64,000 nucleotides of DNA, from contig NZ_RKHO01000001.1 of the NCBI RefSeq assembly GCF_003752505.1, positions 1,488,001 through 1,552,000 of the forward strand, written 5' to 3'. Positions 1 through 64,000 of the stretch are shown one piece after another; position 1 is the stretch's first letter, and each line of letters opens with the position of its first letter. The position numbers and the translations under genes are program-made. The notes under the pieces were generated by a model that was given only the letters and a program-made list of their open reading frames with translations, had not been told where the DNA came from and made no database searches. The DNA comes from Nocardioides aurantiacus. GTDB lineage: Bacteria; Actinomycetota; Actinomycetes; Propionibacteriales; Nocardioidaceae.

Positions 1-1
1 C

Positions 2-1759
2 CAGCTGCACCCGGTCGGCACGCCCGTCGGCCCCCGCGACACGGCCGCCACCGGCCGGACCGGCCAGGACCACGACGTCCCGCTGCTCGAGGTCGAGGAC
101 CTCAGCGTCCACTTCTACGTCGACGGCGACTGGTTCCCCGCCGCCATCGACGTCAGCTACACCGTCGAGGCCGGCGAGGTGCTGGCCATCGTGGGCGAGT
201 CCGGGTCGGGCAAGACGCAGTCGTCGATGTCGCTGCTGGGACTGCTGCCGCCCAACGGCCGCTCGACCGGCAGCGCCAAGCTCCGCGGCCAGGAGCTCGT
301 CGGGCTCACCGGCGCCCCGTTGCGCCGCATCCGCGGCAAGGAGATCGCGGTCATCTTCCAGGAGCCGATGACCGCGATGAACCCGGTCTACACGATCGGG
401 TTCCAGATCGTGGAGACCATCCGCTCGCACTTCGACATCTCTCCCAAGGACGCCCGCAAGCGCGCCATCGAGCTGCTCACCCTGGTCGAGATCCCCGAGC
501 CCGAGCGCCGCTTCGACGCCTTCCCGCACCAGCTCTCCGGCGGTCAGCGGCAGCGCGCCATGATCGCCCAGGCGCTGGCCTGCGAGCCGCAGCTGCTCGT
601 CGCCGACGAGCCGACCACGGCGCTCGACGTCACCGTCCAGGCCGAGATCCTCAAGCTGATGCGGGAGCTGCGCGAGCGGGTCAACGCCGGCATCGTGCTG
701 ATCACCCACGACATGGGGGTCGTGGCCGACATGGCCGACCGGATCGTGGTGATGCAGCACGGGCGGATCGTGGAGACCGGCACCGCCGACGACATCTTCA
801 ACCGGGCGCAGCACCCCTACACCCAGCAGCTGCTCGCCTCGGTGCCCCACTTCGGCACCGCGAGCGCCGTCGACGGCGAGGCCCGCACCGAGCGCGACCG
901 CGCGACCGCGGCAGGCGACTCCCGGCCGCCGATCTTCACGGCCGAGAACCTCGTCCTGGAGTACCCCAAGCGCGGCAACCAGCCGGTCTTCCGAGCCGTG
1001 GACGACGTGTCGCTGTCGATCCAGCCCGGCGAGGTCGTCGGCCTGGTGGGGGAGTCGGGCTCGGGCAAGACCACCATCGGCCGCGCCGCCATGGGCCTGC
1101 TGCCCGTGGCCGGTGGCAGCTTCGAGGTGGCCGGCGTCCAGCTCGCCGGAGCCACGCGCAAGGACCTCAAGCCGCTGCGCGACAAGGTCGGCATCGTCTT
1201 CCAGGACCCCGGCTCCTCGCTCAACCCCCGGCTCCCCGTCGGCGAGTCGATCGGTGAGCCGCTGCTGCTGCACCGCGGTCTGAAGGGCAAGGCGCTCGGT
1301 GCCGAGGTCGAGCGGCTCCTCGACGCGGTGCAGCTGCAGCGCGGCTTCCGCAACCGCTACCCCCACGAGCTCTCCGGCGGTCAGCGCCAGCGCGTCGGCA
1401 TCGCCCGCGCCCTGGCCCTCAACCCCGACCTGCTCGTGGCCGACGAGCCCACCTCCGCGCTCGACGTGTCGGTGCAGGCCAAGGTGCTGGACCTGTTCCA
1501 GGAGCTGCAGCGCGAGCAGGGCTTCGCCTGCCTGTTCATCAGCCACGACCTCGGCGTGGTCGAGCTGCTCGCCTCGCGGATCGCCGTGATGTACATGGGC
1601 AAGCTGGTCGAGGTCGGACCCACCGACCAGATCGTGCGCACCCCGCAGCACGACTACACCCAGCGTCTCGTCGCCGCCGTCCCCGTCCCCGACCCGGCCG
1701 AGCAGCGTCGCCGTCGCGAGGCCCGCGACGCCCTCATCGACCGCGTCGGCGCCAGCTGA
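2..1759 (+). CDS. Peptide/nickel-type ABC transporter, fused double ATP-binding protein (5' end outside window)
   Basis: Energises import of peptides or similar solutes as the cytoplasmic ATPase of a Dpp/Opp-type ABC importer; two ATPase halves are fused, as in DppD-DppF fusions. The frame is open from base 2, so the true start lies at or before the window edge; the first half begins near PLLEVEDLSVHF, well before the first in-window GTG at 179. Each half shows Walker A (GESGSGKT), the LSGGQRQR signature and Walker B (LLVADEPT). The second half also has the oligopeptide-type C-terminal extension (HDYTQRLVAAVP). Permease and binding-protein genes presumably lie upstream. Substrate cannot be told from this half of the system. 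Confidence 0.93.
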   Translation, partial: QLHPVGTPVGPRDTAATGRTGQDHDVPLLEVEDLSVHFYVDGDWFPAAIDVSYTVEAGEVLAIVGESGSGKTQSSMSLLGLLPPNGRSTGSAKLRGQELVGLTGAPLRRIRGKEIAVIFQEPMTAMNPVYTIGFQIVETIRSHFDISPKDARKRAIELLTLVEIPEPERRFDAFPHQLSGGQRQRAMIAQALACEPQLLVADEPTTALDVTVQAEILKLMRELRERVNAGIVLITHDMGVVADMADRIVVMQHGRIVETGTADDIFNRAQHPYTQQLLASVPHFGTASAVDGEARTERDRATAAGDSRPPIFTAENLVLEYPKRGNQPVFRAVDDVSLSIQPGEVVGLVGESGSGKTTIGRAAMGLLPVAGGSFEVAGVQLAGATRKDLKPLRDKVGIVFQDPGSSLNPRLPVGESIGEPLLLHRGLKGKALGAEVERLLDAVQLQRGFRNRYPHELSGGQRQRVGIARALALNPDLLVADEPTSALDVSVQAKVLDLFQELQREQGFACLFISHDLGVVELLASRIAVMYMGKLVEVGPTDQIVRTPQHDYTQRLVAAVPVPDPAEQRRRREARDALIDRVGAS

Positions 1760-1815
1760 GGGCCGACCCATCGCCTCCTGCCGCGGGCGCGGCGGACGGC
1801 GTCGGAGCGGGCGGC

Positions 1816-1821
1816 TAGGGT
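1816..1821 (+). promoter_or_regulatory. -10 box TAGGGT of rarA, leaderless
   Basis: TAGGGT followed by 7 bases and then the ATG at 1829. This TANNNT-N6/7-start layout is the known signature of leaderless transcripts in actinobacteria. No ribosome binding site precedes the ATG, which fits. Confidence 0.6.
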
Positions 1822-1828
1822 CGCGGCG

Positions 1829-3217
1829 ATGGACGGCCTGTTCGAGCTCGACGACGCGGCGGCCCCGGCCAACCGGCCGGGCGGCACCGCGGGCTCGCTC
1901 GCGGGCAACGCCCACGCCTCGGCCCCGCTCGCGGTGCGGATGCGACCGCGCACGCTCGACGACCTCGTCGGGCAGCAGCACCTGCTGCGCTCCGGGTCGC
2001 CGCTGCGGCGGCTGATCGAGGGCGACCAGCCGATGTCGCTGCTGCTGTGGGGACCGCCCGGGACGGGCAAGACCACCATCGCCTCGATCGTCTCGGGCCA
2101 GACCAACCGCGAGTTCGTGGAGGTCTCCGCGGTCTCGGCGGGCGTCAAGGAGGTCCGCGCCGCCATCGACACCGCCCGCAACCGGCTGGTGCGCACCGGC
2201 GGCGAGACGGTGCTGTTCGTCGACGAGGTGCACCGCTTCAGCAAGGCCCAGCAGGACGCGCTGCTGCCCGGCGTGGAGAACCGCTGGGTGACGCTGGTCG
2301 CGGCCACGACCGAGAACCCCTTCTTCTCGGTCATCTCGCCGCTGCTCTCCCGCTCGCTGCTGCTCACCCTCGAGCCGCTGACCGACGCCGACGTCCGCGG
2401 GGTGATCGAGCGGGCACTGGCCGACGAGCGCGGTCTCGGCGGCCGTCTCACCCTCGAGCCCGACGCGCTCGACCACCTCGTGCGGTTGGCCGGGGGAGAC
2501 GCCCGCCGGTCGCTGACCTACCTCGAGGCGGCAGCCGGAGCCGCCGAGAGCCCGGAGGCCGGGGACGAGGAGGCGCAGACCGGGACCATCACGCTGGCCA
2601 CGACCGAGCGGGCCGTGGACCGGGCGGCGGTGCGCTACGACCGCCAGGGCGACCAGCACTACGACGTCACCAGCGCGTTCATCAAGTCGATCCGCGGCTC
2701 GGACGCCGACGCGGCCATGCACTACCTGGCCCGGATGGTCGAGGCCGGCGAGGACCCGCGCTTCATCGCCCGCCGGCTGGTGGTGCTCGCCAGCGAGGAC
2801 GTCGGGCTCGCCGACCCGACCGCGCTGGGCGTGGCCGTCGCCGCGGCCCAGTCGGTGCAGCTGATCGGGATGCCCGAGGCGCGGCTCAACCTCGCCCAGG
2901 CCGTGCTCCACCTGGCGCTCGCGCCCAAGTCCAACGCCGTGATCACGGCCATGGACGCCGCCTCGGCCGACGTCCGCGCCGGCAAGATCGGCCCCGTCCC
3001 CGCCCACCTGCGCGACGCGCACTACGGCGGGTCCAAGCAGCTCGGCCACGGCCAGGGCTACCGCTACTCCCACGACGCGCCCTACGGAATCGCGGAGCAG
3101 CAGTACGCCCCCGACGTCGTCGCCGACGCGACCTACTACCGCCCCACCTCCCTGGGCGCGGAGGCCTCGCTCAAGGAGCGCTGGGAGCGCGTCCGGCGAC
3201 TCGTCCGCGGCAGGTAG
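1829..3217 (+). CDS. rarA: Replication-associated recombination protein A (AAA+ ATPase)
   Basis: RarA/MgsA-type AAA+ ATPase acting at stalled replication forks, related to clamp-loader subunits and to WRNIP1. The 462-residue length is normal. Walker A GPPGTGKT lies near residues 75-82 and Walker [10 protein letters not shown] near 129-137; sensor region TTENP follows, and the C-terminal half carries the MgsA tetramerisation region with YRYSHDAP near the end. The ATG at 1829 directly follows a TAGGGT box. In other actinobacteria this gene also sits just upstream of the alaS-ruvX-mltG-aro block. Confidence 0.96.
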
Positions 3218-3220
3218 GGT
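3215..3220 (+). promoter_or_regulatory. -10 box TAGGGT overlapping the rarA stop codon
   Basis: The rarA stop TAG (3215-3217) forms the first half of TAGGGT, 8 bases before the ATG at 3229. It probably starts a leaderless or nearly leaderless transcript of the small-protein/alaS operon. Confidence 0.5.
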
Positions 3221-3228
3221 CGGGCGCC

Positions 3229-3762
3229 ATGGACTCGCCGCTCACCCTGGGACTCGCGCTGGCCCTCGGCGCCGCCCTGGTGGCGGTCGTCGTGCTGGCC
3301 ACGCAGGTGCGGCGCGCCCGTCGGAGCACCGAGGCCGAGCTCCTCGCCACCCGCACCGAGTCCGAGGCGCTCCGTGAGCGGGTCGACGGGCTCGCGGCAC
3401 GGCTCGACCGTCGCGACGACGACGGCGCCCGGTCGGGCGCGGACGGGGCGGCGTACGTCATCACCGACGCCGGCGCCCCCGACGCCGCCCCGCTCGTCGC
3501 GGCGCGGCCGATGGTCGCCGACCGCGTGGTCCTCAACGCCGCGCTGGGCGAGCCGCTGGTCCGTGCGGTCGCGCTGGGCCACGGCGTGCGCCGCGCGCTG
3601 AGCGCCGAGTCCCGCAACCGGATCCGCTTCGAGATGCGCCGCGAGGCCAAGCGGGCCCGCAAGCAGCGCCGCCGCGAGATGCGCGACGCCTACCGCGACG
3701 CCCGGGTGGCGCGCCGCTCCGCCGAGGGGCCCGCCGGGGACCCGGGGGCCCGTGCCGCATGA
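3229..3762 (+). CDS. Single-pass membrane protein with basic C-terminus, function unknown
   Basis: 177 residues. One transmembrane helix (about residues 5-26, LGLALALGAALVAVVVLA) is followed by a coiled-coil-like stretch (about 30-65) and, after a conserved-looking central part (RPMVADRVVLNAALGEPLV), a strongly basic tail with KRARKQRRREMR. The cytoplasmic tail could bind nucleic acid or phospholipid head groups, but that is inference. The start was chosen at the ATG right behind the TAGGGT box. It lies at the head of the run leading to alaS; proteins with this layout occur upstream of alaS in related actinobacteria. No enzyme motif is visible. Confidence 0.8.
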   Translation: MDSPLTLGLALALGAALVAVVVLATQVRRARRSTEAELLATRTESEALRERVDGLAARLDRRDDDGARSGADGAAYVITDAGAPDAAPLVAARPMVADRVVLNAALGEPLVRAVALGHGVRRALSAESRNRIRFEMRREAKRARKQRRREMRDAYRDARVARRSAEGPAGDPGARAA

Positions 3763-3772
3763 GGACCCAGTG

Positions 3773-4056
3773 GTGAACCGGGGCTGGTGGTTCGTCGCGG
3801 GGGCCGGGGCCGGGGTGTACGCCGCCGCCCGCGCCCGCCGCGTGGCCGAGTCGCTGACGCCCCAAGGACTCCGCGACCGGGTCGCCGGGCTCAGCCTGGG
3901 CGCCCAGCTGCTGGCCGAGGAGGTCCGCGCCGGCGCCGCCGAGAAGGAGGCCGAGCTGCGCGACCGGCTCGGCCTGGTCGCCCCCGAGCCGGGCCCGCCG
4001 GCCCTGCATCCCACGCACACCACCCCGCTCCAGATCCCCGAGGAAGGCACCACCTG

Positions 4057-4057
<1 letters not shown>
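3773..4057 (+). CDS. Small DUF6167-like protein upstream of alaS
   Basis: About 94 residues starting with VNRGWWFVAGAGAGVYAAAR, a short hydrophobic N-terminal helix, followed by a segment with RRVAESLTPQGLRDRVAGL and a charged helix (EEVRAGAAEKEAELRDRL). This matches my recollection of the DUF6167 family always found just before alaS in actinobacteria. GTG codons at 3752, 3770 and 3773 are all possible starts; 3773 gives the family-typical N-terminus. It overlaps the previous gene's end slightly if the earliest start is used. The stop TGA shares one base with the alaS ATG, so the two are translationally coupled. Function is unknown. Confidence 0.75.
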
Positions 4058-6755
<2,698 letters not shown>

Positions 6756-6759
<4 letters not shown>

Positions 6760-7229
6760 GCACCGCACCGGGGGTGCGGCTGGGGATCGACCCGGGCGAG
6801 GCCCGCATCGGCGTCGCCAGCAGCGACCCGCACGGCATCCTCGCCACCCCGCTGGAGACCGTGGCTCGGGCCAAGGGCGACCTCGACCGGCTGGCGGCGC
6901 TGGTGGAGGAGCACGACGCCCGCCTCGTCTACCTCGGCCTGCCCCGCTCGATGTCCGGGGGAGAAGGCCCCTCGGCGGGTAGGGTTCGAGCGTTCGCGCA
7001 GGACCTGGCGGCCCGGATCCACCCGGTGCCGGTGCGGTTGTGCGACGAGCGCCTGAGCACCGTGACGGCCGAGGGGCAGCTGCGGGCACAGGGACGCAAG
7101 GGCAAGAAGCGTCGGGCGGTGGTCGACATGGCCGCCGCGGTCGTGATCTTGCAGGGGGCTCTGGAGAGGGAACGACAGACGGGCGACGCGGCCGGCGAGC
7201 TGGTTCGAGCCGACGCCCCGGACCAGTAG
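6756..7229 (+). CDS. ruvX: Putative pre-16S rRNA nuclease (YqgF/RuvX)
   Basis: Takes part in 5' maturation of 16S rRNA in bacteria studied; a member of the RNase H-like superfamily. 157 residues, typical length. Acidic active-site positions are seen in LGIDPGEARIGVA near the N-terminus, in LCDERLST in the middle, and in VVDMAAAVVILQ near the end. GTG start inside the alaS stop codon region (GTGA). The order alaS-ruvX-mltG-aroE is conserved across actinobacteria, including Mycobacterium. Confidence 0.93.
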
Positions 7230-7241
7230 GACGGACGACAC

Positions 7242-8399
7242 GTGAGCCACACCGACTACAGCGGGGACGAGCCCCTGCTCGAGGACGGGTACGACGACCT
7301 CCAGGACGCCGACGACTGGAGCTACGAGGAGCCGCGCAAGCGCCGTGCCCGCAGCTGCCTGCCGGTGCTGCTCGTCCTGGTGATCCTCGGCTCCGGCCTG
7401 TTCTTCGGCGGCCGCTGGGCCTACGACGAGCTGAGCACCCGGCTGGCCTCCGCGCCCGACTTCGAGGGCCCCGGCAGCGGCGAGGTGGTCTACCAGGTCG
7501 AGGAGGGCGTCACCTCGGCCCAGATCGGCCGCGACCTCAAGGAGGCCGGCGTCGTCGCCAGCGTCGACGCGTTCACCGAGGCCGCCACCCTCGACGAGGA
7601 CTCCCGCAACATCCAGGTCGGCTACTACCAGCTGCAGGAGAAGATGAGGGCGAGCGACGCCCTCGACGTCCTCGTCGACCCGGCCAACCTCGTGCAGGCC
7701 CTGGTGACGGTGCCCGAGGGCGCCCGGGTCCGCCAGGTCGTGGACTCCATCGCCAAGAACACCGACATCCGGCGGCGCGCGGTGGTCCGGGCCCTGGCCG
7801 ACGCCGAGGCCATCGGGCTGCCGGCCGACGCCGAGGGCAACCCCGAGGGCTACCTGTTCCCCGCCACCTACACGGTGCCGCCCAAGATGACGGCGGTCGA
7901 GCTGATCAGCCAGATGGTCGCCAAGACCAAGGCCGTGGAGGCCGACCTCGACATCGAGGCCCGCGCCGCCGACCTCGGGCTGACCCCCGAGCAGGTGCTC
8001 ACGGTGGCCAGCATCCTGGAGTACGAGGCCAACAAGTCCGAGGACTACCCGCGCGTCGCCCGGGTGCTCTACAACCGGCTCGACGACGACATGGCGCTGC
8101 AGCTGGACTCCACGGTGTCCTACGTCAGCGGTCGTTCGGGCGACGTCTGGACCACCTCGGCCGAGCGCGACTCCGACTCGCAGTACAACACCTACAAGTA
8201 CACCGGCCTCCCGCCCGGCCCCATCGGCTCGCCCGGCCAGGAGACCATCGAGGCGGCCCTGGAGCCGGCCGAGGGCGACTGGCTGTTCTTCGTGCCCGAC
8301 TACGAGGCCGACACCACCCGCTTCTCCGTGACGCTGGCGGAGCACAACAGGTGGGTGGAGAAGCTCCGCGAGTACTGCCGCAACAACGAGGACTGCTAG
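7242..8399 (+). CDS. mltG: Endolytic murein transglycosylase MltG
   Basis: Inner-membrane lytic transglycosylase that cuts nascent glycan strands and so ends their elongation. 385 residues. An acidic cytoplasmic N-terminus (about 1-35) and a basic KRRAR patch precede one transmembrane helix (about 39-57), then the extracellular YceG domain. The catalytic motif is SILEYEA with Glu near residue 260, equivalent to Glu218 of the E. coli enzyme, followed by RVLYNRL and QLDSTVSY. GTG start 12 bases after ruvX. Confidence 0.95.
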   Translation: MSHTDYSGDEPLLEDGYDDLQDADDWSYEEPRKRRARSCLPVLLVLVILGSGLFFGGRWAYDELSTRLASAPDFEGPGSGEVVYQVEEGVTSAQIGRDLKEAGVVASVDAFTEAATLDEDSRNIQVGYYQLQEKMRASDALDVLVDPANLVQALVTVPEGARVRQVVDSIAKNTDIRRRAVVRALADAEAIGLPADAEGNPEGYLFPATYTVPPKMTAVELISQMVAKTKAVEADLDIEARAADLGLTPEQVLTVASILEYEANKSEDYPRVARVLYNRLDDDMALQLDSTVSYVSGRSGDVWTTSAERDSDSQYNTYKYTGLPPGPIGSPGQETIEAALEPAEGDWLFFVPDYEADTTRFSVTLAEHNRWVEKLREYCRNNEDC

Positions 8400-8403
8400 G
8401 CCC

Positions 8404-9345
8404 GTGCGCTGCGCCGTGGTGGGCACCCCCGTGGCCCACTCCCTCTCACCTGCCATGCACCGGGCGGCGTACGCCGAGCTGGGGCTGGACTGGACCTACG
8501 ACGCGGTCGAGCTCGCCGCCGACGACCTGCCCGCCCACCTGGCCTCGCTCGACCGCAGCTGGCGCGGCCTGTCGCTGACGATGCCGCTCAAGCGCACCGT
8601 CGTGCCGCTCGTGGACTCCCTCGACGACTGGGCGCGCGTCTCGGGTGCGGTCAACACGCTCGTGCTGGGCGACCGACGGCGGCTGGGGTTCAACACCGAC
8701 GTCCCCGGGGCGATGGCGGCCCTCGTCGAGCGGGTCCACGACCCGGTCCGCGAGGTCGTCGTGCTGGGGGGCGGGGCCACCGCCACCTCGGTGCTGCTCG
8801 GCCTGGTCGAGCTGGGCTGCACCCGGGCCCACGTGCTGGTGCGCGACCCGGCCCGCGCGGCCGAGACCGTCGAGACCGTGCGCCGGCACCGCCGCGGCCC
8901 CGAGGTGAGCGTCGGCAGCCTGCCCGAGGCGGTGGCACGCGGCGACCTCGGCGAGGGCTCGGTGGCCGACATGGTCGTCTCGACCATCCCCGGTCGCGCC
9001 CAGACGCCCGAGGTGCTCGCCGCGTGCGCGTCGGTGCCGCGGGTCTTCGAGGTCGTCTACGACCCGTGGCCGACGCCGTTGGCGCGCGCCGCGGAGCAGT
9101 CCGGTCGGCCGCTGGTGAGCGGCCTCGACCTGCTGGCGCACCAGGCGGTGCTGCAGCTGCAGGTGATGGCCGGGCGCTCGGTGCCCGTGGAGCTGCTGCG
9201 GGTCGCGGCGCTGCGCGAGCTCCGCCGGCGCGGCCACGCCACCCCCGGCGGCGACCCCGGCGGCAATCCGGGCGGCGACCCGGGCGGCCACCGGGGCGGC
9301 ACGAGTCCTGTGGACGACGGCCCGACCGTCGCCCCGAGCGCCTAG
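8404..9345 (+). CDS. aroE: Shikimate dehydrogenase with a glycine-rich C-terminal tail
   Basis: NADP-dependent reduction of 3-dehydroshikimate to shikimate. 313 residues, longer than the usual 270-280. Substrate-binding SLSP (Ser13, Ser15), catalytic Lys63 in LTMPLKRT, Asn84 in SGAVNT and Asp99 in FNTD are present, then the nucleotide-binding VLGGGATATS. The extra length is a repetitive tail (TPGGDPGGNPGGDPGG and on, from about residue 279) that looks like a simple-sequence extension and not a domain. GTG start four bases after mltG. It catalyses the step before aroK in the same cluster. Confidence 0.94.
   Translation: MRCAVVGTPVAHSLSPAMHRAAYAELGLDWTYDAVELAADDLPAHLASLDRSWRGLSLTMPLKRTVVPLVDSLDDWARVSGAVNTLVLGDRRRLGFNTDVPGAMAALVERVHDPVREVVVLGGGATATSVLLGLVELGCTRAHVLVRDPARAAETVETVRRHRRGPEVSVGSLPEAVARGDLGEGSVADMVVSTIPGRAQTPEVLAACASVPRVFEVVYDPWPTPLARAAEQSGRPLVSGLDLLAHQAVLQLQVMAGRSVPVELLRVAALRELRRRGHATPGGDPGGNPGGDPGGHRGGTSPVDDGPTVAPSA
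9244..9300 (+). repeat. 12-bp tandem repeat encoding GGDP/GGNP units at the aroE 3' end
   Basis: Successive near-copies of GGCGGCGACCCC-like 12-mers encode Gly-Gly-Asp/Asn-Pro-type units. Period 12 keeps the reading frame, so copy number can change without a frameshift. Confidence 0.7.
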
Positions 9346-9348
9346 CGT
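9343..9348 (+). promoter_or_regulatory. -10 box TAGCGT overlapping the aroE stop codon
   Basis: The aroE stop TAG (9343-9345) is the start of TAGCGT, followed by 7 bases and the ATG at 9356: a leaderless layout for the prepilin peptidase gene. Confidence 0.55.
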
Positions 9349-9355
9349 CACCGGC

Positions 9356-10132
9356 ATGCCCTGGTCCGAGGCCGCCCTGCTGCCCACGGTGGTGGCCGCC
9401 GTCGCCTGTGGCCTGCTCGCACTGCCGGTGCCGGCCCTGCTGGCACGACTGCCCGAGCCCGAGCCGGACGCCCCGGCGGTGCCCGAGCCGACGCTCGTGG
9501 GCGAGCCGCTGGTCGAGACGCCACCCGCCTCGCCCCTGGGGCCACCCCCGCCCAAGGAGCCGTACGCCGCGATCGCCGCGCTGCCCGGCCTGCGCCCCGG
9601 GCTGGTGCTGGGGTGCGCGCTGGTCGGAGCCGCGTTCGGCGCGGCCGTCGGCTGGACGGGCGCGCTGCTGTTCCTGGTGCCCCTCGTCCCGGTCGGCGCG
9701 GTGCTGCTGGTGATCGACTGGCGGACCACCCTGCTCCCCACGCGCGTCCTGCACCCGACGTACGCCTTGCTCGCGGTGCTGCTGCCGCTGGCCGCCCTGC
9801 TCGACGGCGACGCCGGCGGGCTGCTCGGCGCGGCCGGCGGCTGGCTGCTGGTGGGGGGCTGGTTCTGGGTCTTCTGGGCCGTCCTGCACGCCTGGGGGTT
9901 CGGCGACGTCCGGCTGGCCCGGGTGCTGGGGCCGGCGCTGGGCTACCTCGGCTGGTCCCACGCCGTGGTCGGGCTGGGGCTGATGGTGTTCCTCGGCGGG
10001 ATCGGCGGCGTGGCGCTCTCGCTGCTGCGGAGCAGCCTGCGGCGCCGCTACCCCTACGGTCCGTTCATGCTGGTCGGGGCGGCGCTCGCGGTCGTCGCGG
10101 CGCCCGCCGTCGCGGCGGGTCTCGGCTACTAG
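9356..10132 (+). CDS. Prepilin-type A24 peptidase (membrane aspartyl protease)
   Basis: Cleaves and may methylate type IV prepilin-like leader peptides at the membrane. 258 residues with about six to seven hydrophobic segments. Catalytic aspartates are recognisable in LLVIDWRTTLLPTRVL and in the GxGD motif HAWGFGDVRLARVLG. An unusual proline/glutamate-rich loop (PEPEPDAPAVPEPTLV and on, about residues 36-66) takes the place of the zinc/Cys N-terminal domain of E. coli PilD. A peptidase at this position inside the aro cluster is also found in Mycobacterium (Rv2551c). Its pilin substrates are not in the window. Confidence 0.85.
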   Translation: MPWSEAALLPTVVAAVACGLLALPVPALLARLPEPEPDAPAVPEPTLVGEPLVETPPASPLGPPPPKEPYAAIAALPGLRPGLVLGCALVGAAFGAAVGWTGALLFLVPLVPVGAVLLVIDWRTTLLPTRVLHPTYALLAVLLPLAALLDGDAGGLLGAAGGWLLVGGWFWVFWAVLHAWGFGDVRLARVLGPALGYLGWSHAVVGLGLMVFLGGIGGVALSLLRSSLRRRYPYGPFMLVGAALAVVAAPAVAAGLGY

Positions 10133-10174
10133 GGAGGGGCCGGGAGGGGCCGGACCACGTGGGAGACTGGCGCC

Positions 10175-11353
10175 ATGTTGCGCTGGCTCACTGCGGGGGA
10201 GTCCCACGGACCCTCCCTCACCGCGATCCTCGAGGGCCTCCCCGCCCACGTCCGGGTCACCTCCGAGGACATCTCCGACGCCCTGGCCCGCCGCCGGCTG
10301 GGCTACGGCCGCGGCGCCCGGATGAAGTTCGAGCAGGACCAGGTGCGCGTCACCGGAGGCGTCCGCCACGGCGAGACCCAGGGCGGCCCGGTCGCCATCG
10401 AGGTCGGCAACACCGAGTGGCCCAAGTGGGAGAAGGTGATGTCGGCCGACCCCGTGGACCCGGTCGAGCTCGAGGCCCTGGCCCGCAACGCCCCGCTGAC
10501 GCGTCCCCGTCCGGGCCACGCCGACCTGGTCGGGATGCAGAAGTACGACTTCACCGAGTCGCGTCCCGTGCTCGAGCGTGCCTCGGCCCGCGAGACCGCG
10601 GCCCGCGTGGCGCTCGGCCGCGTCGCCTCGGCCTTCCTCGAGCAGGCCACCGGCGCCCGGCTGGTCTCCCACGTCGTCGAGCTCGGCGGGGTGCCCGCGC
10701 CGGCCGGCTCGGTCCCCGGCCCGGACGACGTCGCGCGGCTCGACGAGGACCCGGTGCGCTGCCTGGACCCGGACGCCTCGCAGCAGATGGTCGAGCGGAT
10801 CGACCAGGCCCACAAGGACGGCGACACCCTCGGTGGCGTCGTCGAGGTCGTGGTCCACGGACTGCCGCCGGGCCTGGGGTCCCACGTGCACTGGGACCGG
10901 CGCCTCGACGCGCGCCTGGCCGGCGCGCTGATGGGCATCCAGGCGATCAAGGGCGTCGAGGTCGGCGACGGCTTCGAGCTCGCGGCCACGCCCGGGTCGC
11001 TCGCGCACGACGAGATCGTCACCGAGGACGGTGCCCTGCGGCGTACGTCGGGACGCTCAGGTGGCACCGAGGGCGGCATGTCGACCGGCGAGGTGCTGCG
11101 CGTGCGCGCCGCGATGAAGCCGATCGCGACCGTGCCCCGGGCGCTGCGCACCGTCGACGTCGCCACCGGCGAGGCCACGGTCGCCGACCACCAGCGCTCC
11201 GACGTCTGCGCGGTCCCGGCCGCCGGCATCGTCGCCGAGGCGATGGTGGCGCTGGTGCTGGCCGACGCGGTCGTGGAGAAGTTCGGCGGCGACAGCGTGG
11301 GGGAGACCCGGCGCAACGTCGGGAGCTACCTCGACACGCTGCGGTTCCGGTGA
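10175..11353 (+). CDS. aroC: Chorismate synthase
   Basis: Converts 5-enolpyruvylshikimate 3-phosphate to chorismate using reduced FMN. 392 residues, normal. Family signatures are seen: [16 protein letters not shown] at residues 8-23, [16 protein letters not shown] near 40-55, [14 protein letters not shown], and [20 protein letters not shown] in the C-terminal half. ATG at 10175; the stop TGA overlaps the aroK GTG by four bases. Confidence 0.98.
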
Positions 11354-11886
11354 GCACCGGCAGCAACGAGGCCACCCGGCCGCGGGTCGTCCTCGTCGGC
11401 ACCATGGGCGCCGGCAAGACCACGGTGGGCCGTCGCCTGGCCGAGCGCTGGGGCGTGCCGTTCCGCGACTCCGACCACGACGTGGAGGAGCGCGAGGGCC
11501 GCTCGGTCTCCGACATCTTCGTCGACTCGGGCGAGGCGCACTTCCGCCGGCTCGAGCGCGAGGCGGTGGCCGAGGCGCTGTCCGGCCACGACGGCGTGCT
11601 CGCGCTGGGCGGTGGTGCGGTGACCGACGAGAGCACCCGCGCCCTGCTGGCCGGCCACGAGGTCGTCTTCCTGCGCGTGGGCCTCGGCGACGCCGCCTCG
11701 CGGGTCGGGCTCGGGGTCTCCCGGCCGATGCTGCTGGGCAACGTGCGCGGCCGGATCAAGCAGCTGATCGACGAGCGCACCCCGGTCTACGAGTCCGTGG
11801 CCGTCCACGTCGTGGAGACCGACGGGCTCGACGTCGACCAGGTCGTCGAGCAGGTGCTGGCCCGGCTGGAGGGCTCCCGTGGCTGA
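11350..11886 (+). CDS. aroK: Shikimate kinase
   Basis: ATP-dependent phosphorylation of shikimate. 178 residues from the GTG at 11350. P-loop [11 protein letters not shown] near residues 17-27, shikimate-binding [16 protein letters not shown] and LGGGAV, and lid-type SRPML are all visible. GTGA overlap with aroC; its own stop overlaps aroB, whose GTG lies at 11879, by 8 bases. Confidence 0.97.
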
Positions 11887-13003
11887 GGCGACCGCGGCGA
11901 CGGTGCTGCACGTCGGCGGCGCGGCGCCGTACGACGTGGTGGTCGGGCACGACGTGCTGGCCCGGGTGCGCGACCTGCTGGGTCCCGGCGTACGACGGGT
12001 GGCGCTGTGCCACGCGCCCGGCCTCGGTGACCTGGTGGCCCGGGTGCGCGACCAGCTCGACGGCCTCGAGGTGCTCGACCTGCCGCTGCCCGACGGCGAG
12101 CACGCCAAGACCGCCGTCGTCGCCGCGGAGGCCTGGGAGGCGCTCGGCGAGGCCGGGTTCACGCGCTCCGACGCGGTGGTGACCGTCGGCGGCGGCGCGA
12201 CCACCGACATGGGCGGCTTCATCGCCGCCACCTGGCTGCGCGGCGTCCCCGTCGTCCACGTGCCCACCACCCTGCTGGCCATGGTGGACGCCGCCGTGGG
12301 CGGCAAGACCGGCATGAACACCGGCGCGGGCAAGAACCTCGTGGGGAGCTTCCACGAGCCGGCGGGTGTCCTGTGCGACCTCGACGCCCTGGTCACGCTG
12401 CCGCGGCCCGAGCTGGTCGCCGGCCTGGCCGAGGTGCTCAAGTGCGGCTTCATCGCCGACCCCGAGATCCTGGCCCTGGTGGAGGCCGACCCGGACGCAG
12501 CGCTCGATCCCGCCACGCCCGCGCTGCGCGAGCTGGTGGAGCGCGCAATCGGGGTCAAGGTCGGCGTCGTCGTCGACGACCTGCGCGAGACCGGCGGCCG
12601 CGACGGCCACCCGGGCCGCGAGGCGCTCAACTACGGCCACACCCTGGCGCACGCCATCGAGCGCGGCACCGGCTACCGCGTGCGCCACGGCGAGGCGGTG
12701 GCGCTGGGCATGGTCTACGTCGCCGAGCTCGCCCGCCGGGTCGGGCGCCTCGACGCCGCCACGGCCGACCGCCACGAGCAGGTGCTGCGGTCCGTCGGGC
12801 TGCCGGTGCGCCTCGCCGACGTCGGCGCCGACGACCTGGGCTTCGAGGAGCTGCTGGCCACGATGCGGGTCGACAAGAAGGCCCGCGGTGACCGGCTGCG
12901 GTTCCTCGTGCTCGACGGGCTGGCGCGGCCGACGGTGCTCGCGGGGCCCGAGGAGGACGCGCTGCGCGCGGCCTACGACCACGTCCGGAGGGCGACGCCA
13001 TGA
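11879..13003 (+). CDS. aroB: 3-dehydroquinate synthase
   Basis: Cyclises DAHP to 3-dehydroquinate with NAD and a divalent metal. 374 residues. NAD/substrate segments [13 protein letters not shown] and [18 protein letters not shown] are intact; metal ligands are Glu in LAEVLKCG, His in [11 protein letters not shown] and His in [10 protein letters not shown]. Part of the tightly packed aroC-aroK-aroB-aroQ unit. Confidence 0.97.
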
Positions 13004-13476
13004 CCGAGACCACGACCGGGACCACGACCGGCACCGGGCCCACGACCGTGCTGGTGCTCAACGGGCCCAACCTGGGGCGGCTGGGCAAGCGGCAGCCGGA
13101 GATCTACGGCCACACGACGTACGCCGACCTGGTCGGCCTGTGCGAGCAGTGGGGCCACGACCTCGGGCTGGCCGTCGAGGTCCGACAGACCAACCACGAG
13201 GGGGTGCTGCTCGACTGGCTCAACCAGGCGGCCGACGACGGCACGCCGGTGGTGCTCAACGCGGCGGCGTGGACGCACTACTCGCTGGCCCTCTACGACG
13301 CGTGCGCGCAGCTGACCGCACCCCTGGTCGAGGTCCACATCAGCGACCCCAAGAACCGGCCGGAGGAGTTCCGGCACACCTCCCACGTGACGCCGCACGC
13401 GGCCCACGAGGTGGTGGGGCAGGGCGTCGACGGCTACCGCGTCGCCCTGGAGCACCTGGCGGGCGACCGGACCTAG
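13000..13476 (+). CDS. aroQ: Type II 3-dehydroquinate dehydratase
   Basis: Dehydrates 3-dehydroquinate to 3-dehydroshikimate; dodecameric type II enzyme. 158 residues. [17 protein letters not shown] carries the N-terminal Asn, the Arg and the catalytic Tyr; [10 protein letters not shown] and the His in NAAAWTHYS follow. The loop [18 protein letters not shown] differs from the common SNVHAREEFR form by an extra residue between the two arginines. ATGA overlap with aroB. The stop is shared as CTAG with the convergent regulator gene. Confidence 0.94.
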
Positions 13477-14171
13477 CGGATCCCGGTGACGGCGCCCGGC
13501 GGGTCGAGGACGGTGCGGGTCTCGTCGGGGTTGAACCCGTGGCGGACCGCCCACAGCACCGCCTGGCTGCGGCGCTGCACGCCGATCTTGCGGTAGGCCG
13601 AGCGGATGTAGGTCTTCACCGAGTTGATCGAGAGGTAGGCGCGCGACGCCACCTCCTGGTTGGACAGGCCCTGGGCGATCAGCGCGAGCACCTCGGACTC
13701 CCGCGCGCTCAGGCCCAGCCCGCGGCCGGGCCAGTCGCCGGCGCTGATCGTGGCCTCGGCGTCCTCGGGGGCCTGGCTGACCACCACGGAGCCGGCGGCG
13801 ACCTTCTCCAGGGCGTCGACGACCTCGTCGGCGCCGGAGGTCTTGCTCAGGCAGCCGGCCACGCCCAGGTCGAGGCACTCCTGCACCAGCTGGGGGTCGA
13901 GGTGCCAGGTGTAGATCACGACCGGGGCGGCCGTGGTCGCGAGCACCTCGGCGACCGGACCGACCGCGCGCTCGCGGGTGAAGGCGTCGTAGAGCAGCAC
14001 GTCGACGGGGCTGCTGACGGGGACGCCGCTGTCGAGCTCGACGACCTGCACGCGCGAGGCGAACGGCTCGAGCATCCGGTGCACCCCCTGCACCACGACC
14101 TCGTAGTCGTTCATGATCGCGACGCGGACGACGTCGCTCCCGGGGGTGCGCTCCGGAGCCGGGGTGGACAT
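13473..14171 (-). CDS. LuxR/NarL-type response regulator, orphan
   Basis: Two-component DNA-binding regulator. 232 residues from the ATG at 14171. The receiver domain (about 10-125) has an acidic pocket (IMNDYEV), the phosphoacceptor Asp in VDVLLYDAF and the conserved Lys in CLSKTSG. The LuxR HTH near the C-terminus reads [22 protein letters not shown], followed by [15 protein letters not shown]. No histidine kinase is adjacent, so the partner is unknown. A GTG at 14180 is an alternative start, but the TATCGT box 7 bases before the ATG argues for a leaderless message. Its stop overlaps the aroQ stop. Confidence 0.9.
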
Positions 14172-14178
14172 GGGGGCC

Positions 14179-14184
14179 ACGATA
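14179..14184 (-). promoter_or_regulatory. -10 box TATCGT of the LuxR-type gene, leaderless
   Basis: On the minus strand TATCGT is followed by 7 bases and the ATG at 14171. This supports 14171 over the GTG at 14180, which lies inside the box. Confidence 0.5.
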
Positions 14185-14262
14185 GTCCAGGGGGGTGACG
14201 GCCACCGGCGGACGCCGTACGCCCCACCCCTGTGGGGGAGGTCGGGGCCAGGTGGTCAGGGC

Positions 14263-14268
14263 TAGCGT
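14263..14268 (+). promoter_or_regulatory. -10 box TAGCGT of the dehydrogenase/PIG-L/glycosyltransferase operon
   Basis: TAGCGT 47 bases before the GTG at 14316, giving a leader of about 40 bases that contains GAGGAG 7 bases before the start. Confidence 0.45.
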
Positions 14269-14315
14269 CGGCACGTCGTGCGTCCGTGCGGCGCCCCAGC
14301 CCGAGGAGTGACCCG

Positions 14316-15392
14316 GTGCCCCCCACCCCCGTCCGGCTGAGCCAGGGGCGAGCGGCGTCCCCCGTGCTGGGTGCGCTCGTGGAGGACGCCGTGCGCGCGG
14401 CGTACGCCGACCCGGCCGGTCCCGACCTCACCGCGGCCCTCGACCTGGCGGTGCTGCTGGGCCGCACGCTGCCGCTGCCCGCCGCCGGCGACACCGTCGG
14501 GCTGTGGGAGGCGCTGGCCACGCTCGGGGCGGTCGACCTCACCGTCGCGCGCGTGGTCGAGCCCCACCTCGACGCCCTCGCGGTCCTCGCGGAGGCGGCG
14601 GCCGCGGGCTCGACCGCTCCCGACGCCCCGGACGACGCGACCTGGGGCGTGTACGCCGCGGAGGGTCCCCGCCGGCTGGAGGCACGGCCGGCCCCCGACG
14701 GCTGGGTGCTCGACGGCGAGAAGTCGTGGTGCTCCCTGGCCGACCACGTCGACCACGCCCTGGTGACGGCCTGGGTCGACGAGACCCGCCGCGGGCTGTT
14801 CGCCGTGGACCTGGGCGCCGCCGGGGTGGCCCGGCAGGCCACCGGCGGCTGGGTGGCGCGCGGCCTGGCCGCCGTGCGCAGCACCGGCCTGCGCCTCGAC
14901 GGCGTGCCCGCGACGCCGGTCGGGGACCCCGACTGGTACCTCACCCGCCCCGGCTTCGCCTGGGGTGGCGCCGGCGTCGCGGCCGTGTGGTTCGGCGGGG
15001 CCGTGGGCGTGGCCCGCCGGCTGCGCGAGTCCGCCGAGCGACGCGAGCCCGACCAGCTCGCGCTGGCCCACCTCGGCGCGGTCGACGCCGTCCTGGACGG
15101 CGCCCGCGGCTCGCTGGCGGCGGCGGCCGACCTCGCCGACACCCGGCCCGACACCGCCCGCGCGGAGCTCGTCACCACCCGCGTGCGCCAGCAGGTCGCC
15201 GACGCGGCCGCCGAGGTGCTCGACCGGGTCGGTCGCGCGCTGGGACCGGGGCCGCTGGCCACCGAGGAGCCGCACGCCCGACGGGTGGCCGACCTCGGGC
15301 TCTACCTGCGCCAGCACCACGCCGAGCGCGACCTGGCCCGGCTGGGCTCGCTGGTGCTCGATGCCGCCCCCGACGCGGAGCGGTGGTGGTGA
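14316..15392 (+). CDS. Acyl-CoA dehydrogenase-like protein of a PIG-L/glycosyltransferase operon
   Basis: 358 residues from the GTG at 14316, chosen for the GAGGAG seven bases upstream. The fold looks like acyl-CoA dehydrogenase: a helical N-terminal part, a central barrel with DGWVLDGEKSWCSLADHVDHALVTA, and a C-terminal helical part (TRVRQQVADAAAEVLDRVGRALGPGPL). It is shorter than classical enzymes and I cannot place the usual catalytic Glu, so acyl-CoA may not be its substrate. Four-base overlap with the next gene. The same gene trio recurs in other bacteria by my recollection; the product is unknown. Confidence 0.8.
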   Translation: MPPTPVRLSQGRAASPVLGALVEDAVRAAYADPAGPDLTAALDLAVLLGRTLPLPAAGDTVGLWEALATLGAVDLTVARVVEPHLDALAVLAEAAAAGSTAPDAPDDATWGVYAAEGPRRLEARPAPDGWVLDGEKSWCSLADHVDHALVTAWVDETRRGLFAVDLGAAGVARQATGGWVARGLAAVRSTGLRLDGVPATPVGDPDWYLTRPGFAWGGAGVAAVWFGGAVGVARRLRESAERREPDQLALAHLGAVDAVLDGARGSLAAAADLADTRPDTARAELVTTRVRQQVADAAAEVLDRVGRALGPGPLATEEPHARRVADLGLYLRQHHAERDLARLGSLVLDAAPDAERWW

Positions 15393-16753
15393 GGGTGCCG
15401 ACGCCGCACGAGTTCACCCACGTCGGGCCGGGCACCTCGGCCCGCGACTGGCGCGCGCACCCCGGGTGGGCGGCGGGCGAACCGCTGGACCTCCGTGGCG
15501 TGCACCACCTCGTGGTGGTGGCCGCGCATCCCGACGACGAGTCGCTGGGCGCCGGGGGCCTGGTGGCCGCGGCGCGCGACGCCGGGGTCTGCGTGCACCT
15601 GGTGTGCGCCACCGACGGGGAGGGCAGCCACCCCGACTCGCCGAGCACGACCCCGCAGCAGCTCGCGGCGGTGCGGGCCCACGAGGCCCGGGCCGCGGCG
15701 CTCGAGCTGGGGGTGGGCGAGGCGCAGCTGGTGCGGCTGCAGCTGCCCGACGGTGACCTGGCCGACCACCAGGAGCAGCTGACGCGGCGGCTGGTGGAGC
15801 TCGTCGTCGCCGGGGGAGCGGGCGAGCGGACCGTCCTCGCCGCACCCTGGCGCGAGGACGGCCACCCCGACCACGAGGCCGCGGGACGGGCCGCGGCCGC
15901 GGCGGCGCGGCGTACGGACGCGACGCTGTGGGAGTACCCCGTCTGGTTCTGGCACTGGGGCACGCCGGCCCAGGCGCCCTGGTCGCGGCTGCGGCCGCTC
16001 ACGCTCACCGGGCCCGAGGCCCAGGCCAAGCAGCGCGCGATCGCCAGCCACCGCAGCCAGGTGGCGCCGCTGTCCGACGAGCCGGGGGACGGGACCCTGC
16101 TCGGCCCCGAGCTGCTGGAGCACTTCGCCGGCACCGTCGAGCACCTGCTGGTCACGCCGTCCACCGAGTGCCCCGACGACGCCCTCGACAGCGTCCACGA
16201 GCAGGACGCGGACCCGTGGGGCGTGGAGAGCCGGTGGTACGAGAAGCGCAAGCGCGACCTCGTGCTCGCCGCCCTGCCGCGAGCACGCTTCCGTCGCACC
16301 CTCGAGGTGGGCTGCTCGACCGGGTCGCTGGCACAGAGCCTGGCCACGCGCACCTCCACCCTCGTCGCCGTGGACCGGTCGCCGGCCGCGCTGCGCGCGG
16401 CCCGCACCCGCCTGGCCGACGCCCCCGGCACCGACGTGCTGGGACTGGACGTCCCCGCGCGCTGGCCGGGCGGGCGCTTCGACCTCGTCGTGGTCTCCGA
16501 GGTCGGCTACTTCCTCAGCCCGCTCGCCCTGGACCGCCTCGTCGACCGGGCGGCCGACAGCCTCGACCCCGACGGCGTCGTCGTGCTGTGCCACTGGCGG
16601 CACCCGGTCGAGGGGTGGCCGCTCGACGGTCCGGCCGTGCACGCCCGGGTGGCGGCGCGCCTCGACCTGCCGCTGCAGGCGACGTACGCCGACCGAGACG
16701 TGGAGATCCGCGTGCACAGCGCCGACGCGTCCTGGCCGGACCCCGGGCGGTGA
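15389..16753 (+). CDS. Bifunctional PIG-L-type deacetylase / class I SAM methyltransferase
   Basis: 454 residues. The N-terminal half (about 30-240) is a PIG-L/LmbE zinc deacetylase: AAHPDDESLGAGG holds the metal-binding and catalytic residues, and GHPDHEAAGRA the further His. The C-terminal half (about 260-450) is a NodS-like methyltransferase with SAM motif LEVGCSTGSLAQSL, DRSPAAL and FDLVVVSEVGYF. The fusion suggests N-deacetylation of a GlcNAc-like sugar followed by methylation of the same molecule (inference). GTG at 15389 overlaps the upstream stop as GTGA; GTG codons at 15383, 15386 and 15395 are alternatives. Confidence 0.9.
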   Translation: MRVPTPHEFTHVGPGTSARDWRAHPGWAAGEPLDLRGVHHLVVVAAHPDDESLGAGGLVAAARDAGVCVHLVCATDGEGSHPDSPSTTPQQLAAVRAHEARAAALELGVGEAQLVRLQLPDGDLADHQEQLTRRLVELVVAGGAGERTVLAAPWREDGHPDHEAAGRAAAAAARRTDATLWEYPVWFWHWGTPAQAPWSRLRPLTLTGPEAQAKQRAIASHRSQVAPLSDEPGDGTLLGPELLEHFAGTVEHLLVTPSTECPDDALDSVHEQDADPWGVESRWYEKRKRDLVLAALPRARFRRTLEVGCSTGSLAQSLATRTSTLVAVDRSPAALRAARTRLADAPGTDVLGLDVPARWPGGRFDLVVVSEVGYFLSPLALDRLVDRAADSLDPDGVVVLCHWRHPVEGWPLDGPAVHARVAARLDLPLQATYADRDVEIRVHSADASWPDPGR

Positions 16754-17462
16754 CCGCCGCGGACGTCCGGCCCGGCCCGCTGGCCGTGCACGTCGTGGTG
16801 CCGGCGCGCGACGAGGAGCTGCTGCTCGCCGGCCACCTGCTCGCGCTGGCCCGGGCGGTGGACGGGCTGCGTCGCGCCCGTCCCGCGGTGCGGGTGGCGG
16901 CCACGCTGGTGCTGGACAGCTGCACGGACTCCTCGGCCGACCTGGCGCGTCGTACGGCCACGGGGTGGGGGTGGCTGGAGACCGTGCAGGTCGGGCTGGG
17001 CTGCGTGGGTCGGGCCCGGGCCGCCGGGGTCGACCGGGTGCGTGCCGCCCACCGCGACCTGCCACCCGAGCGGGTGTGGGTGGCCTCGACCGACGCGGAC
17101 TCCGCGGTGCCCCCGGACTGGCTGGTGCACCACGCCCGGGTCGCCGCCGACGGGGCCGCGCTGCTGACCGGCACGGTGCGTCCCGTGGGCCTCTCCGCCG
17201 ACCGGCTCGGCCGGTGGCTGGCGGTGCACCAGCTCGGGGACGGCCACGAGCACGTCCACGGCGCCAACCTGGGGTTCACGCTGGCCGCGCACGACGCGGT
17301 GGGCGGGTTCGCGCCGCTGCCGACCGGTGAGGACGCCGACCTCGTGGCCCGGATGCGGGCCGCCGGCGTGCCGTGGGTGGCCTCCGCGGCCTCCCCGGTG
17401 CTCACCTCGGGCCGTGCAGTGGCGCGGGCGCCGGAGGGCTTCGCGGAGTTCGTCGCGGACCT

Positions 17463-17466
<4 letters not shown>
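16750..17466 (+). CDS. Family 2 glycosyltransferase
   Basis: 238 residues, a GT-A fold enzyme without membrane helices. The N-terminus VHVVVPARDEELLLAGHL is the nucleotide-sugar binding start, STDADSAVPPDWL carries the DxD-type metal site, and GANLGFTLAAHDAVGGF with GEDADLVARM gives the acceptor/catalytic ED motif. GTGA overlap with the deacetylase-methyltransferase gene, so all three genes are coupled. It probably adds a sugar to the molecule handled by its neighbours. Its stop is shared as CTAG with the convergent hydrolase gene. Confidence 0.88.
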
Positions 17467-18203
<737 letters not shown>

Positions 18204-18281
18204 GGCGTCAGTCAAGCAGCCCGTGCTGCGCGCCACAGCCCGCGGACGCGTGGCGCGGCGCGGTGTGGGAACGTGAGACGA

Positions 18282-19280
18282 GTGAGGTCGTACCGCTGCC
18301 GGGTGTGCGAGAACCCGCTCCACTTCGAGAACTCCCAGTGCGTGTCCTGCGGGAGCCGGCTCGCCTTCTCCCGCGACGAGCGCGAGGTGGTGCCGGTCGA
18401 CCAGGACGGTCGCTACACCGCGGCGGACGGCACGACCTGGACGGTGTGCCGCAACCTGGGGCTCTCGGGCTGCACCTGGCTGGCCTCCACCGAGGGTGCG
18501 CAGTGCTCGGCGTGCGACCTCACCCGCACCCGCCCCCACGACTCCGACGCCGTCGGGCTGCGGCAGTTCTGGGACGCCGAACGGGCCAAGCGCCACCTCG
18601 TCGCGGAGCTCGACGTGCTCGGCTTCCCCGTCGTGGACAAGCACACCGACCCGCAGGACGGCCTGGCCTTCGACCTGCTCAGCAGCGTGGCGGAGTCGGT
18701 GACCATCGGGCACGCCGACGGCGTCATCACCATCGACCTCGCCGAGACCGAGGCCTCGCACCGCGAGAAGCTGCGGGCCCAGCTCGACGAGCCCTACCGC
18801 ACGATGCTGGGCCACTTCCGGCACGAGTCGGGCCACTACTTCGAGTGGCAGCTGGTGCGCGGGCAGGAGCGGATCGCCCGGTCGCGGGAGCTGTTCGGCG
18901 ACGAGAGCGCCGACTACCAGGCCGAGCTCGACCGGCACTACGCCGAGGGGCCGCCGGAGGACTGGGAGTCCTCGCACATCTCGGCGTACGCCACGATGCA
19001 CCCGTTCGAGGACTTCGCGGAGACCTGGGCGCACTACCTGCACATCTGCGACACCATCGAGACGGCCTCGGAGTACGGCCTGGCCCTGCCGGGCCCGCGC
19101 ACCGCCCAGGACTCGTTCCGCGACGTCGTGGTGGGCACCTGGGTGCCGCTCGCGATCGCGCTGAACATGATCAACCGCAGCATGGGCCACGACGACCTCT
19201 ACCCCTTCGTCATCCCCGGGCCGGTCCTCGACAAGCTCGAGTTCGTCGCCTCGCTCTCCGGTGCGCGGCTCGATGGGTGA
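18282..19280 (+). CDS. Putative zinc-binding metallopeptidase
   Basis: 332 residues. The N-terminus has a zinc-ribbon: CRVCENPLHFENSQCVSCG, and a second Cys cluster further on (CRNLGLSGCTW with CSAC). The peptidase motif is FRHESGHYFEW (HExxH), with FAETWAHYLHICDT as the probable third-ligand helix. This layout matches a conserved but uncharacterised bacterial family. GTG at 18282 gives MRSYRCRVC, the family-typical start; GTG at 18273 is also possible. The stop lies inside the flavin reductase gene, so the two are translated together. Confidence 0.85.
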   Translation: MRSYRCRVCENPLHFENSQCVSCGSRLAFSRDEREVVPVDQDGRYTAADGTTWTVCRNLGLSGCTWLASTEGAQCSACDLTRTRPHDSDAVGLRQFWDAERAKRHLVAELDVLGFPVVDKHTDPQDGLAFDLLSSVAESVTIGHADGVITIDLAETEASHREKLRAQLDEPYRTMLGHFRHESGHYFEWQLVRGQERIARSRELFGDESADYQAELDRHYAEGPPEDWESSHISAYATMHPFEDFAETWAHYLHICDTIETASEYGLALPGPRTAQDSFRDVVVGTWVPLAIALNMINRSMGHDDLYPFVIPGPVLDKLEFVASLSGARLDG

Positions 19281-19872
19281 CCCGGTGGACCGCGCCGTGG
19301 ACGGCTCCTCGGACGGCCCCTCGGGTAGTGCGGGCGAGGACGACTTCGGGTTGTGGCTCGGTGACCACACGCCGGTGCCCGGTGACGACCGTGGCGCCGT
19401 CCACGCCCGGCACCAGCGCGACGTGCTCGGTCGGTTCGCGACCGGCGTGACCGTGGTGACCGCCGTGCACGAGGGCGAGCCGGTCGGCCTGACCTGCCAG
19501 TCCTTCAGCAGCGTCTCGCTCGAGCCGCCGCTGGTGCTGTTCTGCGTCTCCCGCACCTCCAGCACCTGGCCCCGCGTGCGCGCCTCGGGCCACTTCTGCG
19601 TCAACGTCCTCGCCGCCGACCAGCAGCCCCTGGCCGAGGCGATGGCGGTCCGGGGCCCCCACAAGTTCACCGGCGTCGACTGGCGCCCCGGCGTCTCCGG
19701 CTCCCCGGTCGTCGCCGGCACCCTCGCCCACGTCGACTGCCGCATCGAGGCCGTCCACCCCGCCGGCGACCACGACGTCGTGATCGGCCACGTCCTCGAC
19801 CTGGGCCTCGGCTCGCCCACCACCTCCGCCCCCCTCCTCTTCCACCGGGGGGGCTACCTCCCGGAGGGGTAG
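19273..19872 (+). CDS. Flavin reductase domain protein (FMN-binding split barrel)
   Basis: 199 residues from the ATG at 19273, 8 bases inside the metallopeptidase gene; GTG 19261 is an alternative. The flavin_reduct domain begins near residue 45: DVLGRFATGVTVVTA, then GLTCQSFSSVSLEPPLV, VLFCVSRTSSTWP, FCVNVLAADQQPLAE and the C-terminal DHDVVIGHVLDL. Such proteins reduce FMN/FAD with NAD(P)H for a partner monooxygenase, but none is adjacent. The first 40 residues are acidic and probably disordered. Confidence 0.88.
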   Translation: MGDPVDRAVDGSSDGPSGSAGEDDFGLWLGDHTPVPGDDRGAVHARHQRDVLGRFATGVTVVTAVHEGEPVGLTCQSFSSVSLEPPLVLFCVSRTSSTWPRVRASGHFCVNVLAADQQPLAEAMAVRGPHKFTGVDWRPGVSGSPVVAGTLAHVDCRIEAVHPAGDHDVVIGHVLDLGLGSPTTSAPLLFHRGGYLPEG

Positions 19873-19882
19873 GCGGCTGCTG

Positions 19883-19904
19883 GTTCCCCGGACGTCCGGG
19901 GAAC
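19883..19904 (+). terminator. Perfect 22-bp palindrome after the flavin reductase gene
   Basis: GTTCCCCGGAC followed by its exact reverse complement, 10 bases after the stop at 19872. It can form an 11-bp stem or act as a symmetric protein site. There is no T-run, so termination would be of the hairpin-only kind; an operator role for the following gene is equally possible. Confidence 0.45.
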
Positions 19905-19912
19905 TGGGGACG

Positions 19913-19936
19913 TGTCAGGTGTCGTGACGGCTGACA
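19913..19936 (+). promoter_or_regulatory. Inverted repeat TGTCAG-N12-CTGACA upstream of the AbiEi-like gene
   Basis: Two 6-bp half-sites in inverse orientation with a 12-base spacer, in the gap before the AbiEi-like HTH gene. This could be an operator; AbiEi antitoxins are known to bind inverted repeats upstream of their own operon. Short half-sites, so chance is possible. Confidence 0.3.
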
Positions 19937-20094
19937 GGTCCCGGAGAAGGCTGACGAGTCGGCGGCGCGGCGTACGTCGGGGCGCGGTGGCCGGCACACG
20001 ACGGATCGCTCCGCGCACCGGCACGTCCACAGCCGCGCCCGAGCCTGTGGATCGTCGTTCGACGTCGCGGCCAGTCGCGCGCAGGCTGGTCGTC

Positions 20095-21051
20095 GTGGAC
20101 CCGCACCCCGATCGCCGCCCGGCGGCGGCCCCTCGTGACCAGCCGCTCGACCTACCCGCCGTGCCCAGCACGCTGCCGCTCGACCGTCCGTTCACCCGCG
20201 AGGCGGCGCGCCAGGCCGGGGTGGAGCGACGTGCCCTCGAGCGGCTGCTGAAGCGCGGCGAGCTGGTCCGGCTGGTCCGTGGGGTGTACGCCGCAGCCGC
20301 GCTCGTCGACGTGCCCGCGGTCCGTGTCGCGGCCGTCGCGCTGGCAGCGGGCGAGGCGCGCGACGACGTGCTCGTGGTCGACCGGACGGCGGCCTGGCTG
20401 CACGGGGTGGACGTTGCCGGGTGGGAGCAGGGTCCGGTGCCGCTGGACCTGCGCCGCCGTACGCCGACCCCCGGCGCCCGCCACCGCAGCGCACCGGCGT
20501 GGGAGGACCGCGACCTGGTGCGCCTCGGGCCGCTGGTAGTCACCTCGCCGCTGCGCACCGCCGTCGACCTCGGGCGGGGCGGGCCGGAGGCGTTCGCAGC
20601 GGTGGTGATGGACCGGCTGCTGCGCACCGGGGGCCTGCGGCACACCGAGCTGCTGGCCGAGCTGGCCCGCTGGTCGGGACGGACCGGGGCGGTCCGGCTG
20701 CGCGAGCTGGCCGCGGCGGCCGACGGGCGGGCGGTGACGGCGGGGGAGTCGGTGCTGCGGCTCGGCTGGCACCGAGCCGCGCTGCCGACGCCCACGCCGG
20801 GGCTCCTCGTCCGAGCGGGCGACCGGTTGGTCCGGCTGGCGCTCGGCCTGGCCGACCGCCAGTTCGGGGCCGTGCTGTCGGGCCAGCTCGACCGGGCCGA
20901 GGTCGCCACCGACGACCTGGCCCGGCTCACCGACGCGGGCTGGCGGGTGGTGCTGCTCCGCGAGGACCGGGTGCTGCGCGAGGACCCGTCGCTGTGGGGC
21001 GCCCACCTGGTGCGGGAGTTCCACCAGCAGCTGCTGGCCCAGGTGGGCTGA
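20095..21051 (+). CDS. AbiEi-like HTH protein with degenerate nuclease-like C-terminus
   Basis: 318 residues from the GTG at 20095. The N-terminal winged-HTH is FTREAARQAGVERRALERLL then VRLVRGVYAAA, the AbiEi-antitoxin-type region; VDRTAAWLHGVDV and TSPLRTAVDLGR follow. The C-terminal part aligns with the DUF559/Vsr-like nuclease part of the copy at 47061 (shared GESxLRLxW), but the acidic active-site pattern is missing: RLALGLADRQFGAVLSGQ stands where the other has D...EYDGEEFH. No AbiEii toxin gene is adjacent. An open frame reaches back to 19912, but that part is Arg-rich and unlike the family, so it was not used. Confidence 0.72.
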   Translation: MDPHPDRRPAAAPRDQPLDLPAVPSTLPLDRPFTREAARQAGVERRALERLLKRGELVRLVRGVYAAAALVDVPAVRVAAVALAAGEARDDVLVVDRTAAWLHGVDVAGWEQGPVPLDLRRRTPTPGARHRSAPAWEDRDLVRLGPLVVTSPLRTAVDLGRGGPEAFAAVVMDRLLRTGGLRHTELLAELARWSGRTGAVRLRELAAAADGRAVTAGESVLRLGWHRAALPTPTPGLLVRAGDRLVRLALGLADRQFGAVLSGQLDRAEVATDDLARLTDAGWRVVLLREDRVLREDPSLWGAHLVREFHQQLLAQVG

Positions 21052-21056
21052 GGGGC

Positions 21057-21935
21057 TCAGCCCTCGAGCGCCTGGATCGCCTCGTGCATCGTCAGGGTGC
21101 GCTGGGCCGACTCGACGTGGAGGTTCTCGACCATCTTGCCGCGGTAGGTCACCACGCCCGAGCCCCGTCCGTCCTCCCACGCCTGCAGGACGCCCCGGGC
21201 GTCCTCCACGGCCTCGGCGCTCGGCGCGAAGGCGGTGTTGGCGCCCTCGACCTGCCCGGGGTGGATGAGCGTCTTGCCGTCGAAGCCCATCTCGCGGCCC
21301 TGGCGGCACTCGGCGAGGAAGCCGTCGGTGTCCTTCACGTCGTTGTAGACGCCGTCGAGGATCGCCTTGCCGGTGGCGCGGGCGGCGAGCAGCGCGAGCG
21401 AGAGGCCGGTCAGCAGGGGCGCGCGACCGGGCACGTGCTCGGCGTACAGCTCCTTGACGAGGTCGTTGGTGCCCATCACCAGCACGGTGAGCCGTTCGGA
21501 GGCGGCGGCGATCTCCTCGGCGTGCAGCATCGCGTACGGCGTCTCGACCATCGCCCATAGCGAGGTGCGGTCGGGGGCGCCGTGGCGCTCGAGGGCGTCG
21601 ACGAGGGTGTGGACCGCCTCGGCGGAGGCGACCTTCGGCACCACGATGGCGTCGGGTCCGGCCTCGCACGCGGCGCGCAGGTCGTCGTCGTGCCACTCGG
21701 TGTCGGCGCCGTTGACGCGGATGGTGAGCTCGCGCCGGCCGTACTCGCCCGACGCGGCGGCCGTGGCGGCCGCCTCGCGGGCCGAGGCCTTGGCGTCGGG
21801 GGCGACGGCGTCCTCGAGGTCGAGGATCAGCCCGTCGCACGGCAGGGACTTGGCCTTCTCCAGGGCGCGCTTGTTGGAGGAGGGCATGTAGAGCACGGAG
21901 CGGCGGGGGCGGAACTGCTCGGGCGCGTCGGTCAT
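21057..21935 (-). CDS. HpcH/HpaI aldolase / CitE-type CoA-ester lyase
   Basis: 292 residues, TIM-barrel enzyme of the citrate lyase beta family. [18 protein letters not shown] opens the protein, [14 protein letters not shown] holds the metal/CoA region, ELTIRVNG carries the Arg, and [15 protein letters not shown] the metal-binding Glu. The C-terminal [20 protein letters not shown] is typical. Likely substrates are malyl-CoA, beta-methylmalyl-CoA or citramalyl-CoA; sequence alone cannot choose. Its ATG overlaps the stop of the next lyase gene (ATGA), so the two are co-translated. Confidence 0.88.
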
Positions 21936-23017
21936 CGCGAGGCCTCCGTCACGATCGCGTCGTACTGCTCCTTCAGCGCGGGGTCGATCGCGGCCAGCTG
22001 CTCGGCGAGCTCGACCATGACGAGGCACTGCTTGAGCGAGGCGTCGTCCTCCATCTTGCCGTCGAGCATCACCGCGCCCGTGCCGTCGCCCATCGCCTCG
22101 ACGACGCGCCGCGCGTGGGCAACGTCCTCCGGGGCGGGGGAGAACACCCGGTTGGCGATGGCGATCTGCTTCGGGTGCAGCGACCAGGTGCCGACGCAGC
22201 CCAGCAGGAAGGCGTTGCGGAACTGGTCCTCGCACGCCACCACGTCGGTGATGTCGCCGAACGGGCCGTAGTAGGGGTAGATGCCGTGCATCGCGCAGGC
22301 GTCGACCATGCGGGCGATCGTGTAGTGCCACAGGTCCTGCTGGTAGGTCGGCCGCGACCCTTCGATGTCGCCGTCGACCGGGTCCTGGCGGACGAGGTAG
22401 CCGGGGTGGCCACCGCCCACGCGCGTGGTCTTCATCCGTCGGTCGGCGGCGAGGTCGGCCGGGCCGAGCGAGAGGCCCTGCATCCGCGGCGAGGCGCCGC
22501 AGATCTCCTCGACGTTGACCATGCCGCGGGCGGTCTCGAGGATCGCGTGCACCAGGATCGGCCGGTCGAGACCGGCCTTGGCCTCCAGCTGCGCGAGCAG
22601 CCGGTCGACGTAGTGGATGTCCTCGGCACCCTGGACCTTGGGCACCATGACGACGTCGAGGCGGTCGCCGATCTCGGTGACCAGCGTGGTCAGGTCGTCC
22701 AGGCCCCAGGGTGAGTCCAGCGCGTTGACGCGGGTCCACAGCTGGGTCGGGCCCCGACCGCCGCCGAGGTCGGGGGTCGCGCGGGCGATGTCGACCAGGC
22801 CCTGGCGCGCGGCAAGCTTGTTGTCGGCCTTGACGGCGTCCTCGAGGTTGCCGAGCAGCACGTCGACGGAGCCGACCATGTCGGGGACCTTGGCGGCCAT
22901 CTTGGGGTTGCTCGGGTCGAAGAAGTGGATGGCCCGGCTCGGCCGGGCGGGGATCTCGCGCAGCGGCGCCGGGGCACCGACCGCGAGCGGGGCGAAGAAG
23001 TCCTTGGCGCTGCGCAT
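21932..23017 (-). CDS. HpcH/HpaI aldolase family protein, malyl-CoA lyase-like
   Basis: 361 residues, longer than the CitE-like partner. [14 protein letters not shown] is the family metal site, [13 protein letters not shown] holds the Arg, [12 protein letters not shown] and [16 protein letters not shown] the Lys and Glu. [19 protein letters not shown] is the lid segment. This longer form resembles Mcl1-type L-malyl-CoA/beta-methylmalyl-CoA lyases. First gene of a two-gene operon behind a leaderless TAGCGT promoter. An ethylmalonyl-CoA or glyoxylate-assimilation role is possible, but crotonyl-CoA carboxylase genes are not in the window. Confidence 0.85.
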
Positions 23018-23024
23018 GCGCGGG

Positions 23025-23030
23025 ACGCTA
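23025..23030 (-). promoter_or_regulatory. -10 box TAGCGT of the CoA-lyase operon, leaderless
   Basis: Minus-strand TAGCGT, 7 bases, then the ATG at 23017. Confidence 0.55.
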
Positions 23031-23138
23031 GCAGCGGCGTTCCGAGCGCGGGTATGAGCAATCCCACGCCGACCGGGGCCGCCCCGGGCGCGTCGCGACC
23101 CGGCCGTCCAGAACTGAACGGGTCAAGATTGAACCGCT

Positions 23139-23144
23139 GGGTAC
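23139..23144 (+). promoter_or_regulatory. Possible SigB/SigF-type -10 (GGGTAC) of dps
   Basis: GGGTAC lies 41 bases before the dps GTG. Stress sigma factors of the SigB/SigF group in actinobacteria use a GGGTA-type -10, and Dps is a usual target. The -35 side (GGGTCA near 23120) matches poorly, so this is tentative. Confidence 0.28.
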
Positions 23145-23185
23145 ACAGGGGTCTCACCGACGAAGAACGCGTGGAAGGAACTGTC

Positions 23186-23731
23186 GTGCCCGACATCAGC
23201 TACACCACCCCCGGCCTTGACACCGACCAGAGCACCCGGGTCATCGACCTGCTGCAGTACCGCCTGGCGGCGTACAACGACCTCCACCTGACCCTCAAGC
23301 ACGTGCACTGGAACGTCGTCGGCCCCAACTTCATCGCCGTCCACGAGATGATCGACCCCCAGGTCGAGCTCGTCCGCGGCTTCGCCGACGAGGTGGCCGA
23401 GCGGATCGCGACCATGGGCGGCTCGCCCGGCGGCACCACCGGCGACATCGCCCGGGTCCGCGACTGGGACGACTACGCCCTGCGCCGCGACACCGTGGCC
23501 GCCCACCTCGGCGCGCTCGACCTCGTCTACCGCGGCGTGGTGACCTCCAACCGCGACGCGATCGCCGAGCTCGGCGACCTCGACCCGATCACCGAGGACA
23601 TCGTCATCGCGCACACCGCCGAGCTGGAGAAGTTCCAGTGGTTCGTCCGGGCGCACCTCGAGAACGCCGCCGGTGAGATCACCACCACCGGCAGCGCGAG
23701 CGAGACCGGCGCGGCGGACGCCTCGCGCTGA
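23186..23731 (+). CDS. dps: Dps family DNA-protection / ferritin-like protein
   Basis: 181 residues from the GTG at 23186, preceded by GGAAGGAA. Dps forms a 12-mer that oxidises and stores iron and shields DNA. Ferroxidase ligands are visible: His in HLTLKHVHWNVVG, and Asp/Glu in MIDPQVELVRGFADEVAERI. The C-terminal helix (ELEKFQWFVRAHLENA) is followed by a short Thr/Ser/Ala-rich tail. It stands alone, with a strong hairpin behind it. Confidence 0.95.
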   Translation: MPDISYTTPGLDTDQSTRVIDLLQYRLAAYNDLHLTLKHVHWNVVGPNFIAVHEMIDPQVELVRGFADEVAERIATMGGSPGGTTGDIARVRDWDDYALRRDTVAAHLGALDLVYRGVVTSNRDAIAELGDLDPITEDIVIAHTAELEKFQWFVRAHLENAAGEITTTGSASETGAADASR

Positions 23732-23758
23732 TCCGACCGGGAGCCTGCTCCCGCACCT

Positions 23759-23798
23759 GACGAGACCCGGTGGGCCCGACGGCCCGCCGGGTCTCGTC
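23759..23798 (+). terminator. Long hairpin terminator after dps
   Basis: GACGAGACCCGGTGGG and CCCGCCGGGTCTCGTC pair over 16 bp with one G-T wobble, and two more inner pairs close a small loop. It lies 27 bases after the dps stop. There is no T-run; such hairpin-only terminators are common in actinobacteria. Confidence 0.75.
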
Positions 23799-23827
23799 GT
23801 ACGCCGGCACCGGAGCCTCACCGGGTC

Positions 23828-23833
23828 TAGCGT
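23828..23833 (+). promoter_or_regulatory. -10 box TAGCGT of the secreted barrel protein
   Basis: TAGCGT 43 bases before the GTG start at 23876, giving a leader with GAGGAG as ribosome binding site. Confidence 0.4.
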
Positions 23834-23875
23834 GGCCGCGACGGGGTCGCCCGTCGGTCCCCCGAGGAGCCCGTC

Positions 23876-24751
23876 GTGCCCGTCACCCGCCGTCCTGCCC
23901 GGCCCGTCCGACCCGGGGTGGTCGCCCTGGTGCTCGCCGCCGTCGTGGCGACGGTCGTCGCCGGGGGCGCCCAGCCCGCCGGTGCGGCGAGCCCGCCGAC
24001 CCGTGCCACCTGGGTCTGGGGCCGGCCCGCGCCCGGCCCGCTGGTCACGTGGGCGACCAAGCAGCGGGTCGGCGAGCTGTTCGTCGCCGTGCCCCGCTCG
24101 CTGCCGACCTCCACCGACCTCGCCTGGGTGCGGGACGTGTCGCGCCGGGCCCACAAGGCGGGGATCCGGGTGGCGGCGCTGGGCTCGGCCACGGAGTGGA
24201 TCGACCGCCCGGCCGAGGCGGTGGCCTGGCAGCGCGACGCGCTGGCCACCGGGCTCTTCGACGGCGTGCACCTCGACGTCGAGCCGTGGCTGCACCCGGC
24301 GTGGGACACCGACCGGGCGGGCGTGGTCGCGGGCTACCTGCGGCTGCTCGACGAGGTGGGTGCGGCCACGACGCTGCCGCTCGAGGTCGACGTGGCGTTC
24401 TGGCTGCACACCGTGCCCACCGCCGAGGGCGTCGCGCTCGACGCCGCGGTGGCGCGTCGCGTCGACGCCCTCACCGCGATGACCTACCGCGACACCGTGA
24501 CCGGCCCCGACAGCATCACCGACCTCGGCCGCCCGGTGCTGGCGACGGCGACCGCGGCGGGGAAGCCGTGCCGGCTGGCCGTCGAGACCCGCTTCCTCGG
24601 CACCGACCCCGTGGCCCAGAAGCAGACCTTCTGGGGCCAGGGGGCGGGGGCGCTGGCGACGGCGCTCGCGGGGGTGGACGCCGCCCTGGCCGGCGACGCG
24701 GCGTACGCCGGGACGGCGGTGCACGACGAGGCCGGCTGGCGGGCGCTCTAG
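23876..24751 (+). CDS. Secreted TIM-barrel (glycoside hydrolase-like) protein
   Basis: 291 residues. A basic N-terminus and hydrophobic stretch (VVALVLAAVVATVVAGG) end in a signal peptidase site near AGAAS, so the protein is exported. The mature part reads like a barrel hydrolase: VRVAALGS-type strand, FDGVHLDVEPWL with the acidic DxE pair, LPLEVDVAFWL, and LTAMTYRDT. That HLDVEP / AMTYR pattern is seen in GH18-like and related putative glycosidases. Substrate is unknown. GTG start with GAGGAG a few bases before. It converges with gnd. Confidence 0.72.
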   Translation: MPVTRRPARPVRPGVVALVLAAVVATVVAGGAQPAGAASPPTRATWVWGRPAPGPLVTWATKQRVGELFVAVPRSLPTSTDLAWVRDVSRRAHKAGIRVAALGSATEWIDRPAEAVAWQRDALATGLFDGVHLDVEPWLHPAWDTDRAGVVAGYLRLLDEVGAATTLPLEVDVAFWLHTVPTAEGVALDAAVARRVDALTAMTYRDTVTGPDSITDLGRPVLATATAAGKPCRLAVETRFLGTDPVAQKQTFWGQGAGALATALAGVDAALAGDAAYAGTAVHDEAGWRAL

Positions 24752-24761
24752 CCCGGTCGGC

Positions 24762-26207
24762 TCAGGCGTCGACCTCGGAGCGGTCGCCGGCCCACAGCGT
24801 GTGGAAGCTGCCCTCGCGGTCGGTGCGGGCGTAGGTGTGGGCACCGAAGTTGTCCCGCAGCGCCTGGATCAGCGCGGCCGGGAGGCGGTCACGCCGCAGC
24901 GCGTCGAAGTAGGACAGCGACGAGGCGAACGCCGGCACCGGGATCCCGGCCTGCGTGGCGGCCACGACGACGCGGCGCCACCCGGCCTCGCCCTCCTTGA
25001 GCGCCCGGGAGAAGTACTCCTGGGTCATCAGGGTGGTCAGGTCGGGCTCGGCCTCGTAGGCCTCGCGGATCCGGTCGAGGAACTTGGCCCGGATGATGCA
25101 CCCACCGCGCCAGATGGTGGCCAGGTCGCCGGGGGAGACGTCCCAGCCGTGCTGGTTGCTGCCCTCGACGATTTGGTCGAACCCCTGGGCGTAGGCGACC
25201 ACCTTGGCGGCGTACAGCGCGGCGCGGACGTCCTCGACGAACCCGGCCTCGTCGTCGACGCCCGGGGTGTCGCTGGTCTGCGAGAACACCGCGCGCGCGG
25301 CCTCGCGCTGCTCGACGTGGCCCGAGACGCTGCGGGCGAAGGTCGCCTCGGCGATGCCGGTGACGGGGACGCCGAGGTCGAGCGCGCTCTGCACCGTCCA
25401 GCGGCCGGTGCCCTTCTGCTCGGCGGCGTCGACGACCACGTCGACGAAGGGCCGGCCGGTGGCGGCGTCGGTGTGCGCCAGCACGTCGGCGGTCATCTCG
25501 ATCAGGAAGGAGTCCAGGTCGCCCTCGTTCCACTCGCGGAACACCTCGGCGAGCTCGGCCGGCTCCTTGCCCAGGACGTTGCGGAGCACGTCGTAGGCCT
25601 CGGCGATCAGCTGCATGTCGGCGTATTCGATGCCGTTGTGGACCATCTTGACGAAGTGGCCGGCGCCGTCCGGACCGACGTGGGTCGCGCACGACGTGCC
25701 GTCGACCTGCGCCGCGATGTCCTCGACGACCGGGCCGAGGGTCGCGTAGGCGTGCTCGGAGCCGCCGACCATGATCGAGGGCCCGTGGAGCGCGCCCTCC
25801 TCGCCGCCGGAGACGCCCATCCCGACGAAGTGCAGGCCCTTCTTCTCCAGGGCCTCCTGACGGCGCAGGGTGTCGGCGAAGTGGGCGTTGCCGCCGTCCA
25901 CGACGATGTCGCCCTCGTCGAGCAGCGGGACCAGGTCGTCGATGACGGCGTCGGTGGCCTCGCCCGCCTTGACCATGATGATGATCGCGCGGGGCTGGCG
26001 GATGCTCGCGACGAAGTCCTCGAGGGACTCCGACCCGACGAAGTCGCCGTCGTCGCCGTGCTCCTCCAGGAGCCGGGTCATCTTCTCGGTCGAACGGTTG
26101 TGCACCGCGATGGTGTGACCGTGGCGGGCGATGTTGCGGGCCAGGTTGCTGCCCATCACGGCCAGGCCGGTCAGGCCGATCTCGGCGGTCGGCTCGTGTG
26201 TGCTCAC
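24762..26207 (-). CDS. gnd: 6-phosphogluconate dehydrogenase (decarboxylating)
   Basis: Oxidises 6-phosphogluconate to ribulose 5-phosphate, CO2 and NADPH. 481 residues, the long E. coli-like form. The Rossmann start is GLTGLAVMGSNLARNIARHG, with HNRST for NADP. Catalytic Lys is in GHFVKMVHNGIEYADMQL; IWRGGCIIRAKFL and the C-terminal ALIQALRDNFGAHTYARTD follow. GTG at 26207 with GAGGAG upstream. It lies away from the zwf-opcA-pgl block at 48-51 kb whose product chain it continues. Confidence 0.97.
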   Translation of the reverse strand: MSTHEPTAEIGLTGLAVMGSNLARNIARHGHTIAVHNRSTEKMTRLLEEHGDDGDFVGSESLEDFVASIRQPRAIIIMVKAGEATDAVIDDLVPLLDEGDIVVDGGNAHFADTLRRQEALEKKGLHFVGMGVSGGEEGALHGPSIMVGGSEHAYATLGPVVEDIAAQVDGTSCATHVGPDGAGHFVKMVHNGIEYADMQLIAEAYDVLRNVLGKEPAELAEVFREWNEGDLDSFLIEMTADVLAHTDAATGRPFVDVVVDAAEQKGTGRWTVQSALDLGVPVTGIAEATFARSVSGHVEQREAARAVFSQTSDTPGVDDEAGFVEDVRAALYAAKVVAYAQGFDQIVEGSNQHGWDVSPGDLATIWRGGCIIRAKFLDRIREAYEAEPDLTTLMTQEYFSRALKEGEAGWRRVVVAATQAGIPVPAFASSLSYFDALRRDRLPAALIQALRDNFGAHTYARTDREGSFHTLWAGDRSEVDA

Positions 26208-26349
26208 GTCTGCTCCTCGGTGCTGGGTCGCGCGGCCCGGGGCCTCCCGGACCAGGACGGTCGACGGGAGCCGGGCCGTGTGCGACGTACCCCGGGGGGC
26301 GGCGGGTCACACACACCCACGGCTGCTGGCCGGGCGGCCGGCCCGAGGC

Positions 26350-26538
26350 TCAGAGCCAGGTCTGGCCGCCGCCGTTGGGTCCGCGCACGGCCGCGTCGGC
26401 CTCTGCCTGGCGGACGGCCTCGTGGACCTGGCGGTCACCCTCGCCGATCCGGCGGCCACTGCGCTTCTCGCGCACGTAGAGGACGGCGACGACGGCGATC
26501 AGCAGCACCCACAGCGAGATCCAGAACCAGCTCGGCAC
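26350..26538 (-). CDS. Small single-pass membrane protein
   Basis: 62 residues from the GTG at 26538, chosen because GGAGGGA lies 7 bases before it; an in-frame ATG at 26577 would add 13 residues. One helix (SWFWISLWVLLIAVVAVLYV) is followed by a charged tail RREKRSG-like and a helix with HEAVRQAEADAAV. No family was recognised. Between gnd and a SRPBCC gene, all on the minus strand. Confidence 0.6.
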   Translation of the reverse strand: MPSWFWISLWVLLIAVVAVLYVREKRSGRRIGEGDRQVHEAVRQAEADAAVRGPNGGGQTWL

Positions 26539-26601
26539 GACCGTCTCCCTCCGACGCCCCGGTGTGGGGATCGTCATGGTACGCCGCGGCGCGCGACCGG
26601 A

Positions 26602-27012
26602 CTAGGGCGACACGAGGCGGGAGAGCGCCAGCCGCGCCAGCGGGGCGTACGCCGCCACGACCGGCAGCGCGCCGGTGACCACCAGCCAGGTCGCCGAGCC
26701 CCCGGTGGTGGCCTCGACCCCGTGCTCGAGGTGCAGGTGCGGCAGCCCGGGGAGCGGGCCGAGGCGCACCTCCCAGGCCCAGGTCCGGGCGGCCTCGTCC
26801 ACCTCCAGCACGGTGAAGGGGATCCCGACGGTGGGGTGGGGGAGCAGCCCGGCGCGGACGGTGCCGGTCGCCCCGGTGACCAGCCGCGGCACGTCGACGT
26901 CGACGCGCTGGATCTGCGGCGACCAGGTCGACCAGAGCGCCGGGTCGGCGTACCGCTCCCAGGCGAGGTCGGCAGGGGCGGTTCCCGAGGCGCGCAGCGT
27001 CACCGTGGTCAT
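26602..27012 (-). CDS. SRPBCC (START-like) family protein
   Basis: 136 residues with the polyketide-cyclase/dehydrase layout: LAWERYADPALWSTWSPQIQ at the N-terminus, strands LVTGATGTVRAG and GIPFTVLEVDEAARTWAWEV, and a long C-terminal helix (PLARLALSRLV). Such proteins bind hydrophobic small ligands in a helix-grip cavity. The ligand is unknown. A leaderless promoter precedes the ATG. Divergent from a second SRPBCC gene at 27106, with which it shares the fold but little sequence. Confidence 0.82.
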   Translation of the reverse strand: MTTVTLRASGTAPADLAWERYADPALWSTWSPQIQRVDVDVPRLVTGATGTVRAGLLPHPTVGIPFTVLEVDEAARTWAWEVRLGPLPGLPHLHLEHGVEATTGGSATWLVVTGALPVVAAYAPLARLALSRLVSP

Positions 27013-27018
27013 GCACCG

Positions 27019-27024
27019 ACGCTA
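27019..27024 (-). promoter_or_regulatory. -10 box TAGCGT of the minus-strand SRPBCC gene, leaderless
   Basis: Minus-strand TAGCGT, 6 bases, then the ATG at 27012. Confidence 0.55.
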
Positions 27025-27049
27025 GCCGTGGGTGCCTGCGGGCCCCGGC

Positions 27050-27055
27050 TAGGTT
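27050..27055 (+). promoter_or_regulatory. -10 box TAGGTT of the plus-strand SRPBCC operon
   Basis: TAGGTT 51 bases before the ATG at 27106; the leader includes GAGGAG shortly before the start. Faces away from the box at 27019-27024. Confidence 0.4.
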
Positions 27056-27105
27056 GGGGCGGACGGTCCGGTCGTCCGACCCCACCGCCGACGACGAGGA
27101 GCACG

Positions 27106-27570
27106 ATGACCCGCTTCACCGCCAGCAAGCAGTCCGCCGCCACGGTGCGGTCCTCCCCGAAGGAGGTCTGGGCGGCGCTGACCAACCCGGAGCTGCTGCC
27201 GCGCCTGACGCCGTACCTCCAGCGCATCGACGCCGACGGCGACACCTGGACCTGGCACGTCACCCGCGTGCCGGTGCTCGGCAAGTCGATCGGCTCGACC
27301 TTCGTGGAGCAGATGCACTTCGACGAGCCGGACCGCATCAGCTACGCCCCGCACCCGGACCACCCCGACCAGCAGACGCAGGTCCGCGGGGAGTACCACC
27401 TCGAGGGCCGCGACGGCGGCACCCGCCTGTCGATCGACATCGAGGTCAGTGTCGAGCTGCCGTTCCCCCGGGTGGCCCGCGTCCCGGTCGAGGGTGCGAT
27501 GGTCACGGTGATGAGCGGCATGGGCGTCGCCTTCTCCCGCAACCTGCTGCGTCACCTGGGTGAGCGCTGA
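27106..27570 (+). CDS. DUF2505/COQ10-like SRPBCC protein
   Basis: 154 residues. SPKEVWAALTNPELLPRLTPY is the usual SRPBCC N-terminal helix-strand, then WTWHVTRVPVLGKSIGSTF, RISYAPHPDHPDQQTQVRGEY and a C-terminal helix VTVMSGMGVAFSRNLLRHLG. This resembles actinobacterial DUF2505-like lipid/quinone-binding members, but the exact family is uncertain. ATG with GAGGAG upstream. Its TGA shares a base with the ATG of the next gene. Confidence 0.78.
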   Translation: MTRFTASKQSAATVRSSPKEVWAALTNPELLPRLTPYLQRIDADGDTWTWHVTRVPVLGKSIGSTFVEQMHFDEPDRISYAPHPDHPDQQTQVRGEYHLEGRDGGTRLSIDIEVSVELPFPRVARVPVEGAMVTVMSGMGVAFSRNLLRHLGER

Positions 27571-28631
27571 TGCGCCTCCTGGTGATCGGTGCCTCCGGGT
27601 ACGTCGGGTCGCGGCTCGTCCCCGCCTTCCTCGAGGCCGGCCACGAGGTCGTGGCCGCGTCCTCCTCCCAGCCCCGCCCCGACCGCTTCGCGTGGGGCCA
27701 CGACGTGGAGTGGCGTCGCTGCGACGTCACCGACGTCGACCAGGTGGCCGACGCGCTCGAGGACGTCGACGGGGTCTGCTACCTCGTGCACTCCCTGGAC
27801 CGCCGCTCCTTCGAGGACCGCGACCGGGTCGGCGCCGAGACGGTGCGTGACGCCGTCCTCGCGAGCGACGTCACCCGCGTGGTCTACCTCTCCGGGCTCG
27901 TCCCCGACGTGCCCACCCAGGACCTGTCCGGCCACATCTCCTCGCGCCTGGAGGTCGAGGAGATCCTCGCCGAGGCCGCGTCGCCGACGTGCTCGGTGGT
28001 CTCGCTGCGTGCCGGCGTCGTGGTCGGCGCCGGTTCGACCTCCTTCGAGGTGATCCGCCAGCTCGCCACCCTGCTGGTCGTGCAGCCGGTGCCGACCTGG
28101 CTCGAGTACCGGGTGCAGCCGATCGCCGTGACCGACGTGCTCCGGGCGATGGTGGAGGCCTTCGCGGACGACCGGCTCACCGGCGCGGTCGACATCGGCG
28201 GCCCGAGCGTGCTGCCCTACGCCCGGCTGCTCGCCGAGTGCTCCCGCGCGGCCGGCCTGCTGCGCATCCGGATCCCGATCGTCTCGGTGCCGTCCTCGCT
28301 GGTCAGCCTGGGTGCGGCCGCGATGGTCGCGGCGCCGTTCTGGACCGTCTCCTCGCTGGTGCAGAGCCTGCGCCACGACATGGTCTGCCGCCCCGGTCAC
28401 ACCTGGGAGCCCCGCGACGGCCGGCCGCTGCTGGGCATCCGGGAGGCGATGGCCCGGGCCTTCGGCGAGCCGGGCAGCACCCCCGAGGCGCCGCTGCCCA
28501 GCGACGCGGAGTGGACCCGCTCGCGGGCACCCCTCCTCGACGAGCTGCACGCCCCGGCGACCGTCCGGGCCGGTGCGAGCCTGGTGCTCAAGCGCGCCCG
28601 GTCGGCGCTCTCGGTGCTCCCCGGCTTCTAG
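27570..28631 (+). CDS. NAD(P)-binding epimerase/SDR-type protein
   Basis: 353 residues, atypical short-chain dehydrogenase. The Rossmann motif GASGYVGSRLVPAFLEAGHEV opens the protein; the middle has RVVYLSGLVPD, LRAGVVVGAGSTSFEVI and YRVQPIAVTDVLRAMV, as in NmrA/YbjT-like members. The classical YxxxK catalytic pair is not evident, so it may bind NAD(P) without classic dehydrogenase chemistry. The C-terminal third is alanine/valine-rich. Coupled to the SRPBCC gene by TGATG, so the two may act on one hydrophobic substrate (inference). Confidence 0.83.
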   Translation: MRLLVIGASGYVGSRLVPAFLEAGHEVVAASSSQPRPDRFAWGHDVEWRRCDVTDVDQVADALEDVDGVCYLVHSLDRRSFEDRDRVGAETVRDAVLASDVTRVVYLSGLVPDVPTQDLSGHISSRLEVEEILAEAASPTCSVVSLRAGVVVGAGSTSFEVIRQLATLLVVQPVPTWLEYRVQPIAVTDVLRAMVEAFADDRLTGAVDIGGPSVLPYARLLAECSRAAGLLRIRIPIVSVPSSLVSLGAAAMVAAPFWTVSSLVQSLRHDMVCRPGHTWEPRDGRPLLGIREAMARAFGEPGSTPEAPLPSDAEWTRSRAPLLDELHAPATVRAGASLVLKRARSALSVLPGF

Positions 28632-28649
28632 CCCTGGCAGGGTGGGGCC

Positions 28650-29684
28650 ATGGACCTGGGACTGCAGCTGGGCTACTGGGGCGCGCAGCCCCCGTCCGGG
28701 ACGGCCGAGCTGGTCGCCGCCGCCGAGGACGCGGGCTTCGACGCGCTCTTCACCGCCGAGGCGTGGGGGTCCGACGCCCTGACCCCGCTGGCGTGGTGGG
28801 GCCGTGAGACGCAGCGGCTGCGGCTCGGCACGAGCATCGTGCAGCTGTCGGGCCGGGCGCCGACGAGCATCGCGATGCACGCCCTCACCCTGGACCACCT
28901 CTCCGGCGGCCGGGTGGTGCTCGGCATGGGCGTGAGCGGCCCCCAGGTCGTCGAGGGCTGGTACGGCGCGCCGTTCGCCAAGCCGCTCGCCCGTACCCGC
29001 GAGGTGGTCGACATCGTCCGGCAGGTGCTCGCCCGCGAGGCCCCGGTCACCAACGACGGCCCCCACCACCCGCTGCCGTACGCCGGCGAGGGGTCGACCG
29101 GGCTGGGCAAGCCGCTGCGCTCGATCGTGCACCCGCTCCGCGCCGACCTGCCGATCTGGCTGGGGGCCGAGGGACCGAGGAACGTCGCCCTCGCCGCCGA
29201 GATCGCCGACGGCTGGCTCCCGCTGTTCTTCTCGCCCGCCTCCGCCGACCTCTACCGCCCCTGGCTGGCCGAGGGCTTCGCCCGCCCGGGGGCGCGGCGC
29301 ACGGCGGCGACGTTCGAGATCGCCGCGACCTGCCACCTCGAGGTCACCGACGACCCGGGTCCGGTGTACGCCGCGCTGAAGCCGTCCGTGGCGCTCTACA
29401 TGGGCGGGATGGGGGCCAAGGGGCAGAACTTCCACCACGAGGTGTTCGTGCGGATGGGCCACGCCGACCTGGCCCGCGACGTGCAGGAGCTCTACCTCGA
29501 GGGCCGCAAGGACGAGGCGGCCGCGCTCGTGCCCGACGAGCTCGTCGACCAGCTGCACATCGTCGGCGACGCCGCCAAGGTGCGCGAGCGCGTCGCGGAG
29601 TGGGAGGCGGCCGGCGTCACGATGCTGCTGCTCAGCCTGACCTCGCCCGACGAGGTGCGGCGGGTGGCCGAGACCCTGGCCTGA
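28650..29684 (+). CDS. LLM-class F420-dependent oxidoreductase
   Basis: 344 residues, luciferase-like monooxygenase fold. LGLQLGYWGAQPPSGTAELV opens the barrel; LRLGTSIVQLSGRAPTSIAM, LDHLSGGRVVLGMGVSGPQV and PIWLGAEGPRNVALAAEIADGWLP are the family segments that mark F420-dependent and not FMN-dependent members. Substrate unknown. The ATG follows CAGGGT-N6, a weaker leaderless-like box, 18 bases after the preceding stop. Confidence 0.88.
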   Translation: MDLGLQLGYWGAQPPSGTAELVAAAEDAGFDALFTAEAWGSDALTPLAWWGRETQRLRLGTSIVQLSGRAPTSIAMHALTLDHLSGGRVVLGMGVSGPQVVEGWYGAPFAKPLARTREVVDIVRQVLAREAPVTNDGPHHPLPYAGEGSTGLGKPLRSIVHPLRADLPIWLGAEGPRNVALAAEIADGWLPLFFSPASADLYRPWLAEGFARPGARRTAATFEIAATCHLEVTDDPGPVYAALKPSVALYMGGMGAKGQNFHHEVFVRMGHADLARDVQELYLEGRKDEAAALVPDELVDQLHIVGDAAKVRERVAEWEAAGVTMLLLSLTSPDEVRRVAETLA

Positions 29685-29831
29685 GGCCGGTGCCCGCGCT
29701 CGGGAGGCGTCGACGCCGTCCGGCTCCCCCAGCTGCACCAGGTCGCCGTCGAGGCCCAGCAGGTCGGGGCCCCACGGGGCCAGCGCCCGCCCACGGCCGC
29801 CCAGGTGCGGGCTGTCGGCGGGTCCTGCGGC

Positions 29832-30623
29832 TCAGGCTCGGGCCAGGAGCACGACGGCGCCCAGCAGACCGGCCCGTGTCGCTGCCACGTTGTTCGCGAT
29901 CCGCTCGCCGAAGGCGGGGCCGAAGACCGCCGCGGGGGTGACGCCGCCGGGGGGTGGCGGACCCCAGGCCTGGGCCGTCCGGTCCTCGACGGCCTCGACG
30001 GTGAAGCCGGCGTCGAGGAGCGCCGCGGTGTAGTCCCCCACGTCCTCGACGAACGAGGAGCGGGGGTCCTCGGCCCAGGGGAGCGGGTAGGTCAGCCTGC
30101 CCGTACCGGTGCGCACCTGCTCGTAGAGGCCGAACGGCGCCCCGGGCTCCAGCACGCGGTGGACCTCGGCGAAGACTGCGCCCTTGTCCGGCAGGTTCAT
30201 CCCGACGTGCACCATCATCGCGGCCCCGAAGACCCCGTCGGCGTGGGGCAGCCGCTCGGCCGGGGTCGTGGCGAACCGGGTCCGGTCGCCGAGCCCCACC
30301 CGGGAGGACAGCGCGGTGGCCGCCTCCACGAGCTCCGCCGTCAGGTCGACGCCGGTGACGTCCGCACCCGCCCCGGCGGCGAGCCGCGCCGGACCACCGA
30401 GGCCGCAGCCGACGTCCAGCAGCCGGGTGCCGCGGGCCAGACCGAGCCGCTCCACGAGGTGCGCCGTGGCCGGAGCGCCGCCGGCGTGCAGCTGGTCGGC
30501 CGGGTAGAGGTCGGGGGCGGCGAGGTGGTCGACGTCGGTGCCGGCGCCGCGCAGCGCCTCCAGCACGCCGTCGACGAGGTCGTTCCTGCCGTAGTGCTGC
30601 CGGACCAGCTCGCGCACGTGCAT
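29832..30623 (-). CDS. Class I SAM-dependent methyltransferase
   Basis: 263 residues from the ATG at 30623, which has GGGAGGGAGG 8 bases before it; a start at 30641 would overlap that site. SAM-binding motif I is LLDVGCGLGGPARLAA, with VTGVDLTAELVEAA and FGAAMMVHVGMNLPDKGAVF following. The YPADQLHAGG segment and the domain order recall sarcosine/dimethylglycine or gamma-tocopherol type methyltransferases. Substrate is not clear from context. The 147-base gap between this gene and the oxidoreductase gene shows no gene I can support. Confidence 0.86.
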   Translation of the reverse strand: MHVRELVRQHYGRNDLVDGVLEALRGAGTDVDHLAAPDLYPADQLHAGGAPATAHLVERLGLARGTRLLDVGCGLGGPARLAAGAGADVTGVDLTAELVEAATALSSRVGLGDRTRFATTPAERLPHADGVFGAAMMVHVGMNLPDKGAVFAEVHRVLEPGAPFGLYEQVRTGTGRLTYPLPWAEDPRSSFVEDVGDYTAALLDAGFTVEAVEDRTAQAWGPPPPGGVTPAAVFGPAFGERIANNVAATRAGLLGAVVLLARA

Positions 30624-30642
30624 GGACTGCCTCCCTCCCACG

Positions 30643-30648
30643 ACGCTA
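30643..30648 (-). promoter_or_regulatory. -10 box TAGCGT of the methyltransferase gene
   Basis: Minus-strand TAGCGT followed by a 19-base stretch with the GGGAGGGAGG site and then the ATG at 30623. Confidence 0.4.
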
Positions 30649-30770
30649 GACCTCGGGGCGGGGTCCGGCGAGGGGGAGGGCAGGCGGGGTAGACCACGCC
30701 TGCCCAGACCGCTCGGAGCGCTGACGCGCGATCTGCCGGACCTGCCGCTCCCTGCCCGTCGGCCGGCACC

Positions 30771-31280
30771 CTAGGTCGCGGCCAGCTCGTGGGGCAGCAG
30801 CGACCAGCACTCCAGGTCGACCCGCTCGTCGTCGCGGTGGTGGACCGAGCGCAGCACGCCCTCCAGGGTGAAGCCGGCCCGACGGGCGACGGCCGACGAG
30901 GCCGGGTTGCCCGTCGAGACCAGCGCCGTCACGCGCTGCAGGGCGGCCTCCTCGAAGGCCCAGCGGGCCATCGCGAGCAGCGCCGCCGTGGCCACACCCC
31001 GGCGGCGGGCCGACGGCGCCACGGCGTACCCCAGCTCGACCTCGCCGCCCTCGTGGTCGACGGGTCCGGTCACGGCGTACCCGAGGAAGGTGTCGTGGGG
31101 GTCGACCACGGCCCACGCCAGCCGGTCGCGACCGTCGAACCGCGCGACCCAGCCGCGGACCCAGTCCTCGGTGACCACGTGCGGCGTGCGGGTGAAGCGC
31201 AGCACGTCGGGGTCGGCCATCACCGCCAGCACGTCGGGCACGTGCGCGTCCCTCAGGGGCACCAGGCGGACGTCGACCAC
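30771..31280 (-). CDS. GNAT family N-acetyltransferase (RimJ/RimL type)
   Basis: 169 residues. VRLVPLRDAHVPDVLAVMAD opens the domain, VELGYAVAPSARRRGVATAAL carries the acetyl-CoA pyrophosphate-binding RRxGxA loop, and RVTALVSTGNPASSAVARRAGF with EGVLRSVHHRD is the C-terminal half typical of RimJ/RimL-like enzymes. The acceptor (protein N-terminus or small amine) is unknown. GTG at 31280 was chosen as the first start giving a full domain; no good ribosome binding site precedes it. Divergent from the glutamine-synthetase-like gene. Confidence 0.85.
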   Translation of the reverse strand: MVDVRLVPLRDAHVPDVLAVMADPDVLRFTRTPHVVTEDWVRGWVARFDGRDRLAWAVVDPHDTFLGYAVTGPVDHEGGEVELGYAVAPSARRRGVATAALLAMARWAFEEAALQRVTALVSTGNPASSAVARRAGFTLEGVLRSVHHRDDERVDLECWSLLPHELAAT

Positions 31281-31316
31281 GTCGCGATGATGCCCCACGC
31301 CGGCGGGCCCGGACGG

Positions 31317-31322
31317 TAGTTT
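31317..31322 (+). promoter_or_regulatory. -10 box TAGTTT of the glutamine-synthetase-like gene, leaderless
   Basis: TAGTTT, 6 bases, then the ATG at 31329; no ribosome binding site precedes the start. Confidence 0.5.
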
Positions 31323-31328
31323 CCCCGC

Positions 31329-32735
31329 ATGAGCCCGACCCCCGACCGTCCCGTCCCACCCCCGGCCGCCGCGCCCGTCGACCCGGACGCCCTCGCGGCG
31401 CGGCTGCGCGACCGGGGAGTCCACGGCGTGCAGGTCGGCTGGGTCGACAACAACGGCATCGTCCGCTCCCGGATCGTGCCGGTGACCGACCTGGCCGGCG
31501 CCCTCCACCGCGGCGTCGGGGTCACCGCCGCGTTCGCGGTCTTCGACAGCCACGACGGCATCACCTTCGCCCACGAGGGCCTGTCCACGCCGTCGGGCGA
31601 CGTGCGGCTGGTGCCCGACCTCGCCACGGCCGACGACGTCGTCGCCCTCGCGGGGGAGCCGGGCCTGGCCTGGGCGCACGGACGCCAGGTGGCGGCGGAC
31701 GGCTCGCCGTGGCCCTACTGCCAGCGCAGCGTGCTGCGCCGCCAGGTCGAGCGGCTCGCCGACGCGGGGTTCGAGGCGCGGGCCGGCTTCGAGGTCGAGC
31801 TGTTCCTCTCGAGGGAGGACCCCGACGGTGCCCTGGTGCCGGCCCACCGTGGCCCGGCGTACTCCGCCAACGCGGTGCGTGACGTCCACGAGTTCGTGGT
31901 GCGGCTGCTGGCCGACGTCGAGGGCAACGGGCTGCGCGTCGGGCAGGTGCACGCGGAGTACGGCGGCGCCCAGGTCGAGCTCGCGCTCGACGCCCGCGAC
32001 CCGCTGGCCGCCGCCGACGCCCAGGTGCTCCTGCGCCAGACCGTGCACGCCGCCGCCCGCGCCCACGGCCTGCGCGCCAGCCTGGCGCCGCTGCCGTCGG
32101 CCGAGGCGGCCGGCAACGGCTGGCACCTGCACTCCTCGCTTGTGCGCGAGGGGCGCAACGCACTCACCGGCGACGGCGAGCACGGCCTGTCCCAGGTCGG
32201 CCGGGGCTACCTCGCGGGCCTGCTGCGCGAGCTGCCCGGCGTGGTGGCCGTGACCGCGCCCAGCACGGGGTCGCTGCTGCGCCGGCGGCCGCACTACTGG
32301 GCCGGGGCCTACGGCTTCTGGGGCGTGGAGAACCGCGAGGCGGCGCTGCGGCTGGGGCCCGGCTCGCCGCTGCTCGGACCCGAGCACACCAACGTGGAGC
32401 TCAAGGCCTGCGACGCCTCGGCCAACCCCTACCTCGCCCTCGCCGTGGCACTGGCCGCCGGCCTCTCCGGCGTGGAGGAGGGGCTGGAGCCCCCGGTGCC
32501 GGTGCAGGAGGACGTCGGCGGCTGGGACGACGCCCGCCGCGCCGAGGCGGGGATCCACGCGCTCGCGACGACCCACGAGGAGCAGCGGGAGCACCTGCTG
32601 GCGAGCACGCTCGTGCGCGAGGTGCTGGGCGAGGACCTGCTGGGCGCCTTCGTGGCCTGCCGCGACGCCGACGCCGCCTGGGCCGCCGACCGCACGCCCG
32701 ACGAGGTGCTGGCGTCGCTGCGATGGATCTACTGA
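31329..32735 (+). CDS. Glutamine synthetase family protein (gamma-glutamyl ligase-like)
   Basis: 468 residues. The N-terminal beta-grasp part has VQVGWVDNNGIVRSRIVP; the catalytic barrel shows AGFEVELFL (metal-binding Glu pair), VHAEYGGAQVELAL, NGWHLHSSLVREGRNAL and GVENREAALRL with ELKACDASANPYLALA. It lacks the adenylylation-tyrosine region of GlnA and its first 20 residues are Pro-rich, so it is more like gamma-glutamylpolyamine or other amine-glutamate ligases than GlnA (inference). Its last 13 bases overlap the next gene. Confidence 0.85.
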   Translation: MSPTPDRPVPPPAAAPVDPDALAARLRDRGVHGVQVGWVDNNGIVRSRIVPVTDLAGALHRGVGVTAAFAVFDSHDGITFAHEGLSTPSGDVRLVPDLATADDVVALAGEPGLAWAHGRQVAADGSPWPYCQRSVLRRQVERLADAGFEARAGFEVELFLSREDPDGALVPAHRGPAYSANAVRDVHEFVVRLLADVEGNGLRVGQVHAEYGGAQVELALDARDPLAAADAQVLLRQTVHAAARAHGLRASLAPLPSAEAAGNGWHLHSSLVREGRNALTGDGEHGLSQVGRGYLAGLLRELPGVVAVTAPSTGSLLRRRPHYWAGAYGFWGVENREAALRLGPGSPLLGPEHTNVELKACDASANPYLALAVALAAGLSGVEEGLEPPVPVQEDVGGWDDARRAEAGIHALATTHEEQREHLLASTLVREVLGEDLLGAFVACRDADAAWAADRTPDEVLASLRWIY

Positions 32736-33430
32736 GGCTGCCCGGGGCCGACCGGGTCCTGGCGCGGCACGGCGAGGTGCTGCCCCAGCCCGACCAGCTC
32801 TGCGGCCCGTTCGCGGCCCACGTCGGGCTGCACGCCGTCCTCGACGCGGTGCCGGGGACCACCGACCTCGCCGTCGCCGCCGGCACCCGGGTGTGGCCCG
32901 CGGACGTCGCCACCTGGCGGCCCGCCGGCGCCCCGCTGCTGCGCACCGGCTGGGACCGCCTGCCGGAGGCACCGTCGGTGGACGACAGCGGCACCGACGC
33001 CGCCGGGGTCGCGACCGCCGTGCGCTCGCTGACCGACGTCGACGTGGTGGGCGTGCCTGCGACGGGGCTGACGGTCACGGGGCTGGCGGCCCTGCTCGTC
33101 TCCCTGCTGGGGGGCGCGCCCGTCGGGGTGCTGGCCAACGTGCGGACCGGAGCGCTCGACCCGGGGGCGGGCTTCGACGTCGGCCACTTCGTGGTGCTGT
33201 GGGGGGTCTCGGCCGACGGCTCGCTGGTGGGGGTGGGCGACACCTACGCCGAGCTGGGCGCGGCCGGTCAGCCGCCGGGCTGCCGCGTGGTCGGCGCGGA
33301 GTCGCTGCTCGCCGGGCTGGCGGCGCCACCGGGACGCGGGCTGCTGCTGCTCGTCGACCGTCGAGACCGGGCCGCGCTCGGCGACCTGCTGGACGGGCTC
33401 GGCGTGGCGACGGGGGAGTGGGCGACCTAG
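32723..33430 (+). CDS. DUF6885-like protein with a C39/papain-like pattern
   Basis: 235 residues. VLPQPDQLCGPFAAHVGLHAVL places Gln and Cys as in C39-like cysteine peptidases (Q....CG); FDVGHFVVLWGV supplies the matching His, and VGDTYAELG an Asp. I recall this family as DUF6885; no activity is known to me. The start overlaps the glutamine-synthetase-like gene by 13 bases, so the two must work together. A ligase plus an amidase/peptidase acting on gamma-glutamyl bonds is an attractive but untested reading. Confidence 0.72.
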   Translation: MDLLRLPGADRVLARHGEVLPQPDQLCGPFAAHVGLHAVLDAVPGTTDLAVAAGTRVWPADVATWRPAGAPLLRTGWDRLPEAPSVDDSGTDAAGVATAVRSLTDVDVVGVPATGLTVTGLAALLVSLLGGAPVGVLANVRTGALDPGAGFDVGHFVVLWGVSADGSLVGVGDTYAELGAAGQPPGCRVVGAESLLAGLAAPPGRGLLLLVDRRDRAALGDLLDGLGVATGEWAT

Positions 33431-33443
33431 GGGCGCCGCCGGG

Positions 33444-34139
33444 TCACCAGCCCCGCTCGCGCCACTCCGCGAGGTGGGGCCGCTCGTCGCCGAGCGTGCC
33501 GTCGCTGCCGTGGCCGGGGTAGAACCACGTCTCGTCGGGCAGCCGGTCGAAGACCTTGGTGGTGACCTCGTCGAGGAGGGTGCGGAACGCGTCGGCGTCG
33601 CCGAAGGTGTTGCCGACGCCGCCCGGGAAGAGGCTGTCGCCGGTCCACAGGTGCGGGGTGCCCTGGGGGTCGTCGTAGAGCAGCGCGATCGAGCCCGGCG
33701 TGTGGCCCACGAGGTGGATGACCTCGAGGCGGGCCTCGCCCACCTCGATGGTGTCGCCGTGACGGACGCGGTCGTCGACGGTGACGCCCGTCTGCTCGGT
33801 CACGGCGTCGGCGTCGGGCTCGCCGGCCACGGTCACCGCGCCGGTCGCGGCGACGACGTCGGCCAGCGCCCGGTGGTGGTCCCAGTGCTGGTGGGTGGTG
33901 ACCACCCGGGTCACCCCGGTGGTGCCGATCAGCTCGAGCAGCCGCTCGGGCTCGGCCGCGGCGTCGACGAGCAGCTGCTCGTCGGTGGCGCGACAGCGCA
34001 GCAGGTAGCAGTTGTTCGACATCTTCTCGTCGACGGCCAGCTTGGTGACCACCAGCCCGGCCAGCTCCCGGGTGTCCGGCGGACCGCCGGGGGAGACGTC
34101 GCCGGAGTAGGGACCGCTGTCGCCGATGCTGCTCGCCAT
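33444..34139 (-). CDS. MBL-fold metallo-hydrolase (glyoxalase II-like)
   Basis: 231 residues. Metal-binding THQHWDHHRALADV (HxHxDH), His in VIHLVGHTPGSIALL, Asp in LWTGDSLFPGGVG and the last His in FYPGHGSDGTLGDERPH form the full dinuclear zinc set. This looks like glyoxalase II or persulfide dioxygenase-like hydrolases. Leaderless promoter. A homologous hydrolase is divergent from uvrA in Mycobacterium (Rv1637c next to uvrA Rv1638), so the pairing is conserved. Confidence 0.88.
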   Translation of the reverse strand: MASSIGDSGPYSGDVSPGGPPDTRELAGLVVTKLAVDEKMSNNCYLLRCRATDEQLLVDAAAEPERLLELIGTTGVTRVVTTHQHWDHHRALADVVAATGAVTVAGEPDADAVTEQTGVTVDDRVRHGDTIEVGEARLEVIHLVGHTPGSIALLYDDPQGTPHLWTGDSLFPGGVGNTFGDADAFRTLLDEVTTKVFDRLPDETWFYPGHGSDGTLGDERPHLAEWRERGW

Positions 34140-34146
34140 GGCGCCC

Positions 34147-34152
34147 AGCCTA
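34147..34152 (-). promoter_or_regulatory. -10 box TAGGCT of the MBL hydrolase gene, leaderless
   Basis: Minus-strand TAGGCT, 7 bases, then the ATG at 34139. Confidence 0.5.
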
Positions 34153-34238
34153 GGGGGCGGCCGCGGACCTCGGTCGGGGCTGTCGGTGGTGCGACGTACG
34201 GTGCTCGGGTGGCCGTGTTGAAGATGTCCGATAAGATC

Positions 34239-34254
34239 GCGAACACGTGTTCGA
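34239..34254 (+). promoter_or_regulatory. LexA/SOS box upstream of uvrA
   Basis: GCGAACACGTGTTCGA matches the actinobacterial/Gram-positive SOS operator TCGAAC-N4-GTTCGA at all but the first base. It lies 67 bases before the uvrA GTG; TAAGAT just before it (34232-34237) is a candidate -10. uvrA is a standard LexA target, so DNA damage induction is likely. Confidence 0.75.
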
Positions 34255-34320
34255 AGGCGTCCAGCTCACCGGCACGCACCGTCGCAGAGCCGTTTCCGAG
34301 TGCAAGCAGGGGTCTAGTTC

Positions 34321-37182
<2,862 letters not shown>

Positions 37183-37286
37183 CCGCCGACCCAGGGGACG
37201 CACAGCCGATCCACAGCAGGGTGGGTCACCTTGGCCGTGTCCGTATCTTGAGCGGACGGGACACGCCCCCACCTCCGGAGGACCTG

Positions 37287-37790
37287 ATGACGCCGCAGAC
37301 CCCGACCGACGCCCGCAGCTCCGACGAGGCTGCCGCGGTTCCCGCGCACTGCCCCCGCTCCGCGTCGCGGCGTGCCCTGGTCGGGGGTGTCCTCGGTGTC
37401 GGCGTCGGGGTGCCGCTGGTCGCCGCCTGCGGCTCCGGCTCGTCGGGCTCCGACCAGGCGTCCGACGAGGCCTCGGGCGACGGGGGCGGCTCCACCACCA
37501 GCTCCGGCCCCATCACCACCACCAGCAAGGTGCCGGTCGGCGGCGGCCTGATCTTCGCGGGCGAGAAGGTCGTGGTGACCCAGCCGACCGAGGGCGAGTT
37601 CAAGGCCTTCACCGCCGTGTGCACCCACGCGCAGTGCGTGGTCACCTCGGTCGAGGACGACGAGATCGACTGCTCCTGCCACGGGAGCCGGTTCTCGATC
37701 ACCGACGGCTCGGTGGTCACCGGTCCGGCCGACCGGCCGCTCGCCGAGCTCCAGGTCAGCGTCGAGGGCGAGGACATCAGCGTCAGCTGA
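37287..37790 (+). CDS. Rieske [2Fe-2S] lipoprotein
   Basis: 167 residues. An N-terminal twin-arginine-like SRRALVGG, hydrophobic stretch and lipobox LVAAC at about residues 45-49 indicate export as a lipoprotein. A low-complexity Ser/Gly/Asp/Thr linker follows. The Rieske domain binds the cluster through CTHAQC and CSCHGSRF. It may serve as an electron-transfer or redox protein at the outer face of the membrane; its partner is unknown. ATG with GGAGGA upstream (37276-37282). Confidence 0.9.
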   Translation: MTPQTPTDARSSDEAAAVPAHCPRSASRRALVGGVLGVGVGVPLVAACGSGSSGSDQASDEASGDGGGSTTSSGPITTTSKVPVGGGLIFAGEKVVVTQPTEGEFKAFTAVCTHAQCVVTSVEDDEIDCSCHGSRFSITDGSVVTGPADRPLAELQVSVEGEDISVS

Positions 37791-37793
37791 CGC
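37780..37793 (+). terminator. Perfect 14-bp palindrome across the Rieske stop codon
   Basis: GCGTCAGCTGACGC overlaps the stop and lies between convergent genes (Rieske plus, stress protein minus). A hairpin or a bidirectional terminator is possible; there is no T-run. Confidence 0.3.
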
Positions 37794-37810
37794 GGCCCCC
37801 GGGGTGCGCC

Positions 37811-38230
37811 TCAGTCGGCCTTGACGGCGAGCACGGGGCAAGGTGCCTCGAAGAGCACCTCCTGCGCGGTGCTGCCGGTGATCAGCTTGCCGACCGACGT
37901 ACGCCGACGCAGGCCGATGACGACCACGTCGGCCTGGTGGCGCACCGCGGCGGCCAGGATCGCCTCGGCCGCCGAGCCGCCGTCGGTGGGCTGCTCCACC
38001 TCGTGGGCCACCCCGAGCTCGGCGAGCCGGGCCGCGATCGCGTCCAGCTCCTGCGCCGGCGCGAAGTGCGGGTGGTTGTAGTTGCCGAAGTGGCCGGTGT
38101 TCACCACCACGAGGCGGGCGCCGGCGGAGGTCGCCCACGCCTCCGCCCGGGCGAGGGCCGCGAGGCCCTCCGGGGAGGGCAGGTAGCCCACGACGACGGT
38201 CTGGACGCTCGGGTATGTCAGCTCGGCCAC
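37811..38230 (-). CDS. Universal stress protein (UspA family)
   Basis: 139 residues, one Usp domain. TVVVGYLPSPEGLAALARAEA gives the first strand and loop, RLVVVNTGHF the second; the ATP-binding motif is partly seen in VVVIGLRRRTSVGKLITGSTAQEVLFEAPCPVL (G-2X-G-9X-G(S/T) type). ATP binding is therefore likely. Leaderless GTG start at 38230. Divergent from uvrC across 54 bases that hold two opposing -10 boxes. Confidence 0.88.
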   Translation of the reverse strand: MAELTYPSVQTVVVGYLPSPEGLAALARAEAWATSAGARLVVVNTGHFGNYNHPHFAPAQELDAIAARLAELGVAHEVEQPTDGGSAAEAILAAAVRHQADVVVIGLRRRTSVGKLITGSTAQEVLFEAPCPVLAVKAD

Positions 38231-38237
38231 GGACCCC

Positions 38238-38243
38238 ACCCTA
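38238..38243 (-). promoter_or_regulatory. -10 box TAGGGT of the universal stress protein gene, leaderless
   Basis: Minus-strand TAGGGT, 7 bases, then the GTG at 38230. The uvrC box faces the other way 30 bases off. Confidence 0.55.
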
Positions 38244-38272
38244 GGCCGGATCGCGTCGTCGGTGCTGGCTCG

Positions 38273-38278
38273 TAGGGT
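38273..38278 (+). promoter_or_regulatory. -10 box TAGGGT of uvrC, leaderless
   Basis: TAGGGT, 6 bases, then the GTG at 38285. Confidence 0.55.
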
Positions 38279-38284
38279 TGTCGT

Positions 38285-40258
38285 GTGGCCCACCCGTCGA
38301 CCTACCGACCCCGCGCGGGGTCGATCCCCACCCAGCCGGGCGTCTACCGCTTCCGCGACAAGGACGGCCGGGTCGTCTACGTCGGCAAGGCCAAGAGCCT
38401 GCGGGCCCGGCTCTCGTCCTACTTCCAGGACATCACCGCCCTCCACCCGCGCACCGCCACGATGGTGACCACGGCGGCCTCGGTGGAGTGGACCGTGGTG
38501 GCGACCGAGGTCGAGGCGTTGCAGCTGGAGTACTCCTGGATCAAGGAGTACGACCCCCGCTTCAACGTGAAGTACCGCGACGACAAGTCCTACCCCTGGC
38601 TCGCGATCACCATGAACGAGGAGTTCCCCCGGGTCATGGTCGGGCGCGGGGCCAAGCGCAAGGGCGTGAAGTACTTCGGCCCCTACAGCCACGCCTGGGC
38701 CATCCGCGAGACCGTCGACCTGCTGCTGCGCGTCTTCCCGATGCGCTCGTGCAGCAACGGCGTCTTCAAGCGCTCGGAGCAGATCGGGCGGCCCTGCCTG
38801 CTGGGCTACATCGAGAAGTGCTCCGCGCCGTGCGTGGGCCGGGTCGACGCCGACGAGCACCGCGGCATCGCCGAGGACCTCGCCGACTTCATGGGCGGGC
38901 GCACCGACGCCTTCGTCAAGCGCGTCCAGACCCAGATGTACGCCGCCTCGGCCGAGCAGGACTACGAGCGTGCCGCCCGGCTGCGCGACGACCTGGGCGC
39001 GCTGACCAAGGCGTTGGAGAAGCAGGCGGTGGTCTTCGGCGACGGCACCGACGCCGACGTCATCGCGCTGGCCGAGGACCCCCTCGAGGTGGCCGTGCAG
39101 ATCTTCCACGTCCGGGCGGGGCGCATCCGCGGCCAGCGTGGCTGGGTCGCCGACCGGGTCGAGGACCTCGACACCGCCGGTCTCGTGGGCGAGTTCCTGC
39201 TCCAGCTCTACGCCGGTGAGGAGGGCGACGCGATCCCGCGCGAGGTGCTGGTCCCGGCGCTGCCCGAGGACGTCGCGACGTTCGAGCAGCTGCTGGGGGA
39301 GACCCGCGGCAGCAAGGTGCGGATCCGGGTGCCGCAGCGGGGCGACAAGCGCACCCTGCAGGAGACCGTCGCCCAGAACGCCAAGCAGTCGCTGATGCTC
39401 CACAAGACCAAGCGCGCCAGCGACCTGACGGTGCGCAGCAAGGCGCTGGAGGAGATCCAGCTGGCCCTCGACCTGCCGGACGCCCCCCTGCGCATCGAGT
39501 GCTACGACGTCTCCAACCTGCAGGGCACCGAGGTGGTGGCCTCGATGGTCGTCTTCGAGGACGGCCTGGCCCGCAAGGGGGAGTACCGCCGCTTCGTGAT
39601 CCGTGGCGTGGACGGGCAGAACGACGTCGCCTCGATGCACGAGGTGATCACGCGCCGGTTCCGGAGGCTGCTCGACGAGCGGATCGAGCACGGCGACCTC
39701 GCCGGCGGCGAGGTGGACCCCGACGCCGGTCCGATGCTCGTCGACCCCGACACCGGGCGACCCCGCAAGTTCGCCTACACGCCCGGGCTGGTGGTCGTCG
39801 ACGGCGGGCCGCCGCAGGTCGCCGCGGCGCAGCGCGCGCTCGACGAGCTCGGCATCGACGACGTCCCGCTCTGCGGCCTGGCCAAGCGCCTCGAGGAGGT
39901 GTGGGTGCCGGGCGAGGAGGACCCCGTGATCCTGCCGCGCTCCAGCGAGGGGCTCTACCTCCTCCAGCGCATCCGTGACGAGGCCCACCGCTTCGCGATC
40001 TCCCACCACCGCTCGCGGCGGTCCAAGACCATGGTCGAGAGCCTCCTCGACGACGTGCCGGGGCTGGGCGAGGTCCGTCGCAAGACCCTGATCAAGCACT
40101 TCGGGTCGCTGAAGAAGCTGCGCACCGCCTCGGTGGAGGAGATCGCCCAGGTGCCCGGCATCGGCACCCGCACCGCGACCGCCATCAGCGAGGCCGTGAC
40201 CGCCTCGCCGCGCACCGTCGGGGTCAACACCGCCACCGGCGAGATCGAGGAGGGCTGA
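38285..40258 (+). CDS. uvrC: UvrABC excinuclease subunit C
   Basis: Makes both incisions around a DNA lesion. 657 residues. The N-terminal GIY-YIG nuclease is [25 protein letters not shown], the UVR helix is near [20 protein letters not shown], and the RNase H-like domain starts at [24 protein letters not shown] with a later [10 protein letters not shown]. Two C-terminal helix-hairpin-helix motifs are [21 protein letters not shown] and [13 protein letters not shown]. First gene of uvrC-rapZ-yvcK-whiA. Confidence 0.97.
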
Positions 40259-41139
40259 TGACGCAGCCGGACGAGCAGACGCAGCAGGGCGAGCTGGTGG
40301 TCGTCACCGGCATGACCGGAGCGGGCCGCAGCACCGCCGCCAAGGAGCTGGAGGACCTCGGCTACTTCGTCGTCGACAACCTGCCGCCCGAGCTGGTGGG
40401 CGACGTGGTGCGTCTCGTCGACTCACGCCAGGGCCTCTCCCAGCCGGTGGCGGCGGTCGTCGACGTGCGGGCCGGGGTGTTCTTCGACGCGCTGCGCGAG
40501 CAGCTGGCCGACGACTTCCCCACCCGCCGCACGACGCTGCTCTACCTCGACGCCGACGACGACATCCTGGTCCGGCGGCAGGAGGCGGCCCGACGGCCGC
40601 ACCCGCTGCAGGCCGGTGGACGGCTGCTCGACGGCATCGTCGCGGAGCGGGCCGTCATGGCCGACCTGCGCAGCGAGGCCGACCTGGTCATCGACACCAC
40701 CCCGCTCAACGTCCACCAGCTCAAGGCCCGGGTGGCGCGCGACTTCGGCACGCCCGACACCGTGCGGCTCCGGGTGACGGTGGTCAGCTTCGGCTTCAAG
40801 TACGGCGTCCCGGTGGACGCCGACCTGCTGGCCGACATGCGCTTCATCCCCAACCCGTTCTGGGTGCCCGAGCTGCGGCCGTTGACCGGCCAGGACGCGC
40901 CCGTCGCGGCGTACGTCAAGGAGAGGGACGACGCCCAGGAGTTCCTGGAGCGCTACCTGCCGGTCGTGGAGACCGTGGGACGCGGCTACCTCCGCGAGGG
41001 CAAGCGCTTCATGACGATCGCGATCGGGTGCACGGGCGGCAAGCACCGCAGCGTGGCGATGTCGGAGGAGATCGCCGCTCGGCTGCGGGAGCAGGGACTC
41101 GAGGCCGACGCCGTCCACCGCGACCTCGGGCGGGAGTGA
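40258..41139 (+). CDS. rapZ: RapZ (RNase adapter, YvcJ/YhbJ family) nucleotide-binding protein
   Basis: 293 residues. The P-loop is GMTGAGRSTAAKELEDLGYFVVDN, which carries Arg where many members have Lys (GKS). The middle has VIDTTPLNVHQLKARVARDF and VTVVSFGFKYGVP; the C-terminal domain ends in FMTIAIGCTGGKHRSVAMSEEIA. In E. coli RapZ guides RNase E to GlmZ; in actinobacteria the role is less clear. ATG overlaps the uvrC stop (TGATG). The order uvrC-rapZ-yvcK-whiA is conserved. Confidence 0.95.
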   Translation: MTQPDEQTQQGELVVVTGMTGAGRSTAAKELEDLGYFVVDNLPPELVGDVVRLVDSRQGLSQPVAAVVDVRAGVFFDALREQLADDFPTRRTTLLYLDADDDILVRRQEAARRPHPLQAGGRLLDGIVAERAVMADLRSEADLVIDTTPLNVHQLKARVARDFGTPDTVRLRVTVVSFGFKYGVPVDADLLADMRFIPNPFWVPELRPLTGQDAPVAAYVKERDDAQEFLERYLPVVETVGRGYLREGKRFMTIAIGCTGGKHRSVAMSEEIAARLREQGLEADAVHRDLGRE

Positions 41140-41140
41140 C

Positions 41141-42115
41141 GTGACGACCGCACCCGGGTCACCCGGGGCTGCCGTCGGCCGGTCGGTCGAGCCGGCCGTG
41201 GTGGCCCTCGGCGGCGGTCACGGGCTGGCCGCCTCGCTCACGGCGCTGCGCCAGCTCACCACCGACCTCACCGCGGTGGTCACCGTGGCCGACAACGGGG
41301 GGTCCTCCGGACGGCTCCGCGAGGAGTTCGGCGTGCTGCCACCAGGCGACCTGCGGATGGCGCTGGCCGCGCTCTGCGGCGACGACCGCTGGGGCCGGAC
41401 GTGGGCGCGGGTGCTGCAGCACCGCTTCGACTCCGAGGGCGACATGGCCGGCCACTCGATGGGCAACCTGCTCATCGTCACGCTGTGGGAGCTGCTGCAC
41501 GACCACGTCGACGGGCTCGACTGGGTCGCCGGCCTGCTGGGCGCGCGGGGGAGGGTGCTGCCGATGGCGCTGTCGCCCCTCGACATCACCGCCGAGGTCC
41601 GGACCCGCGAGCCGGCGGAGGTCGTGACGGTGCGCGGCCAGGTCGCGGTCGCGACCGCTCCCGGCGAGGTGCTCTCGGTCAGCCTGGTGCCCGACGACGC
41701 GGCCGCCTGCCCCGAGGCCCTCACCGCCATCCGGGAGGCCGACTGGGTGGTCCTGGGCCCCGGCTCCTGGTTCTCCAGCGTCGTCCCGCACCTGCTGGTG
41801 CCCGAGCTGTGCGAGGCGTTGTGCTCCACCCGGGCCCGCGTGGTGGTGGCGACCAACCTGGAGCCGCACGCCGACGAGACCCAGGGCTACGACCTGGCCG
41901 ACCACGTCGACGTGCTGGCCCGGCACGCCCCCGAGCTGCGGGTCCACACCGTCCTCGTCGACCCCGGCGCGGTCCGGGACCGCGACCGGCTGGACCGGGC
42001 GGCAGCGGCCCTCGGTGCGCGTGTCGCCGCCCACGACGTAGCCTCCGACACGCCGGGTGTCCACGACGCCCGCAAACTGGCCGCCGCGTATGCAGCGGTC
42101 TTCGAGGCGAACTAG
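41141..42115 (+). CDS. yvcK: YvcK/gluconeogenesis factor family protein
   Basis: 324 residues, CofD-like fold. Signature segments are VVALGGGHGLAASLTALR, VVTVADNGGSSGRLREEFGVLPPGDLRMALAAL and WVVLGPGSWFSSVVPHLLV. The family binds UDP-GlcNAc in Gram-positive bacteria and affects carbon flow and cell wall metabolism (CuvA in Mycobacterium). GTG at 41141, one base after rapZ. Its stop TAG is part of the whiA -10 box. Confidence 0.95.
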   Translation: MTTAPGSPGAAVGRSVEPAVVALGGGHGLAASLTALRQLTTDLTAVVTVADNGGSSGRLREEFGVLPPGDLRMALAALCGDDRWGRTWARVLQHRFDSEGDMAGHSMGNLLIVTLWELLHDHVDGLDWVAGLLGARGRVLPMALSPLDITAEVRTREPAEVVTVRGQVAVATAPGEVLSVSLVPDDAAACPEALTAIREADWVVLGPGSWFSSVVPHLLVPELCEALCSTRARVVVATNLEPHADETQGYDLADHVDVLARHAPELRVHTVLVDPGAVRDRDRLDRAAAALGARVAAHDVASDTPGVHDARKLAAAYAAVFEAN

Positions 42116-42118
42116 GGT
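42113..42118 (+). promoter_or_regulatory. -10 box TAGGGT of whiA overlapping the yvcK stop codon, leaderless
   Basis: The yvcK stop TAG (42113-42115) extends to TAGGGT, followed by 6 bases and the whiA ATG at 42125. This gives whiA a possible private start within the operon. Confidence 0.6.
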
Positions 42119-42124
42119 GAACGC

Positions 42125-43111
42125 ATGGCGATGACGGCGCAGGTGAAGGCAGAGCTGGCCAGCACGACGGTGACCAAGACCTGCTGCCGCAAGGCCGAGG
42201 TCTCCTCGATGCTCCGCTTCGCCGACGCCCTCCACCTCGTCAACGGCGGCATCGTGGTCGAGGTCGAGCTGGACACCGGGGCCGCGGCGCGCCGGGTGCG
42301 TCGCGACATCGCCGAGGTGTTCGGCCACCAGCCCGAGGTCGTCCTGCTCAAGGGCTCCGGCATCCGCCGCGGCTCCCGCTACATCGTGCGGGTCTCCCGC
42401 GAGGGCGAGTCGCTGGCCCGCCAGGCCGGGCTCATCGACCAGCGCAACCGGCCCGTCCGCGGGCTGCCGCCGGTCGTCGTCAACGGCGCGGGCTGCGACG
42501 CGGTCGCCGCCTGGCGCGGTGCGTTCCTGGCCCACGGCTCGCTCACCGAGCCGGGCCGCTCGAGCTCGCTCGAGGTCACCTGCCCCGGCCCCGAGGCCGC
42601 GCTGGCGCTCGTCGGGTCCGCCCGGCGCCTCGGGATCTCGGCCAAGGCCCGCGAGGTCCGCGGCGTCGACCGCGTCGTGATCCGCGACGGCGACGCCATC
42701 GGCCAGCTGCTCACCCGTCTCGGCGCCCACGAGTCGCTGCTCGCCTGGGAGGAGCGCCGGATGCGCCGCGAGGTGCGGGCCACGGCCAACCGCCTCGCCA
42801 ACTTCGACGACGCCAACCTGCGTCGCTCGGCCCGCGCGGCGGTCGCCGCCGGGGCCCGGGTGGAGCGTGCGCTCGAGATCCTGGGCGAGGACATCCCCGA
42901 CCACCTCTCGCAGGCCGGTCGGCTGCGGCTGGAGCACAAGCAGGCCTCGCTCGAGGAGCTCGGCCAGCTGAGCGAGCCGGTGCTGACCAAGGACGCGATC
43001 GCCGGCCGGATCCGCCGGCTGCTGGCCATGGCGGACAAGCGCGCCGAGGAGCTCGGCATCCCCGACACCGAGTCCTCGCTGACCCCGGAGATGCTGGCCG
43101 AAGAGGCCTGA
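42125..43111 (+). CDS. whiA: WhiA family DNA-binding regulator
   Basis: 328 residues. The N-terminal two-thirds is the degenerate LAGLIDADG homing-endonuclease-like domain ([42 protein letters not shown]); the C-terminal HTH is near [22 protein letters not shown]. WhiA controls sporulation septation with WhiB in Streptomyces and cell division elsewhere; most actinobacteria have it whether or not they sporulate. Confidence 0.96.
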
Positions 43112-43191
43112 GCAGGTCCCACGGCGGGGCGGGAGACCGGGTTACCGGGAGGTACCCCGGCCACGTGTTCCCGGTGGTCGGCGCGCCCCGA

Positions 43192-44231
<1,040 letters not shown>

Positions 44232-44232
<1 letters not shown>

Positions 44233-45422
44233 TGGGGCAGTACGCCGCGCTCGGCGACGTCGCCGGCAAGCGCGTCCTGGTCCGCTCCGACCTCAACGTC
44301 CCGCTCGACGGCGACCGGATCACCGACGACGGCCGCATCCGGGCCAGCGTCCCGACGATCCAGGCGCTCAGCGAGGCGGGGGCCCGGGTCGTCGTGACGG
44401 CCCACCTGGGCCGTCCCAAGGGCGAGCCCGACGCGGCGTACTCCCTGCGGCCGGTGGCCGCCCGCCTCGGCGAGCTGCTCGAGCGTGACGTGGCCTTCGC
44501 CGAGGACACCGTGGGCGACTCTGCCCGCGCCGTCGTCGACGGCCTGGCCGACGGCGACGTCGCCGTGCTGGAGAACGTCCGCTTCAACGCGGGCGAGACC
44601 AGCAAGGACGACGCCGAGCGGGGCGCGTTCGCCGACGAGCTCGCGGCCCTGGCCGACGCGTTCGTCAGCGACGGCTTCGGTGTGGTGCACCGCAAGCAGG
44701 CGAGCGTCTACGACGTGGCCCAGCGGCTGCCGCACGCCATGGGCGGCCTGGTCTCGACCGAGATCGAGGTGCTGCAGCGCCTGACCCAGGACGTGCAGCG
44801 GCCCTACGTCGTCGTGCTGGGCGGCTCCAAGGTCAGCGACAAGCTCGCGGTCATCGACAACTTGCTCGGCAAGGCCGACACCCTGTTGATCGGGGGCGGG
44901 ATGGTGTTCACCTTCCTGGCCGCCGAGGGGCACGAGGTCGGCAACAGCCTGCTCGAGCAGGACCAGGTCGAGACCTGCCGCGACTACCTGCGCCGCTCGC
45001 AGGAGTCGGGCGTGGAGATCGTGCTGCCCACCGACGTCGTGGTGGCGCCGGAGTTCAAGGCCGACGCCCCGCCCACGACCGTCGCGGTCGACGCGATCCC
45101 CGCCGACCAGATCGGACTCGACATCGGCCCCGACTCCGCCGCGGCGTTCGCCGAGCGCATCGCCGGGGCGTCCACGGTGTTCTGGAACGGCCCGATGGGC
45201 GTGTTCGAGTTCGACGCCTTCGCCGGCGGCACCCGCGCCGTCGCGCAGGCGCTGACCGAGGTCGACGGGCTCTCGGTCGTCGGCGGCGGCGACTCCGCCG
45301 CGGCCGTACGCCGGCTCGGCTTCGCCGACGACGCGTTCGGGCACATCTCGACCGGGGGAGGGGCCAGCCTGGAGTATCTCGAGGGCAAGGAGCTCCCCGG
45401 CATCACCGTCCTGGAGGACTGA
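44232..45422 (+). CDS. pgk: Phosphoglycerate kinase
   Basis: Makes ATP from 1,3-bisphosphoglycerate. 396 residues. [20 protein letters not shown] is the N-terminal signature, [14 protein letters not shown] and LLENVRF-like [11 protein letters not shown] bind the substrate, [19 protein letters not shown] and [18 protein letters not shown] lie in the nucleotide half, and the GGGDSAAAV loop ends it. Coupled to gap through TGATG. Confidence 0.98.
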
Positions 45423-45423
45423 C

Positions 45424-46239
<816 letters not shown>

Positions 46240-46257
46240 GCCGCGCGCCTCATCGGT

Positions 46258-46263
46258 TAGGGT
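46258..46263 (+). promoter_or_regulatory. -10 box TAGGGT of secG, leaderless
   Basis: TAGGGT, 7 bases, then the secG GTG at 46271. Confidence 0.55.
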
Positions 46264-46270
46264 CGCGCTC

Positions 46271-46507
46271 GTGGTTATCGTCTTCGAGGTCTTGCTCGTC
46301 ATCACGAGCCTGCTCCTGATCCTGCTCGTCCTCCTCCACAAGGGGCGCGGCGGCGGGATGTCGGACATGTTCGGTGGTGGCATGTCGAGTGGCCTGGGTG
46401 GCTCCTCGGTCGCCGAGCGCAACCTCGACCGGATCACCATCGGCCTGCTGCTGGTGTGGTTCGCGTGCGTGGTCGGGCTCGGGCTGCTGCTCAAGACCAG
46501 CAACTGA
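46271..46507 (+). CDS. secG: Preprotein translocase subunit SecG
   Basis: 78 residues with the two-helix SecG layout: helix 1 IVFEVLLVITSLLLILLVLL, then the cytoplasmic loop HKGRGGGMSDMFGGG with GLGGSSVAERNLDR, then helix 2 ITIGLLLVWFACVVGLGLLL. It joins SecYE at the membrane. The GTG at 46271 follows a leaderless-type box. secG after tpiA is the normal actinobacterial position. Confidence 0.95.
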   Translation: MVIVFEVLLVITSLLLILLVLLHKGRGGGMSDMFGGGMSSGLGGSSVAERNLDRITIGLLLVWFACVVGLGLLLKTSN

Positions 46508-46532
46508 CCAACCTCGGACGAAGGAGACCAGC

Positions 46533-46892
46533 GTGGCAGGCGGAGGAAGTGCGATCCGGGGCAGCCGTATCGGCGCCGGTCCCATGGGTGAGGCGGAGCG
46601 CGGCGAGGCCGCCCCGCGGCAGAGCATCACCTACTTCTGCTCCCACGAGCACCGGACCCTGATCGCGTTCGCGATCGAGGCCGTCGTCCCGGAGTCCTGG
46701 GACTGCCCGCGCTGCGGCCTCCCGGCGAGCATGGACTCCGACAACCCGCCCCCGGCGCCCAAGATCGAGCCCTACAAGACGCACCTCGCCTACGTGAAGG
46801 AGCGCCGCTCCGACGCCGAGGCCAAGGACATCCTCAACGAGGCCCTGTCCACGCTGCGCCAGCGCCGCAAGTCCGGCGACCTGATCTTCTAG
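46533..46892 (+). CDS. rbpA: RNA polymerase-binding protein RbpA
   Basis: 119 residues. RbpA binds RNA polymerase and the principal sigma factor and stabilises the open complex; found in actinobacteria only. The N-terminal tail (SAIRGSRIGAGPMGEAERGE) and core (ITYFCSHEHRTLIAFAIEA, WDCPRCGLPA with the Cys residues) are typical, followed by the basic linker and the sigma-interaction helix KDILNEALSTLRQRRKSG. GTG with AAGGAG upstream. A 32-bp repeat array begins at the base after its stop. Confidence 0.95.
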   Translation: MAGGGSAIRGSRIGAGPMGEAERGEAAPRQSITYFCSHEHRTLIAFAIEAVVPESWDCPRCGLPASMDSDNPPPAPKIEPYKTHLAYVKERRSDAEAKDILNEALSTLRQRRKSGDLIF

Positions 46893-47013
46893 CCGACCGG
46901 GCACTTCTGGTCGGTCAGAGGCCGCCGACCGGGCAGTTGTGCTGAGGCCAGGCCCGCCCACCGGGCAGTTGGGCTGAAGCCAGGCCCGCCCACCGGGCAG
47001 TTCTGCCGGGGCC
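46893..47013 (+). repeat. Left array: four tandem 32-bp repeats
   Basis: Units start at 46893, 46925, 46957 and 46989 with an exact 32-base period; the last is cut short. The shared core is CC(G/C)ACCGGGCAGTT, followed in units 2 and 3 by gtgctg/gggctg and GGCCCG-type ends, so each unit has a short inverted CGGGC...GCCCG pair. Unit 1 has CACTTCTG where others have CAGTT. It starts right after the rbpA stop. A mirror-image array lies at 48045-48163. Confidence 0.9.
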
Positions 47014-47060
47014 TGTGGACGGCGCGAGCGCGCCGCGCAGGTCCTTGCCATCCTGCGCTG

Positions 47061-48035
47061 ATGCGCAGCGACTGGTGGGACGACGAGCGACGCTTCCTGG
47101 GCGCGGCCTTCCCGCTGCCCCTGGACCAGCCCTTCAGCGCGGTGGACGCGGCTCGCTGCGGTGTCTCCCGCTACGCGCTCCAGCGGCTCGTGGCGACGGG
47201 GCTGGTCCGCCGGCTCCTCCGCGGGGTGTACGCCGCCGCGCAGGCGCCCGACGACCTGCTGCTCCGCGCGACCGCGCTCGGGCTGGTCCTCCCGCCGGCC
47301 GAGGTGGTCTGCGGCAGGACCGCGGCGTGGCTGCACGGCGTCGACGTGCTGCCGCGGACGGCGCTGCGGACACCGCCGCCGCTCGAGGTCGTCGACACCG
47401 GCGACAACCACGTGCGCCGGCCGGGCGTCGACGGCCGCCGCAGGATGCTGCTGAGGCGTGATGTCGAGGTCGTCCACGGCGTCCGGGTGACGACGGCCCA
47501 CCGCACGGCGCTCGACCTCGGCCGGCTGCTGTGGCGGTACGACGCCCTGGCCGCGCTCGACGGGTTCGTGCGGGCCGGCGTACTGCGGGAAGGCCTGCTG
47601 GACGACCTCGACCGGTTCCGCGGGTTCCGCGGCGTCCGGCAGCTCCGAGCCCTCGCGCCGCTCGCCGACGGCCGGGCGCAGTCGCCGGGGGAGTCGGCAC
47701 TCCGGCTCTGGTGGTAGGACGCGCTGCTGCCGACGCCCGAGCCGCAGGTGCTGGTCGAGACGGACGCGTCGTACGTCCTGGTCGACATCAGCGACCCGGT
47801 CTGCCGGTTCGGGGCGGAGTACGACGGCGAGGAGTTCCACACCTCGCCCGAGGACAGGGCGCACGACGCGGCGCGGCGCTCCTGGCTCGTCGAGGAGCGC
47901 GACTGGACGATCGAGGTGTTCACCAAGCACGACGTCTACGACCCAGGTGCCGATCCGGTCGCGCGACTGCAGGAGGGTCACGAGCGCGCCCGTCGTACGC
48001 ACCGTCGGTGGTCTCCGGGGCGCCGCTCCGCGTGA
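47061..48035 (+). pseudogene. AbiEi-like HTH / DUF559 (Vsr-like) nuclease gene, broken by an amber codon
   Basis: One frame from the ATG at 47061 to 48035 holds an AbiEi-like protein, interrupted by a single TAG at 47715-47717. Before it: VDAARCGVSRYALQRLV and LLRGVYAAAQ (winged HTH), RTAAWLHGVDV, TTAHRTALDLGR and SPGESALRLWW. After it, in the same frame: LLPTPEPQVLVETDASYVL, VDISDPVCRFGAEYDGEEFH with the acidic nuclease pattern, and a normal C-terminus. A full-length version would have 324 residues, close to the paralogue at 20095-21051. Either a one-base nonsense mutation (Tyr or similar codon) or a sequencing error. Both ends lie between inverted repeat arrays. No toxin gene is adjacent. 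Confidence 0.82.
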
Positions 48036-48044
48036 CCGCACCGA

Positions 48045-48163
48045 CAGAACTGCCCGCTCGGCGGCACCGGGCCCAGCAGAACTGCCCGCTCGGCGTCTCC
48101 GGGCCCAGCAGAACTGCCCGGTCGGCGGTCCCGGGCCCAGCAGAAGTGCCCGCCCGGTGCAGG
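48045..48163 (-). repeat. Right array: four tandem 32-bp repeats, inverted relative to the left array
   Basis: On the plus strand units start at 48045, 48077, 48109 and 48141, again with an exact 32-base period; each begins CAGAACTGCCCG and ends CGGGCCCAG, i.e. the reverse complement of the left-array core. The outermost unit (48141) reads CAGAAGTG, which is the complement of the CACTTCTG variant in the outermost left unit. GCCCGG...CCGGGC pairs allow a small hairpin in each unit. It ends 10 bases before the pgl stop. Confidence 0.9.
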
Positions 48164-48172
48164 TGCCTCTCG

Positions 48173-48892
48173 CTACAGCTTGCTCGCGGCGGCCTCGTCG
48201 AGCCACCAGGTGCGGTCGGGGGCGGTGATGCCGCGGGCGGGGGTGTCGTGGACGGAGCCCACGTCGGCCAGGGCGCGGGCGACGGCGTCGGCCTTCCCGT
48301 CCCCGCTGACCAGGAACCACACCGCGCGGGTGCGGTTGAGGGCGGCGAAGGTGAGGGTGATCCGCTCCGGCGGGGGCTTGGGGGAGTCGGTGACGCCCAG
48401 CGCGATCGCGTCGTCGACGTCGAGCTGGGGGTGGTCGGGGAACAGGGAGGCGACGTGGCCGTCGGGGCCCAGTCCGAGCAGCACCAGGTCGAAGGCCCCA
48501 CCGCCCGAGGACCGCACCGCCTCGCCGTAGGCATCCGCCGCCGCGTGCACGTCGGCATGCGACTCGTCGGCGGCCGGCATCGCGTGCACGCGCAGGGCGT
48601 CGACGCCGACGACGTCGAGCAGGTCCCGCCCGACGCCACGGTCGTTGCGGTCGGAGGAGTCGGCGGCGACGTAGCGCTCGTCTCCCCACCAGAAGTCGAC
48701 CTGCGTCCAGTCGACGGCCGAGGAGTCGAGCGCCGCCACCGCGCGGTAGATCTCGTCGGCGATGGTGCCGCCGGTGAGCGCGACCGAGGGCACCCGGCCC
48801 TCGGCCTGCACCTCGGCCAGCCGGGCGACGAACGCCTCGGCGACGGCCGAGACCAGTCCGGCGGCGTCGGGGTAGCGCTTCAGGTCGGTCAT
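48173..48892 (-). CDS. pgl: 6-phosphogluconolactonase
   Basis: Hydrolyses 6-phosphogluconolactone. 239 residues of the DevB/SOL type. SVALTGGTIADEIYRAVAAL, then VDFWWGDERYV, AFDLVLLGLGPDGHVASLFPDHP and the C-terminal RGITAPDRTWWLDEAAA match the family. ATG overlaps the opcA stop (ATGA); last gene of the tkt-to-pgl block. Confidence 0.95.
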   Translation of the reverse strand: MTDLKRYPDAAGLVSAVAEAFVARLAEVQAEGRVPSVALTGGTIADEIYRAVAALDSSAVDWTQVDFWWGDERYVAADSSDRNDRGVGRDLLDVVGVDALRVHAMPAADESHADVHAAADAYGEAVRSSGGGAFDLVLLGLGPDGHVASLFPDHPQLDVDDAIALGVTDSPKPPPERITLTFAALNRTRAVWFLVSGDGKADAVARALADVGSVHDTPARGITAPDRTWWLDEAAASKL

Positions 48893-49794
48893 CGGGGCTC
48901 CTTCGTCAGGTGCCGCGCCACGGCGGCGTAGGTGTCGTCCTCGTCGAGCCGTCGCAGCTCCTCGGCCAGCAGCTCGGGGACCGTACGACGCTTCAGCGCG
49001 ACCGGGCGGTCGGGCTGGCCAGGGGAGCGGAAGCTGGCCAGCAGCCCGTCGGGCCGGGCGATGCTGACCTCGCCCTCGGCGGTCGTCATGGTGACCTCGG
49101 TCAGTCCGGGGCCCGACGAGGTGTGCCGGGTCACCTCGACGCGCAGGCACAGCGAGAGCCAGGCGACCAGCAGGTCGGCGCTGGGGCTGACCTTCTCGGC
49201 GCTGACGGAGGCGGCGGTGACCTTGGCCGGGTGCTGGTCGAGCGCGGCGGCGAGCAGCGCCCGCCAGGGCGTCAGACGGGTCCAGGCGAGGTCGGTGTTG
49301 CCCTTGGCGTACGCCGCGGCCTGGCGACCGATGGCCCTGGTGCGGGCCGTGGTGGCACCGGCAGCGTCGGTGATCCGGCGCTGGGCCAGCCCGCCGAGCG
49401 GGTCGGCGGCCGGGTCGTGGGGGGCGTCGACCGGCCACCAGACGGCCACGGGGGAGTCGGGGAGCAGCAGCGGCAGCACCACCGACTCGGGGTGCTTGGT
49501 CACCTCGCCGTGGAGCCGGATCAGGGCGGCCTCGCCGCTCCAGCCGGCGCCGGTGCCGACCTGGGCGTCGACCCGACCGTGGCCGCGGCCGTCGCCGAGG
49601 ATGACGCCCAGGACCCGGGCGGGGTGCTCGTGGGAGGCCTCGCGCGCGCACTCCATCGCCTGCGTGGCGTGGTCCTCGTCGACCACCACGACGAGCGTCA
49701 TCACCATGCCCATCGCGGGCGACCCGGCACTGGTCCGGGCCTCGACGAGCGCGGCGGCGATGCCGGCGGAGCTGGTCTCGGTGAGCTCTCTCAC
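48889..49794 (-). CDS. opcA: Glucose-6-phosphate dehydrogenase assembly protein OpcA
   Basis: 301 residues. OpcA is needed for assembly and redox-controlled activity of Zwf in cyanobacteria and found beside zwf in actinobacteria. RTSAGSPAMGMVMTLVVVVD opens the domain, VLPLLLPDSPVAVWWPVDAPHDPAADPLG is the centre, and RAIGRQAAAYAKGNTDLAWTRLTPWRALLAAALD follows. GTG overlaps the zwf stop by four bases. Confidence 0.94.
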   Translation of the reverse strand: MRELTETSSAGIAAALVEARTSAGSPAMGMVMTLVVVVDEDHATQAMECAREASHEHPARVLGVILGDGRGHGRVDAQVGTGAGWSGEAALIRLHGEVTKHPESVVLPLLLPDSPVAVWWPVDAPHDPAADPLGGLAQRRITDAAGATTARTRAIGRQAAAYAKGNTDLAWTRLTPWRALLAAALDQHPAKVTAASVSAEKVSPSADLLVAWLSLCLRVEVTRHTSSGPGLTEVTMTTAEGEVSIARPDGLLASFRSPGQPDRPVALKRRTVPELLAEELRRLDEDDTYAAVARHLTKEPR

Positions 49795-51356
49795 GGTCGT
49801 CTCCAGGTGCGTCCGTCACGGGCGAGCATGGCGTCGGCGGACTCGGGGCCCCAGTGGCCGGGGGCGTACTGGTCGATGCCGTCGGCCGAGGGGGCGGCGT
49901 CGCGGCGGGCCCAGTGCTCGATGACGGGGTCGAGGATCTTCCAGCTCAGCTCCACCTCGGCGTTCTGCGGGAACAGCGGCGGGTCGCCGAGCAGGACGTC
50001 GAGGATGAGCCGCTCGTAGGCCTCGGGGCTGGACTCGGTGAACGAGCCGCCGTAGGCGAAGTCCATGTTGACGTCGCGGATCTCCATCGCGCCGCCGGGC
50101 ACCTTGGAGCCGAACCGGATGGTGGCGCCCTCGTCGGGCTGGATCCGGAAGACGATCGCGTTCTGGGTGAGGTCCTCGGTCGCGGTCTCGGTGAACGGCA
50201 GGTGCGGTGCCCGCTTGAGCACCACCGCGATCTCGGTGACGCGACGGCCCAGGCGCTTGCCGTGGCGCAGGTAGAACGGCACCCCGGCCCAGCGGCGGGT
50301 CTCGACGTCGACGCGGATCGCGGCGAAGGTCTCGGTCGTCGAGCTCGCCTCGATGTCGTCCTCGTCGAGGTAGCCGATCACCTTCTCGCCGCCGGCCCAG
50401 CCCGCGGCGTACTGGCCCCGGGCGGTGTGGAGGTCGAGCCGCGACGGGAGCACGACCGAGGAGAGGACCTTCTCCTTCTCGGCCCGCAGGTTGGCTGCGT
50501 CGAAGGAGAGCGGCTCCTCCATGGCCACCAGCGCCAGCAGCTGGAGGAGGTGGTTCTGGATCACGTCGCGGGCGGCGCCGATGCCGTCGTAGTAGCCGGC
50601 CCGACCGCCGATGCCGATGTCCTCGGCCATGGTGATCTGGACGTGGTCGACGTAGTGGGAGTTCCAGATCGGCTCGAAGAGGTTGTTGGCGAAGCGCATC
50701 GCGAGGATGTTCTGCACCGTCTCCTTGCCGAGGTAGTGGTCGATCCGGAAGACCGACTCGGGCGGGAAGACGTCGTTGATGACGGCGTTGAGCTCGCGCG
50801 CGGACTCCAGGTCGTGCCCGAACGGCTTCTCCACCACGACGCGACGCCACGACCCGTCGGGGCCCTCGGTCAGGCCGTGCTCCTGGAGCTGGCCGATCAC
50901 GTCGCCGAAGAACTTCGGCGGGATGGAGAGGTAGAACGCGTGGTTGCCGCCCGTGCCGCGGGCGACGTCGAGCTCCTCGATGGTGCGGCGCAGCGCGTCG
51001 AACTGCACGTCGTCGCCGAAGTCGCCCTGGACGAAGCGGAAGCCCTCGGCGAGCTGCTTCCACACCTCCTCGCGGAACTCGGTGCGGGCGTGCTGGCGGA
51101 CGGAGTCGTGCACGATCTGCGCGAAGTCCTGGTCGGCCCACTCGCGGCGGGCGTAGCCGACCAGGCTGAAGCCCGGGGGCAGCAGGCCGCGGTTGGCGAG
51201 GTCGTAGACCGCCGGCATCACCTTCTTGCGGGCGAGGTCGCCGGTCACCCCGAACAGCACCAGCCCGCACGGACCGGCGATCCGGGGGAGCCGGCGGTCG
51301 GCGGGGTCGCGCAGCGGGTTGGTCCAGCCCTGGTCAGCCGACGGTGCCGGGCTCAC
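49791..51356 (-). CDS. zwf: Glucose-6-phosphate 1-dehydrogenase
   Basis: First step of the oxidative pentose phosphate pathway. 521 residues from the GTG at 51356. NADP site [21 protein letters not shown], Lys in [14 protein letters not shown], and the catalytic [19 protein letters not shown] are present. The first 25 residues are a Ser/Pro-rich extension. GTGA overlap with pgi upstream and opcA downstream. Confidence 0.98.
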
Positions 51357-53032
51357 CGGCTGCGGTGCTCGCGGTAGTAGGCGATCAGGGCGCGTGTGGA
51401 CGCGTCCTGGGCCGCGAGAGCCTCCTCGTCGCCGGCGATCGCCGGGCCGACCTCCTGCGCGAGCTTCTTGCCCAGCTCGACGCCCCACTGGTCGAAGGAG
51501 TCGATGCCCCAGACCACGCCCTGGGTGAAGGTGACGTGCTCGTAGAGCGCGACGAGCTGCCCCAGCACCGACGGGGTCAGCGCCGGCGCCATGATCGAGG
51601 CCGTCGGCCGGTTGCCGGTGAACACGCGGGCGGGTACGACGGCCTCGTCGGTGCCCTCGGCGCGGACCTCCTCGGCCGTCTTGCCGAACGCCAGCGCGCG
51701 GGTCTGCGCGAAGAAGTTGGCCAGGAACAGCTCGTGGACGTCGGTGTCGCCGTCCTTGAGGTCGTACGCCGGGTCGGCGAACGCGATGAAGTCCGCCGGG
51801 ACGACCCGGGTGCCCTGGTGGATCAGCTGGTAGAACGCGTGCTGGCCGTTGGTGCCGGGCTCGCCCCAGAAGATCTCGCCGGTGTCGGTGGTCACGGGGG
51901 AGCCGTCCCACCGCACGCCCTTGCCGTTGGACTCCATCGTCAGCTGCTGGAGGTAGGCCGGGAAGCGGTGCAGCAGCTGGGAGTAGGGCAGCACCGCGTG
52001 GCTCTCGGCGCCGAGGAAGTTGGCGTACCAGACGTTGAGCAACCCCATCAGCAGCGGCACGTTGGCGGCCGGCTCGGTGGTGCGGAAGTGCTCGTCCATC
52101 GCGTGGAACCCGGCCAGCAGCTCGGCGAACCGCTCGGGACCGACGGCGACCACCAGCGAGGTGCCGATCGCGGAGTCGAGGGAGTAGCGGCCCCCGACCC
52201 AGTCCCAGAAGCCGAAGGCGTTGTCGGGGTCGATGCCGAAGTCGGCGACCTTGTCGAGCGCGGTGGAGACGGCCACGAAGTGCTGGGCCACCGCCTCCTC
52301 GGCGTCCGCGTCAGCCAGGCCGGCGAGGAGCCACGCCTTGCACAGCCGGGCGTTGGTCAGCGTCTCCAGGGTGCCGAAGGTCTTGCTGGAGACGATGAAC
52401 AGCGTCGTGGCCGGGTCGAGCCCGGCCAGCGTGGTGGCGGCGTCGGTCGGGTCGATGTTGCTGATGAACCGGCACTCCAGACCCTCCTGGCGGTACGCCG
52501 CGAGCGCCTCGTAGGCCATCACGGGACCGAGGTCGGACCCGCCGATGCCGATGTTGACGACCGTGCGGATCTGCTGGCCGGTGACCCCGGTCCACGACCC
52601 GTCGCGCACCGACCGGGCGAAGGTGTAGACCCGCTCCAGTACCTCGTGCACGTCGTGGACGACGTCCTGGCCGTCGACCTCGAGCCGGGCGTCGGCGGGC
52701 AGCCGCAGCGCGGTGTGGAGCACGGCACGGTCCTCGGTGGCGTTGACGTGCTCGCCCGTGAGCATGGCGTCGCGGCGGCGGGTCACGCCGACCTCCTCGG
52801 CCAGCGCCAGCAGCGCCTCGAGGACGTCGGCGTCGACCAGCGACTTGGACAGGTCGACCCGCAGGTCGGCCGCCTCGTGGGTCAGCCGCTCGACGCGGCC
52901 GGGGTCGGCCTCGAACCAGCCCCGCAGGTCGGGGGAGAAGCGGTCGGCCAGCTCCTGGAGCCGACCCCACGCCCGGGTGGACGTCGGGTCGACGGGCGCG
53001 ACCGGTGCGTCGTTCCCGGGCGCGGCGCTCAC
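51353..53032 (-). CDS. pgi: Glucose-6-phosphate isomerase
   Basis: Interconverts glucose 6-phosphate and fructose 6-phosphate. 559 residues from the GTG at 53032. [20 protein letters not shown] and [18 protein letters not shown] bind the phosphate; [19 protein letters not shown] and [15 protein letters not shown] with [19 protein letters not shown] hold the catalytic Glu and His. The position between tal and zwf makes the block a closed pentose phosphate cycle. Confidence 0.97.
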
Positions 53033-54135
53033 GCCTGCGTCGCCCCGTCGAGCTGGCCCTGGACCGTCTTCAGCAGGTCGTTCCAGGCCGACTCGAACTT
53101 CTCCACGCCCTCGCGCTCGATGGTGGCGATGACGTCGTCGTAGTCGACACCGGCCGCGGCGAGGGCGTCCATCACCTGGCGGGCGTCGTCGTAGAACGGG
53201 CGGACCCGGTCGCCGGTGATCTCGGCGTGGTCGCGGGTGGCCTCGAGCGTCTTGCCCGGCATCGTGTTGACGGTGTTCTCGACCGTGAGCTCGGTGACGT
53301 ACATCGTGTCGGGGAGCGTGGGGTCCTTGACCCCGGTGGAGGCCCAGAGCGGCCGCTGCTTGCGCGCACCCTCGGCCTCGAGCGCCTCCCAGCGCTCGCC
53401 GGAGAAGAACTCCTCGTAGGCCTGGTAGGCCAGTCGCGCGTTGGCGACGCCGGCCTTGCCCTTGAGGGAGGTGTCGGCGCCGGACTTCTCGATCCGGTTG
53501 TCGATCTCGGTGTCGACGCGGGAGACGAAGAAGGACGCGACCGAGTGGATCCCCGACAGGTCGTGGCCCGCGGCCTTGGCCTTCTCGAGGCCGGTGACGT
53601 AGGCCTCCATCACCGAGCGGTAGCGCTCGAGGCCGAAGATCAGGGTGACGTTGACGCTGATGCCCTCGCCGAGGGTGTCGGAGATGGCCGGCGCGCCCTC
53701 GGTGGTGGCGGGGATCTTGATCAGCAGGTTCTCGCGGCCGACCTCGGCCCACAGCTCCTTGGCGGAGGCGAAGGTGGCGTCCTGGTCGTGGGCCAGCAGC
53801 GGCGAGACCTCGATCGAGACCCGGCCGTCGACGCCGTTGGTCGCGTCGAAGACGGGCTTGAGGACGTCGCAGGCGTTGCGCACGTCGGTCGTGGTCAGGG
53901 CGAAGACGGTCTTGTCGACGTCGGCGCCCTCGGCGGCGAGCTCACGCACCTGCGGGGTGTACTTCTCGCCCTTGGCCAGTGCCGAGGCGAAGATCGAGGG
54001 GTTGGTGGTGACCCCCACGACGTGGTCCTCGTCGATGAGGCGCTTGAGCTCGCCGTCCTCGATGAGCTCGCGCGAGAGGTCGTCGAGCCAGATGGAGACT
54101 CCGGCGTCGCTCAGGTCCTTGAGACGGTCGGTCAT
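53029..54135 (-). CDS. tal: Transaldolase
   Basis: Transfers dihydroxyacetone between sugar phosphates. 368 residues, the longer actinobacterial type. [20 protein letters not shown] and [13 protein letters not shown] open the barrel, the Schiff-base Lys is in [17 protein letters not shown], and [18 protein letters not shown] follows. ATG at 54135; the stop overlaps pgi (GTGA). A strong hairpin separates it from tkt. Confidence 0.97.
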
Positions 54136-54193
54136 GGTGGGTTCCTCCCCAGTCGGGGCCTCGGGACCGAGACCCGGTGTGCGTGGTGGTGCG

Positions 54194-54220
54194 GGCCCGG
54201 GCGACGGCGCCGCCCGGGCC
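54194..54220 (-). terminator. Hairpin between tkt and tal
   Basis: GGCCCGGGCG and CGCCCGGGCC form a perfect 10-bp stem around a 7-base loop, 6 bases behind the tkt stop on the minus strand. It may end or attenuate tkt transcription before tal. Confidence 0.6.
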
Positions 54221-54226
54221 GGTGGC

Positions 54227-56329
54227 TCAGCCGGTGGCGACCCGGATGCTGTCCTCGGCCGCGGCGGCCACCGCCTCGGCGGTGATGCCGAACTCGCGGT
54301 AGAGGCGCTGGTAGTCGGCCGAGGCGCCGTAGTGCTCGAGCGAGACGATGCGGCCGTGGTCGCCCACGATCTCGCGCCACCCCATGGCGATGCCGGCCTC
54401 GACGGCGACCCGGGCCTTCAGCGTCGGCGGGATCACGGTCTCGCGGTACGCCGGCTCCTGCTGGTCGAACCACTCACGGCACGGCATGGACACCACACGG
54501 GCCTGAACACCCTGCTCGGCCAGGATCTTCCGGGCCTCGACGGCGAGCTGGACCTCCGAGCCGGTGCCGACGAGCACGACGTCGGGGGTGCCGTCCTCGG
54601 CGTCGAGCAGCACGTAGCCGCCCTTGCTCACGTCGTCGAGCCCGGCGTAGCCGTCCTCGCCGCGCGGGTAGGTCGGCACGTTCTGCCGCGTCAGGATGAT
54701 GCCGGCGGGACGGTCGTGGTTCTCGATGATCGCCTTCCAGCAGGCGGCCGTCTCGTTGGCGTCGGCGGGCCGCACGACGTCGAGGCCGGGGATCGCCCGC
54801 AGCGCGGCGAGGTGCTCGACCGGCTGGTGGGTCGGGCCGTCCTCCCCGAGACCGATCGAGTCGTGGGTCCAGACGTAGGTGACGGGCAGCCGCATCAGCG
54901 CCGCGAGCCGGACGGCACCGCGCATGTAGTCGGAGAAGGTGAGGAAGGTGCCGCCGAAGACGCGGGTGTCACCGTGCGCGGCGATGCCGTTCATGATCGC
55001 GCCCATGCCGTGCTCGCGGATGCCGAAGTGGAGCACGCGCCCGGCGTACGGGTCGGCCTTCCACATCTTCGTGGCCCGCTCCTCGGGGATGAACGAGGCG
55101 GCCGACTCGATGGTCGTGTTGTTGGACTCCGCCAGGTCGGCCGAGCCGCCCCAGAACTCCGGGAGGGCGGCGGCGATGGCCTGGATGACCGCGCCGGAGG
55201 CCTTGCGGGTGGCCACGCCCTTCTCGTCGGCCTCGAAGGTGGGGAGCTTGGCGTCCCAGCCGTCGGGCAGGGTGCGGCTCTTCATGCGGTGCAGGAGCGC
55301 GGCACGGTCGGGGTGCTTCGAGGCCCACGCGTCGTACTTCGCGTCGAACTCGTTGCCGTGGGTGACGCCGCGGTCGCGCAGCGCGCGGGTGTGGGCGATG
55401 ACGTCGGCGGGCACCTCGAAGGTCTGGTCGGGGTCGAAGCCGAGGATCTCCTTGGTGGCGCGCACCTCGTCCTCGCCCAGGGCCGAGCCGTGGGCCTTGC
55501 CGGTGCCCTGGAGCTTCGGCGCGGGCCAGGCGATGACGGTCTTGAGCACGATGAAGCTGGGTCGGTCGGTGACCTTGTCGGCCGCCTCGACGGCGCGGTG
55601 GAGGGCGTGGACGTCCTCCTTGTACTCCTTGCCGCCGTTGGTCCAGTCGACGGTCTGGACGTGCCAGCCGTAGGCCTCGTAGCGCTGCGCGACGTTCTCG
55701 GTGAACGCGATGTTGGTGTCGTCCTCGATCGAGATCGCGTTGTCGTCGTAGATCAGCGTCAGGTTGCCGAGCTTCTGCGTGCCGGCGATCGAGGAGGCCT
55801 CGGCGCTGACGCCCTCCTCGAGGTCGCCGTCGGAGCAGATCGCGTAGATGCGGTGGTCGAATGGCGAGGTGCCCGGGGCGGCCTCGGGGTCGAACATGCC
55901 GCGCTGGCGGCGGGCGGCCATCGCCATGCCCACGGCGTTGCCGACGCCCTGGCCCAGGGGACCGGTGGTGGTCTCGACCCCGGCGGTGTGGCCGTACTCC
56001 GGGTGACCCGGCGTCTTGCTGTCCCACGTGCGCAGCGCCTTGAGGTCCTCCAGCTCCAGGCCCCAACCGCCCAGGAACAGCTGGATGTAGAGCGTCAGGC
56101 TGGAGTGTCCGGCGGAGAGCACGAAGCGGTCGCGCGAGGTCCAGTCGGGGTCGGCGGGGTCGTGCCGCATCACCTTCTGGAACAGCAGGTACGCCGCGGG
56201 GGCGAGGCTCATCGCCGTCCCGGGGTGGCCGTTGCCGACCTTCTGCACGGCGTCCATCGCGAGGACCCGGACGGTGTCGACCGCCTTGTCGTCCAGCTCG
56301 GTCCAGTCAAGGCTCTTGCTCGTGGGCAC
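54227..56329 (-). CDS. tkt: Transketolase
   Basis: Thiamine-diphosphate enzyme moving two-carbon units in the pentose phosphate pathway. 700 residues. [20 protein letters not shown] and [17 protein letters not shown] are N-terminal, [20 protein letters not shown] is the ThDP motif, and [20 protein letters not shown] the pyrimidine-domain motif. GTG at 56329 with GAGGAAA upstream. Divergent from ctaB, as in other actinobacteria. Confidence 0.98.
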
Positions 56330-56365
56330 GGTGTGCGTTTCCTCTCGTCGCGTGGATGCAGTTCG

Positions 56366-56371
56366 AGCCTA
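56366..56371 (-). promoter_or_regulatory. -10 box TAGGCT of tkt
   Basis: Minus-strand TAGGCT 36 bases before the tkt GTG, with GAGGAAA in the leader. Confidence 0.4.
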
Positions 56372-56430
56372 GTGCGGGCGTACGGTGCAGGTCACGTCCG
56401 GCGGGTTCGTGGCAGGCGGGGTGGCACCGA

Positions 56431-56436
56431 TAGACT
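56431..56436 (+). promoter_or_regulatory. -10 box TAGACT of ctaB
   Basis: TAGACT upstream of ctaB; the message would carry a leader whichever of the two GTG starts is used. Confidence 0.35.
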
Positions 56437-56565
56437 CGTGACGACCCGGTACCCGAACCGCTGCGGCCCACCGTCGCCGCGCGGGGGCCACCGGTGATCA
56501 CCGTCACCGCCACCACGGTGTCCGACCCGCTCCCCATCCGTACGCCCCACCGAAGGCGAGGCCAC

Positions 56566-57507
56566 GTGACCGCCCTCCACTCCGAGGTGTCCGTCGACGG
56601 ACACACCTCGGGACGGGCGACGCTGCGTGACGTGGTCGGCGCCTACGTCGGCCTCACCAAGCCGCGCGTCATCGAGCTGCTGCTCCTCACCACCGTCCCG
56701 GTCATGTTCTTCGCGCAGCGCGGGGTGCCGCCGCTGGGCCTGGTGCTGGCGACCGTGGTCGGCGGCACGCTGTCGGCCGGGGCGGCCAACTCGCTGAACT
56801 GCGTCTACGACCGCGACATCGACGAGCAGATGCGCCGGACCCGCCGTCGCGCGCTGCCGCGCCACATCGTCACCCCCACCTCGGCCCTGGTCTTCGGGCT
56901 GGTGCTGATGGTGGTCTCGACGCTGGTGCTCGGGTTCCTGGTCAACTGGCTCTCGGCCGGCCTGGCGCTGGCGGCCAACGCGTTCTACCTCTTCGGCTAC
57001 ACGATGCTGCTCAAGCGGCGTACGACGCAGAACGTGGTGTGGGGCGGCATCGCCGGGTGTTTCCCGACGCTCATCGGCTGGACCGCCGTCACCGGGGAGC
57101 TGGCGTGGACCCCGGTCGTGCTGTTCCTGGTCGTCTTCTTCTGGACGCCGCCGCACACCTGGGCGCTGGCGATGCGCTACCGCGAGGACTACGCCCGGGT
57201 CGACGTGCCGATGCTCCCGGTCCGCCGCGACGCCGAGGGCGTGGCTCGCCAGGTCGTGGCCTACTCCTGGGTGACCGTGGCGGTCTCGCTGGCGCTGTGG
57301 CCCGTGGCCGGGACCGGGCTGCTCTACCCCGTGGTGGCGCTCGCGCTCGGCACGGTGTTCCTGGTCGAGGCCCACCTGCTCTGGCGCCGGGCCCGTCGCA
57401 GCGACGACCTCGCCGAGGTCCGCCCGATGCGGTTGTTCCACTGGTCCAACATGTATCTCTCGCTGCTCTTCGTGGCCGTCGCGCTCGACCCGCTGCTGCG
57501 TCGCTAG
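56566..57507 (+). CDS. ctaB: Protohaem IX farnesyltransferase (haem o synthase)
   Basis: UbiA-family membrane prenyltransferase making haem o for cytochrome oxidase. 313 residues from the GTG at 56566, with AGGCGAGG before it; a GTG at 56494 is possible. About nine helices. [20 protein letters not shown] opens it; the metal-binding Asp motif is [21 protein letters not shown], and the second is [16 protein letters not shown]. Works with ctaA, 0.6 kb away on the other strand. Confidence 0.95.
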
Positions 57508-57535
57508 ACCCCTGGTCGTCGGGCCGTCGCCGCGC

Positions 57536-58069
57536 CTAGCGGCCGGTGTCGATCTCGGCGAGGACGCCCTCGAGGAGCTGCTGGGAGCGCTGCAGCGCGG
57601 CCGTCCCGCCGCGGGTCTCGACCCGGGCGGTGAGCACCTCGCGGCCGCGGCGCACCGCCACGCTGGCGACGTCCTCGCCGCGGGCCTCGCGCGTGCCGGC
57701 GCAGGTCTGGATCGCGCCCTCGACTGCGAAGCCCTTCGGCTCGTCGAGGCGGCTGCGGTCGATGGCGGCGCACTGGCTGCGCAGCACGACGTCGGCGGGG
57801 TTCTCCTCCTCCAGCTGCAGCCAGGTCACGACGGCGCGCACCGAGGGGTCCGAGGTGGACCGGAGCGAGCAGACGGCGCGCGGGTCACCGCCGTCTTCGC
57901 TGCTGGCGCTGCTCTGCAGGCCCCGGGACACGCCCTCGGGCACCAGGGCGCAGAGGTCGGCCGGAGCGGGCGGGGGCACGGACTCGACCGCGGCCGGAGG
58001 CTCGTCGGCGCCGCACCCGGCCACGAGGAACAGCGCGGCGAGGGTGAGCGCGGTGGCGCGGACGCCCAT
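57536..58069 (-). CDS. Putative lipoprotein, possibly DUF3558-like
   Basis: 177 residues. Signal peptide with lipobox LVAGC near residues 15-19. The mature part has LCALVPEGVSRGL, four further Cys residues (in LCALV, AVCSL, SQCAA, QTCAG) that could make two disulfides, and ends in a long helix (ALQRSQQLLEGVLAEI). The CALL-like opening recalls DUF3558 lipoproteins; this is a weak match. ATG with GAGGAGG upstream. Converges with ctaB. Confidence 0.7.
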   Translation of the reverse strand: MGVRATALTLAALFLVAGCGADEPPAAVESVPPPAPADLCALVPEGVSRGLQSSASSEDGGDPRAVCSLRSTSDPSVRAVVTWLQLEEENPADVVLRSQCAAIDRSRLDEPKGFAVEGAIQTCAGTREARGEDVASVAVRRGREVLTARVETRGGTAALQRSQQLLEGVLAEIDTGR

Positions 58070-58141
58070 GGGCGACTACCTCCTCAGGGGCCGGTCGGAC
58101 AGGCCACATCACACCACAGCAGACGTCGCGGCGTGGCCGCA

Positions 58142-59029
58142 TCAGGCGTGCTGCGCGTCGCCCTCCAGGACGCTGAGCAGCGCCCAGGTCACCACGGCCG
58201 CGATCACGGCCGCGCCGAGCAGGTGGATGCCGACCAGGATCTCGGGCAGGTCGGTGAAGTACTGGACGAACCCGACGACGCCCTGGGCCAGCTCGACGCC
58301 GAGCAGCACCCCCACCGCCCGCCGGGGGCCGCGACCGGCCCCGGTGGCCGCGAGCGCGAGCAGCAGCCCGACGGTCAGCCCGACGAGCAGGAACACCACG
58401 TCGGCGTGCAGCTGGGACAGCTGGAGCGGGTCGAGGCCGTTGCGCGGCACGTCGAGGTCGCCGGCGTGGGGACCCGACCCGGTCACGACGGTGCCGACGT
58501 AGAGCACGGCCCAGGACACGGCGTACGTCGACCAGGCCAGCGCGGCGAGCCCGCGCGGCGCCGGTCTCTGCTCCGGCCGGGCGCGGTCGATGCGCCAGAG
58601 GTAGAGGACGGCCACGCTGATCATCGCCAGCGAGAGCAGCAGGTGGACCGCGACCAGCCAGGGGTTGAGGTCGGTCAGCACGGTGATGCCACCCACCACC
58701 GCCTGGCCCGGCACGCCGAGGGCCAGGACCAGCGCGAGCCGGCGCAGGACGCGGCGCCGGGACTGCCAGGCGCTGACGAGGGTGGCGATCGCGATCGCCG
58801 CCAGCACGAAGGTCAGCAGCCGGTTGCCGAACTCGATGGCGCCGTGGAGCCCGAGCTCGCCGTGGGCGCGGAAGGACTCCTCGGTGCAGCGCGGCCAGGT
58901 GGGGCAGCCGAGCCCCGACGCGGTCAGGCGCACCGCGGCGCCCGTGACGACGATGCCGATGTTGGCGACCAGGCTGGCCCAGCCGAGCCGGCGCAGCCAG
59001 TCGCGCTCGCCGAGCCTGCGGAGGTGCAC
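58142..59029 (-). CDS. ctaA: Haem A synthase (COX15/CtaA)
   Basis: Oxidises haem o to haem a in the membrane. 295 residues, about eight helices. Haem-ligand histidines lie in ASGLGCPTWPRCTEESFRAHGELGLHGAIEFGNRLLT, in WLVAVHLLLSLAM, in QLSQLHADVVFLLVGL and in EILVGIHLLGAAV; the Cys pair in the first loop is the actinobacterial/Bacillus type. GTG at 59029 follows GGGAG; GTG 59041 is possible. Last gene behind an ABC transporter pair, as in Mycobacterium. Confidence 0.92.
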   Translation of the reverse strand: MHLRRLGERDWLRRLGWASLVANIGIVVTGAAVRLTASGLGCPTWPRCTEESFRAHGELGLHGAIEFGNRLLTFVLAAIAIATLVSAWQSRRRVLRRLALVLALGVPGQAVVGGITVLTDLNPWLVAVHLLLSLAMISVAVLYLWRIDRARPEQRPAPRGLAALAWSTYAVSWAVLYVGTVVTGSGPHAGDLDVPRNGLDPLQLSQLHADVVFLLVGLTVGLLLALAATGAGRGPRRAVGVLLGVELAQGVVGFVQYFTDLPEILVGIHLLGAAVIAAVVTWALLSVLEGDAQHA

Positions 59030-59031
59030 GT

Positions 59032-59799
59032 CTACTCCCACTGGAAGGTCCTCGCGGTCAGGGCCGCCCCGACGACGGCCCAGGCGGTCAGCACCAGCCA
59101 CGCGCCCCAGGCGGCCTCGCCCGAACACAGCGCGCTGCGCAGCGCGTCGCCCAGGGCGCCGGAGGGCAGCAGCCGGGTGACCCCGCCCGCCGAGCCGTAC
59201 GCCGAGGAGGGGAGCACCACCGCGCCGCCGGCCAGCAGCAGCAGGTAGACCAGGTTGGCGGCGGCCAGCGTCGCCTCGGCCCGCAGCACCCCGGCCACGA
59301 ACAGCCCGAGCGAGGCGAAGGCCGCAGTGCCGAGGACCGTGCTCACCAGCGCCGCCGGGAGCGAGGCGTCGGGGCGCCAGCCGAGCGCGAGCGCCACGCC
59401 GGCGATGACGACCACCTGCAGGGCCTCCACGAGCAGCAGCCCGAGCACCTTGCCGAGCAGCAGCCCGGTGCGGGGCAGCGGGGAGGCGCCGAGCCGCTTG
59501 ATCACGCCGTAGCGCCGCTCGAACCCGGTGGCGATGGCCAGCGAGGTGAACGACGTCGACATCACCGCCAGTGCCAGGACCCCGGGCGTGAACTCGTCGA
59601 CGGCCCGCCGGGACAGGTCGAGGCCGATCCGGTCGGCGCCGAGCACGGCGCCCACCAGCACGACCACGGGGATCACGACGGCGAGCAGCAGCTGCTCGCC
59701 GTTGCGCAGCAGCAGCCGCGTCTCCATGCCCGCCTGGGCGAGCACCTGCGAGGCCAGCGGGGCACCGCCGGGCCGGGGGCTGAGGTCGAGAGGAGTCAC
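59032..59799 (-). CDS. ABC-2 type transporter permease
   Basis: 255 residues with six helices; a cytoplasmic N-terminus and METRLLLRNGEQLLLAVVIP at helix 1, then FTSLAIATGFERRYGVIKRLGASPLPR, which is the ABC-2 conserved loop. Partner of the next gene's ATPase, GTG overlapping its stop by four bases. The same ATPase-permease-ctaA order is seen in Mycobacterium (Rv1458c-Rv1456c), where it is labelled an antibiotic-transport type exporter; a haem-related role is inference. Confidence 0.9.
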   Translation of the reverse strand: MTPLDLSPRPGGAPLASQVLAQAGMETRLLLRNGEQLLLAVVIPVVVLVGAVLGADRIGLDLSRRAVDEFTPGVLALAVMSTSFTSLAIATGFERRYGVIKRLGASPLPRTGLLLGKVLGLLLVEALQVVVIAGVALALGWRPDASLPAALVSTVLGTAAFASLGLFVAGVLRAEATLAAANLVYLLLLAGGAVVLPSSAYGSAGGVTRLLPSGALGDALRSALCSGEAAWGAWLVLTAWAVVGAALTARTFQWE

Positions 59800-60734
59800 G
59801 CCAGGCCCCGCCCGGTCAGCTCGAGGAAGACGTCCTCGAGGGTGCGCTGGCCCAGGTTGAGCGACTCGGGCAGGACCCGCTGCTCCTCGCACCACGCCGA
59901 GACGACGGCGAGGGTCGTGCTGTCGGCGGGACCGGTGATGAGCAGGCTGACGTCGCTGATGGTGGTGACCTCCAGGTGGCCGCCCAGCGAGGCCTGCAGC
60001 GAGTCGGGGGCGCCGACGGGGAAGGGCTTGGTCACGACCAGCCGGATGGTCGAGGTGCCGCCGCGGGTGAGCTGGAGCGGCGTACCGCTCGCGATGACCC
60101 GCCCCCGGTCGATGATGTGGATCAGGTCCGCCAGCCGCTCGGCCTCGTCCATGTGGTGGGTGGTCAGCACGACCGTGACGCCGTCGGTGCGCAGCTGGCG
60201 GAGCAGCTCCCACGTCGTACGACGGGCGGCGGGGTCCATGCCGGCGGTCGGCTCGTCGACGAAGACCAGCTCGGGCCGTCCGACGAGCGCGAGCGCCAGC
60301 TTGAGGCGCTGCTGCTGGCCGCCGGAGAGTCGCCGGTACGGCGTACGGCCGCAGTCGCCGAGACCCAGCCGGTCGGCCAGCGCGTCGACGTCGAGCGGGT
60401 GGGCGTGGAGCCGCGCGACGTGGCGCAGCATCTCCAGCGCGCGTACGCCGGACCACGCGCCGCCGTCCTGCAGCATCACCCCGATGCGGGGGAGCAGCGC
60501 CCGCCGCTCTCGCTGGGGGTCGAGCCCGAGCACCCGCACGGTGCCCTGCTGGGGGGCGCGGTAGCCCTCGCAGGTCTCCAGGGTCGTGGTCTTGCCGGCT
60601 CCGTTGGGCCCGAGCACGGCGGTGATGGTGCCGCGCTCGACGCGCAGGTCGAGGTGGTCGACGGCCGTCTTCTCGCCGTACCGCATCACCAGTCCCGTCA
60701 CCTCCACGGCGGGGGAGGGAGCGGCGTCGGGCAC
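59796..60734 (-). CDS. ABC transporter ATP-binding protein
   Basis: 312 residues. Walker A LGPNGAGKTTTLETCEGY, signature LSGGQQQRLKLALAL, Walker B LVFVDEPTAGMDPAAR and the switch His in VVLTTHHMDEAERLADLI are intact; a DUF4162-like C-terminus follows. With the permease it makes a full exporter. GTG at 60734 behind a leaderless TAGACT box. Confidence 0.95.
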   Translation of the reverse strand: MPDAAPSPAVEVTGLVMRYGEKTAVDHLDLRVERGTITAVLGPNGAGKTTTLETCEGYRAPQQGTVRVLGLDPQRERRALLPRIGVMLQDGGAWSGVRALEMLRHVARLHAHPLDVDALADRLGLGDCGRTPYRRLSGGQQQRLKLALALVGRPELVFVDEPTAGMDPAARRTTWELLRQLRTDGVTVVLTTHHMDEAERLADLIHIIDRGRVIASGTPLQLTRGGTSTIRLVVTKPFPVGAPDSLQASLGGHLEVTTISDVSLLITGPADSTTLAVVSAWCEEQRVLPESLNLGQRTLEDVFLELTGRGLA

Positions 60735-60741
60735 GGGGAGA

Positions 60742-60747
60742 AGTCTA
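60742..60747 (-). promoter_or_regulatory. -10 box TAGACT of the ABC exporter-ctaA operon, leaderless
   Basis: Minus-strand TAGACT, 7 bases, then the GTG at 60734. Confidence 0.5.
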
Positions 60748-60766
60748 CGAACCGGGGTGGTGAGGC

Positions 60767-61279
60767 TCAGAGCAGACCCTTGACGTACGCCGCCTGGCCG
60801 AGGTGCTGCAGGCAGTCGCCGATCACGCTCACCAGCCGCACGCCGGCCGTGACCGGCGGGTCCCAGTCCTCGTCGACCACGCGGTCCAGCTCGTCGGGCC
60901 CGACCCCGGAGGCCGGGTCGAGACGGCGCAGGTAGGAGAGCGTCCGCTCGTGGACGGCCTGGTGGTAGGCCACCAGCAGGTCGAGGTCGGCGACCCGCAC
61001 GGCTGCGACCTCCTCCGGACCGTGTCCGTAGCCGAAGTCCTCGAGGTCCAGGGGCAGGTCGAAGCGCCCGGCCCAGCCCGTCCAGGCCTGGGGGTCGCCG
61101 GAGAGGCCCGCCACGTGGTCGTCCAGCACCCGCGAGGTGTGCCAGAGCAGCCAGACGATCGGGTTGCCCCGGTCCAGCGGCCGTCGGTGCGCGTCGTCGA
61201 GCTCGAGTCCGTCGACGACGGAGTCGACCAGCTCGCGGATCCGTCCGACGTGGTCGACGAGCAGGGCGTGGGGGTCCAT
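60767..61279 (-). CDS. DinB/DUF664-like (mycothiol transferase-type) protein
   Basis: 170 residues, four-helix DinB fold. HRRPLDRGNPIVWLLWHTSRVLDDHVAGL, then VVAYHQ-like LLVAYHQAVHERTLSYLR and VISVIG-type VSVIGDCLQHLGQAAYVKGLL place three His as in metal-binding DinB proteins. Some actinobacterial members are mycothiol-dependent transferases. Substrate unknown. Leaderless ATG at 61279. Confidence 0.85.
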   Translation of the reverse strand: MDPHALLVDHVGRIRELVDSVVDGLELDDAHRRPLDRGNPIVWLLWHTSRVLDDHVAGLSGDPQAWTGWAGRFDLPLDLEDFGYGHGPEEVAAVRVADLDLLVAYHQAVHERTLSYLRRLDPASGVGPDELDRVVDEDWDPPVTAGVRLVSVIGDCLQHLGQAAYVKGLL

Positions 61280-61286
61280 GACACCG

Positions 61287-61292
61287 ACGCTA
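61287..61292 (-). promoter_or_regulatory. -10 box TAGCGT of the DinB-like gene, leaderless
   Basis: Minus-strand TAGCGT, 7 bases, then the ATG at 61279. Confidence 0.55.
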
Positions 61293-61308
61293 CGTCGGGC
61301 CTGGGGGA

Positions 61309-61341
61309 GCGCCGGACGGCGCCGGTCCGGACGGCCGGCGC
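61309..61341 (-). terminator. Hairpin behind the M50 metalloprotease gene
   Basis: GCGCCGG and CCGGCGC pair as a 7-bp outer stem with further inner pairing, 14 bases behind the stop at 61356 on the minus strand. No T-run. Confidence 0.4.
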
Positions 61342-61355
61342 GAGACCCCGGCCGG

Positions 61356-63743
61356 TCAGGGCGCCGCCGTGGCCCCGTCCGTGGTCGGCGCGGTCTGGCT
61401 CTCCCCCTCGGCCGGTGCGTCGGTGGGGGTCGGGGTGGGCGACCCGCCCTCGGTCGTCGTGCCGCTCGTGGGGGTGGGGGACGGGGACGTGCTCGGCGCG
61501 GACGACCCGGTCCCTCCCGGGGACTCGGGGTACTCCGGGGCCTCGGGATCGGCGGGCGTCGTGCCGGACGGGGATGCGGACGGGCTGGGTGAGCTGCTCG
61601 CCGTGGCCGACGCCGTCCCGGCCGCCACCGGTGGCGCGCTGCCCAGGATGGCGACGATCTCGGCCTTGAACCCCTCGAGCCGCGCCGCGACCTCCGCGAG
61701 CGGGTAGGAGGTGATGGTGCGGCCGAGCTCGATCAGCCGGCCCCAGACCTCGCCCAGGGCGAGCAGCTGCTCCTCGCCCGGCTCGCTCGCCACCGAGAGC
61801 ACCAGCTGGTTGGCGATGGCGGCGGTGATGCAGCGGTAGCAGTCGTAGTTGGCGGCGACCGCGAGGTTCTGCGGGACGATCACCCGCGCGTCGTCCATCA
61901 CCAGCACGACCTGGAACGCGACGGCGACGGTCACGCAGTCGGAGCACGACGCGTAGGCGCGGGCCTCGTTGACCTGGAGCACCTCGTCGCCCTCGGCCCA
62001 CACCAGGGCGAACGCGACGTCGTAGGACACGCTGTCGTCGCGCGTGTTGACGGCCAGGGCCTGGTTGTCGCCCTCGGAGGGCGGGAGCGGCCGGTCGAAG
62101 GGGAACACCCACGGCTGCTCCGCGCCGTCGCCCGCCCCGCTCGCCCCGTCGCCGGTCCCGGCGCCCGCGTCGCTGCGGACGAGCACCATCGCCAGTCGCG
62201 GCTCGGCCTTCGTGGGCAGCCGCTCGCCCTTCCCGAAGGTCGCGGCCAGCGGGTCGGAGCCCGCCAGGCGCCGCTCGGCGGCGGCCCCCGTGACCGAGGC
62301 CGAGGCGGCCGGGGCGGCCTCGACGGCCGGGCCCCTCACCGCGCCGGGCAGAGCAGCGGTCAGCAGGCCCTTCTCGTCGGGTCCGATGGGGCGGTAGGCG
62401 CCCGGGCGCGGAGCCCAGGCGAAGGACAGGAAGATCGCGACGGCGGCCACGAGCGCCACGGCGGCGGTCCGGCGGCCGACGGAGCCGCGGCTCCAGGCCA
62501 CCAGCCCGGTGCTCCACCGCAGCACGAGGCGCCCGAGGATCATCCCGCCGGCCACGACGGGCAGGACGACGGCCAGCACCTGGACCACCTGGGCGGCGAC
62601 GTCGACGGGGTCGCCCTGGGACCAGGCGGCGCCGACGGCCGAGGAGCTGTCGCCCATCGCGGCCCAGGCGGAGCCGACCAGTCGCGGGAAGGCCTTGACG
62701 AGCGTGAAGAGCATGAAGGCCATGAGCGGCACGGTCACCAGCACCCAGGCGGTGATGACGACCCGTGCCCAGGGCTTGAGCACGCGGTTCTCGTCGTCGC
62801 GCCAGTGGTGGGGCAGCAGGCCCAGGAGCGTGGGCCGGATCCGCTGGTAGAGGTCGGGGACGCCGGTGAGGTCGGCGAGGACGTGGTAGCCGTCGAAGCG
62901 CAGCAGGGGCATCAGCTGCTGCACCATCTGCAGGACCTGCGTGGCCACGAGGAGCAGCAGGGCGTCCCAGCCGGTGGCCCACCAGCCGACGAAGGTGAGC
63001 ACCACGACGACGGCGTTGAAGTAGAGCCCTCCCAGGTCCGTGCGCAGCCGGCCTCCGCGGGGGAGGCGGTAGCTGTCGGTCACGTCGGTGTAGAACGCCG
63101 GCCAGACGAGGTAGAGGCCGGCGCCGATCACCCCGGGCACCGCACCGCCGTAGCGGGCGGCAGCGGCGTGACCGAACTCGTGGAAGCCACCCGACAGCAC
63201 GGTCACCACGAAGACCAGGAGCAGCAGGTGGGGCCGCTGGAAGGCGTCGTACGCCGCCGGGGCCAGCCCGTGCCGGAAGAAGACCCACCCGGTGACGGCC
63301 AGGAAGGCCAGCACCACCGCACCCATGACGCTCGGTCGGAAGAGGATCCGGAACGGGTCGGTGATGCGGCGTGTGGCGGCAGGGTCGGTGACCTTGAACC
63401 GCATCTTCAGCCCGAGCAGGGGGTCGGAGCGCTTCAGGGCCGGCTCGCTGCCGTCGGCCAGCTTCAGCAGGCCCAGCGGCCGGAGCTGTTGGTCGACCAG
63501 CGTGGCGACGACCTCGGGGGTCACCTCACGGCGCACACGCTCGCGCACCCGGGCGGCGACCTCCTCCGGGCTGCTGTGGCCGTCGATGGCGTCGAGGACG
63601 GCGTACAGCAGCGGCGTGAGCTGGAGCGTCTGGCCGTCGCCGCGTCGCACCAGTGCAGGTGGGGTCCGGTAGCCGGACCCCACCATGGTCCCGAGCAGCT
63701 GGAGGCCGTCGGCGCGCGCCGGCGCGTCGACGAGCGCGGTCAC
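61356..63743 (-). CDS. RRE/PqqD-domain M50 metalloprotease with C-terminal CxxC domain
   Basis: 795 residues. Residues about 10-95 (LQLTPLLYAVLDAIDGHSS and on, VDQQLRPLGLL) look like a PqqD-type RiPP-recognition domain. The M50 site-2-protease core (about 130-360) has the zinc motif GGFHEFGHAAAARYGG and the second-ligand motif LLRFDGYHVLADLTG among six or more helices; more helices follow near 395-440. An exported-looking domain (about 545-690) contains YASCSDCVTVAVAFQ and NYDCYRCITAAIANQ, two CxxC pairs 38 residues apart. The last 80 residues are a Ser/Pro/Thr-rich tail. GTG overlaps the upstream gene's stop by four bases. Peptide substrate unknown. Confidence 0.82.
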   Translation of the reverse strand: MTALVDAPARADGLQLLGTMVGSGYRTPPALVRRGDGQTLQLTPLLYAVLDAIDGHSSPEEVAARVRERVRREVTPEVVATLVDQQLRPLGLLKLADGSEPALKRSDPLLGLKMRFKVTDPAATRRITDPFRILFRPSVMGAVVLAFLAVTGWVFFRHGLAPAAYDAFQRPHLLLLVFVVTVLSGGFHEFGHAAAARYGGAVPGVIGAGLYLVWPAFYTDVTDSYRLPRGGRLRTDLGGLYFNAVVVVLTFVGWWATGWDALLLLVATQVLQMVQQLMPLLRFDGYHVLADLTGVPDLYQRIRPTLLGLLPHHWRDDENRVLKPWARVVITAWVLVTVPLMAFMLFTLVKAFPRLVGSAWAAMGDSSSAVGAAWSQGDPVDVAAQVVQVLAVVLPVVAGGMILGRLVLRWSTGLVAWSRGSVGRRTAAVALVAAVAIFLSFAWAPRPGAYRPIGPDEKGLLTAALPGAVRGPAVEAAPAASASVTGAAAERRLAGSDPLAATFGKGERLPTKAEPRLAMVLVRSDAGAGTGDGASGAGDGAEQPWVFPFDRPLPPSEGDNQALAVNTRDDSVSYDVAFALVWAEGDEVLQVNEARAYASCSDCVTVAVAFQVVLVMDDARVIVPQNLAVAANYDCYRCITAAIANQLVLSVASEPGEEQLLALGEVWGRLIELGRTITSYPLAEVAARLEGFKAEIVAILGSAPPVAAGTASATASSSPSPSASPSGTTPADPEAPEYPESPGGTGSSAPSTSPSPTPTSGTTTEGGSPTPTPTDAPAEGESQTAPTTDGATAAP

Positions 63744-64000
63744 GGCGCCGTGGTGGGCGTGCCCTGGTCGCCGGTGCCGGCCGACGTGGTGTCGGCCGGG
63801 GCCTCAGTCGGGGTCTCGGCCGGGGCCGGGGCCTCTGCGGGAGCCGGGTCGGTCGCGGCAGCGTCGCCGGTCGCGTCGGTGCCGTCCGCCGAGGCGGTGT
63901 CGGTGTCCGGCGGCTCGATCGAGCCCTGGTCGATGGCCGAGGTCTGCTCCGAGACCGCGTCGGCGGAGCCGGTGATCGACTGCGTGATGATGGCGTCCTG
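63740..64000 (-). CDS. C-terminal end of an unidentified gene co-translated with the M50 protease (5' end outside window)
   Basis: 86 residues up to the stop at 63740-63742. The first part, QDAIITQSITGSADAVSEQTSA, is helical and polar; the rest is a Pro/Ala/Glu/Thr-rich tail (PAPAEAPAPAETPTEAPA) of the same style as the tail of the M50 protein. The stop TGA lies in the protease GTG (GTGA), so the two are translationally coupled. No domain can be named from this part. Confidence 0.75.
   Translation of the reverse strand, partial: QDAIITQSITGSADAVSEQTSAIDQGSIEPPDTDTASADGTDATGDAAATDPAPAEAPAPAETPTEAPADTTSAGTGDQGTPTTAP

What the first reader, a model, noticed from the sequence alone, without database searches (positions are those of the whole stretch)
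46893..48163. AbiEi/nuclease-like gene bracketed by mirror-image arrays of four 32-bp repeats
Left array (46893-47013) and right array (48045-48163) each hold four units with an exact 32-base period, in opposite orientation, fitting closely between the rbpA stop and the pgl stop. The outermost unit on both sides carries the same variant (CACTTCTG in place of CAGTTCTG), as expected if one array is an inverted copy of the other. The unit is between genes that are close neighbours in related actinobacteria, so the whole 1.3 kb looks inserted or rearranged. It could be a mobile unit whose ends are repeat arrays, or a cargo gene held in a hairpin-forming hot spot. I know no named element with this form.
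Basis: partly seen in the sequence, partly recalled or inferred. Interest (0 to 1): 0.82.

Follow-up and report, generated by a model that had tools for sequence, protein, structure and literature searches.

The report
Nuclease gene with matching dispersed repeat arrays
A DNA-binding nuclease gene in a soil bacterium sits between two mirror-image arrays of 32-base repeats; similar paired arrays recur elsewhere in the same genome, and relatives keep the arrangement but with their own repeat sequence, which suggests a nuclease and its DNA targets evolving together.

Summary
The arrays are real: four 32-bp units on each side of the gene, facing each other. They are not unique. The genome has at least 13 such sites (92 units, 26 arrays), all reading + array then - array; 11 of 13 lie between convergent genes. 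The gene encodes an AbiEi-type winged helix plus a Vsr-like nuclease; here an in-frame stop cuts off the nuclease half.

Of 80 fetched rbpA loci, 34 carry the gene, in either orientation. Its flanks hold inverted arrays whose sequence differs between species while the period stays at 31-32 bp. Three relatives' units are dispersed in their own genomes and almost absent elsewhere. Homologues in other genera mostly have their own inverted ends (22 of 30 tested).

I read this as a nuclease with cognate dispersed repeats, laid out like RAYT/REPIN but with an unrelated protein. Binding, cutting and mobility are not shown. Spacers are not shared between arrays and sites are old, which argues against recent copying. 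The two arrays of a pair are not inverted copies. Ten searches of an open-access library found no description.

The parts
46533..46892 (+). rbpA, left neighbour; its stop codon touches the first unit
46891..47006 (+). left array, four units of 32 bp (cores 46891-46910, 46923-46942, 46955-46974, 46987-47006)
47013..47018 (+). CTGTGG motif between array and gene; CTGTGGA/C or its reverse complement stands near the 5' end of the gene in many relatives
   Evidence: read; likeness to a DnaA box is recalled
47061..47717 (+). AbiEi-type winged-helix part of the nuclease gene, ended by an in-frame TAG at 47715-47717
   Evidence: PF13338 E 5.9e-9; stop checked
47718..48035 (+). nuclease part (MTES_1575/Vsr-like), same frame, behind the stop; a downstream GTG opens at 47748
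   Evidence: PF18741 E 4.7e-4, below the curated cut-off; fold of the intact relative L052
48044..48159 (-). right array, four units of 32 bp (cores 48044-48063, 48076-48095, 48108-48127, 48140-48159)
48173..48895 (-). pgl, right neighbour, 3' end towards the array

Best explanation
This is one locus of a nuclease-repeat system. A protein with an AbiEi-type winged helix and a Vsr-like nuclease domain recognises a core of about 20 bp. Cores stand in tandem at 31-32 bp, three helical turns, so bound copies would line up on one face of the DNA. The arrays occur as facing pairs: around the nuclease gene, and at other intergenic sites without it. The core is kept uniform by something acting in trans and differs between species; the best candidate is the protein whose own gene carries the same arrays. 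The likely origin is a selfish element with non-autonomous copies, laid out like RAYT/REPIN, in which cutting in or near arrays and repair seeded or renewed them. In this genome the nuclease half is cut off by a stop, so at most the DNA-binding half still acts. Shown: architecture, association with the gene family, species-specific units at dispersed sites, spacing, domain folds. Inferred: binding of the core by this protein, cutting, spread by cutting, any use to the host.
For: 13 sites in the genome, all + then -. Core 84.5% identical between arrays, spacer 36.5%: only the core is held in common. Gene-bearing loci have inverted flanks in 26 of 32, against 0 of 200 random intervals and 3 of 116 ORFs, all three of the latter being array sites. 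Left and right arrays share a species-specific unit in the 32 loci printed. Units of three relatives: 46, 14 and 29 copies in the three genomes whose flanks have that unit and 1 in the other 23; 43 in one genome, 1 in a second, 0 in 21; 19 in G003, 0 in 23 congeners. Of 51 arrays with a clear period 45 have 31 or 32 bp. Thirty-two of 34 frames are open over 308-348 aa and nuclease residues are invariant in 30 aligned. Fold: AbiEi antitoxin 6y8q, homing endonuclease I-Bth0305I catalytic domain 3r3p, Vsr. AbiEi proteins bind tandem 23-bp repeats specifically (PMC7319586, passages). Other family members have other inverted ends: 5 of 6 paralogues here, 22 of 30 loci in other genera.
Against: No insertion of an array at a clean empty site was seen. 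All five sites compared in G003 also have arrays, and the array-less relA site of G009 keeps a remnant, so it looks like a loss. Spacers do not travel with cores, against recent copying of whole arrays. Uniformity is imperfect: in G003 the exact unit is at 3 of the 5 compared sites, the relA and ldt sites having variants; in G009 units are only loosely alike although its gene is open. The gene of this genome is interrupted while its arrays persist. Nine of 30 homologues also score at or above the cut-off in direct orientation, through palindromic ends, tandem copies or C-rich stretches. No binding or cutting data exist for this family.
Confidence: 0.6

Rival explanations
1. Protein-dependent insulator. 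The arrays are host elements at gene ends where a bound AbiEi-type protein blocks read-through, mostly between convergent genes. The nuclease gene is simply the regulator's own locus, and mobility is long past or never existed.
For: 11 of 13 sites lie between convergent genes and 13 of 13 have a 3' end on the right. Sites are conserved between species. Only the core is conserved, as for a binding site. In this genome the DNA-binding half is open and the nuclease half is not.
Against: At L019 and L021 the left neighbour shows its 5' end, and some pairs in relatives (L188, L189, L192) seem to lie at gene starts. It does not explain why the gene family itself sits between such repeats across genera, nor the conserved nuclease residues.
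Confidence: 0.25
2. The arrays belong to an unrelated host factor and the gene merely landed between them; the association is a by-product of a tolerant intergenic site.
For: Three other sites of the genome have other genes between the arrays (L011, L016, L019), and the dehydrogenase of L016 sits between arrays in G003 and G009 too. Some gene-less rbpA-pgl gaps hold other repeats.
Against: Inverted flanks at 26 of 32 gene-bearing rbpA-pgl loci and 22 of 30 homologues elsewhere, against 3 of 116 ORFs. Paralogues in the same genome have different repeats of their own.
Confidence: 0.1
3. Type IV toxin-antitoxin regulation: AbiEi-type antitoxin with autoregulatory operators.
For: AbiEi domains; AbiEi binds inverted repeats in its own promoter (PMC7319586, passages).
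Against: No partner toxin gene lies beside it; rbpA and pgl flank it. One array lies behind the gene, and other sites are mostly at 3' ends, not promoters. The protein has its own nuclease domain.
Confidence: 0.05

Closest known systems
RAYT (TnpA-REP) with REPIN/BIME, 'REPtrons'
   Same: An enzyme gene goes with short inverted repeats; non-autonomous pairs are dispersed between genes; repeats differ between lineages; the enzyme gene is largely inherited vertically (comparison with PMC8266576 and PMC8049555, passages)
   Different: The protein is AbiEi winged helix plus Vsr-like nuclease, not a HuH tyrosine transposase; ends are arrays of 31-32 bp units or long palindromes; no GTAG in the core; mobilisation not shown
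AbiE type IV toxin-antitoxin, antitoxin AbiEi
   Same: N-terminal fold and profile matches; several similar repeats near the gene
   Different: C-terminal nuclease instead of a separate toxin; repeats on both sides and dispersed
Vsr-like homing endonuclease I-Bth0305I
   Same: Fold of the nuclease part (3r3p, probability 0.99-1.00, E 0.10-0.13)
   Different: Not in an intron here; site of cutting unknown; joined to an AbiEi part
Foldback transposons of eukaryotes (recalled)
   Same: Long inverted ends made of short tandem repeats, with or without a middle part
   Different: The two ends are not inverted copies of each other here; no known shared enzyme

Membership tests
RAYT/REPIN (REPtron) | Tyrosine HuH transposase (TnpA-REP) | tested here: not met
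   Pfam gives AbiEi and MTES_1575; fold AbiEi plus Vsr-like
RAYT/REPIN (REPtron) | GTAG tetranucleotide before the palindrome | tested here: not met
   core consensus of 92 units has no GTAG
RAYT/REPIN (REPtron) | Enzyme gene flanked by the same repeats that are dispersed as non-autonomous inverted pairs | tested here: met
RAYT/REPIN (REPtron) | Repeats are cut and mobilised by the enzyme | not testable with these tools
   needs biochemistry; no gain of an array was seen
AbiE type IV toxin-antitoxin | AbiEi-type winged-helix protein | tested here: met
AbiE type IV toxin-antitoxin | Adjacent DUF1814 nucleotidyltransferase toxin | tested here: not met
   neighbours are rbpA and pgl; no profile search was run on them or on the rest of the genome
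Vsr-like homing endonuclease | Vsr-like catalytic fold and residues | tested here: inconclusive
   fold match at weak E (0.10-0.13) but high probability; E211, D244, E255, H262, D271 invariant in 30; the catalytic motif of the family is recalled and was not superposed
Vsr-like homing endonuclease | Cuts alleles that lack the element | not testable with these tools
   needs biochemistry
MITE / insertion element with terminal inverted repeats | Target-site duplication and clean empty sites | tested here: inconclusive
   no clean empty site among those compared; relA site of G009 keeps a remnant; duplications were not searched for

The most novel reading that the evidence does not exclude
An undescribed class of actinobacterial nuclease-repeat systems: AbiEi/Vsr-like nucleases, each with its own cognate inverted repeats, seed and renew non-autonomous pairs between genes by cutting DNA. 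They would be an independent counterpart of RAYT/REPIN, with several families in one genome and a DNA specificity that turns over between species.
Probability: 0.4. Interest if true: 0.92.

Novelty: new variant of a known kind. Interest (0 to 1): 0.8.

Why it matters
REPINs and their RAYT transposases are a standard example of a domesticated enzyme living with a population of short repeats (passages of PMC8049555 and PMC8266576). A second system of that design on an unrelated enzyme would show that the design arises repeatedly and would give a comparison for the open question of what such repeats do for the host. It would also suggest a role for many actinobacterial genes now labelled as AbiEi antitoxin or endonuclease domain, and would give a natural series of protein-DNA specificities in which the likely target of each protein can be read from the flanks of its own gene.

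Tried and rejected
Rejected: inverted duplication of one array; a known RNA family (no Rfam match up to E 1 in 46500-48600); chance. The long hairpin predicted for a gene-less pair (z -5.1) follows from any inverted arrays and was given no weight. The sequence profile found no clear relative among solved structures (one hit, E 1.1); only the fold search did. A codon-position comparison of the two parts of the interrupted gene was not conclusive.

Weak points. The 23.5 cut-off was set after seeing the scores. One search tested the 30 loci that the search kept out of 103 matches; some of its matches are C-rich or palindromic (for example L158, L181, L168). Alignment A1 holds 30 of the 32 full-length frames: L093 was left out by oversight, L024 because it came from another tool. 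One search printed 32 loci (without L115, L122, L024). The tree used 72 of 80 loci (the other 8 had no pgl hit) and is one quick tree; the numbers of changes are minima without a shuffled control. The patterns are strict: several genomes whose rbpA-pgl flanks hold a similar unit (for example L102, L126) gave no match. The eight dispersed places were chosen because hits suggested pairs. Neighbour names (glyA, relA, ctfB and so on) are my reading of translations; no tool named them. A first regular expression for G003 units was wrong and found nothing; replace it. A first check of L010 was out of frame and is replaced.

Literature: ten searches, open-access library only. Six had no hits; one search had two unrelated hits; some searches gave comparators. 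Of four papers I saw passages only (PMC8266576, PMC8049555, PMC7319586, PMC11879112).

Full report
WHAT IS THERE. Four 32-bp units on the + strand follow the rbpA stop and four on the - strand precede the pgl stop, with one gene between. The gene starts at 47061 and its frame ends at 48035, interrupted by TAG at 47715-47717. The first part matches AbiEi_4 (E 5.9e-9); the second matches MTES_1575 weakly (E 4.7e-4, below the curated cut-off).

THE REPEATS ARE DISPERSED AND PAIRED. The left array matches 29 places in the window's own genome (one contig, 4.06 Mb) at E up to 0.001. Thirteen stretches were fetched; one, L020, holds no array. The other 12 and the window make 13 sites with 92 units in 26 arrays, each site reading + units then - units. 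The unit has a 20-bp core, CGCCGASCGGGCASTTSTGC, and a 12-bp spacer. Cores are 88.9% identical within arrays and 84.5% between; spacers 57% within, 36.5% between, and 36.3% between the two arrays of one site. So arrays grow locally in tandem, the core is kept across the genome, and the arrays of a pair are not copies of each other. Between facing cores there are 67 bp or less at 7 of 13 sites; the six longer ones are the window, L011 (OsmC-like gene), L016 (dehydrogenase-like), L019 (SGNH-like), L010 and L012. At 11 sites a + gene ends on the left and a - gene on the right; at L019 and L021 the left neighbour shows its 5' end. At L010 the stop codon of the neighbour lies inside the first unit.

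THE GENE AND ITS FLANKS IN RELATIVES. Eighty rbpA loci (the best 80 of 291) came from named genomes, nearly all Nocardioides and Marmoricola. The gene was found in 34 of 80, on the + strand in 20 and the - strand in 14; eight loci lack a pgl hit, some because the contig ends. Thirty-two of 34 frames examined (33 of these loci plus L024) are open over 308-348 aa. Printing both flanks of 32 loci showed that left and right arrays share a unit that differs between species. The best ungapped inverted match between 900-bp flanks is 23.5 or more in 26 of 32 gene-bearing loci; the other six (L097, L101, L102, L104, L114, L126) have short or diverged arrays that I see by eye. Controls: 0 of 200 random intervals, and 3 of 116 ORFs, these being the window gene itself and the dehydrogenase between arrays in G003 and G009. 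In 31 loci, 51 flanks have a clear period: 31 at 32 bp, 14 at 31, and one each at 14, 22, 30, 34, 36 and 44. Spacing is kept while sequence is not, as expected of proteins bound on one face of DNA.

COGNATE UNITS IN EACH GENOME. The unit at the gene flanks of N. pini (L093), L100 and L116 occurs 46, 14 and 29 times in those genomes and once in the other 23 of 26 searched. The tandem unit of N. gansuensis (L073) occurs 43 times there, once in the genome of L092, whose flanks hold a similar unit, and not in 21 others. The G003 unit occurs 19 times there and not in 23 congeners. The strict 18-mer of the window occurs in 5 of 58 genomes, 43 of its 51 copies being in the window's own; a looser tandem pattern occurs in 4 of 24 congeners, with 43 matches here and 14 in G006. 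Eight dispersed places in three relatives were read: in each the units face each other and none holds a relative of this gene; by my reading some of these (L188, L189, L192) lie at gene starts.

SAME SITES, CHANGED UNIT. Orthologous sites were found through flanking proteins. In G003 all five sites compared (glyA, relA, pac2, ctfB-dehydrogenase-LLM, ldt-qcrB) carry paired arrays. The exact unit of its gene flanks is at three of the five; relA and ldt carry variants. So sites are old and units turn over. Since spacers do not travel with cores, the likeliest route is change under recognition in trans together with unequal crossing-over inside arrays; recent copying of whole arrays between sites is not supported.

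THE SAME RULE WITH OTHER REPEATS. The genome has seven members of the protein family at E up to 0.001. Five of the six others have inverted or palindromic repeats at both ends, unrelated to the 32-bp unit; the sixth, in the window, has one half on one side only. Two of these repeat types were searched: the palindrome GGCAGTTTCACCGGC..GCCGGTGAAACTGCC is at 22 places and GCATGTAANNCGGGGTTANNG at 22 (up to one mismatch), four of each being the gene ends themselves; 12 of the other 18 of the second type form six facing pairs; reversed-pattern controls gave 0. Of 23 genomes of other genera and families 20 have members at E up to 1e-10, 103 matches in all; of the 30 loci kept, 22 have inverted flanks at 23.5 or more, mismatched pairs at most 17.5 (n = 30), and 9 also score that high in direct orientation.

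THE PROTEIN. Thirty full-length proteins have invariant E211, D244, E255, G258, H262, D271 and W283 in the nuclease part. The model of L052 has mean pLDDT 90. Foldseek puts AbiEi antitoxin 6y8q first (E 2.7e-4, the only match under 0.001), then the catalytic domain of homing endonuclease I-Bth0305I (3r3p; probability 0.99-1.00, E 0.10-0.13, TM by target 0.62-0.77); Vsr and TnsA come lower. That I-Bth0305I resembles Vsr is in PMC11879112 (passages). AbiEi proteins bind tandem 23-bp repeats, and AbiEi and Rv2827c do not bind each other's (PMC7319586, passages), which fits species-specific cores.

EVOLUTION AT THE SITE. Protein distances follow Pgl within the + group (r 0.88, 16 loci) and the - group (r 0.82, 13 loci), overall 0.35; between groups the proteins are 39% identical, while Pgl is about as close between as within groups. 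On one tree of 72 loci presence changed at least 16 times and orientation at least 6 times. So two lineages used the same gap in opposite orientation, with frequent gain or loss.

READING. The pieces fit a nuclease with cognate, dispersed, paired target arrays. It is laid out like RAYT/REPIN and is not a member of it: the enzyme is unrelated and GTAG is absent. Whether it moves or moved anything is open. An insulator role is the strongest rival and could be the present use of an old element. In the window's own genome the nuclease half is cut off, so this copy is a poor one for experiments.

Noticed in passing
window 20095-21051 (+), palindrome at 19886-19901: A second family member (44% identical over the AbiEi part) with a CCCCGGACGTCCGGGG palindrome and a following stretch like the repeat ends of the paralogue in L135, on its upstream side only.
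   Followed up: partly
own genome, for example G000:C1:3693520, 3945712, 252695 and 19 more places: Perfect 32-bp palindrome GGCAGTTTCACCGGC..GCCGGTGAAACTGCC at 22 places, four of them the ends of two nuclease paralogues.
   Followed up: partly
own genome, for example G000:C1:404386, 3408729, 3624722: GCATGTAANNCGGGGTTA repeats at 22 places, many as facing pairs, also the ends of two other paralogues.
   Followed up: partly
L082, L083, L088, L099, L105, L109: Gene-less rbpA-pgl gaps in other Nocardioides hold different repeat families, so this gap seems to collect repeats.
   Followed up: no
L093, L116, L125 and L010: In several loci the stop codon of the neighbouring gene lies inside the first repeat unit, as if arrays had grown into gene ends.
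   Followed up: no
5' side of the gene in most loci; window 47013-47018: CTGTGGA(T/C) stands between array and gene start in the + lineage and its reverse complement in the - lineage.
   Followed up: no
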